Source: Parafannyhessea umbonata
GTDB lineage: Bacteria > Actinomycetota > Coriobacteriia > Coriobacteriales > Atopobiaceae
Direction of reading: 5' to 3'
Length of the DNA stretch: 64,000 nucleotides
Assembly: GCF_900105025.1 (NCBI RefSeq)
Contig: NZ_LT629759.1
Span: 992,001-1,056,000 of the forward strand
Below are positions 1 through 64,000 of the stretch, piece by piece; the stretch's first letter is position 1, and every line of letters starts with the position of its first letter. Under the pieces are notes generated by a model. It saw only the letters and a program-made list of their open reading frames with translations, did not search any database and had not been told where the DNA came from. A program made the position numbers and the translations under genes.

Positions 1-447
1 CATGCCGTCGTGGTCAGCCGTCTCGTCGAGCCCTTCCTGGAACACGGCGCGCGTCTCCGCCGGAAGCTGCGTCAGGTCTCCCAGGAAACGCAGGCGCACG
101 TTCTCCTGATGGAAGAGCGGCAGCTCCTTCAGGAGGGTCGTCGCAAACAAGTGCATCAGGAGGTTGACCTCCTTCTGCGGGCGCTTCCAGTTCTCGGTCG
201 AGAACGCGTACACGGAAAGCGCGTCCACGCCAAGCCGGACGCTCGTGGTGACCGTCTCGCGCAGCGAGTCGACGCCAGCGACGTGTCCCTCAGAGCGGTC
301 GAGCCCGCGCGCCTGCGCCCAGCGGCCGTTGCCGTCCATGATGATGGAGACGTGCCTGGGAACACGTCCAAGGTCTACGTCCGCAAGCGAGATGTCGCCG
401 GGTGCGTCCGCGTAGTACGCTGCGAGCTTATCCAAGTCGCGTCTCAA
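1..447 (-). CDS. uppS: Isoprenyl transferase / undecaprenyl diphosphate synthase, 3' end missing
   Basis: Cis-prenyltransferase that condenses isopentenyl diphosphate units into undecaprenyl diphosphate, the lipid carrier of peptidoglycan synthesis. The minus-strand translation shows the family signature IIMDGNGRWAQARGL at about residues 29-43 (Asp is the Mg/diphosphate-binding residue) and YAFSTENWKRP further on. About 149 residues are visible and the C-terminal part lies beyond position 1. The start is a TTG at 445-447, one base after the frr stop. It is supported by GGAG seven bases upstream, inside the last frr codons, so translation is probably coupled to frr. It is the last visible gene of pyrH-frr-uppS, the usual gene order. 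Confidence 0.93.
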   Translation of the reverse strand, partial: MRRDLDKLAAYYADAPGDISLADVDLGRVPRHVSIIMDGNGRWAQARGLDRSEGHVAGVDSLRETVTTSVRLGVDALSVYAFSTENWKRPQKEVNLLMHLFATTLLKELPLFHQENVRLRFLGDLTQLPAETRAVFQEGLDETADHDGM

Positions 448-448
448 G

Positions 449-994
449 CTAGATCTCCATAACCTCGGAGGTCTTCTCCTTCAGCATAGAGTCGACCTTT
501 GCGACGAACTCGTCCGTCACCTTCTGAATCTGCTTCTTCTCGCGGTTCACGTCGTCCTCGGAGAGCTCCTCGTCCTTCTCGGCCGCGTGGATGGCGTCGC
601 GGCGGGCGTTCCTGATGGCCACGCGCGCCTCCTCTGCATACTTGTTGCAGTCCTTCACGAGCTCCTTGCGGCGCTCCTCCGTCGGCTTCGGGAACGGCAG
701 GCGGATGGAGACACCGTCATTGCCGGGGGTAATGCCCAGGTCGGAGGCCTCGATGGCCTTCTCGATCGCCTTGAGCGCCGTCTTGTCCCACGGCTCGATC
801 ACGAGCATGGAGGCCTCGGGGACCTTCACCCCTGCGAGCTGCGTGATGGGGGTGGGCTGCCCGTAGTACTCGACGCTGATGCCGTCGAGCACATGCGCAT
901 TAGCGCGACCCGTGCGGACCTTGCTGAAGTTGAACTTCAGCGCATCGATCGCCTTGTCCATGCTCTTCTTGGCGGAATCTGTAAAGGTGCTCAT
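449..994 (-). CDS. frr: Ribosome recycling factor
   Basis: Splits post-termination 70S ribosomes together with EF-G. The 181 residues are close to the usual 185. The family pattern is clear: an N-terminal helix with KVRTGRAN at about residues 26-33, GIxVEYYGxxTPxxQLA at about 39-55, and RLPFPKPTEERRKELVK in the middle, followed by the long C-terminal helices. The ATG at 992-994 has AGGAG seven bases upstream. It lies 9 bases after pyrH and one base before the TTG of uppS, so it is part of the same transcript. Confidence 0.98.
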   Translation of the reverse strand: MSTFTDSAKKSMDKAIDALKFNFSKVRTGRANAHVLDGISVEYYGQPTPITQLAGVKVPEASMLVIEPWDKTALKAIEKAIEASDLGITPGNDGVSIRLPFPKPTEERRKELVKDCNKYAEEARVAIRNARRDAIHAAEKDEELSEDDVNREKKQIQKVTDEFVAKVDSMLKEKTSEVMEI

Positions 995-1003
995 TTCGCT
1001 CTC

Positions 1004-1723
1004 CTATTCGTCTACGACGATCGTTCCAACGTGCTCGCCGCGAAGCGCCCTGTCAAAAATGCCGTCCTCATCGAGGTTGAACACCATGATAGGCATGTGG
1101 TTGTCATGGCAGAGTGCCGTCGCGGTCGCATCCATAACGTGAAGGTCCCTGTTGAGGACGTTCATGTAGGTGATGGTGTCGAACTTCTTCGCATCCGGGT
1201 TCTTCATGGGGTCGGAGTCGTAGATGCCGTCGACCTTCGTCGCCTTCATGAGAATCTCCGCGCCGATCTCGCACGCGCGCAGCGCGGCGGCAGTGTCTGT
1301 TGTGAAGTACGGGTTTCCGGTACCGGCCGCAAAGATCGTAATCCGTCCCTTCTCCAGGTGCCTGATCGCTCGACGCCTGATGTAGGTCTCGGAGACCTGG
1401 TGCATCTCGATCGCGCTCATGACCCTGCAGATCATCCCGTTGCGCTCAAAGGTGTCCTGCAGCGCAAGCGAGTTGATCACGGTCGCGAGCATGCCCATGT
1501 TGTCGCCCTGGGCCCTATCCATGCCTGCGGCCGCGCCAGAGAGACCCCTGAAGATGTTGCCGCCACCGACGACGACGGCAATCTGCATTCCCGCGTCATA
1601 GGCGGGCTTGAGCTCTTCCGCAATCTTCTGCGGAACGTCGGGGTCGATGCCAAACTCCTTTGAGCCCATGAGGGCCTCTCCGGAGAGCTTCAGAAGCACA
1701 CGCTTGAACTTGTAGTCGGACAA
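1004..1723 (-). CDS. pyrH: UMP kinase
   Basis: Hexameric amino-acid-kinase-fold enzyme phosphorylating UMP to UDP for pyrimidine nucleotide synthesis. The 239 residues show KLSGEAL near residue 12, the glycine loop [10 protein letters not shown] near 50, and [12 protein letters not shown] near 135, all diagnostic of bacterial PyrH. The start is TTG (1721-1723) with GGAGG seven bases upstream; no better in-frame start exists nearby. It is first in pyrH-frr-uppS, downstream of the tsf terminator, and has its own extended -10 promoter candidate. Confidence 0.97.
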
Positions 1724-1779
1724 TCCAGGCCTCCAGTCACTTGGGGAAGACTAAAAAGCTGTTCGTTCACGCTCATAAG

Positions 1780-1788
1780 ATTCTAGCA
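1780..1788 (-). promoter_or_regulatory. Candidate extended -10 promoter of pyrH
   Basis: On the minus strand the string TGC-TAGAAT (an extended -10, TGN-TANNNT) lies about 57 bases before the pyrH start and downstream of the tsf terminator. No convincing -35 hexamer is present at 16-18 bases, which is tolerated by extended -10 promoters. The same TGCTAGAAT occurs upstream of the cyclophilin gene at 41567-41575. Confidence 0.5.
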
Positions 1789-1840
1789 AAGCGCGAGAAG
1801 AACCACCCAACCAATAGGCAAGCAGTCCCCAGCGCCATAT

Positions 1841-1869
1841 AAAAGGAGCCGGTGCATGGCACCGGCTCC
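1841..1869 (-). terminator. Intrinsic terminator after tsf
   Basis: A perfect 11-bp stem (GGAGCCGGTGC with GCACCGGCTCC, loop ATG at 1856-1858) is followed on the minus strand by TTTTATA. It ends the rpsB-tsf transcript and separates it from pyrH. Confidence 0.92.
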
Positions 1870-1891
1870 ACAGAAAACACTCTGTCCCTAG

Positions 1892-2761
1892 CTATTCGCC
1901 GAAGGAGAAGCGCACGAAGCTGACGACCTTGACGTCGTCGCCGAGGCTCTTGGAGACCTTGGCGGCGAGCTCGTTGATCGTGACACCGGACTCCTTGATG
2001 GACTCCTGCTCGGTCAGGCAGTTCTCCTTGTAGAACTTCTCGAGCTTTCCGAGGGCAATCTTCTCCTGGATGAACTCCGGCTTGCCGGACTCGGCGGCCT
2101 GAGCCATGTAGATGCTCTTCTCGTGCTCAAGAACCTCAGCGGGGACGTCCTCGCGACGAGCAGAGACGGGGTTGGATGCAGCTACCTGCATCGCGACGTC
2201 GTGAGCGAAGCTCTTGAACTCGTCAGCAGCAGCGGTCTCGGGCTTCGCGAACTCGAAGGTCACGATGTCAGCGAGCTTGCCATTGTGGTGGACGTACTTC
2301 GCAAGGGCGCCGTTCTCCACGGAGACACGCTGGAAGCGGGCAACCTTCATGTTCTCGCCGATAACGTGGATCATCTCGGTGAGCTCGTCAGCAACGGTGC
2401 TCTCACCCATCTTGCAGGCCTTGAGAACCTCGTCATCAGCGGGGTCGTTCTCGACGACGACCTTCGCAAGCTCATTTGCGAAGCCGGTGAACTTGGGGTT
2501 GGTGCCGACGAAGTCGGTCTCGCAGGTGAGCTCGAGAAGAGCGCCGGTCTTGCCGTCCTCGGAAATGTAGGCGGCGACGGTGCCCTCGTTCGTCTCGCGG
2601 CCGGCACGCTTGACGGCCTTGGCAACGCCCATCTTGCGGAGAACGTCGACGGCCTTGTCGATGTCGCCATCGGCCTCGACGAGAGCCTTCTTGCACTCCA
2701 TCATGGGGGAGTCGGTCATCTCGCGGAGCTGCTTGACGAGGGCGGCGGTAATCTTTGCCAT
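1892..2761 (-). CDS. tsf: Elongation factor Ts
   Basis: Nucleotide exchange factor for EF-Tu. The N-terminal UBA-like module carries the family signature REMTDSPMMECKKAL at about residues 13-27, then the core with LELTCETDFV near residue 76. The length of 289 is typical. The ATG at 2759-2761 follows AAAGGAGG by six bases. It lies 48 bases downstream of rpsB, with which it is co-transcribed, and is followed by the hairpin terminator at 1841-1869. Confidence 0.98.
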   Translation of the reverse strand: MAKITAALVKQLREMTDSPMMECKKALVEADGDIDKAVDVLRKMGVAKAVKRAGRETNEGTVAAYISEDGKTGALLELTCETDFVGTNPKFTGFANELAKVVVENDPADDEVLKACKMGESTVADELTEMIHVIGENMKVARFQRVSVENGALAKYVHHNGKLADIVTFEFAKPETAAADEFKSFAHDVAMQVAASNPVSARREDVPAEVLEHEKSIYMAQAAESGKPEFIQEKIALGKLEKFYKENCLTEQESIKESGVTINELAAKVSKSLGDDVKVVSFVRFSFGE

Positions 2762-2809
2762 GTTGCCCCTCCTTTGGGGTTGAAATCTTATAGAGCTTCT
2801 GACCTTTAG

Positions 2810-3565
2810 CTACTCGGCAGCGGGGGTCTCGACCGCAGGGGTCGTCTCGCCGGCAGCCATCTCCTGCTCAGTGATCTGCTCCTTACCGGAACCAGCCAGA
2901 ACGGCGTCGGCGACAAGCTCGCACATGAGGTTGACGGAGCGAATCGCGTCGTCGTTCGCGGGGATGCCGTAGTCGACGACGTCCGGATCGGAGTTGGTGT
3001 CGAGAAGGGCGACGACGGGGATGTGCAGGCGGTTGGCCTCGCGGATGGCAATCTCCTCGCGCTTGCTGTCGACGACGAACAGGGCCTGCGGCAGGGTGTG
3101 CAGGTCACGGGCGCCACCGAGGTTGCGCTGGAGCTTCTCGAGCTCCTTGGTCAGGACAGCCTGCTCCTTCTTGGGAAGAAGGGCCATGCGGCCGTCCTCG
3201 ACCATGGCCTCGAGCTCCTCCATGCGGTCGATGCGGGAGCGCATGGTAACGAAGTTGGTCAGCATGCCGCCGAGCCAGCGCTGGTTGATGAAAGGCATGC
3301 CGCAGCGCTCGGCCTGGGTGGCGATGGGCTCCTGGGCCTGCTTCTTGGTGCCGACGAACAGGACGCGACCACCCTTGGCAGCGGTGTCCTTCAGGAAGGT
3401 GTAGGCCTTGTCGGCGTCGAGCACGGTCTGCTTGAGGTCGAGGATGTAGATGCCGTTGCGCTCGCCGAAGATATAGGGCTTCATCTTCGGGTTCCAGCGG
3501 CGCGTCTGGTGGCCGTAGTGGCAGCCAGCCTCGAGCAGGGTACGGATGTTGATCTTAACAGCCAT
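2810..3565 (-). CDS. rpsB: 30S ribosomal protein uS2
   Basis: Small-subunit protein. Residues 1-230 match the S2 family: [19 protein letters not shown] near residue 9, IYILDLKQT near 39, and GGMLTNF near 98. A short acidic, Ala/Pro/Thr-rich tail ends the 251-residue protein. The open frame extends five codons upstream, but the ATG at 3563-3565 (MAVKI) is preferred because it fits the family N-terminus and has GGAGG eight bases upstream. It is the first gene of rpsB-tsf, preceded by a -10 box at 3708-3713 and a leader hairpin at 3620-3644. Confidence 0.97.
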
Positions 3566-3619
3566 TCTGAAAACCTCCATTGGTTGGTCCTCCGTGTGAT
3601 ATCAACCCCGTGCGAACCA

Positions 3620-3644
3620 CCTAAGGCGCGGCTGTCGCCTTAGG
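3620..3644 (-). promoter_or_regulatory. rpsB leader hairpin
   Basis: A perfect 9-bp inverted repeat (CCTAAGGCG with CGCCTTAGG, 7-base loop) lies about 55 bases before the rpsB start and is not followed by a T run on the minus strand, so it is not a terminator. Autogenous leader control of rpsB by S2 is known in other bacteria; whether this hairpin acts that way is inference. Confidence 0.4.
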
Positions 3645-3707
3645 CACCGTGGCCGACGAGTCGTCACACGTGTGAATTTATGCCGTGCGGTCGCACAGCG
3701 AGAAAAA

Positions 3708-3713
3708 ATTATA
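3708..3713 (-). promoter_or_regulatory. Consensus -10 box of rpsB-tsf
   Basis: A perfect TATAAT on the minus strand, about 140 bases upstream of rpsB, sits in an A/T-rich island in otherwise GC-rich DNA. The -35 region 17 bases upstream is weak (TGGAAA-like). The rest of the 3566-3851 gap holds the leader hairpin and, next to xerC, about 130 bases in which I see no gene and no T-tailed hairpin. Confidence 0.55.
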
Positions 3714-3851
3714 ACAGCGGGAGGGCCGTTTTTCCACGACGTGAAAAAATCGTATCAGCTCCACAAGTCGCTCCGCATCACATGCCGCATCTTGTCAGTG
3801 TCCATCGCTTTGCACGCTCCGGCCTTCGCCACTTGGACCCTCGTCACACTC

Positions 3852-4775
3852 CTACTCCCCCCTCGGGTGAGCCTGACGAGCAGCCGCCTTCATCCTGTCA
3901 ATAGTGAGGTGGGTGTATATCTGCGTCGTCGAGAGGTCGGCGTGTCCAAGAAGCGTCTGCACGCTTCTCAGGTCGGCGCCGCCAGAGAGGAGCTCCGTGG
4001 CGTACGTGTGCCTCATTGCGTGCGGGGTGACTCGCCTGTCAATGCCCGCTGCGACCGCCCTCCTCTCGAACACGGTCCTGAGTGCGTCCGCGGACATCCT
4101 GTTTCCACGGGTAGAAAGGAAGAGGCCTTCTTCGTGCGTATGGCTTTTCGCGGCAAGTCCAGGCCTCGCCTCCAGAACGTAGGACCTTACTCGCTCCGCC
4201 GCAATCTCGTATATCGGTACGATACGCGTCTTGGAGCCCTTTCCTTCGAGCCTCACCTGTCGCCGATCGAGGTCAACGTCCCTTACGTCGAGCTTCGACA
4301 CCTCGGAGATTCTCGCTCCGGTCGCGTAGAGAAGCTCCAGGAAGGCCCTGTCCCTCACGTCCTTCGCGTCCGGTCCGTCACAAGCCTCCAGAAGCCTCTC
4401 GGCCTCCTCCTCGGTAAGCGTCCTCGGGAGCGTCTTCGCCCTCTTCGGGCTCACGATCGCCGCCGCCGCGTCCTCCGTGGTCACGCCCTCCTCCACAAGC
4501 CACCTGTAGAGGTCTCGCACCGATGATAGTCTCCTGTTCATGGTTGCCGTCGAATACCTTGCCCGACTCATCTCGGCAAGGTAGCCTCTCACCTCGGCGT
4601 GCGTAACGCGGAACGGGTCGACGTGACTCCTCTTCACCCAGTCGAGATAGGACTTAAGGTCTCCCGAATAAGCCCTTACGGTGTTGTCCGAAAGTCTTTC
4701 GACTCCCCCTATATGCCTGAGAAACCGCCCGACGCACGAACGGAACCTCTCGAGCTCCCGTCCACCATCATCCAT
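3852..4775 (-). CDS. xerC: Tyrosine recombinase XerC/XerD family
   Basis: Site-specific recombinase, most likely resolving chromosome dimers at dif. The N-terminal SAM-like DNA-binding domain covers about residues 8-95 and the catalytic domain about 115-295. All catalytic residues are visible: R155 in ATGARISE, K179 in the beta hairpin, H252-x-x-R255 (HAMR), H278 in LLGHADLSTT, and nucleophile Y287 (IYTH). The 307 residues match Xer proteins rather than longer phage integrases. It is the last gene of the rnhB-yraN-comM-dprA-trmFO operon, a typical place for a housekeeping Xer. XerC and XerD cannot be told apart here. Confidence 0.88.
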   Translation of the reverse strand: MDDGGRELERFRSCVGRFLRHIGGVERLSDNTVRAYSGDLKSYLDWVKRSHVDPFRVTHAEVRGYLAEMSRARYSTATMNRRLSSVRDLYRWLVEEGVTTEDAAAAIVSPKRAKTLPRTLTEEEAERLLEACDGPDAKDVRDRAFLELLYATGARISEVSKLDVRDVDLDRRQVRLEGKGSKTRIVPIYEIAAERVRSYVLEARPGLAAKSHTHEEGLFLSTRGNRMSADALRTVFERRAVAAGIDRRVTPHAMRHTYATELLSGGADLRSVQTLLGHADLSTTQIYTHLTIDRMKAAARQAHPRGE

Positions 4776-4791
4776 AGTGACTCACTTCGTG

Positions 4792-6120
4792 CTACCGGCA
4801 GGTTTCGAAGAGGTCGCGACGTGACTCCAGGTATCTGTCCAGGTCGACGGCTGCGCGGTCCGCATATGCCTGATATCTCTCCCTCTTCTTAAGTCTCCCG
4901 CCTTCGAGCGGTGGGACGAGTCCGAAGTTCACGTGCATAGGCTGATACGGCTTGGTCTCGGGGTCGGTCGCATACGCGACGAGCGATCCCAGCGCACCCG
5001 TCCTCGGAAGATCAACCTCCTCGATGCCGGTGATATCCGCATATGTGTTGAGAGCCGCGAGCAACCCCGAGGCGATTGCCTCGGTATACCCCTCGGTGCC
5101 GGTTATCTGCCCCGCGAGCCTCGTCTGAGTTCCCGGGATTCTGAACGTATGGTCAAGCACCCTCGGGGTGTCCACGAATGAGTTCCTGTGCATTACTCCA
5201 TACCTGAAGAACTCGGCGTTCTCGAGGCCGGGAATCATGCGAAACACACGCTTCTGCTCGCCCCACGTCAGGTTCGTCTGGAATCCTACAAGGTTGTATG
5301 CGGTCAGGTCGGCGTTCTCGGCCCTGAGCTGCACCGCCGCCCATGGTCTTCTGCCAGAGCGGGGGTCGGTAAGCCCCACCGGCTTCAGTGCGCCGAACCT
5401 GAGCGAGTCCCTACCCGTCCTCGCTACCTCCTCGACAGGCTGGCACGCGCTGAAGAGGTCGCTCTGCTCGAACTCCTTGGAGACGACGCGCTTCGCAGAG
5501 ATCAACTCATCGTAGAAGCTCTCGTACTCCTCTCGGGACATCGGACAGTTGAGGTAGTCTCCCCTGCCTTGTTCGTCGTAACGCGACTGCGAGAACACGA
5601 TGTCTCTGTCCAGTGACTCCGCATCGACGATCGGTGCTGCGGCATCATAGAACGAAAGGGAATCGCCACCGACCTTCTCGGCGATCGATGAGAAAAGGGC
5701 GTCTCCACAGAGCGGCCCAGCGGCTATGACGCAGGGGCCTTCCGGAATCCCCTCTGCGATTCGACGCTCCACGGTTATGCCCGCGTCCTCCTCGATTGCA
5801 CGACCCACAAGTGCGGAGAACCTCTCCCGGTCCACGGCAAGAGCCCCTCCTGCGGGTACGGCCGATTCCTTCGCCAGTCGGATGAGTCTCGACCCCATCT
5901 TCTCGAGCTCCTCCTTCAGGAGCCCCGCCGCGCTATCGTGCCTCATTGACTTGAGGGAGTTCGAGCATACGAGTTCGGCGAAGCCGTCGGTGTGATGAGC
6001 AGCCGTGCTTGCCACGGGACGCTGTTCGACGAGGGTCACGGAGACCCCGCGCGCCGCAAGCTGCAGCGCACATTCACTGCCGGCAAGTCCCCCACCGATC
6101 ACGACAACACTTTTCGACAA
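4792..6120 (-). CDS. trmFO: Folate/FAD-dependent tRNA (uracil-54-C5)-methyltransferase
   Basis: Makes ribothymidine at position 54 of tRNA using 5,10-methylene-THF and FADH2. The N-terminus has a Rossmann FAD site (VVVIGGGLAGSECA). The family signature FAELVCSNSLKS contains the conserved Cys, and HRNSFVDTP and LAGQITGTEGY appear further on. The 442 residues are the usual length. The start is TTG (6118-6120) with AGGAG six bases upstream. It lies between dprA and xerC, the order also seen in many Firmicutes. Confidence 0.95.
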   Translation of the reverse strand: MSKSVVVIGGGLAGSECALQLAARGVSVTLVEQRPVASTAAHHTDGFAELVCSNSLKSMRHDSAAGLLKEELEKMGSRLIRLAKESAVPAGGALAVDRERFSALVGRAIEEDAGITVERRIAEGIPEGPCVIAAGPLCGDALFSSIAEKVGGDSLSFYDAAAPIVDAESLDRDIVFSQSRYDEQGRGDYLNCPMSREEYESFYDELISAKRVVSKEFEQSDLFSACQPVEEVARTGRDSLRFGALKPVGLTDPRSGRRPWAAVQLRAENADLTAYNLVGFQTNLTWGEQKRVFRMIPGLENAEFFRYGVMHRNSFVDTPRVLDHTFRIPGTQTRLAGQITGTEGYTEAIASGLLAALNTYADITGIEEVDLPRTGALGSLVAYATDPETKPYQPMHVNFGLVPPLEGGRLKKRERYQAYADRAAVDLDRYLESRRDLFETCR

Positions 6121-6145
6121 CGCGCACTCCTCTCGTCATCCATTC

Positions 6146-7039
6146 TCAGTGACCCATTCTATCCGAAGCACGAAGGAGCTCGGCTGTAGGCGAGTATCTT
6201 CCGTCCGGGAGTCGGACGACCATTCCCCGCGCCTCGTAGTCGCTCAGCGTACCAAGGATCGTGATAACGCTTTCGCCCAGTCTGTTCGCCAGCTCGTCCG
6301 CCCTCGTTGGGGAAGCCACAAGGGCAGAGAGAACGCGACCATGCTCAGAATGCGAACCATCCGCGCAGAGCCTTAGTTTGTCGTAATCCAGCGCGATGCA
6401 CATCTCGAGGTCTCGTTCAGAGCACACGATGCTCGCGCCATCCGAGATGAGCTCGTTCGTCCCAACAGACTGCGGCGAGTAGATTGATCCCGGTATCGCA
6501 TACAGTCTCCTTCCCATAGAGGCCGCGGCCTCCGCCGTGCTCATGGTTCCAGAGCGCACGCCAGCCTCCACGACGAGCGTAGACTCGGACATCGCCGCGA
6601 TGATTCTGTTCCTCTTCGGGAAGGCGTACCTCCGCGGAGGGGTGCCCCACCTCTCGAGGGAAATCACCGCACCCTTCGAGATTGCACCCTCGAACACGTC
6701 CCGCGACGATTGAGGGTAGATGACGTCGGCACCGCACCCACATACGACCACGGTTGTGCCTCCTGACCCTTGTGCCGCCCTCAGCGCCGCCGCATCGCAA
6801 CCAAGGGCTCCTCCCGAAACGACAACGAGTCCGCTCTCCGCCGCAATCCTCCCCGCCATTTCGGCAGTGGCGACCCCGTAGGGGGAAGCGCGCCTGGAGC
6901 CTACGATAGCGATGGCCATATCCTCGAGCACGCCCGCGGCACCGATGCCATAGAGGCACTCGGGAGGGTCAGAGAGGTCCTCGAGCCGCTGCGGATACCC
7001 CTCTTCGCCCCGTCTCAACTCGAAGGATTCCTCCCCCAT
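6146..7039 (-). CDS. dprA: DNA-processing protein DprA/Smf
   Basis: Protects incoming single-stranded DNA and loads RecA in natural transformation. Rossmann-like DprA core: AIVGSRRAS near residue 42, VVVSGGALGCDAAALRAA near 72, the conserved YAFPKRNRIIA near 137, VVEAGVRSGTM, and YAIPGS. The C-terminal ~60 residues resemble the DprA winged helix. The ATG at 7037-7039 has AGGAGG upstream in the end of comM. It sits directly after comM, another competence-associated gene. Confidence 0.94.
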   Translation of the reverse strand: MGEESFELRRGEEGYPQRLEDLSDPPECLYGIGAAGVLEDMAIAIVGSRRASPYGVATAEMAGRIAAESGLVVVSGGALGCDAAALRAAQGSGGTTVVVCGCGADVIYPQSSRDVFEGAISKGAVISLERWGTPPRRYAFPKRNRIIAAMSESTLVVEAGVRSGTMSTAEAAASMGRRLYAIPGSIYSPQSVGTNELISDGASIVCSERDLEMCIALDYDKLRLCADGSHSEHGRVLSALVASPTRADELANRLGESVITILGTLSDYEARGMVVRLPDGRYSPTAELLRASDRMGH

Positions 7040-7041
7040 GC

Positions 7042-8523
7042 CTACCCCCTCCTATCTCTATACGCGCACGCCTCCAGCACGTCCTCCTTCGACACCGACT
7101 CGCCTTGTCGTATGTCCGCTATTGTTCTCGCCACCTTCGCGACGCGCACAATCGACCTGCCACCGAACCCAAGACTTCGGGCCATTGACTCCAGCACCGA
7201 AGCAGCCTCCTCTCCCAAGGCCATACCCTCGAGTCCTTCCTCGTCCTTGTGGCCAAGCACGGATTCCCTCCAAGCCCTGAACTCCCGCGCCCCGAGCACG
7301 AGGTCGCGCATCTGCGCGGAGCTCATGCCGCGCGCGCCCTCCACGACCTTTCTGGAATCGGGTCTTGAAACGAAGATGTGTACGTCTATTCGGTCTTTCA
7401 GGGGGCCACCTACCCTCGACTGGTACTGCGCCACCTTTGCCGGGGCACAGGTGCATGCATGCGCCGGGTCTCCGAGGTATCCGCAGGGACAGGGGTTGGC
7501 AGCCGCGAGAAACGTGAAGTCGCAGGGGAACCTATAGAGTCCGTCCGCGCGCACCAACCTCACCACGTGCTCCTCGAACGGCTGTCTCAGAGACTGCAGC
7601 ACGTTGGTGGAGAACTCTGGCAACTCGTCGAGGAACAGTACGCCGTGGTGAGCGAGGGTAACCTCCCCGGGATGCACGGGACTGCCACCCCCAATCATTC
7701 CCGCCTGCGATATTGAGTGGTGGGGCGCCCTGAAAGGTCTGGCACCGTTATCTTGCCTGCCCACCGACAGGCCGGCAACAGATCCAATCAACGCAACTTC
7801 CTCGGCCTCCTCGGGAGTCAATGGGGGGAGTATCGTCGGGAGTCGCCGCGCGAGCATGGATTTTCCCGAACCGGGAGGCCCGACCATGAGTAGGCCATGC
7901 CTCCCCGCGGCGGATATCACGAGTGCGCGTTTTGCCGACTCCTGGTCGAGGACGTCCTCGTAATCGAGCTCCGGCCCACCGTCAGGAGTCACCGGCCTCC
8001 CTTCCCGTCCCCCCGCATGGAGGCCCCTCACCCCTCGGCGTAGGTCTTCAAGCCGTTCGACATTGAGGACTCCCTCGCTTGCACCGCCACAGGATGACGC
8101 CAGACAGACGAGGGTCTTCCCCGTCCTCTCGGCTAGCTTCCTGTAGGCCACGAGTCCCCTAACCGCGCTTACCGAACCGTCAAGCGCAAGCTCGCCCACG
8201 AACATGCAGTCGTCGAGCCCGCTTGTAGGAATCTGCCCCGTCACCGCGAGCATGGCAACAGCGAGCGGCAAATCAAAGCCCGTCCCCGACTTCTTGAGTT
8301 CCCCTGGCGACAGGTTCACCGTAAACCTCAGCCTCGACACGTTGAAGCCCGAGGCCTTAATGGCGCATCTCACACGAGCGCGTGCCTCCAGGACGCTTCC
8401 GTCTGGCATCCCAACAATCGACATGCCTGGTATGCCCGCTGACGTGGCAATCTCCACGTCCACCGGAAGGGCCTCGATACCCCTCAGAGTCGCCGACGCC
8501 ACGCTCAGCAATCCGCCAGCCAT
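7042..8523 (-). CDS. comM: ComM/YifB-type Mg-chelatase-like AAA+ ATPase
   Basis: Hexameric helicase promoting branch migration during integration of transformed DNA (shown for ComM in Vibrio). An N-terminal Lon-protease-like (ChlI) domain spans residues 1-170. The AAA+ core has Walker A GPPGSGKS at 215-222, Walker B GVLFLDELPEF near 294-304, and the family's Cys cluster NPCPCGYLGDPAHACTC near 343-359. The 493 residues are usual. The ATG overlaps the yraN stop by one base. Confidence 0.94.
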   Translation of the reverse strand: MAGGLLSVASATLRGIEALPVDVEIATSAGIPGMSIVGMPDGSVLEARARVRCAIKASGFNVSRLRFTVNLSPGELKKSGTGFDLPLAVAMLAVTGQIPTSGLDDCMFVGELALDGSVSAVRGLVAYRKLAERTGKTLVCLASSCGGASEGVLNVERLEDLRRGVRGLHAGGREGRPVTPDGGPELDYEDVLDQESAKRALVISAAGRHGLLMVGPPGSGKSMLARRLPTILPPLTPEEAEEVALIGSVAGLSVGRQDNGARPFRAPHHSISQAGMIGGGSPVHPGEVTLAHHGVLFLDELPEFSTNVLQSLRQPFEEHVVRLVRADGLYRFPCDFTFLAAANPCPCGYLGDPAHACTCAPAKVAQYQSRVGGPLKDRIDVHIFVSRPDSRKVVEGARGMSSAQMRDLVLGAREFRAWRESVLGHKDEEGLEGMALGEEAASVLESMARSLGFGGRSIVRVAKVARTIADIRQGESVSKEDVLEACAYRDRRG

Positions 8524-9101
8524 CAGTCGTCAGCCTCGTAGGCGCCGATGAGATGCCTGAGCTTCGCAGAGTGCTCCGCGACTATCTTGATTGCGATTAC
8601 GTCGAATCTCACCTGGTGAAACCGAGTGGAGACACTGAGGAACGTCTCCGCGATGCTGCGATACCTCTTTTGCTTTTCGCCATTAACGGCGAGCTCGGGC
8701 ATGCCGTCATCCTCCTTGCCCAGGGCAAGTCTCGTTTTGACCTCGACGAGCACGCACACTTCATTGCCGTCTTCGTCCACCTGGGTGGCAACGATGTCCG
8801 CCTCCCCCATCTTGCACATCCAGTTTCGAGAGACGATGCTGTATCCGTGATTCTGCAGGTAGCAGCAGGCGATGTGCTCGCCCATGTCGCCTACCTCGCG
8901 TGCACTCATCTCCATCACGGGCTTGTGGCTCCTCGTCTGCCCGCCCTGGTTCCCGCCCTCGCTTGCGTATTGGGTCGGGCCCCCTTGGCTCCCAGGCGCA
9001 TGGCCCCCGCCAGCAGAGGTATAGGACTCGTCTGGAGCCGGTGCAGGCTGCCCCTTCTCCAAGACGTCCGCACCGTTCTGGTAGAACTCGTTGTCGCACA
9101 T
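8523..9101 (-). CDS. yraN: YraN/UPF0102 nuclease-fold protein with N-terminal extension
   Basis: Restriction-endonuclease-like fold protein of unknown function that co-occurs with dprA and comM. The conserved domain is the C-terminal ~115 residues: GEHIACCYLQNHGY, then GEADIVATQ (catalytic-type Asp) and VLVEVKTR (E-x-K). About 60-65 residues before it are Gly/Ser/Gln-rich and look disordered. The ATG at 9099-9101 has GGGAGG four bases upstream (spacing a little short). A longer start at 9167 would add 22 residues, with only GGAAGG close by. An internal Met just before the domain is a third option. The exact start is uncertain. Confidence 0.82.
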   Translation of the reverse strand: MCDNEFYQNGADVLEKGQPAPAPDESYTSAGGGHAPGSQGGPTQYASEGGNQGGQTRSHKPVMEMSAREVGDMGEHIACCYLQNHGYSIVSRNWMCKMGEADIVATQVDEDGNEVCVLVEVKTRLALGKEDDGMPELAVNGEKQKRYRSIAETFLSVSTRFHQVRFDVIAIKIVAEHSAKLRHLIGAYEADD

Positions 9102-9267
9102 GCGTCCTCCCGTCCTCGTCAACTGGGACCAAGAGGTTCTCACCTGCGGCTCGCAGCAAGCTTTCATGTGCCTTCCAGAAGCCTTTACTGGCTCCGACGT
9201 TTCGTATCTAACGCCCCTGCGCCGCAGGTACGCGAGCTGAGCACTGATGCTGATGTTTCATTTTTGA

Positions 9268-10056
9268 TTAGAAGAGTGAGGGGGTCTCCAAGAAGTTTCC
9301 ACAGAACGACACCCTATGGATCGGGCTCAGGCCGATTCGCTTGATCGCCTCGATGTGCGCCGCAGACCCATACCCCTTGCATTCCGCAAGGTGGTACTCC
9401 GGATACTCCGCATCGTATGCCACCATCATGGCATCCCTCGTAACCTTCGCAACGATGGAGGCCGCCGCGATGCATGCAACGCGTGCGTCACCCTTGACCA
9501 AGGTCTTCTCCCTTGGATGAACATGTACGGGATTTCCGTCTATGAGCACGCAGTCCGGATTGACTCCAGCGTCTTCGATCGCGTTTGCCATGGCCATCCT
9601 GAGTGCGGACGACATGCCCACTGCGTCAATGGACGCGGGCTCTATATGCGCGATGCCTATCGCTGTCGCAATTTCGGCAATCTGGGCCGCAAGCGCCTCC
9701 CTACGGGCCGGGGTGAGCTGCTTCGAGTCGTTCAGTCCCCATATTCTGGGATTCGCCGGCAGCGCGACCGCACATACCGTAAGGGGACCTGCAAGGGCGC
9801 CTCTCCCCACCTCGTCTACGCCTAGGACGATGCCGTCTCCACCAAGCTCCCGCTGGAGATCGTACATGCCGCTCACGCGGTCTCGCTCGGACGTCTCACG
9901 GTCACGGCGCCTCTTGGCCGCGGCCACGGCATGCTGCACCTGCTTTCGCGGGTCGCCGCCATAGCGTTTCAGAAGCTCGTCTATCTCGTCGAGCCCGGCA
10001 TCTGAAAGTCGTGCGGCAACCTCGCGCGCACTGGCGGGATGAACTCTTTCGCTCAT
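9268..10056 (-). CDS. rnhB: Ribonuclease HII
   Basis: Removes RNA from RNA/DNA hybrids and single ribonucleotides from DNA. The catalytic core starts near residue 77 with GVDEVGRGALAGP (DEDD residues), followed by LNDSKQLTPARRE, VLIDGNPV, KGDARVACIAAASIVAKVTRD and the conserved KGYG. About 75 N-terminal residues are a helical extension, longer than in E. coli. The ATG at 10054-10056 was chosen over the frame start at 10101: it has AGGAG five bases upstream, and the longer version would run through the rplS terminator. It is first gene of the run down to xerC. Confidence 0.95.
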   Translation of the reverse strand: MSERVHPASAREVAARLSDAGLDEIDELLKRYGGDPRKQVQHAVAAAKRRRDRETSERDRVSGMYDLQRELGGDGIVLGVDEVGRGALAGPLTVCAVALPANPRIWGLNDSKQLTPARREALAAQIAEIATAIGIAHIEPASIDAVGMSSALRMAMANAIEDAGVNPDCVLIDGNPVHVHPREKTLVKGDARVACIAAASIVAKVTRDAMMVAYDAEYPEYHLAECKGYGSAAHIEAIKRIGLSPIHRVSFCGNFLETPSLF

Positions 10057-10066
10057 GTCAGCTCCT

Positions 10067-10099
10067 AAAAAAAGAGCGACACCCCTTGGGGTGCCGCTC
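10067..10099 (-). terminator. Intrinsic terminator after rplS
   Basis: The hairpin GAGCG-CACCCC / GGGGTG-CGCTC has one internal mismatch and a 2-base apex. Seven T residues follow on the minus strand. It separates rplS from rnhB; the rnhB Shine-Dalgarno begins right after the T run. Confidence 0.9.
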
Positions 10100-10121
10100 A
10101 ATGCGTGCGACTGAGAAACCC

Positions 10122-10463
10122 TTAGCGCTTCTCGCGGATGCGGGCGGCCTTGCCGACGCGATCGCGCAGGTAGTAGAGCTTAGCGCGACGGATGTCACCG
10201 TGACGCACAACCTCGAGCTTGCCGATCTTGGGCGAGTGCAGGGGGAAGGTGCGCTCGACGCCGACGCCAAAGGAGATCTTGCGGACGGTGAAGGTCTCAC
10301 GGGAGCCGGCGCCGCTCATACGGATGACGTCGCCCTGGAAGACCTGGATGCGCTCGCGGTCACCCTCCTTGATGCGGTAGTGCACCTTGACGTTGTCGCC
10401 AACGCGGACCTCGGGGATGTCCTCGCGGATCTGCTGGCGCTCGATTGCGCGAATGTAGTCCAT
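10122..10463 (-). CDS. rplS: 50S ribosomal protein bL19
   Basis: Large-subunit protein at the 30S-50S interface. The 113 residues match L19 throughout: [47 protein letters not shown], and [18 protein letters not shown]. The ATG at 10461-10463 (MDYIRAIE) fits the family and follows GAGG by five bases; the 19 extra upstream codons are ignored. It has its own good promoter (10529-10557) and terminator. It is separated here from trmD, its usual neighbour. Confidence 0.97.
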
Positions 10464-10528
10464 AGTTTCCTCACTTCTAGAGGTGCCGTCGCGGTGTGCG
10501 CGGCACATAGGTTTACACACAATCGAGA

Positions 10529-10557
10529 AGTATATTCCACGGCAGAAATCTGCACAA
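10529..10557 (-). promoter_or_regulatory. Promoter of rplS
   Basis: On the minus strand TTGTGC (10552-10557) and TATACT (10529-10534) are separated by exactly 17 bases, about 66 bases upstream of the rplS start. The region between it and the dgt stop (10679) holds no open frame of interest. Confidence 0.7.
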
Positions 10558-10678
10558 GCAGAAAGTGCCCGTCAAAACATATCCATACACAAAGACACAA
10601 GAGCAAGGGCTAGAGAGAACGTTATGGGATCGCCCAACGACGGCATATCGTTATGTCTCATGCATATGGAGTCCAAAC

Positions 10679-11722
10679 TTATCGCATACCCCATGCCCGA
10701 GGCACGAAAATGTCCCGGTAAAGCCTGATGGCAAAACGGTCCGTCATCGAGCTTATGTAGTCAGCCACCATGACCTCCCGCTGCCCTTCTGCCAAGTGGT
10801 ACTCATCGGGTATCTCGTCCACATGATCCGTAAAATAGTCAAACAGCGCCGCGACCACGTGCTCGGCCTTCGGCTCCTCCGACTTGGCATCTCCGCGCTT
10901 GTAGAGGTTCGAGAACAAGAACGCTCTCATGCCCATGAGGGCGCCCCACACCTCAGGCGACATGACGACGTCGTCCGTGTCCGAGCTGCACGTCACGGCA
11001 TCCTCCACCATGGTCTTGATGCGCTCCGAAGACGTGCGCCCAAGCTCGTCCCTGCACTTCTCGGGAAGCATCTCCTCCGTCAGCAGTCCCGCACGCTCCG
11101 CATCGTCTATGTCGTGCGTCACGTAGGCTATGCGGTCCGCCTTCGCGACGACCCTTCCTTCGAGCGTCGTTGCGCGCAGACCTCCCACGTGGCAGCGTAT
11201 GCCGTCGAGCACCTCGCGCGAGAGGTTCAGCCCCCTGCCGTCCCTCTCGAAGTAGCTAACCACGCGTACGCTCTGCTCGTTGTGCCTAAACAAATCCTCT
11301 GCGGCGCTCGAACGAGGGTCGATGCCAAGGTATCCGGCCATCGCCGCGCGAAGGGCCCGCTCGCCCGCATGGCCAAACGGCGTGTGGCCCAGGTCGTGTC
11401 CAAGCGCTATGGCCTCGGTCAGGTCCTCGTTCAGTCCAAGCGGTCTCGCGATGTCGCGCGCAATCTGCGCCACCTCAAGCGTATGCGTGAGCCTCGTTCT
11501 GTAGTGGTCTCCCTCCGGCGCCAGGAACACCTGCGTCTTGTTCGCAAGGCGCCTGAAGCTCTTACTATGAAGAATGCGGTCACGATCGCGTTGGTAGCAC
11601 GTCCTCAGCCCGTCGGGCTCTTCTGGCACGAGCCTTCCCGCGGACTCGTCGGAAAACGCAGCATGGCGAGACAGGAGTTCATGCTCCCTCCTCTCTTGCG
11701 CCTTCCTTCCCAAAAGTCCCAT
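10679..11722 (-). CDS. dgt: Deoxyguanosinetriphosphate triphosphohydrolase-like HD protein
   Basis: HD-domain phosphohydrolase that cleaves dNTPs (typically dGTP) to nucleoside and triphosphate. The metal ligands are visible: RTRLTHTLEVAQ, then the HD pair in LGHDLGHTPFGHAGE, then the FRHNEQSVR motif; the distal Asp in THDIDDAE completes the site. The 347 residues are usual for the short Dgt class. The ATG at 11720-11722 has GGAGG eight bases upstream; the longer frame would use a TTG within the preceding hairpin. It follows ppdK, as in many Firmicutes. Confidence 0.9.
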   Translation of the reverse strand: MGLLGRKAQERREHELLSRHAAFSDESAGRLVPEEPDGLRTCYQRDRDRILHSKSFRRLANKTQVFLAPEGDHYRTRLTHTLEVAQIARDIARPLGLNEDLTEAIALGHDLGHTPFGHAGERALRAAMAGYLGIDPRSSAAEDLFRHNEQSVRVVSYFERDGRGLNLSREVLDGIRCHVGGLRATTLEGRVVAKADRIAYVTHDIDDAERAGLLTEEMLPEKCRDELGRTSSERIKTMVEDAVTCSSDTDDVVMSPEVWGALMGMRAFLFSNLYKRGDAKSEEPKAEHVVAALFDYFTDHVDEIPDEYHLAEGQREVMVADYISSMTDRFAIRLYRDIFVPRAWGMR

Positions 11723-11755
11723 GCCAAGCGCCTCCCTTCGCCCAAATATGGGCAA

Positions 11756-11784
11756 GGGGAGAAGGACGCACGTCCTTCTCCCCC
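11756..11784 (-). terminator. Strong hairpin between ppdK and dgt
   Basis: A perfect 13-bp inverted repeat (GGGGAGAAGGACG with CGTCCTTCTCCCC, separated by CA) lies after the ppdK stop. It lacks a good T run on either strand (minus side reads TTGCCC), so termination may be incomplete and dgt may be partly co-transcribed with ppdK. Confidence 0.5.
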
Positions 11785-11820
11785 ACTAAAAACTATGATC
11801 TACGCTCAACGAGGTCGCGG

Positions 11821-14589
11821 CTACTTTGTGACCTTCTCGGGACCGCCGTTGGAGTTGATCTTAGCCTGGGCAGCCGCAAGGCGCGCGATGGGCACGCGGT
11901 ACGGCGAGCAGGACACGTAGTCAAGGCCGAGGTCGTAGTACATCTGGATGGAGTCCGGATCGCCGCCGGTCTCGCCGCAGACGCCGCAGACGATGGTCGG
12001 GTTTGCCTTGTGGCCGCCCTCGACGCCCATCTTCACGAGCTTTGCGACACCTGTGTCCAGGGTCTCGAACGGGTTGGTCTTGAGAATCTTCTTCGCCAGG
12101 TACTGCGGGATGAACGCGGACTCGACGTCGTCGCGCGAGAAGCCAAAGGTGGTCTGCGTGAGGTCGTTCGTGCCGAAGGAGAAGAAGTCTGCGTACTCGC
12201 CAATCTCGTCAGCGGTGACGGCGGCACGCGGCAGCTCGATCATGCAGCCGACGGGGATGTTGAGCTCGACGCCCTCGGCCTCTGCGACAGCCTGCACGCC
12301 AGCCTCGATCTGCTCGCGGACAAGCTTGAGCTCCTCGACCGTGGAGATGAGAGGAACCATGATCTCGGGCTTGGGGTCAAATCCCTGCTTCTTCAGCGAC
12401 GCAGCGGCGCCGGCGATGGCGCGGACCTGCATGTCGTTGAGCTCGGGATACACGATGCCCAGACGGCAGCCGCGAAGGCCGAGCATGGGGTTGGCCTCCT
12501 GGAAGGAGTCGAGGCGCGCAAGGCGGTCGCGCATGGCCTTGAGCTGGACCTCGGTCTCGCCACGGCCCTCGGCGCGGGCAATCTCGACCGCAAGGTCACG
12601 CGGGTCGTCGAGGAACTCGTGCAGGGGCGGGTCGAGCAGACGCACGATGACCGTCTTGCCGTCCATGGCCTTGAACATGCCCTCGAAGTCGCCGGTCTGA
12701 GCCTGGAGGAGCTGGCCGAGCGCCTGCTGCTTCTGGCCATCGTTGTCGGCGAGGATGAACGACTGAATGATCTGCTTGCGCTCGCCCAGGAACATGTGCT
12801 CGGTACGGTCGAGGCCGATGCCCTCTGCACCGAAGTCGACGGAGAGCTGCGCGTCCGCGGGGTTGTCCGCGTTGGTGCGAACGCCGAACAGGCGGCCACG
12901 GGAGGCGTCGTGACGGACGTCGTCAGCCCACTCGAGGATGGTCTCGAGGTCGCCGGTGAGCTCCGGGCGGGTCAGGGGAACCGCGCCGACGATGATGTCG
13001 CCGGTGGTGCCGTTGATGGAGATGATGTCACCCTCGTGCAGAACGACGTCGGTGCCGGAGATCTTGCACTCCTTGGCCTTTGCGTCGATCTTCAGCGCCT
13101 CGGCGCCGCAGACGCAGGGCGCGCCCATGCCACGAGCGATGACGGCCGCGTGGGACGTCTTGCCGCCGTGAGAGGTGAGGATGCCCTCGGCCGCAACCAT
13201 GCCCTTGAGATCGTCAGGAGTGGTCTCCCAGCGGACGAGGATGCACGGCTTCTCGATGTTGTGGTAGTGAACTGCCGCGTCGGAGGAGAACACGACGGCA
13301 CCGACGGCAGCGCCGGGGGAAGCGTTCATGCCCTTGGCGACGACGTCGAACTTGGCCTTCGGATCGAACTGCGGGTGCAGGAGCTGGTCGAGCTGCTCCG
13401 GGGCGACGCGCATGATGGCCTGCTCGCGGGTAATACGCCCCTCGTCGACCATCTGCATGGCGACCTTGAGGGCGGAAAGCGCGGTACGCTTGCCGACACG
13501 GGTCTGGAGCATCCAGAGCTTGCCCTGCTCGATGGTGAACTCGAGGTCCATCATGTCCGCATAGTGGTCCTCGAGGATCTCGAAGACGTGGTAGAGCTCC
13601 TTGCCTGCCTCCTCGAGACCCGGGGTCTTCGGAAGGTCTGCGATGGGCTCGGTGTTGCGGATGCCGGCGACGACGTCCTCGCCCTGGGCGTTCACCAGGA
13701 AGTCACCGTAGCGCTCGTTGGTGCCGTCAGCCGGGTTGCGCGTGAAGGCGACGCCGGTAGCGGAGGTGTTACCCTTGTTGCCGAAGACCATGACCTGGAC
13801 ATTGACAGCAGTGCCGAGATCATCGGGGATCTTGTTCTGCTTGCGGTACAGGACGGCGCGCTCGGTGTTCCAGGAGCCGAAGACGGCCTGCTCGGCAAGG
13901 CGCAGCTGCAGGTAGGGATCCTGCGGGAACTCCGCGACGCCGTTCGGTGCGACCTCGGGGTGGGCCTGGGAATCGACGTTCTTCGCGAAGATGCCCTTGA
14001 AGGTCTCAGTCAGGTCCTTGAGGTCGTCAGCGTCGAGCTCGGTGTCGAGCTTGACGCCCTTCTCGGCCTTCTTCTCGTTGATGGCATCCTCGAACAGCTG
14101 GCCGTCGACGCCCATCACGACATCAGAGAACATCTGGACGAAACGGCGATAGGAGTCCCACGCGAAGCGCTCGTTGTTCGTCTGCTTGATGAGGCCGTTG
14201 ACAGACTCGTCGTTCAGGCCGAGGTTCAGGACCGTGTCCATCATGCCAGGCATGGAGAACGGAGCGCCGGAGCGGACCGAGACCAGCAGGGGATCGTCGG
14301 GGTCGCCGATCTTCTTGCCCATGCGCTTCTCGAGGTCCTTGCGGTACTCGTCAATCTCGTCGAGGACGCCATCGGGCCATACGTTTCCTGCGCTGGAGTA
14401 GGCAACGCAGGTCTGGCAGGTGATGGAGAATCCTGGAGGAACGGGCAGGCCAATGTTTGCCATCTCGGCGAGGTTCGCGCCCTTGCCGCCCGTAATCCAC
14501 TTGGCCTCGTCAACGCTCTTGCCGGCGACCTCGGTAACGTTGTTACCGTTTTCGTCAACGCCGAATTTGTACACGTGCTTTTCAGCCAT
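11821..14589 (-). CDS. ppdK: Pyruvate, phosphate dikinase
   Basis: Interconverts pyruvate + ATP + Pi with PEP + AMP + PPi; in fermenters it serves glycolysis or PEP supply. The domain order is ATP-grasp N-terminus (GGKGANLAEM near residue 33), the swivelling His domain with the catalytic/regulatory loop GGKTSHAAVIARG, and the C-terminal PEP/pyruvate barrel ending in the Cys motif CGVCGETGGDP. The 922 residues are slightly longer than the usual 870-900. The ATG at 14587-14589 (MAEKHVYKFG) is supported by AGGGG and family alignment. The gene directly upstream is a shortened member of the PPDK-regulator family (14822-15226). Confidence 0.97.
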   Translation of the reverse strand: MAEKHVYKFGVDENGNNVTEVAGKSVDEAKWITGGKGANLAEMANIGLPVPPGFSITCQTCVAYSSAGNVWPDGVLDEIDEYRKDLEKRMGKKIGDPDDPLLVSVRSGAPFSMPGMMDTVLNLGLNDESVNGLIKQTNNERFAWDSYRRFVQMFSDVVMGVDGQLFEDAINEKKAEKGVKLDTELDADDLKDLTETFKGIFAKNVDSQAHPEVAPNGVAEFPQDPYLQLRLAEQAVFGSWNTERAVLYRKQNKIPDDLGTAVNVQVMVFGNKGNTSATGVAFTRNPADGTNERYGDFLVNAQGEDVVAGIRNTEPIADLPKTPGLEEAGKELYHVFEILEDHYADMMDLEFTIEQGKLWMLQTRVGKRTALSALKVAMQMVDEGRITREQAIMRVAPEQLDQLLHPQFDPKAKFDVVAKGMNASPGAAVGAVVFSSDAAVHYHNIEKPCILVRWETTPDDLKGMVAAEGILTSHGGKTSHAAVIARGMGAPCVCGAEALKIDAKAKECKISGTDVVLHEGDIISINGTTGDIIVGAVPLTRPELTGDLETILEWADDVRHDASRGRLFGVRTNADNPADAQLSVDFGAEGIGLDRTEHMFLGERKQIIQSFILADNDGQKQQALGQLLQAQTGDFEGMFKAMDGKTVIVRLLDPPLHEFLDDPRDLAVEIARAEGRGETEVQLKAMRDRLARLDSFQEANPMLGLRGCRLGIVYPELNDMQVRAIAGAAASLKKQGFDPKPEIMVPLISTVEELKLVREQIEAGVQAVAEAEGVELNIPVGCMIELPRAAVTADEIGEYADFFSFGTNDLTQTTFGFSRDDVESAFIPQYLAKKILKTNPFETLDTGVAKLVKMGVEGGHKANPTIVCGVCGETGGDPDSIQMYYDLGLDYVSCSPYRVPIARLAAAQAKINSNGGPEKVTK

Positions 14590-14685
14590 TTGACACCCCT
14601 GATCGTTTTTCCATGGTGCGAAGCCGCACCCCAACACTTGCGGCGCCACTCTGAAACCCCTGCGGTGGCGTCCCTAACGAAACCT

Positions 14686-14691
14686 ATTGTA
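14686..14691 (-). promoter_or_regulatory. Candidate -10 box of ppdK
   Basis: TACAAT on the minus strand lies about 100 bases before ppdK and downstream of the terminator at 14736-14772. The -35 is not convincing. The leader between box and gene contains a small GTGCG/CGCAC hairpin at 14616-14629 close to the start. Apart from these and the terminator, the 14590-14821 gap holds nothing I recognise, including no remnant of a kinase domain. Confidence 0.4.
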
Positions 14692-14735
14692 TCCACACAT
14701 ATTGGTTGTTTGCTCAGAAATAAACGTTAACGGGT

Positions 14736-14772
14736 AAAAAAGGTCGCTGGCATCCATTCGGGTGCCAGCGAC
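14736..14772 (-). terminator. Intrinsic terminator of the rpsP-glyS-DUF299 operon
   Basis: A perfect 10-bp stem GTCGCTGGCA / TGCCAGCGAC with a 10-base loop (two further inner pairs possible) is followed on the minus strand by six T residues. It lies 50 bases after the short DUF299 gene, showing that this gene really ends there. Confidence 0.93.
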
Positions 14773-14821
14773 TGCCATGCATGGAATAGTTCTTTACTTT
14801 GTGGAAGTTATGGAGTAAGTG

Positions 14822-15226
14822 CTAGAGCTCTTCCACCTTGCTATCGACTCGACGGCCGGCCTCGAGCTTCGGCTCCTCGCCGGTAAGCGACATAAGTACC
14901 GTAATTGCAGGACCAAGCAGGTCGATCGAGGGGATGCCACGGCCGTCAAGCTCGCGACGGATGTCCCTACGAAGGTTCCTGTCGACGATGGTGTGGAACA
15001 CGGCGGTCTGCACACCCTCCTCCACGTTCTCGTCGAGATACTTGGTGACGGTAGCAAGGTCCCTGACGTTGCCGACGCTCTTGATGATCACGCTGTCCTC
15101 GCCAAACTGGTCGGCAGCAGCCTCGACGACGCTCGTAGCCGTCTTGCCGCGCGCGTCCGAGATAACGATCACGACGGGAGTTGGCACGTCAAAGATGTCG
15201 TCCTCAAGAATCGTTTCGTCTGCCAT
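14822..15226 (-). CDS. Short DUF299 / PPDK regulatory protein, N-terminal half only
   Basis: This matches the N-terminal part of the kinase/pyrophosphorylase family (DUF299), whose members phosphorylate and dephosphorylate the catalytic-site Thr of PPDK or PEP synthase. Visible family features are VIVISDARGKTATSVVEAA at about residues 18-36, a V..T-rich core, and GIPSIDLLGPAITVLMSLTG near the end. Family proteins are about 260-280 residues and carry a P-loop (GxSRxxKT type) in the second half. This protein stops at 134 residues and has none. The frame ends at a proper stop with a terminator 50 bases on, so this is not an obvious recent frameshift. The ATG at 15224-15226 has GGAGG five bases upstream. 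It is likely a non-catalytic PPDK-binding protein or a domain that needs a partner. Confidence 0.75.
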   Translation of the reverse strand: MADETILEDDIFDVPTPVVIVISDARGKTATSVVEAAADQFGEDSVIIKSVGNVRDLATVTKYLDENVEEGVQTAVFHTIVDRNLRRDIRRELDGRGIPSIDLLGPAITVLMSLTGEEPKLEAGRRVDSKVEEL

Positions 15227-15283
15227 ATCAACCTCCAAGCCAAGGGGCTCAGCCCCCGCATTACGACCTAACCAAAGTCAATC

Positions 15284-17380
15284 CTACTTCTTCTTCGAGA
15301 GGACGCCAATGTTTGCGACGCCGCTGAACACCGATGCGAAACGGTTCAGCAACCGAAGGCGGTTCTCCCTTACTACAGTGTCCTCGTCCATGACGAGTAC
15401 GTCATCAAAGAAACGGTCGATTGGCTCCCTTAGTTCGGCGAGAGCCTTGCAGGCACCCCTGTAGTCCGCCTCTCCAAGCGCCTTCTCCACGTTTTCGTCA
15501 CCTCTCTGGCACGCATCCAGAAGGGCCTTCTCCGCATCGCCCATGATGGACTCGTCCACCTCGATGCCGAGCTTGGCGTCGCCGAGGTGCGCGGCGCGGG
15601 CGTATGCGGTCGCAAGGTCGTCGAAGAGCTCCGGCTGGTCGCGCCTCGCGTCCTCGAGCGCATGCGCACGCTCCAGGAACTCCTCGGGGTCGATGACGCC
15701 CACGCTCGAGACCGCCTCGATCGTGTCGGGCGAGATCTTCTCGTCCTTGGCAATCGTGCTCAGGCGGCCGGCGAAGAACTTCTCGACCTGGGCCTGCACC
15801 TTGTCGGAGTCGAACTCGAGCCCCTGTCGCGCATACGCGTCCAGCGACTTCGCGATGAGCGACTTCAGCGATACGGACGGCATCGTGCGAAGCATCGAGA
15901 TGATGCCGATGGCGGAACGGCGAACGGCAAACGGGTCGGAAGAGCCTGTGGGAGGCTCGTCGATCGCGAAGATGCCGCAGACGGTGTCGAGCTTGTCCGC
16001 GACGGCGACGCACTTGCCGACGACGCCGGACGGCAGCTCGTCCCCCGCAAAGCGCGGGCGGTAGTGGTCGCGGATGGCCTCCGCAACCTCCTCGGGCTCG
16101 CCGGACGCCTTCGCGTAGTAGCCGCCCATCACGCCCTGCTGGCTCGTGAACTCCACGACGGCCTGGGTCACGAGGTCCGCCTTGGCGAGAAGGGCCGCGC
16201 GTGCGGCGTTCGACACCGTCGTGTCGTCGCATCCTGCCTGGGTCGCGACCTCGGGGGCGACCTCCTGCATGCGCAGCGCCTTCTGGTACACGGTGCCGAG
16301 CTTCTCCTGGAACACGACGTCCTTCAGCTTCTGGACGTAGTCCGCAAGCGGCCTCTTAAGGTCCTCCTCGTAGAAGAACTTCGCATCGTCCAGGCGGGCA
16401 CGCACGACGCGCTCATTGCCGTCGATGACGCGCTCGTTGTTGCGGCGCGCGCTGTTGGAGACGACGACGAACTCGCGCGTGAGTGCGCCCTTGGCGTCGT
16501 ACACCGGGAAGTAGCGCTGGTTGGAGAGCATCGAGTCGCAGATGATCTCGTTCGGGACGTCAAGGAACTCCTCGTCGAACTTGCCCACGAGGACCGTGGG
16601 GTACTCCGTGAGGTTCACGACCTCGTCGAAGATGCGCTTCGGTGTGTCCACGTGCGCGCCGCCGCGCTCCGCCTCGACCTGGGCGATGCCGTCGCGAATG
16701 ACCTTGCGGCGCTCGTCCTCGAAGAGCACACCCGCCTCGCGGCACACGTCGACGTAGCACGCCGGGTCCTTCACCACATGCTCGCCAGGGCCAAGCACGC
16801 GGTGCCCGCGCGTGACGTTGGAGGACGTGACGTCCGCGTATTCGACGGGGACGACCTCCTCCCCCAAAAGCGCGCAGATCCAGCGGATGGGCCGCACGAA
16901 CGTCGCGTGCTCGGACCCCCAGCGCTGGCTGCGGTAGTTCGGCCACTCGAGGGAGGCGATGGAGTTCTGGGAGAGCTCGGTCAGGATGGGGACCGCCGGC
17001 CTGGAGGGCACGTTCTTCTCGGCGAAGACGTACTCTCTGCCGTCGGCATCCTGCCTGCGCACGAGCTCCGTCGCGTCAAGGCCGAACTTGCGCGCGAAGC
17101 CTGCGGCAGCTTTCGTGGGGTTGCCGTCAGCGTCGAACGCGATGCTCGCCGCAGGGCCGCGCTTGACTTCGTGGGCCTCTTTCGTGGAGGTGGCGACGTC
17201 CTTCACCAGGACGGTCAGGCGGCGCGGGGTGCTCATGGGAGTGACCGCGCCGTGATCGAGACCAGCCTCGTCCAGGCCGGCGCGGACGAGCTCGCCGAAC
17301 TGCTTGATGGCGTGGATGAGCGGGGCGGACGGCATCTCCTCCGTGCCGACCTCAAGCAGGAAATCCAAGGTGTCTGCCAT
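15284..17380 (-). CDS. glyS: Glycyl-tRNA synthetase beta subunit
   Basis: Beta chain of the alpha2-beta2 glycyl-tRNA synthetase, needed for tRNA recognition. The N-terminus LLEVGTEEMPSAPL is the family signature. RPIRWICALLGEEVVP, an HD-like region (KADLVTQAVVEFTSQQGVMGGYYA) and a C-terminal anticodon-binding domain follow. The 698 residues are usual. The ATG follows the glyQ stop with no base between. Confidence 0.97.
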   Translation of the reverse strand: MADTLDFLLEVGTEEMPSAPLIHAIKQFGELVRAGLDEAGLDHGAVTPMSTPRRLTVLVKDVATSTKEAHEVKRGPAASIAFDADGNPTKAAAGFARKFGLDATELVRRQDADGREYVFAEKNVPSRPAVPILTELSQNSIASLEWPNYRSQRWGSEHATFVRPIRWICALLGEEVVPVEYADVTSSNVTRGHRVLGPGEHVVKDPACYVDVCREAGVLFEDERRKVIRDGIAQVEAERGGAHVDTPKRIFDEVVNLTEYPTVLVGKFDEEFLDVPNEIICDSMLSNQRYFPVYDAKGALTREFVVVSNSARRNNERVIDGNERVVRARLDDAKFFYEEDLKRPLADYVQKLKDVVFQEKLGTVYQKALRMQEVAPEVATQAGCDDTTVSNAARAALLAKADLVTQAVVEFTSQQGVMGGYYAKASGEPEEVAEAIRDHYRPRFAGDELPSGVVGKCVAVADKLDTVCGIFAIDEPPTGSSDPFAVRRSAIGIISMLRTMPSVSLKSLIAKSLDAYARQGLEFDSDKVQAQVEKFFAGRLSTIAKDEKISPDTIEAVSSVGVIDPEEFLERAHALEDARRDQPELFDDLATAYARAAHLGDAKLGIEVDESIMGDAEKALLDACQRGDENVEKALGEADYRGACKALAELREPIDRFFDDVLVMDEDTVVRENRLRLLNRFASVFSGVANIGVLSKKK

Positions 17381-18292
17381 TTAGGCCACCTCCCCCTTCT
17401 TGTTGTCCGCGTCGGTCTTGGACGCCACCAGCTCAAGGTAGGCCTCGCAGCAGGCCTTGGCGATAGTGCGGACGCGGAGGATGTAGTTTGCCCTCTCCGT
17501 AGCGGAGATGGCACCGCGGGAGTCGAGCAGGTTGAACGCGTGCGAGCACTTCATGACGCAGTCGTACGCGGGAAGCGGCAGCTTGCGGTCAAGGCAGGCA
17601 TGGCACTCCCTCTCGTAGTCGTCGAACTTCTGACGCATCATGTCTACGTTCGCGACCTCGAAGTTATAGGTGGAGAACTCGAACTCGTTCTCGTGGAACA
17701 CGTCGCCGTACGTCATGGGCGTGCCGTCGGGCAGGTAGCTCCACACGAGGTCGTACACGGAGTTCACGCCCTGGGCGTACATGGCGATGCGCTCGAGGCC
17801 GTAGGTGATCTCGACGGGAACGGGGTCGACCTCCAGGCCGCCCACCTGCTGGAAGTACGTGAACTGCGTCACCTCCATGCCGTTGAGCCACACCTCCCAG
17901 CCAAGGCCCCAGGCACCGAGCGTGGGAGACTCCCAGTCGTCCTCGACGAAGCGCACGTCGTGGTCGTTGGGATCGAGGCCGATGGCCGCGAGCGACCCCA
18001 GGTACAGGTCCTGCGAGTCCACGGGGGACGGCTTCAGCAGCACCTGGAACTGGTAGTAGTGCTGCAGGCGGTTGGGGTTGTCGCCGTAGCGGCCGTCCGC
18101 AGGGCGGCGGCACGGCTGCGGGTAGCAGGTGCGCCAGGCGGCGGGTCCCAGTGAGCGCAGCAGCGTGGCCGTGTGGAACGTGCCTGCACCGACCTCGCTG
18201 TCGTACGGCTGCATGACGGTGCAGCCCTGCTCCGCCCAGTACTTATCAAGCGTCAGGATGATCTCCTGAAACGTAAGCGGCTTGTCGCTCAT
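17381..18292 (-). CDS. glyQ: Glycyl-tRNA synthetase alpha subunit
   Basis: Catalytic alpha chain that activates glycine. It is recognised by [19 protein letters not shown] at the N-terminus, [22 protein letters not shown] and [17 protein letters not shown]. The ATG at 18290-18292 (MSDKPLTF) fits the family. A second ATG six codons upstream (18310) with GGAAG before it is possible; neither site has an ideal ribosome-binding site. It lies in the lepB-glyQ-glyS run. I looked for a T-box in front and saw none. Confidence 0.96.
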
Positions 18293-18332
18293 GTCCCTTA
18301 AAGCTCCCATCGTATGTCTTCCGGCGCGGCGG

Positions 18333-18905
18333 CTATAGCCCGCGCGCGTCGCTTATCGGCCAGAAAATGAACAGCGCCCTCGAGGATACCTTACTTGTGC
18401 TCACGGGCCCAAAGTACCTTGAGTCGAGCGAGTTCGTCCTGTTGTCGCCCATGACCCAGATGCAGCCGTCCGGCACCTTGTACGGATATGCAATTGCCTC
18501 GCCAAGGATGCTGGACTGCTGCTCGAGCGGGTAGGTGGGCCTGTCGAGCACATACGGCTCGTCCAGCTGCTTTCCGTCCACGTACACGTGGCCGTCCTTA
18601 AGGTCAACCGTCTGCCCACCCGTCGCGATGACCCTCTTGATGAGCGTCGTGCCGGGCTTCTCGGGGTCGTCGAACGTAACCACGTCCCCGCGCCTCGGCG
18701 TCGAGCCCCGGTAGGTGACCTTCTCGCCCACCAGGCGGTCCCCCTCCTGGATGGTCTCGAGCATCGAGCCGGACGGAACGATGTACACCTCCGCCACGAA
18801 CGTGCGCACCAGAAGCGCAAGCGCCACGCCCACGGCAATCGTGATGACCCAGTCGAGCCATGCGGGTAGCCTTCCGCCTCTCCGGCCGTCCTCTACCTCA
18901 GCCAT
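18333..18905 (-). CDS. lepB: Signal peptidase I
   Basis: Membrane serine protease removing Sec/Tat signal peptides. A single N-terminal membrane helix (about residues 15-35) precedes box B with catalytic Ser (VPSGSML near residue 44), box D with catalytic Lys ([11 protein letters not shown] near 85-95) and box E ([11 protein letters not shown] near 150). The 190 residues are typical of Gram-positive SPase I. The ATG at 18903-18905 was chosen over an upstream GTG because GGAGG lies nine bases before it. The gene overlaps the end of trmD by 8 bases. Confidence 0.95.
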
Positions 18906-19647
18906 CGCACTCACCCTCCTCGCGCCGCGTCGCCTCGCGGGCGAACGCGCGCTCTTCGTCGGTCAGGGTCGCGCCGTCCAGCAGGTCCGGGCGCCAGCGG
19001 GCCGTGCGCTCGATTGAGCTTCGCCTGCGCCACGCGTCCACGGCGCCATGGTCGCCGGAGAGCAGCACGTCCGGAACGCGCCTTCCCTCGAAGTCCGCCG
19101 GGCGCGTGTACTGCGCGTACTCCAGCAGGCCGTCGCTGAACGACTCGTCCTCGGCGCTCTTCTCGTCGCCCAGGGCACCCGGCAGCAGCCTCACGACGGA
19201 GTCGATCACCACGAGCGCCGCGAGCTCGCCGCCGGTGAGCACGTAGTCGCCGAGCGAGAACACCTCGTCCGCGAGCTCGTAGGCGCGCTCGTCCATGCCC
19301 TCGTATCGGCCGCACACCAGAAGCACGCGGTCCAGCGTGGCAAGGCGTTGGGCGCACGATTCGTCGTAGCGCTTCCCGCAGGGCGAGAAGAACACGACGT
19401 GCGGCTTCGCATCGCCCCTCGAGGCGATGTCGCGCACCGCCTCGAAGATCGGAGCCGGCTTCATGAGCATGCCCTGCCCGCCGCCGAACGGCGCATCGTC
19501 CACGGTGTTATGACGGTCGTGGGTCCAGTGCCTGAGGTCGTACGCCTCGAAGTCGAGTATCCCCTTGCGCTGCGCGCGACCCATGATCGACTCGTCCAGG
19601 TAGGGTGCGAAGACCTGCGGGAACACCGAGAGCGTCTCGAACCTCAT
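18898..19647 (-). CDS. trmD: tRNA (guanine-37-N1)-methyltransferase
   Basis: SPOUT enzyme placing m1G37 in tRNA to prevent frameshifting. The trefoil-knot residues are clear: HNTVDDAPFGGGQGM, VLLVCGRYEGMDERA, SLGDYVLTGGELAA and VLLSGDHGAVD. The ATG at 19645-19647 (MRFETLSVFP) fits the family and follows GGAGGGATAGG; the frame start five codons upstream would swallow that site. It lies in rpsP-khpA-rimM-trmD-lepB. Confidence 0.97.
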   Translation of the reverse strand: MRFETLSVFPQVFAPYLDESIMGRAQRKGILDFEAYDLRHWTHDRHNTVDDAPFGGGQGMLMKPAPIFEAVRDIASRGDAKPHVVFFSPCGKRYDESCAQRLATLDRVLLVCGRYEGMDERAYELADEVFSLGDYVLTGGELAALVVIDSVVRLLPGALGDEKSAEDESFSDGLLEYAQYTRPADFEGRRVPDVLLSGDHGAVDAWRRRSSIERTARWRPDLLDGATLTDEERAFAREATRREEGECDG

Positions 19648-19648
19648 C

Positions 19649-20167
19649 CTATCCCTCCGCATCGACCAGTCCGTCCGGCGCGCTCACGTGGATGGCGCCA
19701 TCCTCGTCCGTCCCAAGGACGAACTCGTCCACCACGGGGAGCATGACCTCCCCGAAGGGGCCCATGATCGACCAGACGTCGTTCGCCGGGCCCACCATGA
19801 CCTCCTCGATTTTGCCGAGGGGGCCGATCTTCTCGTCCACGACGGACCTTCCCATGAGCCAGTCGGCGTCATGGTACTCGAAGCCCTCCGGCAGGTCGCC
19901 CACGCGGGCCAGCAGCGTCTTGCCCACGAGCGACGATGCCGCGTCGATGCCGTCCACGCCGGCGAGGCGGACCAGCTGGCCCCTGTCCCCGTCGTCCGCG
20001 GACGCGACGCTGCGCACGCGAGGACCCTTCAGCGGCGGCGGTACGACCGCGACCTCAAGGCCCTTGCGCATAAGCGAGGGAAGGCCGTGGACGGGAACCG
20101 TCACGACCTCCCCTTTCCTCCCGTGGGTCTTTACCACACGGGCTATGGCTCTGTATTCGATACGCAC
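19649..20167 (-). CDS. rimM: 16S rRNA-processing protein RimM
   Basis: Assists maturation of the 30S head and binds uS19. The N-terminal RimM beta-barrel has ARVVKTHGRKGEVVV-like residues at 9-23. The C-terminal PRC-barrel has LMGRSVVDE and PLGKIEEVM. The start is a GTG (20165-20167) with a weak Shine-Dalgarno, eight bases after khpA; translation may be coupled to the upstream gene. Confidence 0.92.
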   Translation of the reverse strand: MRIEYRAIARVVKTHGRKGEVVTVPVHGLPSLMRKGLEVAVVPPPLKGPRVRSVASADDGDRGQLVRLAGVDGIDAASSLVGKTLLARVGDLPEGFEYHDADWLMGRSVVDEKIGPLGKIEEVMVGPANDVWSIMGPFGEVMLPVVDEFVLGTDEDGAIHVSAPDGLVDAEG

Positions 20168-20174
20168 GAGACGT

Positions 20175-20483
20175 CTAGCCTAGAACCTCAACCTCTACGG
20201 AGGTGCCCACCCTCGAGCCGAGCGCACGCGCGAGCGTGCGGATGGCCTTTATGGTGCGACCCCTCCTGCCGATAATCCTTCCGGCATCCTCCTCGGCACA
20301 GGAGACCTCGATGAGCGCTGCACCCTCGCTGTCCGTAACGTCCAGCGAGACGGCGTCCTCGTTGGTCACGAGTCCGCAGACGATGTACTCAACCAGGTCC
20401 GCCACCTTATCGGAGGCAAGTTCCTCAGAGTCGTCAGAGAGCTGGTCCAGGGAATCCACGACGTCCGCGATTTCCTCGGACAC
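20175..20483 (-). CDS. khpA: KH-domain RNA-binding protein KhpA
   Basis: Small RNA-binding protein of the rpsP-rimM cluster, linked to ribosome maturation and, with KhpB, to cell elongation in Gram-positives. The single KH domain has the GxxG loop GRIIGRRGRTIKAIR at about residues 68-82. About 25 acidic N-terminal residues precede the family start (about 75-80 residues in other species). The start is GTG (20481-20483) with GGAG eight bases upstream, five bases after the rpsP stop. Confidence 0.92.
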   Translation of the reverse strand: MSEEIADVVDSLDQLSDDSEELASDKVADLVEYIVCGLVTNEDAVSLDVTDSEGAALIEVSCAEEDAGRIIGRRGRTIKAIRTLARALGSRVGTSVEVEVLG

Positions 20484-20488
20484 GATGG

Positions 20489-20809
20489 CTACTCCGCGTC
20501 CTCGGCGGCAGCAGCGGCCTTGGCGGCAGCCTTCTTGGAGAGCTTCTGCTTCTTCTCGGGAGCGGGAGCGTCGCTGCGGGCGATGTCAATCAGGTGAGCG
20601 ACGGCGTTGCTGGGCTGGGCGCCCTTGGCGACCCACTCGTCGATCTTCTCGAGGTCGAGGTCGATGGTCTTCGGGGTGGTCAGCGGGTTGTAGCGACCAA
20701 CGAGCTCGATGTAACGACCATCGCGGGGCATGCGGCCGTCGGCGACGACGACGCGGTAGTACGGACGCTTCTTTGCACCGTGACGGGCGAGACGAATCTT
20801 AACTGCCAA
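20489..20809 (-). CDS. rpsP: 30S ribosomal protein bS16
   Basis: Small-subunit protein. [24 protein letters not shown] and [10 protein letters not shown]-like (here [12 protein letters not shown]) are diagnostic. The C-terminus has a Lys/Ala-rich tail. The start codon is TTG (20807-20809) with AAAGGAG seven bases upstream. It is the first gene of a transcript that seems to run through khpA-rimM-trmD-lepB-glyQ-glyS-DUF299. Confidence 0.97.
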
Positions 20810-20885
20810 AACAAAACTCCTTTACATAGGCGGCGCCGGGGTCAGATGAGTTTGTGCGCCGCATAGCCGCAATTAGCGACTCTAC

Positions 20886-20913
20886 ATTCTACGACACCGC
20901 CCTGACGTATCAA
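20886..20913 (-). promoter_or_regulatory. Promoter of the rpsP operon
   Basis: TTGATA (20908-20913) and TAGAAT (20886-20891) on the minus strand are separated by 16 bases, about 77 bases before the rpsP TTG. The pair lies inside a wider 7-bp inverted repeat (CGACACC / GGTGTCG) at about 20892-20920, which could be an operator. On the plus strand the repeat is followed by TTTTTG, but no plus-strand gene lies upstream. Confidence 0.65.
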
Positions 20914-20973
20914 GGTGTCGTTTTTGTGAACCTTGCGCGCCAATTGTGCAGTGCCTTTGACGGGGAACGCTAT

Positions 20974-20988
20974 TTAAGGCGGCCTTAA
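20974..20988. promoter_or_regulatory. 15-bp perfect dyad upstream of the two-component operon
   Basis: TTAAGGC-G-GCCTTAA is a perfect palindrome about 57 bases before the response-regulator start and 12 bases before a TATATT box. It lies where a -35 element would be expected, so it may bind a regulator. OmpR-family regulators often bind their own promoter, but usually direct repeats, so the ligand is unknown. Confidence 0.45.
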
Positions 20989-20999
20989 GACTCGCTCGC

Positions 21000-21005
21000 T
21001 ATATT
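21000..21005 (+). promoter_or_regulatory. Candidate -10 box of the two-component operon
   Basis: TATATT on the plus strand lies 40 bases before the response-regulator ATG. No good -35 is present; the palindrome at 20974-20988 occupies that place, as expected for an activator-dependent promoter. Confidence 0.4.
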
Positions 21006-21044
21006 GCACCCAACAATAGGATTTCAGAAACCCAAGGAGGCCCC

Positions 21045-21728
21045 ATGAACATACTTGTCGTGGAGGACGAGAGAAACCTCGCCGACGCCATCGTTCGCAT
21101 CGTGTCTGACGCCGGATTCAACTGCGAGGCCGTGTACGACGGCAACGCCGGCCTCACCTCCGCGGAGAGCGGCCTGTACGACGCCGTCATCATGGATGTC
21201 ATGCTCCCCGGCATGGACGGCATCCAGATCGTGCGCGAGCTCCGCCACCAGGGCAACTCCATCCCCGTGCTCATGCTCACGGCCCGCACGTCCACCTCGG
21301 ACAAGGTCGAGGGCCTCGACGCCGGCGCGGACGACTACATGACGAAGCCGTTCGAGGCAGCGGAACTTCTCGCCCGCCTCCGCGCCCTCACGCGCCGTCA
21401 GGGCGACGTCGTGATCGACACCGTGACCTTCGCGGACCTCACGCTCGACCTCGAGACGCACGACCTCTCGTGCGACGGGCGAGAAGTGCATCTCTCGGGC
21501 AAGGAGTTCGAGGTCCTGAAGATGCTCATGAGCTCCAACGCGCGCGTCGTCTCGAAGCAGGACCTCCTCACCCGCGTGTGGGGCGCCGACGCCGACGCGT
21601 CCGAGAACTCCGTCGAGGCGTACATCTCGTTTTTGCGCAAGAAGCTCACGCACGTGCACTCCAAGGTGCAGATCACGACACTGCGCATGCTTGGCTACCG
21701 CCTCGAGGCGTTTGACGTCCAAGAGTAG
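21045..21728 (+). CDS. OmpR/PhoB-family response regulator
   Basis: DNA-binding response regulator. The receiver domain (1-115) has E7/D8, phospho-acceptor D51 in IMDVMLPGMDG, T79 in MLTART and K101 in TKPF. The C-terminal winged helix (about 128-222) has LSGKEFEVLKMLM, VSKQDLLTRVWG and ENSVEAYISFLRKKL. The ATG follows AAGGAGG by four bases. The partner kinase starts 12 bases downstream. The sensed signal cannot be told from sequence; such pairs in this lineage often act on envelope or transport genes. It faces away from the rpsP operon. Confidence 0.93.
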   Translation: MNILVVEDERNLADAIVRIVSDAGFNCEAVYDGNAGLTSAESGLYDAVIMDVMLPGMDGIQIVRELRHQGNSIPVLMLTARTSTSDKVEGLDAGADDYMTKPFEAAELLARLRALTRRQGDVVIDTVTFADLTLDLETHDLSCDGREVHLSGKEFEVLKMLMSSNARVVSKQDLLTRVWGADADASENSVEAYISFLRKKLTHVHSKVQITTLRMLGYRLEAFDVQE

Positions 21729-21740
21729 CGTCGGTGCACC

Positions 21741-22985
21741 ATGCTCAAGAAGCTCAAGAGGAAGTTCGTAGCCATCGTCACGACGCTCGCGGGGCTCGTC
21801 CTCGCGGGCGTCCTTGCGATGTCGCTCTACTCAGCCTACGTCAACCAACAGGGTCTCATCAAGGACGCCCTCGACCGCAACCTCGAGGGGTCAACCGAGG
21901 CGGTCCCCGTCATCGGCGCCGCGCGAAAGAGCGAAGCCGGCACCAAGCACCGCTCCAACATGCTTGCGCTCACCGTGGAGATATCGCAGAGCGGCGTCGT
22001 CCTCGAGTCGAGCGACGACAACGTGAGCATAAACGGCCCCGTGCTCGAGAAGGTTGTGGATCAGGCGCTCGAGGCGTCCTCGAACCACGGGAGCCTTCCC
22101 GAGTACCACGTGTCGTGGAAGTCGGCCACCACGGGCTCCGGCACCACCCGAATCGCCATCGTGGACACGACCGCCGTGGACGACACGTTCCACAACGCCT
22201 TCGTTCGCAACATCGAGATCATCGCACTGGGCATACTGGTCCTGCTCGGCATCTCGTGGAAACTCGCGGACTGGGCGCTCGCGCCCGTCCAGCGCGCGTG
22301 GGACCAGCAGCGCCGCTTCGTGTCCGACGCGTCGCACGAGCTGAAGACCCCGCTTGCCGTAATCCTCGCCAACACGCAGATTCTCCAACGCGACAAGGCC
22401 CTCCCCGCGGACACCAGGCGCTGGGTGGACAGCACGGCCGAGGAGGCCGGCCACATGAAGACGCTCGTAAACGACCTTCTGCAGCTCGCGCGCGCCGACG
22501 AGAGCATCGCCGGCACCGCGGACATCCTGAAGCGCACCGACGTCGACCTCTCTGAAATCGTGAGCTCCGCCGCCCTCGAGTTCGACGCCGTCGCGTTCGA
22601 GCGCGGGACGTCCGTGGAGGATTCCGTCACCGAGGGCGTGCACGTGCAGGGCGACGCGGACTGGCTGCGCCGCATGGTCCGCATCCTTATCGACAACGCC
22701 GTGAAGTACGCCGCCGTGGGCACCACCGTCAAGGTGACCCTCGAGCAACGGAGCAAGGGCTGCCGGCTGACGGTGAACAACCAGGGACCCACGATCCCCG
22801 CGGAGGACCTGCCGCACGTCTTCGAGCGGTTCTACCGCTCCGACAAGGCGCGCACCCGCGACGGCGGCGCCGGCGGCTTCGGCCTGGGCCTCGCGATCGC
22901 GAAGTCCACCGTCGACGCGCACGGCGGCTCCATCCAGTGCACGAGTGACGAGAAGAGCGGTACCACGTTCACGGTGACCCTCTAG
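21741..22985 (+). CDS. Membrane sensor histidine kinase
   Basis: Partner kinase of the preceding regulator. It has a membrane helix at about residues 10-32, an extracytoplasmic sensor of about 125 residues with no recognised fold, and a second helix at about 157-174. The HisKA domain has H199 in FVSDASHELKTPL, and the HATPase_c domain has N319 in ILIDNAVKYA, the FERFYRSD box at 361-368 and G-box GFGLGLAIAK at 379-388. There is no clear HAMP. The ATG at 21741 has a weak Shine-Dalgarno and is probably coupled to the regulator gene. The interval 22986-23181 downstream shows only the dinB promoter region. Confidence 0.92.
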   Translation: MLKKLKRKFVAIVTTLAGLVLAGVLAMSLYSAYVNQQGLIKDALDRNLEGSTEAVPVIGAARKSEAGTKHRSNMLALTVEISQSGVVLESSDDNVSINGPVLEKVVDQALEASSNHGSLPEYHVSWKSATTGSGTTRIAIVDTTAVDDTFHNAFVRNIEIIALGILVLLGISWKLADWALAPVQRAWDQQRRFVSDASHELKTPLAVILANTQILQRDKALPADTRRWVDSTAEEAGHMKTLVNDLLQLARADESIAGTADILKRTDVDLSEIVSSAALEFDAVAFERGTSVEDSVTEGVHVQGDADWLRRMVRILIDNAVKYAAVGTTVKVTLEQRSKGCRLTVNNQGPTIPAEDLPHVFERFYRSDKARTRDGGAGGFGLGLAIAKSTVDAHGGSIQCTSDEKSGTTFTVTL

Positions 22986-23113
22986 GGCGCGATGCGTCGT
23001 CCTTCTCGCCTACATGGCATGCCTATGCCCCATCGCCCGATCGTGCGTCACCCCAAGCGTGCAGTCGCGCGGCCCGGCTTCCTCCCCTCGCGGGCGGCGG
23101 CCTGGCCGTGGCC

Positions 23114-23119
23114 TATAAT
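23114..23119 (+). promoter_or_regulatory. Candidate -10 box of dinB
   Basis: A perfect TATAAT on the plus strand lies 63 bases before the dinB GTG in a very GC-rich gap. No good -35 and no recognisable SOS box (LexA site) are visible near it. Confidence 0.4.
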
Positions 23120-23181
23120 CTGCGCAGTGACGGGAGCGATCGTCGCCGCGCGCGGGCGCGGCGCGAGCGGAGGGAGGCGCG

Positions 23182-24459
23182 GTGACAACGTCCATGACAG
23201 AGTGGTCGGGGCCTGCCATAGGCCTGCTCGACCTTGACGCGTTCTTTGCGTCCGTGGAGCAGCTCGACCATCCGCAGTGGCGCGGCAAGCCAGTCATCGT
23301 GGGCGGATCGCCGGAGCGGCGAGGCGTCGTCTCGACCGCGTCGTACGAGGCCAGGCGCTTTGGCGTGCACTCTGCCATGCCCTCGTACCAGGCGAAGCGT
23401 CTGTGCCCGGACGCCATCTGGACGCAGGGGCACTTCGATCGCTACCGCCAGATGTCCGCACGGGTGATGCAGACGATCCTGGACGAGACGCCGCTCGTGG
23501 AGCAGGTCTCGATCGACGAGGCGTTCTTCGACGTGACGCCCGGACGCTTCTCGCGCGAGAGCCCCATCGCCATCTGCCGGCGCATCCAGGGCCGCGTGGC
23601 TGAGCTAGGCGTCACCTGCTCCATAGGCCTTGGCACCAGCAAGACCGTCGCGAAGATCGCGTCCGAGCGCCAGAAGCCGCGCGGCATGACCGTGGTTCTG
23701 CCTGGGACTGAGGCGGCGTTTTTGGCGCCGTTGCCCGTTTCTGCCATGAGCGGCGTCGGCAAGGCGACGGAGGCGCGGCTGAGGCAGATGGGCGTCGCCA
23801 CGCTGGGACAGCTCGCGCGCCAGGACCCGGAGCGCATGCGCCGAGCGCTTGGCGTCGCGGGACCGAGCCTCGTCACGCGCGCCGCGGGCCGCGAGGTGTC
23901 GCGCGTGCGCGAGCGCGCGAAGCCGGAGGCCGCGAAATCGGTGTCGAACGAGCGCACGTTCGCGCACGACCTGACGACGCGCGAGGACGTTGCCGCCGCC
24001 GTGCGCATGGTGAGCCAGATGGTAGGCACGCGCCTGAGGTCGAAGGGGCTGCGCGGCCACCAGGTGACGCTGAAGCTGAAGTTCTCGTACGACAAGACGC
24101 GCACCGCTCAGCGCCAGCTTGACGCCCCCACGGACGACGAGCACGTCTTCGGCGCCCAGGCGCTGCGCCTGCTGGACGACGTCTGGCACGAAGGCACGCC
24201 CGTCCGCCTGGTGGGCGTGGGCGTGAGCGGCTTTGGCCCCGAGGCGCCCCGCCAGCGACAGCTCGAGCTCTTCTCGCCCGAAGCGGGCGAGAATGACGAG
24301 GCCACGGCGCCGGGAAGACACCGTGACCTCAGGGCGCTCTCCGTCGCGGCGGACGAGGTGCGCTCGCGCTTTGGGAAGGGGTCGCTGAGCCTTGGGTCCG
24401 AGCTCAGGCTGAGGGAGTCCGCCTCTGACACCGCCCCCATGAACAAGGAAGCGGACTAG
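23182..24459 (+). CDS. dinB: DNA polymerase IV (Y family)
   Basis: Error-prone translesion polymerase. Catalytic acidic residues are in GLLDLDAFFASVEQ (D17, D19) and SIDEAFFDVT. The helix-hairpin-helix SGVGKATEARLRQMG is in the thumb, and the little-finger domain follows. A beta-clamp-binding motif QLELF occurs after the little finger, then a polar tail of about 65 residues. The start is GTG (23182) with GGAGG four bases upstream; an ATG four codons later is possible. The stop overlaps the convergent rsfS stop by 4 bases. Confidence 0.95.
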   Translation: MTTSMTEWSGPAIGLLDLDAFFASVEQLDHPQWRGKPVIVGGSPERRGVVSTASYEARRFGVHSAMPSYQAKRLCPDAIWTQGHFDRYRQMSARVMQTILDETPLVEQVSIDEAFFDVTPGRFSRESPIAICRRIQGRVAELGVTCSIGLGTSKTVAKIASERQKPRGMTVVLPGTEAAFLAPLPVSAMSGVGKATEARLRQMGVATLGQLARQDPERMRRALGVAGPSLVTRAAGREVSRVRERAKPEAAKSVSNERTFAHDLTTREDVAAAVRMVSQMVGTRLRSKGLRGHQVTLKLKFSYDKTRTAQRQLDAPTDDEHVFGAQALRLLDDVWHEGTPVRLVGVGVSGFGPEAPRQRQLELFSPEAGENDEATAPGRHRDLRALSVAADEVRSRFGKGSLSLGSELRLRESASDTAPMNKEAD

Positions 24460-24827
24460 CGAGCGGCCTCGCCCTCCAGGCCCAGCTCCACGCGCGGGGC
24501 GTCTCCCCACAGGCACTCCAGCCGGTAGTAGTCGCGAGCCTCCGGCTTGAAGACGTGCACCACGAGCGCGCCGTAGTCCATGAGCACCCAGGACGAGCCG
24601 CCGCGGCCCTCCGTGGACACGGGCTTCTCGCCGCACTCGGCGGCCAGGCGCGTCTTGACCTCCTCGGTCACCGCGTCCAGCTGAGGGTTGTTCTGCACCG
24701 TGCAGATGAGGAAGTAGTCGCACACGTCCGTCGCGTGCCTCAGGTCCAGAAGCACGATGTCCGTTGCCTTCTTGTCGTCCGCGGCGGTCGCGGCCGCCTT
24801 CGCAAGCTCGAGCGATGTAACCGTCAT
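24456..24827 (-). CDS. rsfS: Ribosomal silencing factor RsfS
   Basis: Binds uL14 and blocks 30S-50S joining when nutrients are scarce. The 123 residues match the family: ATDIVLLDLRHATDVCDYFLICT near residue 18, then STEGRGGSSWVLMDYGALVVHVF. The last gene of obgE-proB-nadD-yqeK-rsfS, five bases after yqeK; the ATG follows GGAAGG. Convergent with dinB. Confidence 0.95.
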   Translation of the reverse strand: MTVTSLELAKAAATAADDKKATDIVLLDLRHATDVCDYFLICTVQNNPQLDAVTEEVKTRLAAECGEKPVSTEGRGGSSWVLMDYGALVVHVFKPEARDYYRLECLWGDAPRVELGLEGEAAR

Positions 24828-24832
24828 GTTGC

Positions 24833-25477
24833 CTACCTTCCGGCCGGGGCGTCTGACCCGGCCCTCGCCCTCCTCAGGGCGATCTCGTTGTATATGTCAA
24901 GCGTACCCGGATACAGGTAGCGCCTGGTTTCCACCACGTACGTGATTCCCCCGCAGAACGAGTTCCAGAACACGTCGTCCAGGGAGGCTTTGCCCACCAT
25001 GTCGCGCGTCTCTTGGATGCCAACGCTTCCCGTGCGCAGGGGCTCGATGCCGTCCGCCACGAACACCACCTCGTCCAGGGGCGTCATGTCAACGGCTGCC
25101 GTCGTGTGGCGCGCGATCGCCTGGAACACCTCAGGCGGAAGCTTTGGGTAGAGCGCCGGCAGCTCGCGCGCGGCCACGACGCCGTGAAGCAGCGGCCTCA
25201 CCAGGTCGAGATCGACCCCGAATTCGATCCCCAGCTCGCGCGCACGCCGCACGAGCTCGTCATCCGGCACCACCTTGTCCCAGTCGTGCAGGATGCCGGC
25301 GACACGCGCGAGGAACGGGTCCACGTCGTAGCGCAGCGCAAGGGACTCCGCGCACCGCGCGACGGAAAGCGAGTGCGCAAGGCGGCGCGGCTTCACGGCG
25401 CTCATGCGGTCCGTCAGGTCCGACTCGAGCCTCCCTATGCAGGATAGCTGGTCACGTGTGTACTCTGCCCTTCTCAT
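24833..25477 (-). CDS. yqeK: YqeK-type HD-domain Ap4A hydrolase
   Basis: Members cleave diadenosine tetraphosphate to two ADP (shown for Bacillus and Staphylococcus YqeK). The HD pair is in AGILHDWDK; an upstream His (AHSLSVARCAE) and downstream AIARHTTAA and VFVADGIEP supply further ligands. Length 214. The ATG at 25475-25477 lies four bases after the nadD stop and is preferred to the frame start at 25519, which would overlap nadD by 38 bases. The nadD-yqeK-rsfS order is standard in Firmicutes and Actinobacteria. Confidence 0.9.
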   Translation of the reverse strand: MRRAEYTRDQLSCIGRLESDLTDRMSAVKPRRLAHSLSVARCAESLALRYDVDPFLARVAGILHDWDKVVPDDELVRRARELGIEFGVDLDLVRPLLHGVVAARELPALYPKLPPEVFQAIARHTTAAVDMTPLDEVVFVADGIEPLRTGSVGIQETRDMVGKASLDDVFWNSFCGGITYVVETRRYLYPGTLDIYNEIALRRARAGSDAPAGR

Positions 25478-25481
25478 CTGT

Positions 25482-26216
25482 CTACTCACGACCTTCCGTT
25501 GGCTTGGAGCCATAGCCAAGCTGGCTCGCGCCGTACAGCTGGTGCTTGTGTATGTACCCCGTAACGGCGTCCGGAGTCAGGTACCTGAGGCTCTGCCCAT
25601 GGCGCACGCGCTCGCGCAGGTAGCTGGAAGAAATCGCCAGCGCCGGCACCTCAAGGTACGTCACGTCGAAGCGTATGCCCGACTCCTCGATCGCCCGCTG
25701 CGCGTGCGATAGGTCGTATCCGGGCCGCGTTGCGCCCACGAGGTGCGCAAGCCTGCTCAGGCGCTCCGCGTCACGCCAGCGCACGATATCCGCTATGGCG
25801 TCGGCGCCGGTAATGAAGTAAATCTCCACGTTCTCCGGGTAGATGGCGCGCAGGCGCTCCAGCGTGTCCGCCGTGTACGTGATCCCCGCACGGTCCACCT
25901 CGAAGCGACTTGCGAGGAAGTGCGGGTTGTCCGCCGTCGCAAGGAGCGTCATCGCATAGCGGTCCTCGCCTTCGGACACCTGCTTGTCCTGCTTGAACGC
26001 GGGGCGTCCGGCCGGCATGAACACGACGGTGTCCAGTTCGAGGTCGTCGAACGCCTGCTCCGCCGCAACCAGGTGGCCGTTGTGGATGGGGTCGAACGTG
26101 CCGCCCATCACGCCAAGCCTGTACGCGCGGCCCGGCTCCTGCCCGAGCATGGGCAGGTCGCCACGTCTCACGACGTCCGCTGCCACGCGCTCTATCTCGT
26201 CGATGCTCAGTCCCAT
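25482..26216 (-). CDS. nadD: Nicotinate-nucleotide adenylyltransferase
   Basis: Makes deamido-NAD from nicotinate mononucleotide and ATP. Nucleotidyltransferase motifs GGTFDPIHNGHL (near residue 37) and ISSSYLRERV (near 207) are present. About 30 residues precede the family core and about 15 follow it. The ATG at 26214-26216 has AGGGGG five bases upstream and is chosen over a GTG two codons earlier. It follows proB by 9 bases. Confidence 0.95.
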   Translation of the reverse strand: MGLSIDEIERVAADVVRRGDLPMLGQEPGRAYRLGVMGGTFDPIHNGHLVAAEQAFDDLELDTVVFMPAGRPAFKQDKQVSEGEDRYAMTLLATADNPHFLASRFEVDRAGITYTADTLERLRAIYPENVEIYFITGADAIADIVRWRDAERLSRLAHLVGATRPGYDLSHAQRAIEESGIRFDVTYLEVPALAISSSYLRERVRHGQSLRYLTPDAVTGYIHKHQLYGASQLGYGSKPTEGRE

Positions 26217-26225
26217 TGGCACCCC

Positions 26226-27350
26226 CTAGAACACCAGCAGCTCGTCGCGGTGTATGACGGGCTGGCCGTCCTTCTCGGGCATGAAGCGCGCGATCACGTC
26301 AAGCCGGAGCCCATGCACGCGCCCGATGTCCTCCGAGGAGTATCGCGTGATGCCGCGCCCGATAAGCGCTCCTTCCGAAGATACGACGTTCACGACGTCG
26401 CCAGTCGAGAAGCGCCCCTCCGCGCTCGTGACGCCCACGGGAAGCACGGACGCGCCGCGCTCCAGGATGGCCCGGCTCGCGCCCGCGTCCAGGAGGACGG
26501 AACCGCGCGGCATCTCGGCGAGGCCGATCCAGAGCTTCCTGGCGCTCTCGTGCTGGACTCCCGCCGGCCCCTCGAACCTGGTGCCAAGCCTTTCTCCCTC
26601 GACGACGCGTCTGAAGGAGTCGCGCTCGCGACCGCGGCACACCACCATGGGAACGCCGGCCGCAATCATCGCGCGGGCCGCACGCACCTTGGACGCCATG
26701 CCGCCCGTACCGACGGCAGAGCCGGCGCCTCCCGCCATCGCGGATATCCTGGGCGTCACCTCCTCCACGCGCAAAACGAGGCGCGCCGTGGGATCATGTG
26801 CGGGGTTCGCGGTGTATAGCCCGTCGATGTCCGAAAGGATCACGTACAGGTCCGCGTTCAGCATCGCCGCGACGATGGCGCCAAGCATGTCGTTGTCGCC
26901 AAAGTTGATCTCTGTGAACGACACGGTGTCGTTCTCGTTCACCACGGGAACAGCTCCCAGCTCCAGCATCCTGCCCAGGGTGTTTCGGGCGTTCAGGTAG
27001 CCCTCGCGGTCCGTCAGGTCCCTACGGGTCAGAAGCACCTGGCCGCATGGCACGCCGCGGCGCGCGAGCTGTTCTGCGTACACCTCCGTGAGCGCGGCCT
27101 GACCGGCCGCGGCGCACGCCTGGCGGCCTGGCATGTCCGTCGGTCGGGCGTCCAAGCCCAGCCTCTCCATGCCGGCCGCGACGGCGCCGGAGGAAACGAT
27201 GACGACGTGGTAGCCCCGCTCCTGCAGGTCGGCCGCCTGGTCGCACAGCGACCCTATGAACGTACGGTCGGGACGCCCAGACTCGTCCACCAGCGTGGAC
27301 GAGCCCACCTTCACCACGATGACGTTTGGGGCCTCGAAGATGTCCTCCAT
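26226..27350 (-). CDS. proB: Glutamate 5-kinase with PUA domain
   Basis: First enzyme of proline synthesis (glutamate to glutamyl-5-phosphate). The amino-acid-kinase domain has VVKVGSSTLVDESG near residue 10, the NENDTVSF loop, FGDNDMLGAIVA and GTGGMASKVRAA. The C-terminal PUA domain is about residues 275-360. No proA is next to it: the gene sits between obgE and nadD, an arrangement common in actinobacteria. It starts two bases after obgE. Confidence 0.95.
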   Translation of the reverse strand: MEDIFEAPNVIVVKVGSSTLVDESGRPDRTFIGSLCDQAADLQERGYHVVIVSSGAVAAGMERLGLDARPTDMPGRQACAAAGQAALTEVYAEQLARRGVPCGQVLLTRRDLTDREGYLNARNTLGRMLELGAVPVVNENDTVSFTEINFGDNDMLGAIVAAMLNADLYVILSDIDGLYTANPAHDPTARLVLRVEEVTPRISAMAGGAGSAVGTGGMASKVRAARAMIAAGVPMVVCRGRERDSFRRVVEGERLGTRFEGPAGVQHESARKLWIGLAEMPRGSVLLDAGASRAILERGASVLPVGVTSAEGRFSTGDVVNVVSSEGALIGRGITRYSSEDIGRVHGLRLDVIARFMPEKDGQPVIHRDELLVF

Positions 27351-27352
27351 CC

Positions 27353-28922
<1,570 letters not shown>

Positions 28923-28944
28923 CATTCGCGTCTGTGTGCCGCAA

Positions 28945-29193
28945 CTAGGCGGTGCGGACGTGCACGTAGTGCTTCTTGCCCTTCACGAACTCGACGGTGC
29001 CGTCTGCGAGGGCGAACAGGGTGTCGTCCTTGCCGCGGCCGACGTTGTCGCCCGGGGTGATGTGCGTGCCGCGCTGGCGAACGATGATCTGGCCGGTCTT
29101 GACGGCCTGGCCGCCAAAGATCTTGGTGCCGAGGCGCTGGGCGTTGGAGTCGCGACCGTTACGGGAAGTACCCTGGCCTTTCTTGTGAGCCAT
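28945..29193 (-). CDS. rpmA: 50S ribosomal protein bL27
   Basis: Peptidyl-transferase-near protein. The 82 residues match L27: [22 protein letters not shown] at the N-terminus (no Firmicutes-type cleaved leader), [27 protein letters not shown]. The ATG has AGG upstream and the gene lies 48 bases after rplU. Confidence 0.97.
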
Positions 29194-29241
29194 TCTGTTA
29201 CCTGCTCTCTACGTAGCTAAGAAAACTTGAAACTGTGAAGA

Positions 29242-29595
29242 CTACTCTGCGGCTTCCTCGGTAGAGGCAGACTTTGCGGCAGTCCTGGTGGTCGGCATGG
29301 AGGTGACCTGGAGCTTCGTCAGGTTCTGACGGTGACCCTTGGTGCGGTGATAGCGCTTGCGCTTCTTCAGCTTGAAGACGAGGACCTTCTCGCCCTTGAA
29401 CTGGTCGAGCACCTCGCAGGTGACCTTCTTCTTCGCGAGCGTGGCAGCGTCAACGACGGTCTTCTTGCCATCATTAAGCATGAGGACGTCAAGCTTGACC
29501 TTGTCGCCAGGCTGCGCGTCGAGCTTCTCGACATCGAAGATGTCGCCCTTGGCAACCTTATACTGCTTGCCACCAGTGGTAACGATTGCGTACAT
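29242..29595 (-). CDS. rplU: 50S ribosomal protein bL21 with C-terminal extension
   Basis: Residues 1-100 are L21 (MYAIVTTGGKQYKV, VLVFKLKKRKRYHRTKGHRQ). About 15 extra Ala/Thr/Glu residues end the 117-residue protein. A TTGACT-17-TAAGAT promoter lies upstream. First gene of rplU-rpmA. Confidence 0.97.
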   Translation of the reverse strand: MYAIVTTGGKQYKVAKGDIFDVEKLDAQPGDKVKLDVLMLNDGKKTVVDAATLAKKKVTCEVLDQFKGEKVLVFKLKKRKRYHRTKGHRQNLTKLQVTSMPTTRTAAKSASTEEAAE

Positions 29596-29636
29596 GTGTT
29601 AACCCTTCATTACTGGTTCTAGTGCAACAGCTGAAC

Positions 29637-29665
29637 ATCTTACTAGCGATGACCTGCAGAGTCAA
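29637..29665 (-). promoter_or_regulatory. Promoter of rplU-rpmA
   Basis: TTGACT (29660-29665) and TAAGAT (29637-29642) on the minus strand with 17-base spacing, about 42 bases before the rplU start. Confidence 0.75.
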
Positions 29666-29716
29666 CGGGGAAACATCGTTCACACGCAGAACACGCCTAG
29701 CACAGAATACCTGCGT

Positions 29717-30451
29717 TTAGGCGCCCCCGACGGCGCTTGGGAGCGGCTCCACGAGATTGCCATCTTCACCCTCGTGCCACTGCCCCACGCGGCACACGGA
29801 AAGCGTCGGACGGCCGGACAGCGCGACGTCGGCCGCAAGACGCTCCGTCGAAAACGCCGCGTCAAGCAGCACCTGCGGTCGCAGCGCGCCGTCGTTCGAG
29901 GAGCGCGTGGCGAGAAGGACGCGGAGTCCCTCCTCGCACGGCGTCACGTCCCATGAGACCAGCGCGCGGCCGAGGTCGATGGACTTGGGCTTCTCGCCCC
30001 TCATGTAGTGGAGCTCGCCCTTCTCCCTCAGCTCCCCGAGCGCCGCGTCGAGCGCGCGCGCCGACCGCGGGCCGCGCACCGTCACGTCCCAGTCCGCGCG
30101 GTTCACCCAGGCCTCGAGGGCAGGAAGCCGGCGCGACACGTATGCCGCGGCGTCTGGCGCAAGCCCGCGCGGCGTCGCGGCGCGCAGCATCTCTAGAGCG
30201 CTGGCGGGATCCGGGTGCTCCGTCACCATGAGGTCGTAGTACTCCCCCGTCGAGGACGCCCCCACGGGCAGCGCCTGCGAGAATTGGAGCCTGATGCGCC
30301 GCGCGAAGCCGTTGCCCACGGCAAACGGCACGCCGGAGCGCCTGATGGAGCGGTTGATGGTGCCAAGCACCTCGAGGTGGCCCAGGTAGGCCAGGCGCCC
30401 GTCCTTGCGATACCTCACGCGCAGCCGCGACTGGTTGCTAGTGTCTGCCAT
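29717..30451 (-). CDS. DUF2344 protein, partner of the radical SAM protein
   Basis: This matches the family (TIGR03936/DUF2344) that is often fused to the C-terminus of TIGR03960-type radical SAM proteins. Residues 8-40 (RLRVRYRKDGRLAYLGHLEV, then INRSIRRSGVP) are the conserved opening. Further on are RRIRLQFSQALPVGASSTGEYYD and ALPRG-like TPRGL. The function is unknown, though a link to RNA modification or ribosome assembly has been proposed for the fused forms. The ATG at 30449-30451 overlaps the end of the radical SAM gene by 14 bases, so the two are translationally coupled. Confidence 0.82.
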   Translation of the reverse strand: MADTSNQSRLRVRYRKDGRLAYLGHLEVLGTINRSIRRSGVPFAVGNGFARRIRLQFSQALPVGASSTGEYYDLMVTEHPDPASALEMLRAATPRGLAPDAAAYVSRRLPALEAWVNRADWDVTVRGPRSARALDAALGELREKGELHYMRGEKPKSIDLGRALVSWDVTPCEEGLRVLLATRSSNDGALRPQVLLDAAFSTERLAADVALSGRPTLSVCRVGQWHEGEDGNLVEPLPSAVGGA

Positions 30452-32324
30452 GCCTGTCCCCCACGATCGCGTTCTCAACACCGAGCTTCGGGCACACGCC
30501 GCAGCCCACGCAGCTCTCCCTCGTGCAGTCCGGCGTCGTCACGCCCTGCGTCGCACGGCGGTACTCGCGCCTCAGGAACCCCTGCGACACTGCCGGCGAC
30601 GTGTGCTCCCACGGCAGGCGCACGTCGAGCGGCGTGTCAGCGGAGGCGATCGCCTCCAGGTCCATGCCCACCTCGGCCGCCGCGGCCGTCCAGCGCTCGA
30701 ACGAGAACTGGTCCGTCCACGCGTCGAAGCGACAGCCGTGCCGCCACGCCGCGAGGATGAGGTCGAAGCCACGGCGCCCGACCTTCGAGAGCACGGCCTC
30801 GATGAGCGAGACCTCCGCGTCGTGATACGAGATCTTGATGGCATGGTCCGGGCACGTGCTCAAGAGCAGCTGCTGCCGTCTGCGCACCTCCTGGAGGTCG
30901 AGCTGGCCGCACCACTGGAACGGCGTGTACGCCTTCGGCACGAACACCGCGACGGAGATGGAAACGCTCACGCCACTCTTGGGCCCCCTGCCAACGACGC
31001 TTCGGCCTATCTCCAACACGCGGTCGGCGGTCTCGTTGATCGCCACGATGTCGTCGTCCGTCTCGGTCGGCAGGCCCATCATGAAGTACAGCTTCATACG
31101 GCGCCAACCGTTACGAAACGCGTTCTCGGCCGCGGTGTCTATGTCCTTCTCGGTCACGTTCTTGTTTATGACGTCGCGCAGGCGCTGGCTTCCGGCCTCC
31201 GGGGCGAACGTGAGGCCGCCGCGCTTTGACCCTCCCACCTCCGCCGCCATCTCGACGCCAAACGAGTCCAGGCGCTGCGACGGGATGGACACGCGCACGC
31301 CCGTTCCGCGGACGTCCTCGTTTAAGGTGTGCAGGATCTGCGCGCACTGCGAGTGGTCCGTCGTGGAGAGCGACGTGAGCGACACCTCGTCGTGCCCGGT
31401 GAGCGCAAGGCCCTCGCGCGCCGCGGCAACCACCTGCTCCGCCGGGCGCTCGCGCACCGGTCGGTACGTCATGCCCGCCTGGCAGAAGCGGCAGCCGCGC
31501 GCGCAGCCGCGCAGCACCTCCACGGCAAGGCGGTCCTGAACCACGTCCATGTACGGCACGATCCTCTGCGGTACGGGCTCCGTGGACGAGAAGTCCTGCA
31601 GGCTTCGCTTGTACACCACCGCGGGCGCGCCCGTCTGCGGCTTCGGGACGGCGTAGCCCCACTGCGTCGACGTGTCGTCCACGACGACGTCGTACAGGCT
31701 CGGCACGTACACGCCCTGAACGCGCGAGAGCTCGAGCAGTATGTCGCGCCTGGCCAGTCCCCTCGCGCGCGCGTCGCGCACGCACGAGCAGATCTCGACC
31801 ATGGCCTCCTCGCCGTCACCCAGAAGCACCGCGTCGAACATGGGCGAGACCGGCTCGCAGTTCCACACGGACGGTCCGCCCGCCACGACGATGGGGTCGT
31901 CCTGCGCACGCTCCTCCGCGCGAACGGGGATGCGCGAGAGGTCGAGCGCCTCAACGATGTTCGTGCACGCCATCTCGTGAGCGAGCGTGAATCCCACCAC
32001 GTCGAAGGACGCTATGGGAGAAGAGCTCTCCAGCGCAAGCAGCGGCACGTCCTTTGCGCGCATGAGGTCGGCCATGTCCACCCACGGCAGGTAGCCGCGC
32101 TCGCACGACATGCCCTCGACGCGGTTGATCGCCGTGTACAGGATGGAGAGCCCCATGTTGGGAAGGCCAACCTCGTACACGTCCGGGTACATGAGCACCA
32201 CGTGGAACGGGCCGTTCTGCTCCTCGATGGCGCCCCACTCGTGGTCGAGGTAGCGGGAGGGCTTCTCCACCTGTCCAAGCAGCGGCTCCAGCCGCGAATA
32301 CAGGTCTTCTCGCCTAAGCCTCAT
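30438..32324 (-). CDS. B12-binding-type radical SAM protein (TIGR03960 family)
   Basis: 628 residues. The N-terminal half resembles a cobalamin-binding-like domain (FHVVLMYPDVYEVGLPNMGLSI near residue 39). The radical SAM core begins VEVLRGCARGCRFCQAGM, with the CxxxCxxC cluster near residue 280. The C-terminus has an extra Cys cluster CTRESCVGCGVCPKLG that could hold a second 4Fe-4S centre. Only the TIGR03960 part is present; the usual fused C-terminal part is the next gene. The substrate is unknown. The ATG overlaps the upstream DUF697-like gene by 11 bases. Confidence 0.85.
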   Translation of the reverse strand: MRLRREDLYSRLEPLLGQVEKPSRYLDHEWGAIEEQNGPFHVVLMYPDVYEVGLPNMGLSILYTAINRVEGMSCERGYLPWVDMADLMRAKDVPLLALESSSPIASFDVVGFTLAHEMACTNIVEALDLSRIPVRAEERAQDDPIVVAGGPSVWNCEPVSPMFDAVLLGDGEEAMVEICSCVRDARARGLARRDILLELSRVQGVYVPSLYDVVVDDTSTQWGYAVPKPQTGAPAVVYKRSLQDFSSTEPVPQRIVPYMDVVQDRLAVEVLRGCARGCRFCQAGMTYRPVRERPAEQVVAAAREGLALTGHDEVSLTSLSTTDHSQCAQILHTLNEDVRGTGVRVSIPSQRLDSFGVEMAAEVGGSKRGGLTFAPEAGSQRLRDVINKNVTEKDIDTAAENAFRNGWRRMKLYFMMGLPTETDDDIVAINETADRVLEIGRSVVGRGPKSGVSVSISVAVFVPKAYTPFQWCGQLDLQEVRRRQQLLLSTCPDHAIKISYHDAEVSLIEAVLSKVGRRGFDLILAAWRHGCRFDAWTDQFSFERWTAAAAEVGMDLEAIASADTPLDVRLPWEHTSPAVSQGFLRREYRRATQGVTTPDCTRESCVGCGVCPKLGVENAIVGDRHGRH

Positions 32325-33402
32325 CGCATCCCCCAGATATCACCACGTAGCCGTCGTCGCGGCCGCCCCTGTCGTCTCGTCCCGCAGCCTCTCGCGGCGC
32401 CGGCAGCGTGCGACGTGCATCCCCCGTGCGCACGCGGTCCTCGCCCGGGCGCGCCGCAAAGCCCGCGCCCGCACGCGCGGCCGCGGCCTTCGCCGCGCGG
32501 CTCGCCACGCGCGACGCCGCGTCCACGACCGGCCCCACGCCGGAGTCCGCCACAAGGTCTCGCACGTCCGGCAGCGTGGGCGGGTCGTTGCGCAGGCGCG
32601 CGACAGCGCCCGTCGCGACGGTGCCCGCAAAGCCAACGGCCGCCTTCACGGCCCACTTCGGCACAGGCAGGACCTCCGTAGCGCGGCGGGCCACGGAGCG
32701 CCACGCAAACCCCGCCGCAATGACGGCGGCGACGTCCGCCGAGCTAGCAACGGACACGGGACGCCCACACGCCGCCGCGACGTCCAGCGCCAGCTTCGCC
32801 TGGCGCACCGTCATTATGGGGAAGTCCGCGCTCGGCAGCACCTGAACGGCTCCGACCGCCGCGTTCTCAAGCGCACTCGTCCTCACGAGCTCGCGCACCT
32901 TTTGGTCGCGGCAGAACGGGAAGCTCGCGGCAAAGGCTATGCCCTTCTCGCCCACGGCGCCCACCAGCCAGCTGGCGAGGTTTGCGCGCACCGCATCCGC
33001 GCCCGAGGCCGGAACGGCGCTCACCAGTGCGGCCACCTCCTCGGGAAGTTCTTTTGCACCCAGGTCCAGCACGGAGTCCACCACGACGCCCACGGGCACG
33101 CCGCAGCGGGCCAAGCCCTCCGCCACGCGCTCCGCGGCCGCTACGTGCGTGCCGGCCACCACCACGGCCACGTCCCAGCCCGGCGCGGGCGGCTCACACG
33201 CGGCAAGTGACTCCACACGTACCGTCGCCGTCGCCTGGCGCGGCATGAACGCGTCCTTCACCGCAAGGACCACGTCCCTCGCGGCGCTCGTGTCAACCAC
33301 CACAAGGACGCTCAGCGGCGCCGACCTTTCCTTCTCGCTCTTCTGACCGGCACGCAGGATGTCTGCGATGTCGCCCAGGGAAACCTTGCTCTTCTTGGGC
33401 AT
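32314..33402 (-). CDS. DUF697-like protein of unknown function
   Basis: 362 residues. Residues 30-150 look like an alpha/beta nucleotide-binding-type fold without a P-loop (SVLVVVDTSAARDVVLAVKDAF). Residues about 190-265 (LPSADFPIMTVRQAKLALDVAAACG, then AAGFAWRSVARRATEVLPVP) resemble DUF697, a hydrophobic domain often linked to GTPases. The C-terminal ~80 residues are Ala/Arg-rich, then Gly/Asp-rich and probably disordered. It sits between rodA and the radical SAM gene and overlaps the latter by 11 bases. The family assignment is from pattern memory and is tentative. Confidence 0.55.
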   Translation of the reverse strand: MPKKSKVSLGDIADILRAGQKSEKERSAPLSVLVVVDTSAARDVVLAVKDAFMPRQATATVRVESLAACEPPAPGWDVAVVVAGTHVAAAERVAEGLARCGVPVGVVVDSVLDLGAKELPEEVAALVSAVPASGADAVRANLASWLVGAVGEKGIAFAASFPFCRDQKVRELVRTSALENAAVGAVQVLPSADFPIMTVRQAKLALDVAAACGRPVSVASSADVAAVIAAGFAWRSVARRATEVLPVPKWAVKAAVGFAGTVATGAVARLRNDPPTLPDVRDLVADSGVGPVVDAASRVASRAAKAAAARAGAGFAARPGEDRVRTGDARRTLPAPREAAGRDDRGGRDDGYVVISGGCDEA

Positions 33403-33438
33403 AACCTCACCTCGCGGGCGTCGATTTCGAACGCGGCG

Positions 33439-34680
33439 CTACGCCGCCTTCGGCTTGTGGTGCCAGACGGACTGCACCATTCCCACCGCCGCTATCTGCA
33501 CGGACATCGAGGACGAGCCGTAGCTCACGAACGGCAGCGGGATGCCGGTGATGGGCATTATGCCTATGCACATGCCCACGTTCTGCAGAAGCTGGAACGA
33601 CCACATCGTAGCGCACCCCACGAGCACGAGCTTCCCAAACGGCGACTCGATCCTCATCGCGAGGAAGATGGTCGAGAATATGAGCGCCGCGAACAGCATC
33701 AGCAGCACCACGGAGCCCACGAAGCCAAATTCCTCGGCGAGAAGCGCGAAGACGAAGTCCGTGTGTGCCTCGGGAAGGAAGCCGCCGCCGGCCTGCGTCG
33801 CCTTGCCGATGCCCTTGCCGAACATCCCGCCGGATCCGACCGCGATCTTCGCCTGCTGGAGGTTGTAGCCGTTGCCGGAGGGGTCCACGGACGGGTCGGC
33901 GAACACGATGAGTCGGTTCAGCTGGTACTGCTTCAGCGGATGCGGCACGCCAGGCGTCATGGACATCACGACGACGAGCGTCGCGAGCGCCACGATGCCG
34001 GCTATGGTCACGATGACCCACGACCGCCTTGCGCCCGCGCAGATGATGATCGCGGCGCCGGTCACGAGGATGATGAGGCCCGTGCCCAGGTCGGGCTGCG
34101 TCAGGATGAGCAGAAACGGCACGCACAGGATGCCGCAGAGCTTCAGGTAGTCCCTCAGCGTGTCGACCTTGCCGTTGTACTGGGCGCCGAGCGCGGCCAT
34201 GAGGTAGATGGTCACGAGCTTCGCGAGCTCCGAGGGCTGGTACGTCATGCCAATTATCGGAATCTTGATCCAACCCGTCATGCCGAGGGCCGTATAGCTG
34301 AGCCCCGGCACCTTGGGCAGGAACATGAGGATCACGATCGTCACGAGCATGGCCGTCGTCATGTTCGCGAGCGCGCGGTAGTCGTAGCGCCATATGAGCA
34401 CCGCCATGATGACGCCGATCGCGATGCCCACGAGGTGCCTTGAGAACCTCGCGTCCGCGATGGAAAGCGAAGCGGACCAGATGACGATGGCGCCGTACAC
34501 CACCAGCAGGATCGCCGGGATGAGCTGCGGTATGTAGACCGAGCTGCGCGCGATGTTCCTGCCTGCGGACGGCCGGGGTGCCATCCCGCGACGGTTCATG
34601 ATGTGAGAGTAGAACGCCGAGAAGGAGCCAAGGCCCTTCTCGTTCACCTTCGCCCCCTCGGCGGAGTTCTTCTGGGCCAT
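33439..34680 (-). CDS. rodA: SEDS peptidoglycan glycosyltransferase RodA
   Basis: Polymerises glycan strands in the elongasome with PBP2. About ten membrane helices follow a ~48-residue cytoplasmic N-terminus. Conserved RodA residues are seen in MTYQPSELAKL, LTQPDLGTGLI, the extracellular loop with GNGYNLQQAKIAVGSGG, the HTDFVFALLAEEFGFVG motif and GIPLPFVSYGSSS. The ATG has GGGAGG upstream. It lies 12 bases after mrdA, the standard PBP2-RodA pair. Confidence 0.95.
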   Translation of the reverse strand: MAQKNSAEGAKVNEKGLGSFSAFYSHIMNRRGMAPRPSAGRNIARSSVYIPQLIPAILLVVYGAIVIWSASLSIADARFSRHLVGIAIGVIMAVLIWRYDYRALANMTTAMLVTIVILMFLPKVPGLSYTALGMTGWIKIPIIGMTYQPSELAKLVTIYLMAALGAQYNGKVDTLRDYLKLCGILCVPFLLILTQPDLGTGLIILVTGAAIIICAGARRSWVIVTIAGIVALATLVVVMSMTPGVPHPLKQYQLNRLIVFADPSVDPSGNGYNLQQAKIAVGSGGMFGKGIGKATQAGGGFLPEAHTDFVFALLAEEFGFVGSVVLLMLFAALIFSTIFLAMRIESPFGKLVLVGCATMWSFQLLQNVGMCIGIMPITGIPLPFVSYGSSSMSVQIAAVGMVQSVWHHKPKAA

Positions 34681-34692
34681 GTCGCCCCCTCC

Positions 34693-36726
34693 CTACTGAA
34701 CGCCGGAGCTGTCGACCGACGTCGCGGTGTCCGGCTGGTTGTAGATCTGACCAAGGATGTCTCTCACCACGTACATGGCGCCCTCGGAGCCATAGCCGCC
34801 ATACTCTATGACGGACGCCACGACGTACTTTGGATCATCGTACGGCGCATACGCGATGAACCATCCCGTCGGCTGCGACTTCGACGTCTGGGCGGAGCCT
34901 GTCTTGCCGGCGACGGTGACGGAGAGGTTCGTGAAGTGCTCCGTCTGCGCCTCGGACTCCTCATAGATCACGCCCTTCAGGCCGCGGTGGATCTCGTCCA
35001 TGTACGCCCGCTTCTCGGTCACCTTGCGCTCGACCTCGGGCTTGTACTTCACCACCGACCCGTCGCCGATGGGGCTCTTCACGTACCTCAGCACGTGCGG
35101 TCGATAGATCGTGCCGTCAAGCGATATGCCAGCGTACGCGCAGAGCATCTGCAGCGGCGTCACCAGCAGGTCGCCCTGGCCGATGACGAGGTTGGTCGTG
35201 TCACCGCCCTGCCACGTGCGCGCATCCTCGGACGAGGACGAGAAGTACTTCCACTTCCACTCGGGGGTCGGCACGCGGCCCGCGGACTCGCTCGGCAGGT
35301 CGATGCCCGTCTTCTTTCCCAGTCCCCACCGCTTGTACGTCTTCTGGAGCCCCTCCGGCTCCTTGGAGTAGAAGAACCCCTTGCCTATCTCGTAGAACAC
35401 GACGTCGCACGAGTACGTGATGCCGCTCTGGATGTTCACCGAGCCGTGGCCGCTGTGCTTCCAGCAGTACTGGCCGAAGCCCTTGCCAAAGCCGGTCCAG
35501 TAGCCGGAGCAGTAGTACGTCGAGCCCGTGTTCGCGATGCCATAGTTAAGCGCCGCGAACGCGGAGAGGGGCTTGATGGTGGATGCGGAGGGATATTGGC
35601 CCGCGATGGCGCGGTTCATGAGCGGGTAGTGGCTCTCGTCGGACGAGAGGCTCTTCCAGTCCTCGCTCGAGATGCCACCAACGAACACGTTCGGCGAGTA
35701 CGTGGGCGCGGACGCCATGGCGAGTATCTCGCCGTTCGTCACGTCCATCGCGATGGCACACCCCGCGTGGCAGTCCGTCCTGCCCATCTCGCGCAGCTTC
35801 TTTATGCGCTTCGCGAGCGACTCCTCCGCCGCACGCTGGATGTTCGCGTCCAGCGTCAGCACGACGTCCGAGCCGCTCCTCGGCTGCACGGAGCTGGAGT
35901 AGCTCAGTACGTTTCCCGCGGCGTCCACGTAAACCTTCTGCTCGCCCTTCACGCCCTGAAGAACGTTCTCGTACTCGTACTCCACGCCCGCCTGGCCTAC
36001 GACGTCGCCGGACGCGTACGATATCTTCGCGTCGTCGTCCTGCGTGCCGGACTTCTTCAGCTGCTCGGAGCTCACGGTCCCCGTGTACCCAAGGACATGC
36101 GCGGCAAGACTTCCCTGCGGATAGTGGCGCTGGGTCCTCTCCTCAACGCTGATGCCCTTGAACACGTACTGATGCTCGTCGATGAACGCGACGACACGGC
36201 GCGAAACGTCCACGGCGATGGGTCTCAGGCTCTGGGCCCCTCCCGTCGCGTCCTCTATCTTGCGCTTCACAGCCATCTCGGGCATGCCTATGAGGTTGCC
36301 CACGAGCTTCATCTCTATCGCGTCCCCAGCCACGTCGCTCTTCGCGACGACGGTGAGGCTCGCCCTGTTGTTCACGAGCTCGACGCCGTTCCTGTCCAGG
36401 ATGCGGCCGCGCGGCGCAGACGTGGAGATGGTCCTCGACCTGTTGGACTCCGCCTGCTGACTGTACTCGCCCGCTGAAACCAGCTGCATCGTCCAGAGTT
36501 TCGCCAGAAGCGCCGCGATAATCGAGCCGGAGAAGATGCCCAACCCGAAGAGCCTCGACTTGAAGCCGCCCTCCTTGGACATGTCGGAGCCGCCGGACGC
36601 CCTGGGAGCACCGCCGCCGATGTCGAACTTGAAGCGCGTCTCGCCCCTCCCAAACAGGAAGAACGCGACGAGAAGCGCTATGAGCACCAGCGCGAGGACG
36701 ATGATTATGATGACGATAGGATTCAA
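34693..36726 (-). CDS. mrdA: Penicillin-binding protein 2 (class B transpeptidase)
   Basis: Transpeptidase of the elongation machinery. The PBP dimerisation domain starts near residue 100 (APRGRILDRNGVELVNN). The transpeptidase has active-site STIK (in SASTIKPLS), the SCD motif (YSCDVVFYEIGKGF) and KTGSAQTS. The frame starts at TTG 36724-36726 with AGGG seven bases upstream and encodes an extra hydrophobic segment (about residues 3-25) before the usual membrane anchor (about 58-78). A start at Met50 (36579) would give a normal single-anchor PBP2 but lacks a good ribosome-binding site. It lies between mreD and rodA. Confidence 0.94.
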   Translation of the reverse strand: MNPIVIIIIVLALVLIALLVAFFLFGRGETRFKFDIGGGAPRASGGSDMSKEGGFKSRLFGLGIFSGSIIAALLAKLWTMQLVSAGEYSQQAESNRSRTISTSAPRGRILDRNGVELVNNRASLTVVAKSDVAGDAIEMKLVGNLIGMPEMAVKRKIEDATGGAQSLRPIAVDVSRRVVAFIDEHQYVFKGISVEERTQRHYPQGSLAAHVLGYTGTVSSEQLKKSGTQDDDAKISYASGDVVGQAGVEYEYENVLQGVKGEQKVYVDAAGNVLSYSSSVQPRSGSDVVLTLDANIQRAAEESLAKRIKKLREMGRTDCHAGCAIAMDVTNGEILAMASAPTYSPNVFVGGISSEDWKSLSSDESHYPLMNRAIAGQYPSASTIKPLSAFAALNYGIANTGSTYYCSGYWTGFGKGFGQYCWKHSGHGSVNIQSGITYSCDVVFYEIGKGFFYSKEPEGLQKTYKRWGLGKKTGIDLPSESAGRVPTPEWKWKYFSSSSEDARTWQGGDTTNLVIGQGDLLVTPLQMLCAYAGISLDGTIYRPHVLRYVKSPIGDGSVVKYKPEVERKVTEKRAYMDEIHRGLKGVIYEESEAQTEHFTNLSVTVAGKTGSAQTSKSQPTGWFIAYAPYDDPKYVVASVIEYGGYGSEGAMYVVRDILGQIYNQPDTATSVDSSGVQ

Positions 36727-36735
36727 ATCGCGACC

Positions 36736-37308
36736 CTATAGCTTGCCGAGGGTGTACTTTGGGCCATGCTTCGCATGACCCCCACGTGCACTCTTCCTAC
36801 CCAGGTCGAGCCCGCTTCCGCCCCCGTGGGAGTAAATGTACGCAAAAGGAACGAACGCGAGCACGGTCAGGAAGAGCGTCGGCAGCATCCTGAGCACGAT
36901 CACGTCGAACGCGGAGCTCGCCTGCCCCACAACGAGCATCGCCAGATGGTACGCCAGGCTCACGACCAAAGCGTGTATCGCGAAGAGAATGACGGACGGA
37001 CCCAGGTCCTCGGAGAGGCGGTTCCTGCACTCCATGCCCATCTGGAAGGACGATACGGTCAGGAGGAGCGCCATGAGACCGACCGGTCCCGTGGTCGAGA
37101 GGTCGAACACGAAGCCGGCGAGAAACCCGCATAACACGCCCGTTCGCCCACCGATCGTGAGGGCAACGACGGCGCTGAATATCAGCGCGAAGTTAATCCG
37201 GCCGTTGCCGATGCCGAAGTTCGGGGCAACGGCGAGCTGCAGCAAGAGGCATGCAAGCGCGAGCCAACCGATGCTCCTCTTGTTCTTGTTAGAGTCCTTG
37301 ACCTGCAT
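36736..37308 (-). CDS. mreD: Rod shape-determining protein MreD
   Basis: Integral membrane partner of MreC and PBP2. The 190 residues have about five or six hydrophobic helices, with the FLAGFVFDLSTTGPVGL region typical of MreD, and a polar Gly/Lys-rich C-terminus. It lies between mreC and mrdA with short spacing. Divergent in sequence as usual for MreD, so position supports the call. Confidence 0.88.
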   Translation of the reverse strand: MQVKDSNKNKRSIGWLALACLLLQLAVAPNFGIGNGRINFALIFSAVVALTIGGRTGVLCGFLAGFVFDLSTTGPVGLMALLLTVSSFQMGMECRNRLSEDLGPSVILFAIHALVVSLAYHLAMLVVGQASSAFDVIVLRMLPTLFLTVLAFVPFAYIYSHGGGSGLDLGRKSARGGHAKHGPKYTLGKL

Positions 37309-37328
37309 CCAGCGTCACCCCCATCGAC

Positions 37329-38381
37329 CTAGTCGTCACTGCTCTTCTCGCTCGCGTCGCTCTCCGTGGAGGAAGAGTCCTTGCCCGACGCGTCTGATTC
37401 GGAAGTTCCGGAACTCGAGGAGTCCGAGGTCGAGGAGTCGCTCCCGCCTTTGACCGCTTTCGACTCCTGCGCGTCTGCGGCGGCGATATCATCTGACGTC
37501 GCGCGCTGGTCCTGCGTCAGCGACGTGATGACCAGCACCTCCTCGAAGTTCTCCGTCGTGGAGAACGGCTTTACCGCAATCTCGTAATACAGGGCGCCGG
37601 CGGATTTGTTCACGCTCATGACGGTGCCAAGAGGCAGCCCCTTCGGGAACACGCCACCAAGGCCACTCGTCACGACCGTGTCGCCGACCTTCACCGTGGA
37701 GTCGGTGCTGATGAGCTTCAGGTGAAGCGTCCCGTCCGCACTGCCGGAAAGTATCCCCTGCGCCCGGCTCGACTGGACCATCGCCGAAACGCTCGAGTTC
37801 TCGTCCGTGACGAGGCGCACCGTCGAGGACGTCGCGCCGCAGCTCACAATCTGACCGATCGCACCGCGCGAGTCAGTGACCGGCATGCCCACGGCGAGCC
37901 CCGAGGAAGACCCCTTGTCGATGGTAACCGTATCGCTCCAGGAGTCCGTCGACCCCGAAATGATCCTCGCGGCCTTCGACTTCAGCTTGTACGTGCTTTG
38001 CAGGCTCAGCAGTTCCTCAAGCCGCTCGGAGGTCTTCTCGGCCTCCTCGAGCTCGGCGTTTCGCGCCTTCAACTTCTCGTTTTCCGCCTTGAGCTCCGAG
38101 AGCGACTTCTGGCTTGCGGTGAGGTTCGCGAATACGTTTCCCAGTCCCTGGAACGGGGCAGTCACGATGACGCCCACGTAGCGCACGGGCGTCGTGACCG
38201 TGGAATATACGGCCCTGACCGTCGTGAAGAACCCGCCGTTCGTCTCGCGCGCGCTCATGGTGAACATCACGAGCGAAAGCACTACGAACACGACGGCAAG
38301 GCGACCGCCGCTTCCCGAGTTGTCCTTGTGCAGTCCCGAGGAAGAGAGGCCCCCGCCGTTTAGAGTCGGCACCTGGCTCAC
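37329..38381 (-). CDS. mreC: Rod shape-determining protein MreC
   Basis: Periplasmic-side scaffold that activates PBP2. The membrane helix at about residues 27-45 is followed by a coiled coil (about 90-130, ASQKSLSELKAENEKLKARN) and the two-lobed beta domain (GSSSGLAVGMPVTDSRGAIGQI, DTVVTSGLGGVFPKGLPLG). The last ~60 residues are Ser/Asp-rich and disordered. The start is GTG (38379-38381), three bases after the mreB stop with almost no Shine-Dalgarno, so translation is likely coupled. Confidence 0.94.
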   Translation of the reverse strand: MSQVPTLNGGGLSSSGLHKDNSGSGGRLAVVFVVLSLVMFTMSARETNGGFFTTVRAVYSTVTTPVRYVGVIVTAPFQGLGNVFANLTASQKSLSELKAENEKLKARNAELEEAEKTSERLEELLSLQSTYKLKSKAARIISGSTDSWSDTVTIDKGSSSGLAVGMPVTDSRGAIGQIVSCGATSSTVRLVTDENSSVSAMVQSSRAQGILSGSADGTLHLKLISTDSTVKVGDTVVTSGLGGVFPKGLPLGTVMSVNKSAGALYYEIAVKPFSTTENFEEVLVITSLTQDQRATSDDIAAADAQESKAVKGGSDSSTSDSSSSGTSESDASGKDSSSTESDASEKSSDD

Positions 38382-38384
38382 CCG

Positions 38385-39428
38385 CTAGCTTGCGCTCTGG
38401 ACGAAGCCACCGGAGAGGGCGTTTGCCTCGAGGACCTTCGCGCAGCCGTTCACGACGTTCTCGAGCGCCGTCGGGCTCACGTTCACGGGAACGCCAGTCT
38501 CCTCGCGCAGGCGCTGGTCGAGGCCGCGAAGCATACCACCGCCCCCGGTGAGCAGCACGCCGTAGTACATGAGGTCAGACGCCAGGTCTGGCGGCGTGAC
38601 GTCGAGGGCGTCCTTCACGGCCTTGGTGACCTCGTCAAGCGGCTTGTCGAGGGCGCGCCTGATCTCCTCGGACTCGATCCTGACGCTCTTCGGGAGACCG
38701 CTCATCACGTCGCGGCCGTTCACCTCGACGTCGAGCTCCTCCGCAAGCGGAGCCGCAGAGCCCACCTTGATCTTGATGTCCTCCGCGGTACGCTCGCCGA
38801 TGGAGAGGTTGTACGCGTCGCGTACGTGCTCGAGGATGGTCTGGTCGAACTCGTCGCCCGCGATCCTGATGGACTGCGATACGACTATGCCGCCCATTGC
38901 AATGACGGCCACCTCGGTCGTTCCGCCGCCGATGTCCACGACCATCGAGCCCGTCGGGTCCTCGATCGGCAGGTCAGCGCCGATGGCGGCTGCCATGGGC
39001 TCCTCGATCAGGTATGCCTGTCGCGCGCCGGCGGAGATAGTAGCCTCAAATACCGCGCGCTTCTCCACGGACGTGACGCCGGAGGGGACGCAGATGACAA
39101 CCCTCGGCCTGGGAGACCAGGGATACCTGTGACTCCCGCGCGCCTTCTCGATGAAGTAGCGGAGCATGACCTCCGTGACATCGAAGTCCGCGATGACGCC
39201 GTCCTTAAGGGGGCGCTCCGCGATAATCGAGCCAGGGGTTCTGCCTATCATGCGCTTTGCGTCGGCGCCGACGGCGAGCACTCGATCCTCGCTTTTGTCG
39301 ATGGCCACGACGGAGGGCTCGTTCAAAACGATGCCGCGGCCGCGAACCGCGACAAGGGTGTTCGCGGTTCCGAGGTCAATGGCCAGGTCCCCGTCATATT
39401 CGCCGAAGAGTGAGTCGATGATCGACAT
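38385..39428 (-). CDS. mreB: Actin-like cell-shape protein MreB
   Basis: ATP-dependent filament organising the elongasome. The actin-fold motifs are DLAIDLGTANTLV (phosphate 1), VVDIGGGTTEVAVI (phosphate 2), LLTGGGGMLRGLD (adenosine), plus VPSGVTSVEKRAV. The ATG at 39426-39428 (MSIIDSLFGEY) fits the family and has GGGAG upstream; 15 earlier in-frame codons are ignored. The 347 residues are usual. Confidence 0.97.
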   Translation of the reverse strand: MSIIDSLFGEYDGDLAIDLGTANTLVAVRGRGIVLNEPSVVAIDKSEDRVLAVGADAKRMIGRTPGSIIAERPLKDGVIADFDVTEVMLRYFIEKARGSHRYPWSPRPRVVICVPSGVTSVEKRAVFEATISAGARQAYLIEEPMAAAIGADLPIEDPTGSMVVDIGGGTTEVAVIAMGGIVVSQSIRIAGDEFDQTILEHVRDAYNLSIGERTAEDIKIKVGSAAPLAEELDVEVNGRDVMSGLPKSVRIESEEIRRALDKPLDEVTKAVKDALDVTPPDLASDLMYYGVLLTGGGGMLRGLDQRLREETGVPVNVSPTALENVVNGCAKVLEANALSGGFVQSAS

Positions 39429-39491
39429 TGCTCCCAATCCTATCCAATGCGGGCCGTCTCGCCCGACGCTCATTCACTTTGTGGGCTTGCT

Positions 39492-40928
39492 CTATTCGCC
39501 CGTGGAAATGGTACCCGTAGAGGCGCCCTCAGAAGCGCTCGCATCGCTCGTGGACACGTCAGTTCCACTATTCTGAGCGGTCGTGCCGGATGCGGAGGTG
39601 CTCGTGTCGCTGACAGAGGCGTCCTTGCCATCGCCAGACGCGTACACCGGAGCGACGGACTTCACCTTCCAGCCGATGCCGTCCCTCACGAGCGAAATCT
39701 TGTAGCTCTGCTCGCCACCGGCGGACAGCGTCACCGTCACCATGGCAGTCGATTTGCTCATCGACTTGTCCAGCCCATCAATAGAGACACTGGAGGAGCC
39801 AGTCGGGAGCAGGCTCCTGACCTGAGCCCTCTCGTCACTCGAGAGACCGGACTCGAGATAGGGCGAGATGTCCTTTCCAGAGGCCCCCGCCTCGAAGAGG
39901 TCCTCGACGACCGACTGCTGCGTCGGGAAGCCGTAGCCCCTGTAATATGCGAATCCCGCGGCGCCGGCCGCAATCAGCAGGATGATGAGGATGGTGAGGA
40001 ACACCTTCAGCCCGCGATGGCTCTTCTTGCGGCGGACCTTGCGCTCCTTGCGCGCCTTCTTGTCCTGCGCGACGAGGTCCTCCTCCTTGACGGAAAAGAA
40101 TCCCGTGTCCTCGGGAGAGGGCATGAACTCCCCCGTCTGGCCCGTGGGGTCGAGCGGGTCGATCGCGGCGCCAGTGCCGTATCCCGCCGCGGCGAGAAAT
40201 GCGTCCGTCTCAGACGGACCGCCATCGGAAATCGCAGAGACGGCCTTCTTCGCGGCGTCGTAGGCCGCCTGTGCCTCCGGCCGCAACGTGTACGACCCGT
40301 CCGCCGTCGCGCGATTGAACGCGTCGACGGCCTCGGTCATGCGGTTCGCCGCGACGTACGCCAGGCCGAGGTCGCCGTAGATGGCGTTCTGGCTGTTCTG
40401 CGGGGACGAGAAGTCCAGCGCGGTACGATACGCCTCCACGGCGTCGACCGCACGCCCCATCTGCATGAAGCAGCCGCCCAGGCTGCGGAGAGCGGAGCTG
40501 GGGTCGGGGTTCTTCTCGTCGATTGCTGCGTTGCGGTATGCGACGCCAGCGTCGCGCACGTTCCCGACGCGCATGTACGCGTTGCCAAGCGCGGTGTACG
40601 CCTTGTACGGCGTCGCATAGTCCTCGTCCTTCACGGCGAGGGTAAGCGAGGCGATTGCCTCCTGCGGCTTGCCGGCCGCTATGAGGGCGCGGCCGCGATT
40701 GCAGGCGAGCGCGCCGGAGTGTCCGTAGTTCACGTCCCTGAGCGCATCCGCATAGGAGTTCGCCGCCTCCGTGAAGCGTCCGAGCTTCATGAGGCAGTTG
40801 CCAAGCAGGTGGTCGATGGCGCCCGAGACCTCGCCCGGCGCCTTCGCCGCGGTGAGCTGGGCCACCGCCGTGGCAAGATCGCCCTGCTTGTACGCGTTCT
40901 TACCGGCCTCGTATGCTTGCTGATTCAT
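39492..40928 (-). CDS. TPR protein with central membrane helix
   Basis: 478 residues. The cytoplasmic N-terminal half holds about five to six tetratricopeptide repeats (residues 2-225; for instance HLLGNCLMKLGRFTEAANSY and DLGLAYVAANRMTEAVDAF). A polar linker ends in a very basic stretch (290-305), then one membrane helix (about 307-328), and an exported domain of about 100 residues with a Ser/Thr-rich tail. The positive-inside rule puts the TPRs in the cytoplasm. It lies directly upstream of mreB and downstream of the cyclophilin gene, so it may belong to envelope growth. No name is justified. Confidence 0.8.
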   Translation of the reverse strand: MNQQAYEAGKNAYKQGDLATAVAQLTAAKAPGEVSGAIDHLLGNCLMKLGRFTEAANSYADALRDVNYGHSGALACNRGRALIAAGKPQEAIASLTLAVKDEDYATPYKAYTALGNAYMRVGNVRDAGVAYRNAAIDEKNPDPSSALRSLGGCFMQMGRAVDAVEAYRTALDFSSPQNSQNAIYGDLGLAYVAANRMTEAVDAFNRATADGSYTLRPEAQAAYDAAKKAVSAISDGGPSETDAFLAAAGYGTGAAIDPLDPTGQTGEFMPSPEDTGFFSVKEEDLVAQDKKARKERKVRRKKSHRGLKVFLTILIILLIAAGAAGFAYYRGYGFPTQQSVVEDLFEAGASGKDISPYLESGLSSDERAQVRSLLPTGSSSVSIDGLDKSMSKSTAMVTVTLSAGGEQSYKISLVRDGIGWKVKSVAPVYASGDGKDASVSDTSTSASGTTAQNSGTDVSTSDASASEGASTGTISTGE

Positions 40929-40958
40929 GATGATCCTCTATCGAGTGTGTCTGTTCTT

Positions 40959-41507
40959 CTATCGCTGCGCGTGCTCAATCCTGATGTACCGGATGAGGTC
41001 TCCCGCGCGCAGCTTGGAGATGACGTCCATCCCCTCGATCGTGTTTCCAAACACCGTGTAGTTCGGGTCGAGGAAGTGCTGTGCGCCAAGGCAGAAGTAG
41101 AACTGGGAGCCTGCGGAGTCCGGGTTCTGGGAGCGCGCCATGGCAAGGGCACCGTCAACGTGGCTGTTGCGTGGGTTTACGTCGTACTCGTGCTTGATGC
41201 GATAGCCGGGGCCGCCCGTGCCCGGCATGCCGTCAGGCCCGGGCATACCAGACGCGACCTGCTCGGGGGTCATGTCCCTCGTGTTCGGGCATCCGCCCTG
41301 GATCACGAAGTCCGGGACGTAGCGGTGGAACTTCAGCCCATCGTAGAAGCCCGCGCTCGCAAGCTCGCAGAAGTTTGCGACGTGGATGGGGGCGCCCTCT
41401 CCGTCGAGACTTACGCGGATAGTCCCCTTGCTCGTGTCGAAGACGGCGACCTCGTCACCGGCCACCTCGTACTCGGGCGTGTAGACGGGTTCGGAAAAGA
41501 ATCCCAT
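40959..41507 (-). CDS. Cyclophilin-type peptidyl-prolyl isomerase
   Basis: Proline isomerase. The cyclophilin core starts near residue 21 (VAVFDTSKGTIRVSL). It has FYDGLKFHRYVPDFVIQGGCP with the catalytic Arg, then GALAMARSQNPDSAGSQFYFCL, and VFGNTIEGMDVI. There is no signal peptide, so it is probably cytoplasmic. Its own extended -10 promoter lies about 60-65 bases upstream, and it starts the run into TPR-mreBCD. Confidence 0.94.
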   Translation of the reverse strand: MGFFSEPVYTPEYEVAGDEVAVFDTSKGTIRVSLDGEGAPIHVANFCELASAGFYDGLKFHRYVPDFVIQGGCPNTRDMTPEQVASGMPGPDGMPGTGGPGYRIKHEYDVNPRNSHVDGALAMARSQNPDSAGSQFYFCLGAQHFLDPNYTVFGNTIEGMDVISKLRAGDLIRYIRIEHAQR

Positions 41508-41566
41508 GTCTCCCCCTTCAAACTACGGTCGAGCCCTCGCTCGTGCTGAGCCTATTCATCCTGTTA

Positions 41567-41575
41567 ATTCTAGCA
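41567..41575 (-). promoter_or_regulatory. Candidate extended -10 promoter of the cyclophilin-TPR-mre run
   Basis: TGC-TAGAAT on the minus strand lies about 60 bases before the cyclophilin gene; it is identical to the pyrH candidate. The -35 is weak. The 107-bp gap to the zinc-ribbon gene contains nothing else recognisable. Confidence 0.5.
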
Positions 41576-41614
41576 GCAGCGATATTGTTTCACATATTCG
41601 GCAGAACGCATGCG

Positions 41615-42610
41615 TCACTGGGAGCTTTTCTTCGTCGGCTTCCAGTCATCGTAGTTGTCGTCGAACAGCTTCTTGTAGCTCGCCGTAACCGATGCCCCGC
41701 CGTCCTTCAGGGGCTCCTCGATGAGCGACTTGTCCGTCTGCGGGTTGTCAGACATCGCGGAGCGCTTCCATGCCTCGTACAGGGCATCCATCCTGTTGCG
41801 CATGTAGTTGCCAAGCGTGAGGAGGTTCTTCTCGTCGTCTGCGTACGTGCCCGACGTCACGTCCACGTCCTTTATGTCGCCTATGAGGTTGCTGATCTCG
41901 AGCGAGATCGCCTCCGCCTTGCTCTTGCCGGAGTTCCTCTGCTCCTGGGAGCCGGAGTACGCGACGTCGTTGAACAGGTCCTCGTTCTCGTCGACCTTCT
42001 TCTCGAGCGTTTTGAGCCTCTTGTACGCCTTCGAGAGCGCCTCGTAGGTGGCGTCGTCCCCGCTCTTCGCGGACTTCTGGCTCGAACCCTTGTCCTGTCC
42101 CTTCAGCTCCTTGATCGCGCCGGGGTAGCCGGCCATGGACGTGCTCGCGTCCGTCTTCGCCCTGTCGTCGAACGCCCCGGGGTTCCAGGGGTGGGTTATC
42201 AGCAGCACGAGGCCGCTCACCGCCGCGACGGCCGTCGCCATCGTGATGATCATGACCTTCGCCCTTGGCAGGCGGTCGTGCTCCGCGACCGTGCTCGTCT
42301 CGTCGTCCTCGGACGGTATGGCACTCTCGATCCTGGGCATCACGTTCGTCTGCTCGCTGTCGCTCGACAGGTCGCCCGTGGCGTCTCCGGCCTCTATGGC
42401 GCGCTCCGCGAAGTCCTGGTCGTCCCCGGAGTCGACCGGCATGCCGCAGCACGGGCACACGAGCTGTCCCCTCGGAACAAGGGAGCCGCAGCTCTTGCAC
42501 CACGTCTCGTCCGCGTCGCGCTCGACGACGACGCGGACCATGTCCGCATGGCACGCGGGGCACTTCTTCAGCCCGTCTGGCACGTTTGATCCACAGTTAG
42601 GGCAAATCAC
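41615..42610 (-). CDS. Membrane protein with two N-terminal zinc ribbons
   Basis: 331 residues, family not recognised. Residues 3-20 (CPNCGS...CPAC) and 38-55 (CKSCG...CPCCG) form two four-Cys zinc ribbons. An acidic linker leads to one membrane helix (about 117-138) and an exported alpha-helical domain of about 190 residues rich in Lys, Asp and Ser. The start is taken as GTG 42608-42610 (VICPNCGS), with GGAGG five bases upstream; the frame could reach 42661 but the upstream codons lack a ribosome-binding site. It lies between aconitase and the cyclophilin gene. Its topology recalls zinc-ribbon membrane proteins that sense or scaffold envelope processes, but no function is assigned. Confidence 0.75.
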   Translation of the reverse strand: MICPNCGSNVPDGLKKCPACHADMVRVVVERDADETWCKSCGSLVPRGQLVCPCCGMPVDSGDDQDFAERAIEAGDATGDLSSDSEQTNVMPRIESAIPSEDDETSTVAEHDRLPRAKVMIITMATAVAAVSGLVLLITHPWNPGAFDDRAKTDASTSMAGYPGAIKELKGQDKGSSQKSAKSGDDATYEALSKAYKRLKTLEKKVDENEDLFNDVAYSGSQEQRNSGKSKAEAISLEISNLIGDIKDVDVTSGTYADDEKNLLTLGNYMRNRMDALYEAWKRSAMSDNPQTDKSLIEEPLKDGGASVTASYKKLFDDNYDDWKPTKKSSQ

Positions 42611-42648
42611 ACTGACCTCCAGGTCGCTTCGATCGAAGGCGCAAGAGC

Positions 42649-42678
42649 CTCGCGGGGACACGCAAGCACCCCCGCGAG
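42649..42678 (-). terminator. GC-rich hairpin after aconitase
   Basis: A perfect 9-bp stem CTCGCGGGG / CCCCGCGAG lies just after the acnA stop on the minus strand and is followed by GCTCTTGC, not a T run. It may be a weak terminator. Confidence 0.45.
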
Positions 42679-42685
42679 ACCGATT

Positions 42686-45367
42686 CTACTCTGCGAGCTC
42701 GTCCAGCACGTAGGGCAGGATGCCGCCCGATGAAAGATAGTCCCCCTCCATCGGCGTGTCCACCCTCACGACGCACTCGAACACAATCTTCGTGCCGTCC
42801 CGCCTCGTCGCCGTGACGGTCGCCGTGCGCTCGGCCGGAAGCCCCTCGCTCACGTCCACGGGGGACACGTCGTACGTCTCCGTCCCGTCGAGCCCGAGGG
42901 TCTCCGCACTCTCCCCTTCCTTCAGCTGCAGGGGAAGCACGCCCATCTGCACCAGGTTCGAGCGGTGGATACGCTCGAAGCTCTGCGCTATGACGGCACG
43001 CACGCCCAGAAGCGCCGGGCCCTTCCCCGCCCAGTCGCGACTCGACCCCGAGCCGTACAGCTTGCCGGCCACGACGACGAGCGGAACCCCATGCTCCGCG
43101 TAGTCCACGGACGCGTCGAAGATGCTCTTGACCTCGCCGTCGATGAAGTCGCGCGTCCAGCCGCCCTTGCGCCCCTCCGCGAGCGCGTTCGAGAGCTTCA
43201 CGTTCGCGAACGTGCCGCGCATCATGACCTCGTGGTTGCCTCGACGGCTGCCGTACGTGTTGAAGTCCTCCGGCTTGACGCCGTGCTCGAGCAGGTAGCG
43301 GGCTGCCGGCGAGTCCGCAGCGATCGCTCCCGCGGGCGATATGTGGTCAGTCGTCACGAAGTCGCCGAGAAGGGCGAGCGCCCGTGCCCCGCTCACCTCC
43401 ACGACGTCGCGGTGCTTCGCGTCGTCGAAGTACGGCGCCCTCCTCACGTAGGTGGAGTCCTCGTCCCACCCGAACGTGTCGCTCGAGCCCGCGTTGATGT
43501 CACGCCACACGCTCGACCCCTCGAACAGCCCTCGCGCGCCCTCGCGGAAGAGCTCCGGGGTGAGGACCTCGTCCAGCACGGCCGCGATCTCCTCGTTCGT
43601 GGGCATGATGTCCTTCAGCATGACCTCGCTTCCGTCCCCGCCCACGCCGACCGCCTCGTGCGCGAGGTCGACGTCCACCGTGCCGACGAGCGAGTACGCC
43701 ACGACGAGCGCCGGCTGCATGAGGTAGTTCTGGCTCACGTACGGCGATATGCGGCCCTCGAAGTTGCGGTTGCCGGAAAGCACGCTCGTGAGCTCCATGC
43801 TCGACGAGAGCTCCTTCAGCGACTCCGGGATGTCGCCCGAGTTGCCGATGCAGCTCATGCAGCCAAATCCGCAGGTGTAGAAGCCGAGCTTCCTGAGGGC
43901 GCCCGTCAGCCCCGCGCGCTCGAGCATGAGCGACGTGACGCGCGAGCCCGGAGCCAGCACCTTCTTCACCCAGGGCTTCGGCGTAAGGCCGCGCTCGACG
44001 GCCTTCTTCGCCAAGATGCCTGCCCCCACCATCATCGCGGGGTCCGTCGCCGTGGTGCAGCTGGTGATGGCCGCGATGGCGATGGCGCCGTGACCCAGGC
44101 TCACGCTCTTCTCGCCCAGCGCCACGTCGAAGCGGGCGGCGGGGTCCTTCACGCCGTGCGCGGCAAGACCCTTGGAGAAGCGCTCCGGCAGGCCTGCGGG
44201 CGTCACGCGGTCGTGCGGGCGCGACGGGCCGGCGAGGCTCGGCTCGACGCTCGCGAGGTCGAGCGTGACCTCGCGAGCGTACGTGCGGCCGTGCGTCTCG
44301 CCGAAGACGCCCTGCATCCCGAGGTAGGAGCGGATGAGCTCGATCTGGGCGCTGCTTCTGCCCGTGAGCCGCAGGTACTCGACGGAGCGCTCGTCCACGG
44401 GGAAGAGCGTCGTCGTGGCGCCGTACTCCGGCGTCATGTTCGCGACGCACGCGCGCTGCGTCGCGGTAAGCGTCTGGACGCCGTCGCCCGTGACCTCCAC
44501 GAGCGTGCCGACGACGCCCTCTGCGCGCAGGAGCTGCGCCACGGTGAGCGCGAGGTCCATGCCGCTCACGCCGTCGCGGAGCGCTCCCGTGAGCCTGAGC
44601 GCCACGACGGGCGGCACGAGCATGGAGATTGGCTTGCCCAGTGCCGCAGCCTCCGCCTCGATGCCGCCGACGCCCCAGCCGAGCACGCCGAGGCCGTTTG
44701 CCGTCGTCGTGTGGGAGTCCGTGCCCACGAGCGTGTCGAAGCACGCGACCGGACAATCGTCCGCGGCAAGCGCGTCGGTTCCCACGACCTGGCTGAAGCG
44801 CTCCATGTTCAGCTGGTGGCAGATGCCCTCCCCGGGCGGCACGATGCGCACGTTGTCGAAGGAGTTCGCGGCCCACTTAAGGAACGCGAAGCGCTCGCGG
44901 TTGCGCTGGGCCTCCTTGCGCTGGTTCTGGAGGGCGGCGTCCTCGGTTCCCGTCACGTCCGCGATGACGGAGTGGTCCACCACGAGGGTGCACGGGATGC
45001 GCGGGCTCACCTTCGACGGGTCGCCGCCGCGCTCGAGCATCGCGTCGCGCATGGCCGCGAAGTCCACGAAGACGGGCACGCCGGTGAAGTCCTGAAACAG
45101 CACGCGCGACGGCATGAACTGGATCTCGCGGCCCTGCTCGCCGGCAAGGCCCGCCTCTACCACGCGGCTCGCGAGCTCTACGGCCTCCTCGTCCGTGGCG
45201 GCGCGGCGCACGCAGTTCTCCAGAAGCACCACAAGCGCCCTGGGCAGCCGCTCCGCGCCCGGCACGCCGGACACGTCGTACACCGCGTAGCCGGCGCCTG
45301 CCGCCTCGAGCGTCTTGGGGTGCCTGGCAGCCCTGACGGCGGCCTCGAACTCTTTACTCACTGTCAT
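42686..45367 (-). CDS. acnA: Aconitate hydratase, AcnA type
   Basis: 4Fe-4S enzyme interconverting citrate and isocitrate. The 893 residues match the AcnA/IRP-like class: PSRVLFQDFTGVPVFVDFA, VGTDSHTTTANGLGVLGWGVGG, cluster ligands in ITSCTTATDP and GFGCMSCIGNSGD, and the swivel domain with DFNTYGSRRGNHEVMMRGTF and GSGSSRDWAGKG. The ATG at 45365-45367 has GGAGG six bases upstream and overlaps the end of the P-type ATPase gene by 14 bases. No citrate synthase or isocitrate dehydrogenase is in the window, so it probably serves a partial TCA branch towards glutamate. Confidence 0.96.
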   Translation of the reverse strand: MTVSKEFEAAVRAARHPKTLEAAGAGYAVYDVSGVPGAERLPRALVVLLENCVRRAATDEEAVELASRVVEAGLAGEQGREIQFMPSRVLFQDFTGVPVFVDFAAMRDAMLERGGDPSKVSPRIPCTLVVDHSVIADVTGTEDAALQNQRKEAQRNRERFAFLKWAANSFDNVRIVPPGEGICHQLNMERFSQVVGTDALAADDCPVACFDTLVGTDSHTTTANGLGVLGWGVGGIEAEAAALGKPISMLVPPVVALRLTGALRDGVSGMDLALTVAQLLRAEGVVGTLVEVTGDGVQTLTATQRACVANMTPEYGATTTLFPVDERSVEYLRLTGRSSAQIELIRSYLGMQGVFGETHGRTYAREVTLDLASVEPSLAGPSRPHDRVTPAGLPERFSKGLAAHGVKDPAARFDVALGEKSVSLGHGAIAIAAITSCTTATDPAMMVGAGILAKKAVERGLTPKPWVKKVLAPGSRVTSLMLERAGLTGALRKLGFYTCGFGCMSCIGNSGDIPESLKELSSSMELTSVLSGNRNFEGRISPYVSQNYLMQPALVVAYSLVGTVDVDLAHEAVGVGGDGSEVMLKDIMPTNEEIAAVLDEVLTPELFREGARGLFEGSSVWRDINAGSSDTFGWDEDSTYVRRAPYFDDAKHRDVVEVSGARALALLGDFVTTDHISPAGAIAADSPAARYLLEHGVKPEDFNTYGSRRGNHEVMMRGTFANVKLSNALAEGRKGGWTRDFIDGEVKSIFDASVDYAEHGVPLVVVAGKLYGSGSSRDWAGKGPALLGVRAVIAQSFERIHRSNLVQMGVLPLQLKEGESAETLGLDGTETYDVSPVDVSEGLPAERTATVTATRRDGTKIVFECVVRVDTPMEGDYLSSGGILPYVLDELAE

Positions 45368-47744
45368 CAAGCGCCTCCAACTTCCTTATGAGGAACCCGA
45401 CGAGGCCCCTGGGGCCGGCCTCCGCAACGGATTCGTCGTACAACCTGTTGAACAAGACTATCGCTGCCGCCGCGATCGCGACGGACGTGACAGCAGAATT
45501 AAACGTAGGCGAAACGACCGAGAAGAACCCCGCCCCCACCGTCGTTCCCGCGACCACGATCGCGACCACCACGCAGATGACGCCCACGCGCAAGGGGTTC
45601 AGCGGCCGCGAGATTCGGTAGATGAGCGCGATGCCGACGGCGAACATCTGGAACATGCAGACCGTCGACATGACGCCGTCCGGCCAGCCCATGAGTTTTG
45701 CCGTCGCGATGGAAGCCACGATCGCGAGGATGATCGCCACGGACGCCGGCAGCGAGCGCGACAGCACGTTCGTGAGGAACCTGCCCCGCACGCGCTCGTG
45801 GTTGGGCTCCAGCGCCAGCAAAAACGACGGCGTGCCGATGATGGCCGTGGACACGAGCGACATCTGCACGGGGATGAACGGGTACGGCGGCAGCACGATG
45901 CACACGAGGGCGAGCACGGCGGAGTACACGGTCTTCATGAGGAAGAGCGACGCGGAGCGCTGCAGGTTGTTGATGGAGCGCCTTCCCTCCGCCACAACCT
46001 CCGGCAGGTGTGCGAAGTCGTTGTCCGCAAGCACGATCTCGGCCACGTTCCTGGCCGCGGCCGAACCCGACGCCATGGCGACGGAGCAGTCCGCGTCCTT
46101 CAGGGCAAGCACGTCGTTCACGCCGTCACCCGTCATGGCGACCACGTGGCCCGCCTCGTGCAGCGTGCGCACCAGCCGCCGCTTCATGTGGGGCGTGACG
46201 CGGCCGAACACGCGGCATGCGGCCACGGCGGCCTCCACGTCCTCGTCCGTCTCCAGGGTCGAGGCGTCCACGCACTTCTCGGCCCCCGGCACCCCCACGG
46301 CCGCCGCGATGTTGGACACCGTGCGCGGGTCGTCGCCGGAAATGACGCGGATGTCAACGCCCTGCTCGCGGAAGTAGCCCATGGTGCGCGCTGCCGTCGG
46401 GCGAATCTGGTCGCGTATGCCCAGGAAGCCGAGCACGCGCGGCGTCCCTACCGCGGCGCCGTCCCGTGCAAAGCCGTCCACGCGCGCAACCACCAGCACG
46501 CGCATGAGGCCCGGGAAGGAGCGGACCTCGTCCTCCACCCGCCCAAACGCAGAACCCATCACAAACTGCGCTGCGCCCATCACCAGCGCCGTCCCGTCCG
46601 CCGTGACGCATCCGGAGCACTTCGTCTTGGACGAGAAGGGCACAGCCCTCGTGACCGCAAGCGCTTCCACGCCCCGCGCCCTGCCGTACTCCAGGATCGC
46701 GCGCGCCGTCTCGTTCGCGTCCGCCTCGTTCGCGGCGGCGATCGTGACCGCGGCCTGCGCCGCGTCGCCGCGCACCTCCGCCACCTCCATGGCGCCCGTC
46801 GTGATGGTGCCCGTCTTGTCCAGGCAGAGCACGTCCACGCGCGCGAGCGTCTCGACGCAGTACGACTGCTGCACCAGCACGCTCCTGGACGCGAGCCGCG
46901 TCGTCGCGATGGCGAACACGCTCGACGTAAGCAGCACCAACCCCTGCGGGATCATGCCCACCACGGCCGCAACGGTCTGCAGCACCGCGTCGTCGTAGCC
47001 GTAGCGGCCCATGAGGATGATGCGCGCAAACAGCCCCGCGCCAAGCGGCACGAGCGCGATGGTGCCGAGCCTGATGATCGCGGACAGCGTGGAGAGTATC
47101 TCGGAGCGCACCCGCTTCACGTACTTTGCCTCCGCGTTGATCTGCGCCGCGTAGGCGTCGCGCCCCACGCGCGTCACACGGTACGCAAACGCGCCGGAGT
47201 CCACAAACGAGCCGGACAGCACCTCGTCGCCCACGGCCTTCTCGATGGCGTTGCTCTCGCCCGTCAGCAGGCTCTCGTCCATGCGCGGACTGCCCTCCAG
47301 CACCACGCCGTCGGCCGGCACCTGGTCGCCGTGGGCAAGCAAGACCACGTCGTCCCGCACGACTGCCGACACCGGCACGTGGCGCTTCTCGCCCGCGCGC
47401 AGCACGCACACGTCCTTCGCGGTCAGGATCGACAGCCTGTCCACCTTGCGCTTCGCGCGGATCTCCTGAAAGACGCCTATGACGAGGTTGCTTACGACCA
47501 CGGCCATGAACGCGACGTTCTTGTACGAGCCCGTGGACACCACCAGGGCCGCCATCGCGACGTTCACTGCGTTGAACAGCGTGAACGTGTGCTCGCCAAG
47601 GATCTGCCACACGGACTTCGTCTTCACGTCCGCGTTCGCGTTCACCTGCCCGGCGCGCACGCGCTCCGCGACCTGCTCGTCCGTCAGGCCGGACGCAGCG
47701 CGCCCGCCCTCGCCCAGATACGTGCCTCCGTCGCCTCGCTCCAA
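45354..47744 (-). CDS. CtpE-like cation-transporting P-type ATPase
   Basis: 796 residues. N-terminal GLTDEQVAERVRAGQVN, then VIGVFQEIRAKRKVDRLSIL, A-domain LLTGESNAIEK, phosphorylation site CLDKTGTITTG, P-domain VIMSGDD-like VISGDDPRTV and MTGDGVNDVLALKDADC. About eight to ten membrane helices are predicted. The overall pattern resembles Mycobacterium CtpE (Ca2+ transport), not heavy-metal P1B pumps: there is no CPC and no metal-binding domain. Odd point: the M4 ion-site motif reads PQGL instead of the PEGL common in Ca2+ and related pumps. The 47745-47883 gap upstream must hold the promoter; no clear one was seen. Confidence 0.85.
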   Translation of the reverse strand: MERGDGGTYLGEGGRAASGLTDEQVAERVRAGQVNANADVKTKSVWQILGEHTFTLFNAVNVAMAALVVSTGSYKNVAFMAVVVSNLVIGVFQEIRAKRKVDRLSILTAKDVCVLRAGEKRHVPVSAVVRDDVVLLAHGDQVPADGVVLEGSPRMDESLLTGESNAIEKAVGDEVLSGSFVDSGAFAYRVTRVGRDAYAAQINAEAKYVKRVRSEILSTLSAIIRLGTIALVPLGAGLFARIILMGRYGYDDAVLQTVAAVVGMIPQGLVLLTSSVFAIATTRLASRSVLVQQSYCVETLARVDVLCLDKTGTITTGAMEVAEVRGDAAQAAVTIAAANEADANETARAILEYGRARGVEALAVTRAVPFSSKTKCSGCVTADGTALVMGAAQFVMGSAFGRVEDEVRSFPGLMRVLVVARVDGFARDGAAVGTPRVLGFLGIRDQIRPTAARTMGYFREQGVDIRVISGDDPRTVSNIAAAVGVPGAEKCVDASTLETDEDVEAAVAACRVFGRVTPHMKRRLVRTLHEAGHVVAMTGDGVNDVLALKDADCSVAMASGSAAARNVAEIVLADNDFAHLPEVVAEGRRSINNLQRSASLFLMKTVYSAVLALVCIVLPPYPFIPVQMSLVSTAIIGTPSFLLALEPNHERVRGRFLTNVLSRSLPASVAIILAIVASIATAKLMGWPDGVMSTVCMFQMFAVGIALIYRISRPLNPLRVGVICVVVAIVVAGTTVGAGFFSVVSPTFNSAVTSVAIAAAAIVLFNRLYDESVAEAGPRGLVGFLIRKLEALDDSE

Positions 47745-47883
47745 GAAACACCTCCGCCGCAGCCGTTTTCCGCGGCTTCCGCCGCGCGTGCCGTCAAGCC
47801 AGCTCCCTCAGTCTACCCGATTTCAAAACGTGCCCGCACTCCCCGCGAGACATTCCGTCGATCTTGTAGTAACATCTCTCCCT

Positions 47884-47960
47884 GGCCCCATAGCTCAGTG
47901 GATCAGAGCGTTCGCCTCCGGAGCGAAAGGTCGTGGGTTCGAGCCCCACTGGGGTCACCA
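47884..47960 (+). tRNA. tRNA-Arg (anticodon CCG)
   Basis: 77 bases with encoded CCA. The acceptor stem GGCCCCA pairs with TGGGGTC (one G-T). The D arm contains TAGCTCAG. The anticodon stem is TTCGC/GCGAA with loop CTCCGGA, giving anticodon CCG (reads CGG). The T arm is GTGGGTTCGAGCCCCAC. Confidence 0.97.
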
Positions 47961-47972
47961 TAGCGTGACGCG

Positions 47973-47996
47973 GGACGCCTTCGGGCGTCCTTTTTT
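47973..47996 (+). terminator. Intrinsic terminator after tRNA-Arg
   Basis: A perfect 7-bp stem GGACGCC / GGCGTCC with a stable TTCG tetraloop is followed by six T residues, 12 bases after the tRNA. The DAHP synthase gene downstream must therefore have its own promoter. Confidence 0.95.
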
Positions 47997-48081
47997 CGTA
48001 ACGCTTTGAATACCGATGTGATACATACCGAATACCATGCGCTAGCATCGGTTGCGTATGGAAAGCTACTGCGCCCGCACG

Positions 48082-48097
48082 CGTGCGCCGGCGCACG
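48082..48097 (+). promoter_or_regulatory. 16-base palindrome at the aroF ribosome-binding site
   Basis: CGTGCGCCGGCGCACG is fully self-complementary and ends immediately before the AAAGG Shine-Dalgarno of the DAHP synthase gene. It could be an operator or an RNA hairpin affecting initiation. Upstream, 47997-48081 has only weak promoter matches (for example TGATAC-18-TAGCAT). Confidence 0.4.
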
Positions 48098-48109
48098 AAA
48101 GGTATGCAC

Positions 48110-49147
48110 ATGATCGCAATCGTTAAGGACTCGGCCACGCCAGAGCAGCTGAGCCACTTCGTCAGGTGGATCGAGGACCGCGGCTTCAAGACGAACGTCT
48201 CGAGGGGCGAGAACGAAACCATCGTCGGCATCATCGGCGACACCACGCAGATCGACCCGTTCCTCCTGGAGTCCATGGACATCATCGACCAGGTACGCCG
48301 CGTCTCCGAGCCGTTCAAGAAGGCAAACCGCAAGTTCCACCCCGAGGACACCGTCGTCGACTGCGGCCACGGCGTGCTCGTGGGCGGCGGCAACTTCCAG
48401 GTCATCGCCGGCCCGTGCTCCGTCGAGGGCAAGGGCCTGATCGACATCGCCCGCGCCGTGAAGCGCTCCGGCGCAACGATGCTGCGCGGCGGCGCGTACA
48501 AGCCCCGCACCAGCCCGTACTCGTACCAGGGCATGGGCGAGAAGGGCCTCGACATCCTGCTCGAGGCGTCCGCGGAGCTCGACATGCCCGTCGTCACGGA
48601 GGTGATGGACCCTCGTGACGTCCAGCTCTTCCTGGACAAGGGAATCGACGTCATGCAGATCGGCGCCCGCAACGCCCAGAACTTCCCGCTTCTGAGGGAA
48701 GTCGGAAAGACCCGCACCCCCGTGCTGCTGAAGCGCGGCATGTCCGAGACCATCGACGAGCTCCTCATGGGTGCGGAGTACATCATGAGCGAGGGCAACC
48801 CCAACGTAATCCTGTGCGAGCGCGGCATCCGCACGTTCGAGACCCGCACGCGAAACACATTCGACGTGAACGCCATCCCCGTGGTGCACCACCTGTCGCA
48901 CCTGCCCATCATCGGCGACCCCAGCCACTCCACCGGCTACACGCGCTACGTGCGCCCCGCCGCGTACGCCGCGACGGCCGCCGGCGCGGACGGCCTCGAG
49001 ATCGAGGTCCACGACAACCCGTCCCAGGCATGGTCCGACGGCGCCCAGGCGCTCACGCCGGCGCAGTTCGACGATGCGATGCGTCGCATCCGCGTCATCC
49101 GCGAGGCGATCTGCCAGGACCTCGACGAGGGCGGGGTCGAGGCGTGA
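48110..49147 (+). CDS. aroF: 3-deoxy-7-phosphoheptulonate synthase (type I beta)
   Basis: Commits PEP and erythrose-4-phosphate to the shikimate pathway. The N-terminal ~80 residues form a ferredoxin-like regulatory domain of the type that mediates Tyr/Phe inhibition in Thermotoga DAHP synthase. The barrel has IAGPCSVEG, MLRGGAYKPRTSPYSYQG, QIGARNAQNFPLLREVG, PVLLKRGMS and ILCERGIRTFET. The ATG at 48110 has AAGG seven bases upstream; earlier in-frame codons run through the palindrome. First gene of the aromatic cluster; its stop overlaps tyrA by one base (TGATG). Confidence 0.96.
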   Translation: MIAIVKDSATPEQLSHFVRWIEDRGFKTNVSRGENETIVGIIGDTTQIDPFLLESMDIIDQVRRVSEPFKKANRKFHPEDTVVDCGHGVLVGGGNFQVIAGPCSVEGKGLIDIARAVKRSGATMLRGGAYKPRTSPYSYQGMGEKGLDILLEASAELDMPVVTEVMDPRDVQLFLDKGIDVMQIGARNAQNFPLLREVGKTRTPVLLKRGMSETIDELLMGAEYIMSEGNPNVILCERGIRTFETRTRNTFDVNAIPVVHHLSHLPIIGDPSHSTGYTRYVRPAAYAATAAGADGLEIEVHDNPSQAWSDGAQALTPAQFDDAMRRIRVIREAICQDLDEGGVEA

Positions 49148-50010
49148 TGGCGCAGTCGACCTACGTTGCGGACAGGGTCGGCGTCGTCGGCCTCGGCCTC
49201 ATGGGCGGCTCGTTCGCCAAGGCGGAGCACGAGGGCGGCCGCGAGGTGTACGCGTGGAACCGCACCCACGCCACCGTGGAGCTCGCAGAGATCGAGACCA
49301 TCGACGGCGAGCTCACGAACGACGTCATCCCCACGTGCGAGCTCATCATCCTCGCGGGCTACCCCCAGGTCTCCATCGACTGGCTGCAGAAGATGGCAGA
49401 CCTCATCTCGCCCGGAGCCATCGTCATCGACACCGTTGGCGTGAAGCGCGTCATATGCGAGAAGTGCTTCGCCATCGCCGAGGGCCACGACTGGACGTTC
49501 GTGGGCTGCCACCCCATGGCGGGCACCCAGTACTCCGGCTTCGCGCACTCCCGCGCGAACATGTTCCACGGCGCGCCGATGGTGGTCGTGCCGCCCCAGA
49601 TGGACGATTTCGACCGCGCAAGCGTGCTCGAGCGCCTGAAGCACCTGCTCGAGCCATGCGGCTTCGGATCGTTCACGCTCTCCACCGCGGCCTTCCACGA
49701 CGAGCAGATCGCGTACACGTCGCAGCTGGCGCACGTCGTGTCCAACGCGTACGTCAAGAGCCCCGCGGCCCAGAGCCACAAGGGCTTCTCCGCCGGCTCG
49801 TACAAGGACCTCACGCGCGTCGCACGCCTGAACGCCCCCATGTGGCGCGAGCTGTTCCTCGACAACGCGGACAACCTCTCGCGCGAGATCGGGACCCTGA
49901 TCGACAACCTCCAGCAGTACAAGGACGCGATCGACGCGCGCGACGGGCAGGGGCTCGAGGCCCTTCTCGCCGAGGGCGACCGCCTGAAGAAGGAGGCCGA
50001 GCGCAGATGA
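49147..50010 (+). CDS. tyrA: Prephenate dehydrogenase
   Basis: Converts prephenate to 4-hydroxyphenylpyruvate for tyrosine. The N-terminal Rossmann NAD(P) site is VGVVGLGLMGGSFAKA at about residues 11-26. Further on are VIDTVGVKR and the catalytic region VGCHPMAGTQYSGF with the conserved His. The C-terminal helical dimerisation domain contains SAGSYKDLTRVA. The 287 residues fit a monofunctional enzyme with no ACT or mutase domain. The ATG overlaps the aroF stop, and the stop overlaps aroB by 4 bases (ATGA). Confidence 0.93.
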   Translation: MAQSTYVADRVGVVGLGLMGGSFAKAEHEGGREVYAWNRTHATVELAEIETIDGELTNDVIPTCELIILAGYPQVSIDWLQKMADLISPGAIVIDTVGVKRVICEKCFAIAEGHDWTFVGCHPMAGTQYSGFAHSRANMFHGAPMVVVPPQMDDFDRASVLERLKHLLEPCGFGSFTLSTAAFHDEQIAYTSQLAHVVSNAYVKSPAAQSHKGFSAGSYKDLTRVARLNAPMWRELFLDNADNLSREIGTLIDNLQQYKDAIDARDGQGLEALLAEGDRLKKEAERR

Positions 50011-51101
50011 GCACCTCGACCGTTCACGTGAGCACGCCGTCGCGCAGCTACGACGTCCTCATCGGCCAGGGCGTGATCGACGAGACCGGCGCGCTCACGC
50101 GCCAGGCGTGCAGCGGCTCCGCGGCGTGCGTCATCGCGGACGACAACGTGGCGCCGCTGTACGCGAACGCCGTGGCCGAGTCGCTTGCGGACGCCGGCTA
50201 CCGAACGACGCTCCAGGTGTTTCCCGCGGGCGAGAAGTACAAGCGCCTCCCGACCCTCTCGGACCTGCTCGAGGGACTCGCCGCGGCGGAGCTCACGCGC
50301 GACGACGTCGTCGTCGCGGTCGGCGGCGGCGTCACCGGCGACATGGGCGGTCTCGCTGCGGCACTGTACCTGCGCGGATGCAAGGTCGTGCAGGTGCCCA
50401 CCTCTCTTCTTGCCATGGTGGACTCCTCCGTGGGCGGAAAGACGGCCGTGGACCTCGAGGCCGGCAAGAACCTCGCCGGCGCGTTCTTCCAACCGTCGCT
50501 CGTGATCGCGGACGTGGACTGCCTTGACACGCTCACGCCGGAGCTTTTCACGGACTCGTGCGGCGAGGTCATCAAGCACGGCGTCATCCGCGACGAGGCG
50601 CTGTTCCGCCGCCTGGCGGCGCGCCCCATAAACGCCGAGGGCTTCGACCCCCAAGAGCTCCAGGACGTGATCTGCCGCAACGTCGAGATCAAGCGCGACG
50701 TCGTGGACGCGGACGAGCGCGAGCGGGGGCTTCGCCAGATCCTGAACTTCGGCCACACCATAGGTCACGCCATAGAGGCGGCGAGCGACTTTTCGCTCGG
50801 TCACGGCTCGAGCGTCGCCGCAGGCATGTGCTGCATCGCCCGCGCGTCCGCGCGCATGGGCTGGTGCGCGCAGGACGTGGCGGACGACATCGTCCGCGCC
50901 GTGGCGGCCTATGGGCTCCCGACGGACACCGCGGTCGACCACGACACGCTCTTCTCGTTCGCGACGCACGACAAGAAGCGCCACGGGAGCACGGTGAACG
51001 TCGTCGTGCCCACGCGCATTGGTGAAGTCGAGGTCAAGACCGTGTCGCTGCCGGAGTTTCGCCACCTCGTCGACCTGGGCTGCGGCACGGACGCCGCATA
51101 G
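50007..51101 (+). CDS. aroB: 3-dehydroquinate synthase
   Basis: Cyclises DAHP to 3-dehydroquinate (NAD and divalent metal). Diagnostic stretches: VVAVGGGVTGDMGGLAAALYLRG, PTSLLAMVDSSVGGKTAVD, GEVIKHGVI (metal Glu) and NFGHTIGHAIEA (metal His). The 364 residues are usual. It is translationally coupled to tyrA through the overlapping ATGA. Confidence 0.97.
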   Translation: MSTSTVHVSTPSRSYDVLIGQGVIDETGALTRQACSGSAACVIADDNVAPLYANAVAESLADAGYRTTLQVFPAGEKYKRLPTLSDLLEGLAAAELTRDDVVVAVGGGVTGDMGGLAAALYLRGCKVVQVPTSLLAMVDSSVGGKTAVDLEAGKNLAGAFFQPSLVIADVDCLDTLTPELFTDSCGEVIKHGVIRDEALFRRLAARPINAEGFDPQELQDVICRNVEIKRDVVDADERERGLRQILNFGHTIGHAIEAASDFSLGHGSSVAAGMCCIARASARMGWCAQDVADDIVRAVAAYGLPTDTAVDHDTLFSFATHDKKRHGSTVNVVVPTRIGEVEVKTVSLPEFRHLVDLGCGTDAA

Positions 51102-51118
51102 GCCCAAAGGAGAAGAGC

Positions 51119-52423
51119 ATGGACGTCACGATCGAACCCCATCCGCTATCGGGCACGGTGCCGGCGGTGGCATCCAAGTCCGTCGCGCACCGGCTGCTCA
51201 TCCTCGCAGCCCTCGCGGACGGCACGACCGACATTGACTGCAACACCACCTCGAAGGACATCGAGGCCACGGTGCGCTGCCTCGAGGCGCTCGGCGCACG
51301 CATCGCGCGCACGAGGCTCGGCTTTCGCGTGCGGCCCATCCCGCGCGACGCGAGCGGCACGCCGCTTCCCGCCTCGGGAGCGACGCTCGACTGCGGCGAG
51401 TCGGGCTCCACGCTGCGCTTCATGCTGCCCGTGGCGGCGGCGCTGGGAAGCCCGTGCGCGCTCGACGGCCACGGCCGCCTGGCCAAGCGGCCGCTCTCCC
51501 CTCTCTACGAGGAGCTCGCGTCCCACGGCGCACGCCTTTCCCAGAAGGGCGTCCTGCCGCTTCGCGTGGAGGGAGACCTCGCCGGCGGCACGTTCGACAT
51601 CCCGGGAGACGTCTCGTCCCAATACGTGTCCGGCCTCCTCATGGCCGCGCCGCTCATTCCCGGCGGCGTGCGCGTGCGCGTGAGCGAGCCGTTCGAGTCT
51701 CGCGCGTACGTGACCATCACGACAGACGCCCTCCGCACGTTCGGCGTGGACGTCCGCGTGACGCACGAGCAGGCAGACGACGCGTCTTTCGAGCTGTTCG
51801 AGGTGGCCCCGCAGGCCGTGCGCACGCCCGGAACCGTCGCCGTGGAGGGCGACTGGTCGAACTCCGCGTTCTGGCTCGCGGCCGGCGCCATCGCCGGGCC
51901 CGTGAGCGTGACGGGGCTCGATGTCAGGAGCCCCCAGGGCGATGCCGCCATCGTCACCGTAGCGTCTCTCCTGGGAGCCCGCACGCGCACCGAAGGCGGC
52001 GGCGCCACCACGGAGCGCGCCGCGCTTCGTGGCAGGACCGTGAGCGTGGCCGATATCCCGGACCTGGTGCCCCCCATCGCGGCCATGGCCGCGTACGCCC
52101 AGGGCAAGACCCGCATCACCGACGCCGCGCGCCTGCGCCTGAAGGAGTCCGACCGGCTCGAGACCGTGCGTGCCGCCATCGCGTGCATGGGAGGCGACGC
52201 CACGGTCGAGGGCGACGACCTTCTCGTCCGTGGGACGGGCAGCCTCACGGGCGGCGTCGTCGACGCGGCGAACGACCACCGCATCGCCATGATGGCGGCC
52301 GTGTGCGCCGCTCATGCGCAGGGCCCCACAACCATCCGCGGCGCGGAGTGCGTCGCGAAGTCCTACCCCACCTTCTTCGACGACTTCCGCTCGCTGGGCG
52401 GAGTCGTACGCGAAAGCGAGTAA
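51119..52423 (+). CDS. aroA: 5-enolpyruvylshikimate-3-phosphate synthase
   Basis: Adds enolpyruvyl from PEP to shikimate-3-phosphate. Motifs: N-terminal ASKSVAHRLLILAAL (Lys and substrate site), LDCGESGSTLRFMLPVAAALG, GDVSSQYVSGLLMAAPL, and LRLKESDRLETV near the C-terminus. The ATG follows AAAGGAG by six bases. Position 95-96 of the substrate loop reads SGST, not the common NAGT, which resembles glyphosate-tolerant class II-like enzymes; the class was not determined. Confidence 0.96.
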   Translation: MDVTIEPHPLSGTVPAVASKSVAHRLLILAALADGTTDIDCNTTSKDIEATVRCLEALGARIARTRLGFRVRPIPRDASGTPLPASGATLDCGESGSTLRFMLPVAAALGSPCALDGHGRLAKRPLSPLYEELASHGARLSQKGVLPLRVEGDLAGGTFDIPGDVSSQYVSGLLMAAPLIPGGVRVRVSEPFESRAYVTITTDALRTFGVDVRVTHEQADDASFELFEVAPQAVRTPGTVAVEGDWSNSAFWLAAGAIAGPVSVTGLDVRSPQGDAAIVTVASLLGARTRTEGGGATTERAALRGRTVSVADIPDLVPPIAAMAAYAQGKTRITDAARLRLKESDRLETVRAAIACMGGDATVEGDDLLVRGTGSLTGGVVDAANDHRIAMMAAVCAAHAQGPTTIRGAECVAKSYPTFFDDFRSLGGVVRESE

Positions 52424-52426
52424 GCC

Positions 52427-53551
52427 ATGCCATCCACCTTTGGAAACGCCCTCAGGGTCACCGTGTTTGGACAGTCGCACTCCCAGGCCGTCGGCTGCGT
52501 CGTGGAGGGGCTCCCCTCGGGCCACGTGGTCGACACGGAGGCGCTCGGGCGCTTTATGGCGCGCCGCGCCCCCGGCCAGGGACCGTGGACGACGCCGCGC
52601 AAGGAGGCGGACCTGCCGCGCATCGTGAGCGGCCTCAACCCCAAGGGCGCCACGTGCGGCGCGCCGCTCGCCGTCGTGATCGAGAACACCAACACCCGCT
52701 CGCGCGACTACGACAACCTCATGGCGGTGCCGCGCCCGGGGCACGCGGACTACACCGCGTGGGCAAAGTGGCACGGCAACCAGGACGTCCCCGGTGGCGG
52801 CCACTTCTCTGGCCGGCTGACGGCGCCCCTGTGCGCCGCGGGCGGCATCGCGCTCCAGATTCTGGCGGGGCATGGTGTTCGCGTGGGCGCTCACCTGCTG
52901 AGCGTGGCGGACGTGCGCGACGAGCCGCTGTGCGCGCTCGACAACGCGCCCGCGTCTCGGGCGCGCCTTGAGTCGCAGCTCGACGCGCTCGCGGACGGCC
53001 GCACGTTCCCGACGATAGACGCTGCCGCCGGCAAGGCCATGCTCGCCGCCATAGACGACGCCCGCCGCGAGCTCGACTCCGTCGGCGGCGTCGTGGAGTG
53101 CGTGGCCACGGGCATGCCGGCTGGCGTGGGCTCGCCCATGTTCGACGGCATAGAGAACCTCATCGCACGCGCCGCGTTCGGCGTTCCCGCCGTGAAGGGC
53201 GTGGAGTTTGGTCGCGGCTTCGAGGCGGCGCGCCTGCGCGGCAGCGAGGACAACGACCCGTACCGCATGGTGGACGGCGCCGTCACGCCCGTGACGAACA
53301 ACGCCGGCGGCGCGCTCGGCGGCATAACGACCGGCGCCCCCGTGCTCTTCCGCATGGCCCTCAAGCCCACATCCAGCATTTCTCGCCCGCAGGAGAGCGT
53401 CGACCTCACCAGCGGCTCCGACGCCACGCTCGAGGTGCACGGTCGCCACGACCCGTGCGTCGCGACGCGCGCCGTGCCCGTGGCAGAGGCCATCTGCGCG
53501 CTTGCGCTGCTGGACGCGCTCCTGAGCTTCCCGCCAGAGCCCCAGGCGTAG
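52427..53551 (+). CDS. aroC: Chorismate synthase
   Basis: FMN-dependent formation of chorismate from EPSP. Signatures: TVFGQSHSQAVGCVVEGLP near the N-terminus, GTTCG-like KGATCGAPLAVVI, RPGHADYTAW, GGGHFSGRLTAP and NNAGGALGGITTGAP. The ATG lies three bases after the aroA stop with a poor Shine-Dalgarno, suggesting coupling. The C-terminus lies in a short GC-rich tandem repeat. Confidence 0.97.
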   Translation: MPSTFGNALRVTVFGQSHSQAVGCVVEGLPSGHVVDTEALGRFMARRAPGQGPWTTPRKEADLPRIVSGLNPKGATCGAPLAVVIENTNTRSRDYDNLMAVPRPGHADYTAWAKWHGNQDVPGGGHFSGRLTAPLCAAGGIALQILAGHGVRVGAHLLSVADVRDEPLCALDNAPASRARLESQLDALADGRTFPTIDAAAGKAMLAAIDDARRELDSVGGVVECVATGMPAGVGSPMFDGIENLIARAAFGVPAVKGVEFGRGFEAARLRGSEDNDPYRMVDGAVTPVTNNAGGALGGITTGAPVLFRMALKPTSSISRPQESVDLTSGSDATLEVHGRHDPCVATRAVPVAEAICALALLDALLSFPPEPQA

Positions 53552-53587
53552 CCCCCAGGCGCAGCCCCGCAGGCGCAGCCCCCTGGC
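53540..53587. repeat. Short degenerate GC-rich tandem repeat after aroC
   Basis: Three near-copies of a 12-14-base unit (GCCCCAGGCGTA, GCCCCCAGGCGCA, GCCCCGCAGGCGCA) followed by a partial fourth span the aroC stop codon. The remaining 53588-53674 gap to pheA holds no hairpin with a T run and no clear promoter. Confidence 0.7.
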
Positions 53588-53674
53588 CATGGCGCCCCGG
53601 GCGTCCGCCCGTCACGTAACACGAGGCCCGCACAGGCAGATGCCACCGCGGGCGAGAAGAACCACGGAGGAACA

Positions 53675-54820
53675 GTGGAAGACCTCTCTGACATCAGGAA
53701 AGAGATCGACTCGATAGACACGGAAATCGTGGAGCTCTTCAAGCGCCGCATGTCGTGCGCCGACGCCGTCGCCACGTACAAGCGCGCGCACAACCTGCCC
53801 GTGCTCGACAGGTCGCGCGAGCGCGAGCTTCTGGCCCGGCGCGCCGCCCAGGTACCCGAGGACATGAAGGTCTACACGGAGGTGTTGTTCGAGCTGCTGA
53901 TGGAGGCCTCGCGCAACCGCCAGGGCGAGCGCCTGGGCGCAGGCGGCGACACGGTGGAGAAGATTCGCGACGCCCTCGCACGCAGCCCGGAGCTGTTTCC
54001 GCGAGACGCATACGTGGCGTGCCAGGGAGTCGAGGGCGCGTACCAGCAGATAGCGACGGACCGTATCTTCCGCCACGCGAACATAGGCTACTTCGACACG
54101 TTCGACGCGGTGTTTCGCGCCGTGGAGGAGAACTACGCCGACTTTGGCGTGCTGCCAATCGAGAACAGCACGGCGGGCTCGGTCAACCAGGTGTTCGACC
54201 TCATGATGCGCCACAACTTCCACATCGTGCGCACCTGTCGCCTGAAGATCGATCACAACCTACTGGCAAAGCCCGGCTGCGGCCTGGAGGACGTGCGCCA
54301 CATCTACAGTCACGAGCAGGCGATCAACCAGTGCGGGGAGTTCCTCTCGTCCCTGAGGGGCGTCACGGTGCACGCGTGCGAGAACACGGCCATGGCCTCG
54401 AAGATGGTGGCGGAAAGCGAGCGGCGCGACGTGGCCGCGCTCGCGTCGCGGGCGTGCGCCAGGATCTACGGGCTGGACGTGCTCGCGTCCGGCGTGCAGG
54501 ACCAGGGCAACAACTACACGCGCTTCGCGTGCATATCGAAGGACCTCGTGATCTACCCCGGCGCAAACCGCAGCACGTTCATGCTGGTGGTGAACCACGA
54601 GCCGGGCGCCCTGTACAAGGTGCTCGCAAAGTTCTACGACCTGGACATCAACATCATCAAGCTCGAGAGCCGTCCCATACCGGACCGCGACTTCGAGTTC
54701 ATGTTCTACTTCGACATCGACTGCCCCGCCGCGTCCCCGGAGTTCTTCACGCTGGTGCGCTCGCTTGAGTCCACGTGCGAGGAGTTCCGCTACCTCGGCA
54801 GCTACAGCGAGGTGATCTAG
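53675..54820 (+). CDS. pheA: Bifunctional chorismate mutase / prephenate dehydratase
   Basis: P-protein of phenylalanine synthesis. The N-terminal AroQ-type chorismate mutase (about 1-88) starts LSDIRKEIDSIDTEIVELFKRR. Prephenate dehydratase (about 110-285) has YVACQGVEGAYQQIA, FGVLPIENSTAGSVNQVFDLM and the catalytic TRF in NNYTRFACIS. The C-terminal ACT domain (about 298-375) has NHEPGALYKVLAKFYDLDINIIKLESRP, the Phe-binding ESRP motif, implying feedback inhibition. The start is GTG (53675-53677) with GGAGG four bases upstream. Confidence 0.96.
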   Translation: MEDLSDIRKEIDSIDTEIVELFKRRMSCADAVATYKRAHNLPVLDRSRERELLARRAAQVPEDMKVYTEVLFELLMEASRNRQGERLGAGGDTVEKIRDALARSPELFPRDAYVACQGVEGAYQQIATDRIFRHANIGYFDTFDAVFRAVEENYADFGVLPIENSTAGSVNQVFDLMMRHNFHIVRTCRLKIDHNLLAKPGCGLEDVRHIYSHEQAINQCGEFLSSLRGVTVHACENTAMASKMVAESERRDVAALASRACARIYGLDVLASGVQDQGNNYTRFACISKDLVIYPGANRSTFMLVVNHEPGALYKVLAKFYDLDINIIKLESRPIPDRDFEFMFYFDIDCPAASPEFFTLVRSLESTCEEFRYLGSYSEVI

Positions 54821-54821
54821 C

Positions 54822-56126
54822 ATGGCACGGGGCGAGGGCAAGACCGCGGGCGGCGATCGGTTTGGCCTGCTGGGGCGCACGCTCGGCCACAGCTGGTCGC
54901 CGCTCATCCACGCGCGGCTTGGCTCCACGCCATACGACCTGATCGAGCTGGAGCCGGACGAGGTCGCGCCGTTCGTGCGCAACGACGCGTCGTGGCGCGG
55001 GCTCAACGTGACCATCCCGTACAAGCGCAACGCGGCACGTCTTGCGGACGAGCGTTCCGAGCGCGTGGAGCGCCTCGGCGTGGCGAACACGCTCGTGCGC
55101 AGGCCAGACGGCAGCGTGTACGCGGACAACACCGACGTCCTGGGCTTTGGGTGGATGCTGGAGTCGTTCTGCCGCGACCGCCTGGGGCTTGAAGGCGCCT
55201 CCGCGCTCGCAGGCGCGGACGTCCTCGTGCTGGGCGACGGCGGCGCAAGCCAGGCCGTGCAGGCTGCGCTCGAGGACACCGGTGCGCACGTGTCCGTCAT
55301 ATCGCGCCATGGGAGCGACGGCTACGGGGGCCTTCCCGAGCGGCACCCCCACGCGCTTCTCGTCGTGAACACGACGCCGGTGGGCATGTATCCCAAGTGC
55401 CCGGCCTCCGTGGTGCCAGAGCGCGACCTCGCGGCGCTCACGGAACTGCGCGGCGTTCTGGACGTGGTGTACAACCCCCGCCGCACCGGCATCTGCCTTG
55501 CGGCGGAGCGGCTGGGCCTGCCGTGGCAGAGCGGCCTTGCCATGCTGGTGGCGCAGGCGCTCTTCTCGAGCGAGCAGTTCCAGGGCGTACGAATCGACCG
55601 CTCGCTCGTGGGCTCCATCGAGAAGGAGATCTGCGAGCAGACCGAAAACGTCGTGCTCATAGGCATGCCGGGCGTGGGAAAGACCACGACGGGCCGCGCG
55701 CTTGCGCACCTTTTGGGACGTCCGTTCGTGGACCTGGACGATGCGTTCAGGCTCGAGTTTGGCACCTCGGCGGCCGATTTCATCCGCGAGCACGGCGAGG
55801 CAGAGTTCCGCGCGAAGGAGACGCAGGTCGCCTCGGACTACGGCAGCCGCTCCAGCCTCATCGTGGCCTGCGGCGGCGGCATCGTCACGCAGCCGCGCAA
55901 CTACGACCTCCTGCACCAGAACGGCACCATCGTGCAGCTGGACCGTCCCGCCAATCAGCTGTCGCAGGCGAACCGGCCGCTTTCGCAGGAGCGCGGGATC
56001 CAGGCGCTTGCGAGGGAGCGCATGCCGCTGTACCGTGCGTGGGCAGACCTCGTGCAGCCGTGCACGGGAAGCGCTGCGGGCGACGCGCGCGCCATCGCGG
56101 CGGCACTGGGGCTCCTTGCGCGGTAG
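54822..56126 (+). CDS. aroEK: Fused shikimate dehydrogenase - shikimate kinase
   Basis: One 434-residue chain carries two consecutive pathway steps. AroE (about 10-262): GLLGRTLGHSWSPLIH, LNVTIPYKR with catalytic Lys68, NTDVLGF with Asp105, and the NADP loop VLGDGGASQAV. AroK (about 272-432): Walker A GMPGVGKTTTGRA at 281-293, DLDDAFR with shikimate-binding Asp306, EAEFRAKE (Arg330), VACGGGIV (350-355), and lid region RPLSQERG. A plain linker of about ten residues joins them. The ATG follows pheA after one base. No separate aroE or aroK lies in the cluster. Confidence 0.95.
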   Translation: MARGEGKTAGGDRFGLLGRTLGHSWSPLIHARLGSTPYDLIELEPDEVAPFVRNDASWRGLNVTIPYKRNAARLADERSERVERLGVANTLVRRPDGSVYADNTDVLGFGWMLESFCRDRLGLEGASALAGADVLVLGDGGASQAVQAALEDTGAHVSVISRHGSDGYGGLPERHPHALLVVNTTPVGMYPKCPASVVPERDLAALTELRGVLDVVYNPRRTGICLAAERLGLPWQSGLAMLVAQALFSSEQFQGVRIDRSLVGSIEKEICEQTENVVLIGMPGVGKTTTGRALAHLLGRPFVDLDDAFRLEFGTSAADFIREHGEAEFRAKETQVASDYGSRSSLIVACGGGIVTQPRNYDLLHQNGTIVQLDRPANQLSQANRPLSQERGIQALARERMPLYRAWADLVQPCTGSAAGDARAIAAALGLLAR

Positions 56127-56166
56127 CCGCGCCACGCGTCGACGTTCCCGGGAGCAAACCATGCTC

Positions 56167-56202
56167 GGAAACGTTTTCGGGAACGTTTACGGAAAACATC
56201 GC
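56167..56202 (+). repeat. 12-bp-period operator-like repeats upstream of the EIIB-AroQ gene
   Basis: Two near-identical units, GGAAACGTTTTC (56167-56178) and GGGAACGTTTAC (56179-56190), followed by a degenerate third, GGAAAACATCGC, lie 65 bases before a TATACT box. Each centre is AACGTT, the core seen in many LacI-family operators. They are more A/T-rich than the surroundings. The repeats are seen; regulator binding is inference. Confidence 0.55.
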
Positions 56203-56254
56203 AACGCTCGCGCAACCAACACCCAATGAAAACGTCCCCCTGCCCGCGCATCCG

Positions 56255-56260
56255 TATACT
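56255..56260 (+). promoter_or_regulatory. Candidate -10 box of the EIIB-AroQ gene
   Basis: TATACT on the plus strand lies 42 bases before the chosen start. The best -35 (ACGTCC at 17 bases) is poor, which would suit activator control. It suggests that this gene can be transcribed separately from the aroF-aroEK run. Confidence 0.45.
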
Positions 56261-56301
56261 TGGTTCTGGAAACAGGACGCAACGTTTGGAGACTCTGGCA
56301 T

Positions 56302-57387
56302 ATGGACGCGCAGGCGGCCGCGCGGGCGGTACTCAAGAACATCGGCGGCAAGGGCAACGTCGTGCAGAACGACCTCTGCATGACGCGGCTGAGGCTGCGC
56401 GTGGCAAACCCCACGCTCGTGGACCGCGACGCGCTCATCAACACGACGGGCGTGCTCGGCGTGGTGACCTTCGGCTCAAACGGCCTCGAGGTCGTGTTTG
56501 GGCCGCGCTCCGTGCAGGACGTGTTCAACGCGTTCCAGGCAATCACCGGCCTGGAGCCCACCATGGAGCTCCCGCCCCTGGGCAAGCGTGCGGCAAACGG
56601 GATGAACGTGCACATCACGAACACCAAGCCGCGCGAGGCCGGCATCGAGGAGCTCGCGGGCGCCATCGACGACGCGGCCTCGGCAGCGCCCCAGCCACGT
56701 GCGCAGGCGCTTCTCGCCCACGCGCCGCTGAAGACGCGCGCCTCGCTCGCGCATGCGGACGCGGACGCCAACCTTGACCTGCAGCGCCTCATGGAGCTGG
56801 ACGACGCCGCCGATTCGGACGACGACGCGGACGAACTCTACGAGACGTTCGAGGACGACCCGGCTGACGACGACGCCGCAGAGGACAGCCCCGCAGGCGA
56901 GAAGGACGCGGACGACGCGCTCGCGGCCCCCTTACCCACCGACGGCCCGCGCCTGCTTGTGATCAACGGGCCGAACATCAACCTGCTGGGCGTGCGCGAG
57001 CCCGACCTCTATGGCCACGAGGACTACGCGTCGCTGCTGGCGCTCTGCCACGAGGTGGCAAAGGACGCCGGCTTCGCGTCTTGCGAGTGCTACCAGTCCA
57101 ACCACGAGGGCGACATCGTGGACCGCATCCAGGAGGCCATGGGCACCATCGACGGCATCGTCATCAACCCTGCCGCCTACACCCACACGTCCGTCGCGAT
57201 CCTGGACGCGCTCAAGGCGGTGCAGATTCCCGCTGTCGAGGTGCACATCTCCAAGGTGAGCGAGCGCGAGGACTTCCGCCAGGTGTCCTACGTGCGCAAG
57301 GCGTGCTTCGAGACCGTCATGGGCATGGGCATCCAGGGCTACGCGAAGGCCATCCGCGACCTGGCAGACCACCTGTCGCGGCTCTAA
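56302..57387 (+). CDS. aroQ: PTS EIIB domain fused to type II 3-dehydroquinate dehydratase
   Basis: 361 residues in three parts. Residues 1-85 match the glucose-type PTS EIIB domain (PF00367 pattern): NIGGKGNVVQNDLCMTRLRL with the phosphorylatable Cys26 followed by TRLR, then NPTLVDRDALINTTGVLGVV and GLEVVFGP. Residues 86-215 are a linker that becomes very acidic (repeated DDAAD/DDD). Residues 216-361 are type II dehydroquinase: INGPNINLLGVREPDLYG (Asn and catalytic Tyr237), CYQSNHEGDIVDRIQ, INPAAYTHTSVAILDAL and VEVHISKVSEREDFR. The dehydroquinase residues look intact, so it should supply the only pathway step missing from the other cluster genes. The ATG at 56302 has GGAG ten bases upstream; the frame extends 14 codons further without support. 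Confidence 0.93.
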   Translation: MDAQAAARAVLKNIGGKGNVVQNDLCMTRLRLRVANPTLVDRDALINTTGVLGVVTFGSNGLEVVFGPRSVQDVFNAFQAITGLEPTMELPPLGKRAANGMNVHITNTKPREAGIEELAGAIDDAASAAPQPRAQALLAHAPLKTRASLAHADADANLDLQRLMELDDAADSDDDADELYETFEDDPADDDAAEDSPAGEKDADDALAAPLPTDGPRLLVINGPNINLLGVREPDLYGHEDYASLLALCHEVAKDAGFASCECYQSNHEGDIVDRIQEAMGTIDGIVINPAAYTHTSVAILDALKAVQIPAVEVHISKVSEREDFRQVSYVRKACFETVMGMGIQGYAKAIRDLADHLSRL

Positions 57388-57439
57388 CGGCCGTAGCCCC
57401 TCGACCCGGGACCGCCCCGCCGCGCGCTGTCGCCGCGCG

Positions 57440-58051
57440 CTACCTGTCTTCCTCCCGCCGGCAGCGCCAGATGGCGCCGTCGCTCACGATTACGTCCACG
57501 GCCACGTCGTGGTCGTCGTGCGGAAGCGGGTTGCTGCTTATCTGCATGCCACGCGCAAGGCCCACCTTCGTGCCGGCGTATCCCGCCAGGAAGTTGTCGT
57601 AGTAGCCGGCGCCGTAGCCAATGCGGTGGCCCTCCGCGTCAAACACCAGGCCCGGCACCAGGCACACGGAGTCCGCGAGCTCCTCCTCCGGCACCACGGC
57701 ATCCTCGTCCGCCACAGGCTCCAGCACGCCGCGCGCGCCGGCACGCAGCCCGTCGAGGCTGGACACCTCCACAAACTTGAGCGACGTCGGCCCCGGAATG
57801 CAGCGCGGCAGCGCCACGCGCTTGCCGTCCGCCCATGCGCGCTCGATGATCTTGCGGGTTGGAATCTCGTCCTCAAACGGCACGTACGCCAAAAGCCACG
57901 TATCGCGACGGTACTCCGGAAGCGCCCTCAGGTTGCTGGCTATGCTCCCGTCCAGCCTCGCCCTGAACCTGGGGCTCAGCGCCTTTCGCACGGCCAGGTA
58001 TCTCTCGCGGAGCGCGGACTTGCTCGCATCCTCACCACAAGAACTGGCCAT
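57440..58051 (-). CDS. fthC: 5-formyltetrahydrofolate cyclo-ligase
   Basis: Recycles 5-formyl-THF to 5,10-methenyl-THF with ATP. Family residues: N-terminal K-x-x-LR-x-RYLAVRKAL (substrate Lys/Arg), LLAYVPFEDEIPT, and the C-terminal LVPGLVFDAEGHRIGYGAGYYDNFL (nucleotide/Mg loop). The ATG at 58049-58051 follows AAAGG by six bases; a GTG five codons upstream is less likely. Convergent with the aroQ fusion; the 52-bp gap between them has a GCGCGC-rich inverted repeat but no T run. Confidence 0.94.
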   Translation of the reverse strand: MASSCGEDASKSALRERYLAVRKALSPRFRARLDGSIASNLRALPEYRRDTWLLAYVPFEDEIPTRKIIERAWADGKRVALPRCIPGPTSLKFVEVSSLDGLRAGARGVLEPVADEDAVVPEEELADSVCLVPGLVFDAEGHRIGYGAGYYDNFLAGYAGTKVGLARGMQISSNPLPHDDHDVAVDVIVSDGAIWRCRREEDR

Positions 58052-58160
58052 CGGCTCCCTTTCCACGTCGCATTCGTCTAAAGTCTAACCCATACAGGCC
58101 CGCAACGGGGACGTCCGTCCCCACCCGGCAACATTTTAGCCCCGCAAGGAAGACTCGCCC

Positions 58161-58895
58161 GTGCCCAAGACCGCGCAACAGACCATCCGCCTCGGCAACA
58201 TAGACGTTACCGTCACCAGAAAGCGCGTCAGCCGCGTCAACCTGCGCGTGCGACGCGACGGCTCCGTCGCCGTGAGTGCGCCCGCCCGCGTCCCGCTCGC
58301 TCAGGTCCGCGCGTTCGTCGAGTCCCGCGAGGACTGGGTCCGCTCCGCACGGGCGCAGGTGCTCGCCCGCCAGGCTGCGCGCGCACAATCCCTGCGCGAC
58401 GGCGGCACCACGCGCCTTCTGGGAAAGACGCTCTCCCTCTCGGTCGAGAAGGACCTCCCCTCCGGCTCCGCTCCGTATGCCATCCACACGGCCAACGCGG
58501 TCGTCGCCCACGTGCCAAGGGACGACGCCGGTCCGGCCAACGTGGACCTCGCGCTGCAGGCCCTGTGGCGAGCCACGCTCCAAGAGGTCCTCCCTCCCCT
58601 GTTCGCGCGCTACGAGTGCCAAATGGACGTCCGCTGCACCGGGGTCCGCCTCAGAATCATGACATCACGCTGGGGCTCGTGCAACGTGCGCACCGGACGC
58701 ATCACGCTCAACCTCGAGCTCGCGTGCCACCCGGCGTCCAGCGTGGAGTCCGTCGTGGCGCACGAGCTCTGCCACCTGCTGGAGCCCAGCCACAACGCGC
58801 GCTTCCACGCTCTCATGGACGGCTTCTGCCCCTGGTGGCGCGACGCCAAGACAGAGCTAAACTCCCTGCCACCCACGCGCCCCGTTTTGCCGTAG
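58161..58895 (+). CDS. YgjP/DUF45-type zinc metallopeptidase
   Basis: 244 residues. The conserved core is RIMTSRWGSCNVRTGRITLNLELACHP (165-191) then the zinc site VVAHELCHLLEPSHNARFHALM, with H201, E202, H205 and probably H211. Members of this family (YgjP, SprT-like/WLM clan) are poorly characterised. The start is GTG 58161. Not part of an obvious operon: it diverges from fthC and precedes trpS by 59 bases. Confidence 0.85.
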   Translation: MPKTAQQTIRLGNIDVTVTRKRVSRVNLRVRRDGSVAVSAPARVPLAQVRAFVESREDWVRSARAQVLARQAARAQSLRDGGTTRLLGKTLSLSVEKDLPSGSAPYAIHTANAVVAHVPRDDAGPANVDLALQALWRATLQEVLPPLFARYECQMDVRCTGVRLRIMTSRWGSCNVRTGRITLNLELACHPASSVESVVAHELCHLLEPSHNARFHALMDGFCPWWRDAKTELNSLPPTRPVLP

Positions 58896-58904
58896 GATAG
58901 AGGG

Positions 58905-58921
58905 GCTGGCTCTTCGCCAGC
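58905..58921 (+). terminator. Small hairpin between the metallopeptidase gene and trpS
   Basis: GCTGGC / GCCAGC with a 5-base loop lies ten bases after the metallopeptidase stop, without a T run. It may attenuate read-through into trpS; no T-box or trp leader peptide is visible. Confidence 0.35.
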
Positions 58922-58954
58922 TAACGACACCAACCCACGCAAGGAGAGAAACCC

Positions 58955-60007
58955 ATGCCCAACGAGGGAAGCTACGAGGCCGCCCTGAAGCGCAGCAGGG
59001 AGGTAGAGTCGGACATCGCCTCCGGCAAGGTCGAGAAATACACCATGCTCACGGGCGACAGGCCCACCGGGCGCCTGCACCTGGGCCACTACTTCGGCAC
59101 CATCAAGGAGCGCGTGCGCCTGCAGGACCTTGGCGTCCGCACCAACATCATCATCGCGGACTACCAGGTCATCACGGACCGCGACACGACGGAGCACATC
59201 CGCGACAACGTGTACAACATGGTGATGGACTACCTCGCCTGCGGCATCGACCCCGCCAAGACCATGATCTTCACCCACTCCGCCGTCCCGGCGGAAAACC
59301 AGCTCATGCTGCCGTTCCTCTCGCTCGTGACAGAGGCGGAGCTCCAGCGCAACCCAACCGTCAAGGCCGAGATGGAGGCGTCCGGCCACTCGCTCACGGG
59401 CCTTCTGCTCACCTACCCGGTGCACCAGGCGTGCGACATCCTGTTCTGCAAGGGCAACGTCGTCCCCGTCGGCCGCGACCAGCTTCCCCACATCGAGGTC
59501 ACCAGCAAGATCGCGCGCCGCTTCAACGAGCGCTACGGCAAGGTGTTCCCGGACGTGACGGGGCTCCTCACCTCCACGCCGCTCATCCCCGGCCTCGACG
59601 GCCGCAAGATGAGCAAGTCCTACGGCAACGCCATCTCAATCTCGATGACGGCTGAGGAGACCGCGCGCCTCATCAAGAAGTCCAAGACCGACTCCGAGCG
59701 CTTCATCACGTTCGACCCCGAGGCGCGTCCCGGCGTATCCGCCTTGCTCACCACCGCGGGCATCTGCACCGGCCGCGACCCGAGGGAGATCGCGGAGGAG
59801 ATCGGCAACGGCGGCTCCGGCCAGCTCAAGAAGTACGTGACCCAGGCCGTGAACGACTACTTCGCGCCCATCCGCGAGCGTCGCCACGCCTACGAGGACG
59901 ACCTCGACTACGTGAAGGACGTCCTCCACGACGGCAACGCCAAGGCAAACGAGATTGCCCGCCAGACCTTGGACGAGGTCCGCGAGGCCATGGGCATGGT
60001 CTACTAG
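58955..60007 (+). CDS. trpS: Tryptophanyl-tRNA synthetase
   Basis: Class I synthetase charging tRNA-Trp. HIGH-like motif DRPTGRLHLGHYFGTIKE near residue 31, KMSKS in LDGRKMSKSYGNAIS near 216, and RDQLPHIEVTSKIARRFNERY in between. The 350 residues are usual. The ATG has AAGGAG seven bases upstream. It is the last plus-strand gene of this part; a large inverted repeat follows. Confidence 0.97.
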   Translation: MPNEGSYEAALKRSREVESDIASGKVEKYTMLTGDRPTGRLHLGHYFGTIKERVRLQDLGVRTNIIIADYQVITDRDTTEHIRDNVYNMVMDYLACGIDPAKTMIFTHSAVPAENQLMLPFLSLVTEAELQRNPTVKAEMEASGHSLTGLLLTYPVHQACDILFCKGNVVPVGRDQLPHIEVTSKIARRFNERYGKVFPDVTGLLTSTPLIPGLDGRKMSKSYGNAISISMTAEETARLIKKSKTDSERFITFDPEARPGVSALLTTAGICTGRDPREIAEEIGNGGSGQLKKYVTQAVNDYFAPIRERRHAYEDDLDYVKDVLHDGNAKANEIARQTLDEVREAMGMVY

Positions 60008-60074
60008 CGCCATACGCCGCAGCCCGCAGGGCGCCACGGTCGCACGGATGCCGTAGTCACGCACGCATAACAGC

Positions 60075-60134
60075 AAAGACGGGAGCCCTTCTCGCCCAGC
60101 GCACGAGGCGCAGGCGAGAAGGGCTCCCGTCTTT
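60075..60134. terminator. 22-bp perfect inverted repeat after trpS
   Basis: The left arm at 60075-60096 and right arm at 60113-60134 are perfect complements (AAAGACGGGAGC... with ...GCTCCCGTCTTT), separated by 16 bases. The arms begin with AAA and end with TTT, so the structure resembles a bidirectional terminator, but the T tract is only three long and part of the stem. It lies between converging trpS and the YfcC gene; together with 60171-60202 it fills most of the 215-bp gap. Confidence 0.65.
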
Positions 60135-60170
60135 ACCGAAAACCATCCGGCACAGAGCGCGAATGCTCGC

Positions 60171-60202
60171 AAAAAAGGGCGCCTCCCGAGGGAGACGCCC
60201 TT
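60171..60202 (-). terminator. Intrinsic terminator of the YfcC-family gene
   Basis: Stem AAGGGCG-CTCCC / GGGAG-CGCCCTT with one internal mismatch and a GA turn, followed on the minus strand by six T residues, 20 bases after the stop codon. Confidence 0.9.
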
Positions 60203-60222
60203 CTCTACTCTTTGTGCGCAGG

Positions 60223-61821
60223 CTACGCCGGGATGGCGACCATTGCGATGGAGAGGATAACCATGCAGGCGACCGAAATCGCGACGACGATCTTGAGTGC
60301 GAACTTGACCCAGGTACCGTACTCGATTCGGGACAGTGCCAGGCCGCCCATGATCGCACCGGAGGTCGGGGTGATCAGGTTCACGACGCCACACGCGGCA
60401 GAGAAGATCATGATCATGATCGCGGGGTTGAAGCCAAGGCGCGCAGCCAGGGGCCCGAGGATGGGCATGGACAGCGTGGCCAGGCCAGAGGTCGACGGGA
60501 TGAGGAAGGACAGCAGGAAGAGGAGGAGGAACGAGCCGATGGTGAACACGACCGCGGGGGTGCCGTTGAGGGCGTTTGCGGAGTTCGCCAGGACCAGGTT
60601 CGCGAGGCCCGTGCTCTTCATGAGGACGGAGACGCCACGGGAGACCGCGATGATCATGACGACGGACATCATGTCGCCGGCGCCCGCCATGAACGTGTCG
60701 ACGATCTCGTGCTCGGACAGGCCGCCGATGATTCCGATGAGGATGGCGAGGAGCAGGAACCAGGTGGTGGACTCGGCGAAGTACCACTGGCCGAGCGGAG
60801 TGCCCGTCAGGAACGCGGACCAGCCGGCATTGTCGGTGACGGTGGTGGTGAGCTTGCCCTTGACGTTCTTGTCGAGCTTCAGCGTGCCGAGGCTGTCATC
60901 GGAGTACTGCTGCTCGATGTCCGCGGCCGTGACCGTGGTGGTCTCGTCGTGCGAGGAGGAGCCTGCCACGAACGCGTTCACGCCGAGGTCCTCCCAAGGC
61001 ACGAAGGAGATGACCATGATGATGAAGGCGGCCGCGAACACCCAGAGGACGCCCTTCTGCTTGCCGGTGAGGCTCTTCTTCTGGCTGGAGTCGGAGTCGT
61101 TGGCGTAGGAGGCGAGGGAGGCGTCGATCTCGTCCTGGCTCATGAGGGACTTGGAGGGATCGGCCTTGACGCGCTTGGCGTACTGAAGGACAAAGAAGAC
61201 TGCGATGGCATAGGAGACAACGAGCAGGACGAGGCCAAGGCCGATGACGACCGCCTGGTTGACCTTGATGCCCATGTCGGTGAGCGCGGAGCTCGCGATG
61301 CCGGTGGCGAAGGGGTTCACCGTGGAGCCGAGGCAGCCGACGCCAGCGCCGAGCAGGACGATCATGGCGCCGCTGAGGGAGTCATACCCTGCTGCGATCA
61401 TGGTGGCGGAGAGCAGGGCGTAGAAGCCGACGGTCTCCTCGCACATGCCGTAGGTGGTGCCGCCGAAGGCAAAGATCGCCATGAGGATGGGGATGAGCTT
61501 CAGCTCGTTGCCGTTCATCTTCGCGACGAGGACGTCGATGCCGGTCGCAAGGGCGTCGGTCTTGTTCACGATGCCGAGGAAGCCACCGAGGACCATGACG
61601 AAGAGGCAGACGTCGACGGCGTCCTTGAAGCCGTTGACGGACGCCATGGTGAAGCTGCCGAGCGTGGCGCCGGTGACGGTTCCCTGAATGTCCTCATAGT
61701 GGAACGAGGTCCCGTTCAGGAGAATCGAGATGATTGCCACGAGGGCCAACAGAATGAAGATGATCGAGAAAGACGTGAGCATCTTCCTCTTCTTCTTCGG
61801 CTGCGCTGTCGTATCAGACAT
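60223..61821 (-). CDS. YfcC/ArcD-like amino-acid carrier (DcuC superfamily)
   Basis: Inner-membrane transporter of 532 residues with about 12 helices. Family stretches: FGGTTYGMCEETVGFYAL, GCLGSTVNPFATGIAS, and near the C-terminus FLIPSTSGLATLSMPILGPLA and LITPTSGAIMGGLALS. A polar extracytoplasmic loop of about 55 residues (near 310-365, DETTTVTAADIEQQYSDD) separates the halves. Members include ArcD-type arginine/ornithine exchangers and uncharacterised YfcC proteins; the substrate is unproven. The ATG at 61819-61821 has AAAGGAG eight bases upstream. It sits downstream of an aminotransferase but behind its terminator, so it has its own promoter in 61822-62130. Confidence 0.88.
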   Translation of the reverse strand: MSDTTAQPKKKRKMLTSFSIIFILLALVAIISILLNGTSFHYEDIQGTVTGATLGSFTMASVNGFKDAVDVCLFVMVLGGFLGIVNKTDALATGIDVLVAKMNGNELKLIPILMAIFAFGGTTYGMCEETVGFYALLSATMIAAGYDSLSGAMIVLLGAGVGCLGSTVNPFATGIASSALTDMGIKVNQAVVIGLGLVLLVVSYAIAVFFVLQYAKRVKADPSKSLMSQDEIDASLASYANDSDSSQKKSLTGKQKGVLWVFAAAFIIMVISFVPWEDLGVNAFVAGSSSHDETTTVTAADIEQQYSDDSLGTLKLDKNVKGKLTTTVTDNAGWSAFLTGTPLGQWYFAESTTWFLLLAILIGIIGGLSEHEIVDTFMAGAGDMMSVVMIIAVSRGVSVLMKSTGLANLVLANSANALNGTPAVVFTIGSFLLLFLLSFLIPSTSGLATLSMPILGPLAARLGFNPAIMIMIFSAACGVVNLITPTSGAIMGGLALSRIEYGTWVKFALKIVVAISVACMVILSIAMVAIPA

Positions 61822-61867
61822 GACCGCAACTCCTTTCGGCGCGAGGCGCCCTTGAACTTTACAGCGC

Positions 61868-61891
61868 TTGTGTAACACCATCGGTACACAA
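61868..61891 (-). promoter_or_regulatory. Dyad upstream of the YfcC-family gene
   Basis: TTGTGTA-N10-TACACAA, a perfect 7-bp dyad, lies 47-70 bases before the start. Related GTGT/ACAC motifs recur further upstream (around 61980 and 62046-62056). The spacing and A/T content are operator-like. The 377-bp gap 61822-62198 holds no open frame of interest; it contains this dyad, weak promoter matches (for example ATTTGG-17-TATAGC) and the aminotransferase terminator. Confidence 0.45.
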
Positions 61892-62130
61892 AACGCTTAA
61901 TTCCGCTATACATCCTACACGCTTTCCCCAAATCTCGTCCATGTGGCTCGTGAGCGTTATCCAATAGTCGGTGAACTGTTACACGGGCATTAATGAAAGA
62001 TTTCAATACGCATACCACCGAAATCAGACCGTCTGCCGATGCATGTGTTTTACACGCACGATAAATGCCAGCTCAAGGTCATGACGTCATTTTGGGTCAA
62101 TGAGATATTCCTCTCACCCCGCTGCATTCA

Positions 62131-62168
62131 TAAAGAAGAAGCGGATATGTATTATGCATATCCGCTTC
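62131..62168 (-). terminator. Intrinsic terminator after the aminotransferase
   Basis: A perfect 12-bp stem GAAGCGGATATG / CATATCCGCTTC with a 7-base loop is followed on the minus strand by TTCTTTA. It lies 30 bases after the aminotransferase stop. Confidence 0.85.
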
Positions 62169-62198
62169 AGAAATATTATTGTTAGAGCCAGCAGTTTG

Positions 62199-63329
62199 CT
62201 ACTTGTCGTACTCCGCGAGTGCCTCGCCGAAAAGGGCAAGGCCCTTCCTCAGAACGTCCTCGTGGCAGCAGTAGCCGAGCCTGGCACCGTTTGGCAGCTC
62301 GAACCTCGTGCCGGGGACGAGCAGCACTCCCCTCTCGCTCAGAATCCTCTTGCAGAACTCCTCGTCCGACTCGGGGATGTCGAGCTGCAGGTAAGAGACC
62401 GAGACGCCTTTCGGGTCGTTCCACTTCGCACGCGGCTGGTCCTTGACCCACTCCGCCACGATGTCGTGGTTCGTGTGGCAGATCCTCCGGTTGCGCTCGA
62501 GGATGGTCTGGCGGTTCTTCAGGACGTACGTGGCGAGGATGTCGTTGAACACGCCGGCGCAGATCATGGAGTAGTCCCTGTAGACGCGCACGCGCTGGGC
62601 GACCTCCTCGTCCGCGACGACCCAGCCGATGCGGGCGCCGGGGGTGGAGTACGTCTTGCTCACGGAGTTCGTGACGATGGCCTTCTCGTACACGTCTGCC
62701 ATGGACCAGTAGTTCTCCGTGTCATCCATGGGCATGTACACCTCGTCCGACAGGACGTACGCGCCTACGGACCTCGCGATGTCCGCGATCTGCTCCAGCG
62801 TGTCCTTGTCGAGTACGCAGCCCACGGGATTGGAGGCGTTGTTGATGCAGATGAGCTTCGTGTTGGGCTTGACGAGACGCTTCAGCTTCTCGACGTCAGG
62901 CTTCCAGCCGAGACCTTCCTCGAGCTCCCAGTAGTCGACCACCGCCCCCAGCTGGCGCGGCACCTCGTACAGCGGCGTGTACGTGGGCCACTCAGCGACG
63001 ACATGGTCGCCCGGCTCGATGAGGACGTGCATCGCGTTCAGGTTCGCGCCGGTGCACCCGTTCGTCTGGAGGATCCTGCTCGGGCTCACGGGCTTGCGAT
63101 AGAGCTTCGCCACCTCGTCCTTGAACTCCGGGGAGCCCTCGATCCAGCCGTAGTTCATGACCTCGCGGTTCAGGCTCTCGTAGAACGAGGCGCCCTCCTC
63201 GCCGTCGAGGGCCATCAGCTCGTCCATCGTGAACGAGGCAAAGGTCGACTGCGCGATGTCCCACTTGGCGCTCTTCTCGTATACGTTCAGCCAGTCCTCG
63301 CAGCCGATGAGTTTGATGGGATTGTTCAT
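62199..63329 (-). CDS. Class I/II PLP-dependent aminotransferase
   Basis: 376 residues, fold type I. PLP Lys225 is in TNSVSKTYSTPGARIGW; the Asp/Tyr pair is LSDEVYMP near 194. The usual NPxNPTG reads NNASNPVG at 163-170, and the phosphate-binding GCTGANLNA at 91-99 replaces the common G[AG]xxA. The C-terminal Arg region is PGTRFELPNGARLGYC. The substrate is not clear; the family also contains beta-eliminating lyases and arginine-derived cyclases. Its position between an APC antiporter and a YfcC/ArcD carrier suggests a catabolic role on an imported amino acid. The ATG has AGGAGG upstream. Confidence 0.85.
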   Translation of the reverse strand: MNNPIKLIGCEDWLNVYEKSAKWDIAQSTFASFTMDELMALDGEEGASFYESLNREVMNYGWIEGSPEFKDEVAKLYRKPVSPSRILQTNGCTGANLNAMHVLIEPGDHVVAEWPTYTPLYEVPRQLGAVVDYWELEEGLGWKPDVEKLKRLVKPNTKLICINNASNPVGCVLDKDTLEQIADIARSVGAYVLSDEVYMPMDDTENYWSMADVYEKAIVTNSVSKTYSTPGARIGWVVADEEVAQRVRVYRDYSMICAGVFNDILATYVLKNRQTILERNRRICHTNHDIVAEWVKDQPRAKWNDPKGVSVSYLQLDIPESDEEFCKRILSERGVLLVPGTRFELPNGARLGYCCHEDVLRKGLALFGEALAEYDK

Positions 63330-63340
63330 GAGTTCCTCCT

Positions 63341-63380
63341 AATAAATAAGGGCGAGAAGCCATACAGCCCCTCGCCCCTT
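63341..63380 (-). terminator. Hairpin between the APC transporter and aminotransferase genes
   Basis: Stem GGGCGAG / CTCGCCC (plus AAGG/CCTT pairs) with a 14-base loop, followed on the minus strand by TTATTTATT. It lies 20 bases after the transporter stop and just before the aminotransferase Shine-Dalgarno. Because no separate aminotransferase promoter is visible, partial read-through is likely. Confidence 0.75.
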
Positions 63381-63400
63381 GCCGGCTTGATGCCCTACGC

Positions 63401-64000
63401 CTAGAAGACGGGGATGATGCCCACGGCAGTGAGGGGAATCGAGATGATGCCGGCGATGGCAATCACGACGGCGAGGATGACCTCGTTCTTCACGATACCG
63501 CTGCCCTCGGCGTCACGAGCCTGCTTGTAGAAGAAGAAGCCGGGGATGTAGCCCAGGCAGGCAAGCAGCAGGAAGCCCCAGCCCGTGAACAGGACGCCGA
63601 CGACCTGGAACAGCAGCGCAAGCACGCCTATGACCATCTGTCCCGTATCGTTGTTGGCCTTGGCGAGCTTCACCTGATATGCGGCTGCATAAGCCCAGGT
63701 CACGACGATGGTGACGGTGCACATCGAGATGGCGAAGGTATAGGCGTCCGCGGCGAAGGTCGCGACGATGATGAAGATCTCGGTCAGCGCGCCAACGATG
63801 AGCAGCGAGTACTGCGGAGAGTTCTTCTTGTTCAGCTCGCCCCACTTCGCGGGAAGCTCGTGGTGGTCTGCCATCATCGAGGAGACCTCGGCGGGAAGCA
63901 TGGTGAAGGACAGCCAGGAACCGGCGACGGAGATGATGATGGCCCAGCTGATGAAGGCGCCACCGAAGCCCGGCAGCATGTGCTCGAACACGGTGATGGT
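63401..64000 (-). CDS. APC-superfamily amino-acid antiporter, 5' end missing
   Basis: The C-terminal 199 residues are visible; the frame is open to the window edge. GAFISWAIIISVAGSWLSFTMLPAEV, LPAKWGELNKKNSPQYSLLIVG and at least five hydrophobic helices match the basic amino-acid/polyamine antiporter (ArcD/LysP/CadB-like) branch. It lies upstream of the aminotransferase in the same direction. The substrate (arginine, ornithine, lysine or another) cannot be fixed from this fragment. Confidence 0.85.
   Translation of the reverse strand, partial: TITVFEHMLPGFGGAFISWAIIISVAGSWLSFTMLPAEVSSMMADHHELPAKWGELNKKNSPQYSLLIVGALTEIFIIVATFAADAYTFAISMCTVTIVVTWAYAAAYQVKLAKANNDTGQMVIGVLALLFQVVGVLFTGWGFLLLACLGYIPGFFFYKQARDAEGSGIVKNEVILAVVIAIAGIISIPLTAVGIIPVF

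Follow-up and report, generated by a model that had tools for sequence, protein, structure and literature searches.

A stand-alone N-terminal domain of the PPDK regulatory protein, without the catalytic half, is widespread in Atopobiaceae

The window analysed here, a stretch of 64,000 nucleotides of the Parafannyhessea umbonata genome, contains a half-length DUF299 gene (14822..15226, minus strand) that encodes the N-terminal, regulatory domain of the PPDK regulatory protein (PDRP) as a stand-alone protein. The gene is an intact open reading frame of 134 residues, with an ATG start, a TAG stop and a GGAGG sequence read by eye 7 bases 5' of the ATG. Pfam PF03618 (Kinase-PPPase/DUF299) matched the half protein with 60.9 bits, above its cut-off of 23.5, but the match paired protein residues 19-126 with positions 1-106 of the 256 in the profile and so fell short of whole-profile coverage. 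NCBIfam NF003742 scored 59.3 bits, below its cut-off of 225, and aligned over positions 7-114 of 270 only. The source genome, a single contig of 2.35 Mb, holds a single PF03618 match at E ≤ 10 and no match to a profile of the C-terminal half at E ≤ 1. Within the sensitivity of these searches, neither the protein, nor the gap to ppdK, nor the rest of the genome contains the catalytic P-loop domain (GVSRxxKTP in relatives). By sequence and fold the half protein is homologous to the PDRP N-terminal domain, without the defining catalytic domain. "PPDK regulatory kinase" is therefore an unfit name, and annotation from the Pfam name alone would misname the protein.

A DUF299 homologue is reported in all bacteria having PPDK (PMC8100219). 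According to PMC9138534, both domains of PDRP adopt a common fold with a P-loop in each, the protein has a single active site located in the C-terminal domain, and the N-terminal domain is proposed to be allosteric. The half protein resembles PDRP (DUF299, PF03618; maize 5d0n) in the fold and motifs of its N-terminal domain, and its gene adjoins ppdK as do those of full-length relatives; unlike PDRP it lacks the C-terminal catalytic domain and has no known route to phosphorylate or dephosphorylate PPDK. Its N-terminal half is also weakly homologous to E. coli PSRP/PpsR (NF049928, 15.1 bits), which differs in being full length and catalytic and in targeting PEP synthase, as described in PMC2817694. 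In the DUF299/PPDK-regulator literature searched, no title or abstract opening took a lone PDRP N-terminal domain as its subject. In Atopobiaceae, where PPDK is nearly universal, the catalytic part of the regulator is mostly gone while the poorly understood N-terminal domain is retained; this natural domain-separation experiment, probably performed more than once, opens the function of the N-terminal domain to direct testing. That the presumed sensing half was kept across the family while the catalytic half was lost suggests that it has a job of its own.

The half gene starts 57 bases downstream of the open reading frame 15284..17380, itself preceded by 17381..18310; both lie on the minus strand, and we take them to be glyS and glyQ, the beta and alpha subunits of glycyl-tRNA synthetase. 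On its other side lies ppdK (11821..14589, minus strand; 922 residues, TIGR01828, 1220 bits), whose product carries the TSH motif GGKTSHAAVIARG. The interval between the half gene and ppdK contains an intrinsic terminator (14736..14772, minus strand) consisting of a stem-loop (14743-14772) followed by six U (14736-14741), with a folding energy of -22.8 kcal/mol and z = -3.68 relative to shuffled sequences. This stem-loop has no entry in a simple terminator scan, presumably because its stem is interrupted. These features confirmed the preliminary description of the sequence, which had seen an intact-looking half-length gene closed at residue 134 by a stop and a strong terminator, and its statement that the region to ppdK holds no kinase-domain remnant was also borne out, none being found in the gap. 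Since the terminator separates the half gene from ppdK, the two are probably carried on separate transcripts, and their order could be mere inheritance.

Atopobiaceae are gut and oral bacteria. A match to the N-terminal half of the window protein was found in 132 of 140 family genomes, including 100 of the 101 good ones. The same 140 genomes were searched with a catalytic-half profile built from 8 full-length family members: 15 of the 132 matching genomes contain the catalytic half, as a full-length protein, and 117 have the N-terminal half without any catalytic C-terminal half in the genome, though for a few of these the match is weak or partial (G287, G413, G388). The preliminary description had considered a catalytic partner encoded elsewhere; in the profile search none of the 140 genomes proved to encode a C-terminal half on its own. 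Besides the 15 full-length genes it returned six C-terminal-half matches of about 33 residues in five genomes (E 0.2-0.66), which were treated as chance. Conservation of the short form was evident at the level of individual loci: of the best 80 among 109 named loci, 77 carry the short form (126-137 residues) and 3 the full-length one, glyS is adjacent in all 80 and ppdK lies downstream on the same strand in 77. Another 60 glyS-linked loci, chosen from other family genomes, comprise 45 short (125-135 residues) and 15 full-length genes (278-304 residues), with glyS in 60/60 and ppdK within the fetched stretch in 54/60. The nearest named relative, from P. umbonata (locus L144), is 97% identical to the window half protein. 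No half form was found outside Atopobiaceae among the 53 matching genomes of 396 sampled across the phylum, nor, by best E-value and among the matches listed, in the sample of the class. PPDK itself is present in 136/140 family genomes and in 101/101 good ones. In G290 (C3:197925-200745) ppdK is split into two matches and in G277 (C3:19981-22718) it contains an in-frame TGA, each reflecting a broken gene or an assembly error.

The core of the half protein is under purifying selection and its tail looks unconstrained. Comparison of the window gene with its P. umbonata counterpart, the nearest named pair, gave dN = 0.017, dS = 0.314 and dN/dS = 0.053. Over 2043 pairs with dS between 0.15 and 1.2, which are not mutually independent, the median dN/dS was 0.368 (range 0.015-0.887, Nei-Gojobori), with medians of 0.28 for core residues 17-118 and 0.98 for the tail past residue 118.

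The structure of the half protein alone was predicted with AlphaFold2 from 42 sequences (pLDDT 88.5, pTM 0.79), and the model indicates a complete four-stranded alpha/beta domain. A Foldseek search with this model returned a single match at E ≤ 0.001, 5d0n ("maize PDRP bound with AMP"), and VIA-align placed the model on residues 135-262 of the 5d0n chain, corresponding to the N-terminal domain (Z = 14.2, 119 residues, rmsd 3.9). We take the AMP of 5d0n to be located in that same N-terminal domain. The remaining fold neighbours scored Z = 8.3 at most and were regarded as sharing a common alpha/beta arrangement. The SDxxGxT and DLLGP segments of the PDRP N-terminal domain are both present and conserved. 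Residues invariant in the 42 sequences cluster at the C-terminal sheet edge, in the three loops that follow strands 1, 3 and 4: S23, D24, G27, T29 and A30 in or next to the P-loop-like segment SDARGKT that follows strand 1 (residues 23-29; 15140..15160, minus strand), H78 and T79 in FHT at the end of strand 3 (residues 77-79; 14990..14998, minus strand), and S100, D102, G105 and P106 in SIDLLGP at the end of strand 4 (residues 100-106; 14909..14929, minus strand), all positions being counted from the ORF start at 15226. At position 78, histidine in every Atopobiaceae row takes the place of the tyrosine seen in 12 full-length rows drawn from the class outside Atopobiaceae. The C-terminal edge is presumably the side on which sheets of this type usually bind ligands. 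The gene had been described as lacking the P-loop half, which is correct for the catalytic P-loop; the retained half nonetheless contains its own P-loop-like segment.

Our best explanation, on which we are about evenly divided, is that the stand-alone, non-catalytic domain is a sensor of adenine nucleotide or phosphate whose effect, most likely exerted on PPDK, comes from binding and replaces control by phosphorylation. Atopobiaceae would have shed the catalytic kinase/pyrophosphorylase domain, probably repeatedly, leaving the PDRP N-terminal domain to live on alone; the half protein would bind adenine nucleotide or phosphate at the conserved sheet edge, and its bound or free state would bind PPDK and tune it stoichiometrically, standing in for the ADP/Pi-driven phosphorylation of the threonine in the PPDK TSH motif. 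The proposal that the N-terminal domain works alone, already put forward from the sequence, gains support from clade-wide conservation, purifying selection, a complete predicted fold and a conserved ligand edge. The other option raised at that stage, that PPDK control has been lost, was sustained in part: since no PF03618 catalytic half remains, control of the phosphorylation type was likely lost, but total loss of control would leave the retained half unexplained. Two observations do not bear on the choice of target. In all 120 PPDKs read the regulatory motif is identical except for the last residue printed, whether the genome has the short or the full form (at the other loci PPDK was absent or truncated at this site), and it gives no information on PPDK as the target; likewise, co-occurrence with PPDK is uninformative because PPDK is nearly universal in the family.

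We took 18 loci, in 17 family genomes, that carry a second and distant half-length copy of 123-146 residues (L124-L141). These paralogues resemble the window protein in being stand-alone PF03618 N-terminal domains, but they form a separate clade, which gathers all 18 with 100/100 support in the N-terminal-domain tree, and they reside in glycyl-radical-enzyme or deoC-type operons. Ten of them (L132-L141) adjoin a radical-SAM activase and a PFL-like glycyl-radical enzyme, and for nine of these ten a transaldolase/FSA-type gene also lies in the stretch. At L138 (4976-9724), for instance, the paralogue stands beside the activase, with the PFL-like enzyme and the FSA-type aldolase on the opposite strand. 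At L124, L125, L128 and L129 the paralogue directly follows a deoC-type aldolase, and some of the deoC-linked loci also have a transaldolase after the paralogue and a GntR/UTRA regulator nearby; Pfam was run on one or two representatives per kind. The paralogues demonstrate that the domain can persist on its own and be transplanted to new loci; since they occur in operons without PPDK, PPDK is not necessarily its target. These operons favour an alternative that we regard as possible but rather unlikely, namely that the domain has left PPDK to become a small, general nucleotide-sensing module that now serves something else, for instance carbon metabolism of the aldolase type or a function tied to the glyQS operon. 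Four genomes in which ppdK lies elsewhere but the half gene is kept (G175, G058, G046, G240) point in the same direction. Against such a change of target, the orthologues of the window gene proper have ppdK downstream in 77 of the best 80 named loci, and the paralogues may have switched target after the duplication.

The P-loop-like segment raises another question, since the loop of the window protein, DARGKTA, aligns with the maize catalytic loop SRTGKTP and has both R26 and K28. The resemblance would fit a lone domain that is a minimal kinase or phosphorylase using its own P-loop. Where the window protein has SDARGKT, SDSLG(E/D)T is the sequence in most full-length relatives. R26 is present in 91% of the 43 short forms of the main clade and in none of 15 full-length proteins; most full-length rows have leucine there. 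K28 occurs in only 30% of those 43 short forms and in 18 of 77 named short loci; it is missing in about three quarters of short forms and in a separately shortened genus (g6), so catalysis by K28 cannot be the general reason for retention. No equivalent was shown for the other catalytic-domain residues either, and we consider a minimal enzyme improbable. The window lineage has acquired GKT in this loop, which could be a re-arming of the old loop but is not common to all short forms. A wider picture, which we hold doubtful, would make the domain a free-standing signalling module, released more than once, duplicated into other operons and re-armed with GKT, in which adenine-nucleotide sensing and perhaps turnover sets PPDK by binding.

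How often the catalytic half was lost was examined by phylogeny. In a tree of N-terminal domains built from 91 rows and 112 columns, the short label requires 3 changes, 2 of them forced by starred branches; once the paralogues are removed (quick tree), the AU test does not reject a single short-form clade (p = 0.487). A single short-form clade is rejected on the glyQ+glyS+ppdK tree (59 rows, L117 dropped; p = 2e-68). However, ppdK seems to have moved between genera: G244 (L080) and the window share 93% identity in PPDK and only 70% in GlyS. We therefore based the conclusion on glyQ+glyS alone (58 rows, 1003 columns; L117 and L118 dropped), where one short clade is again rejected (p = 1.5e-8) and the short label needs 5 changes, 4 of them forced. 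On this tree the short genus g6 (L074-L076) joins four full-length rows with 100/100 support, nested in full-length lineages. Read most simply, these results mean that Atopobiaceae probably shed the catalytic half on two or more separate occasions, although lateral transfer or regain of full-length genes could explain some branches.

Probable repeated loss is also what would be expected if the half protein were a slowly decaying, functionless leftover of a lost regulator. Full-length proteins have altered catalytic P-loops in genus g5 (L114, L115), with GLSGSAKTP in place of GVSRTSKTP, in L117 (GVTRTSKTP) and in L118 (GMHRTSKTP), as if, going by these motifs, their catalytic half were drifting too, and the unconstrained tail of the short forms fits the same idea. 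Yet a functionless relic would hardly be matched in 132 of 140 genomes and in all but one of the 101 good ones, with its ligand-edge residues fixed and a dN/dS of 0.053 in the nearest named pair, and we give a mere leftover little credence. In g5, ppdK lies far from the full-length DUF299 gene.

A faulty assembly, a sequencing error or a recent nonsense mutation was rejected as next to impossible and found no supporting evidence, since full-length orthologues were sought in sister strains and all three genomes of the genus have the short form, 77 of the best 80 of 109 named loci are short and end nearly alike, and no catalytic-half remnant occurs within 700 bases after any of 78 short genes examined. 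A frameshifted catalytic remnant before ppdK was rejected as well, the best of the 26 hits at E ≤ 10 having E = 0.14 and lying on the wrong strand. Finally, a 906-residue open frame runs antisense to ppdK (12010-14730, plus strand) and is most likely a by-product of high G+C codon use.
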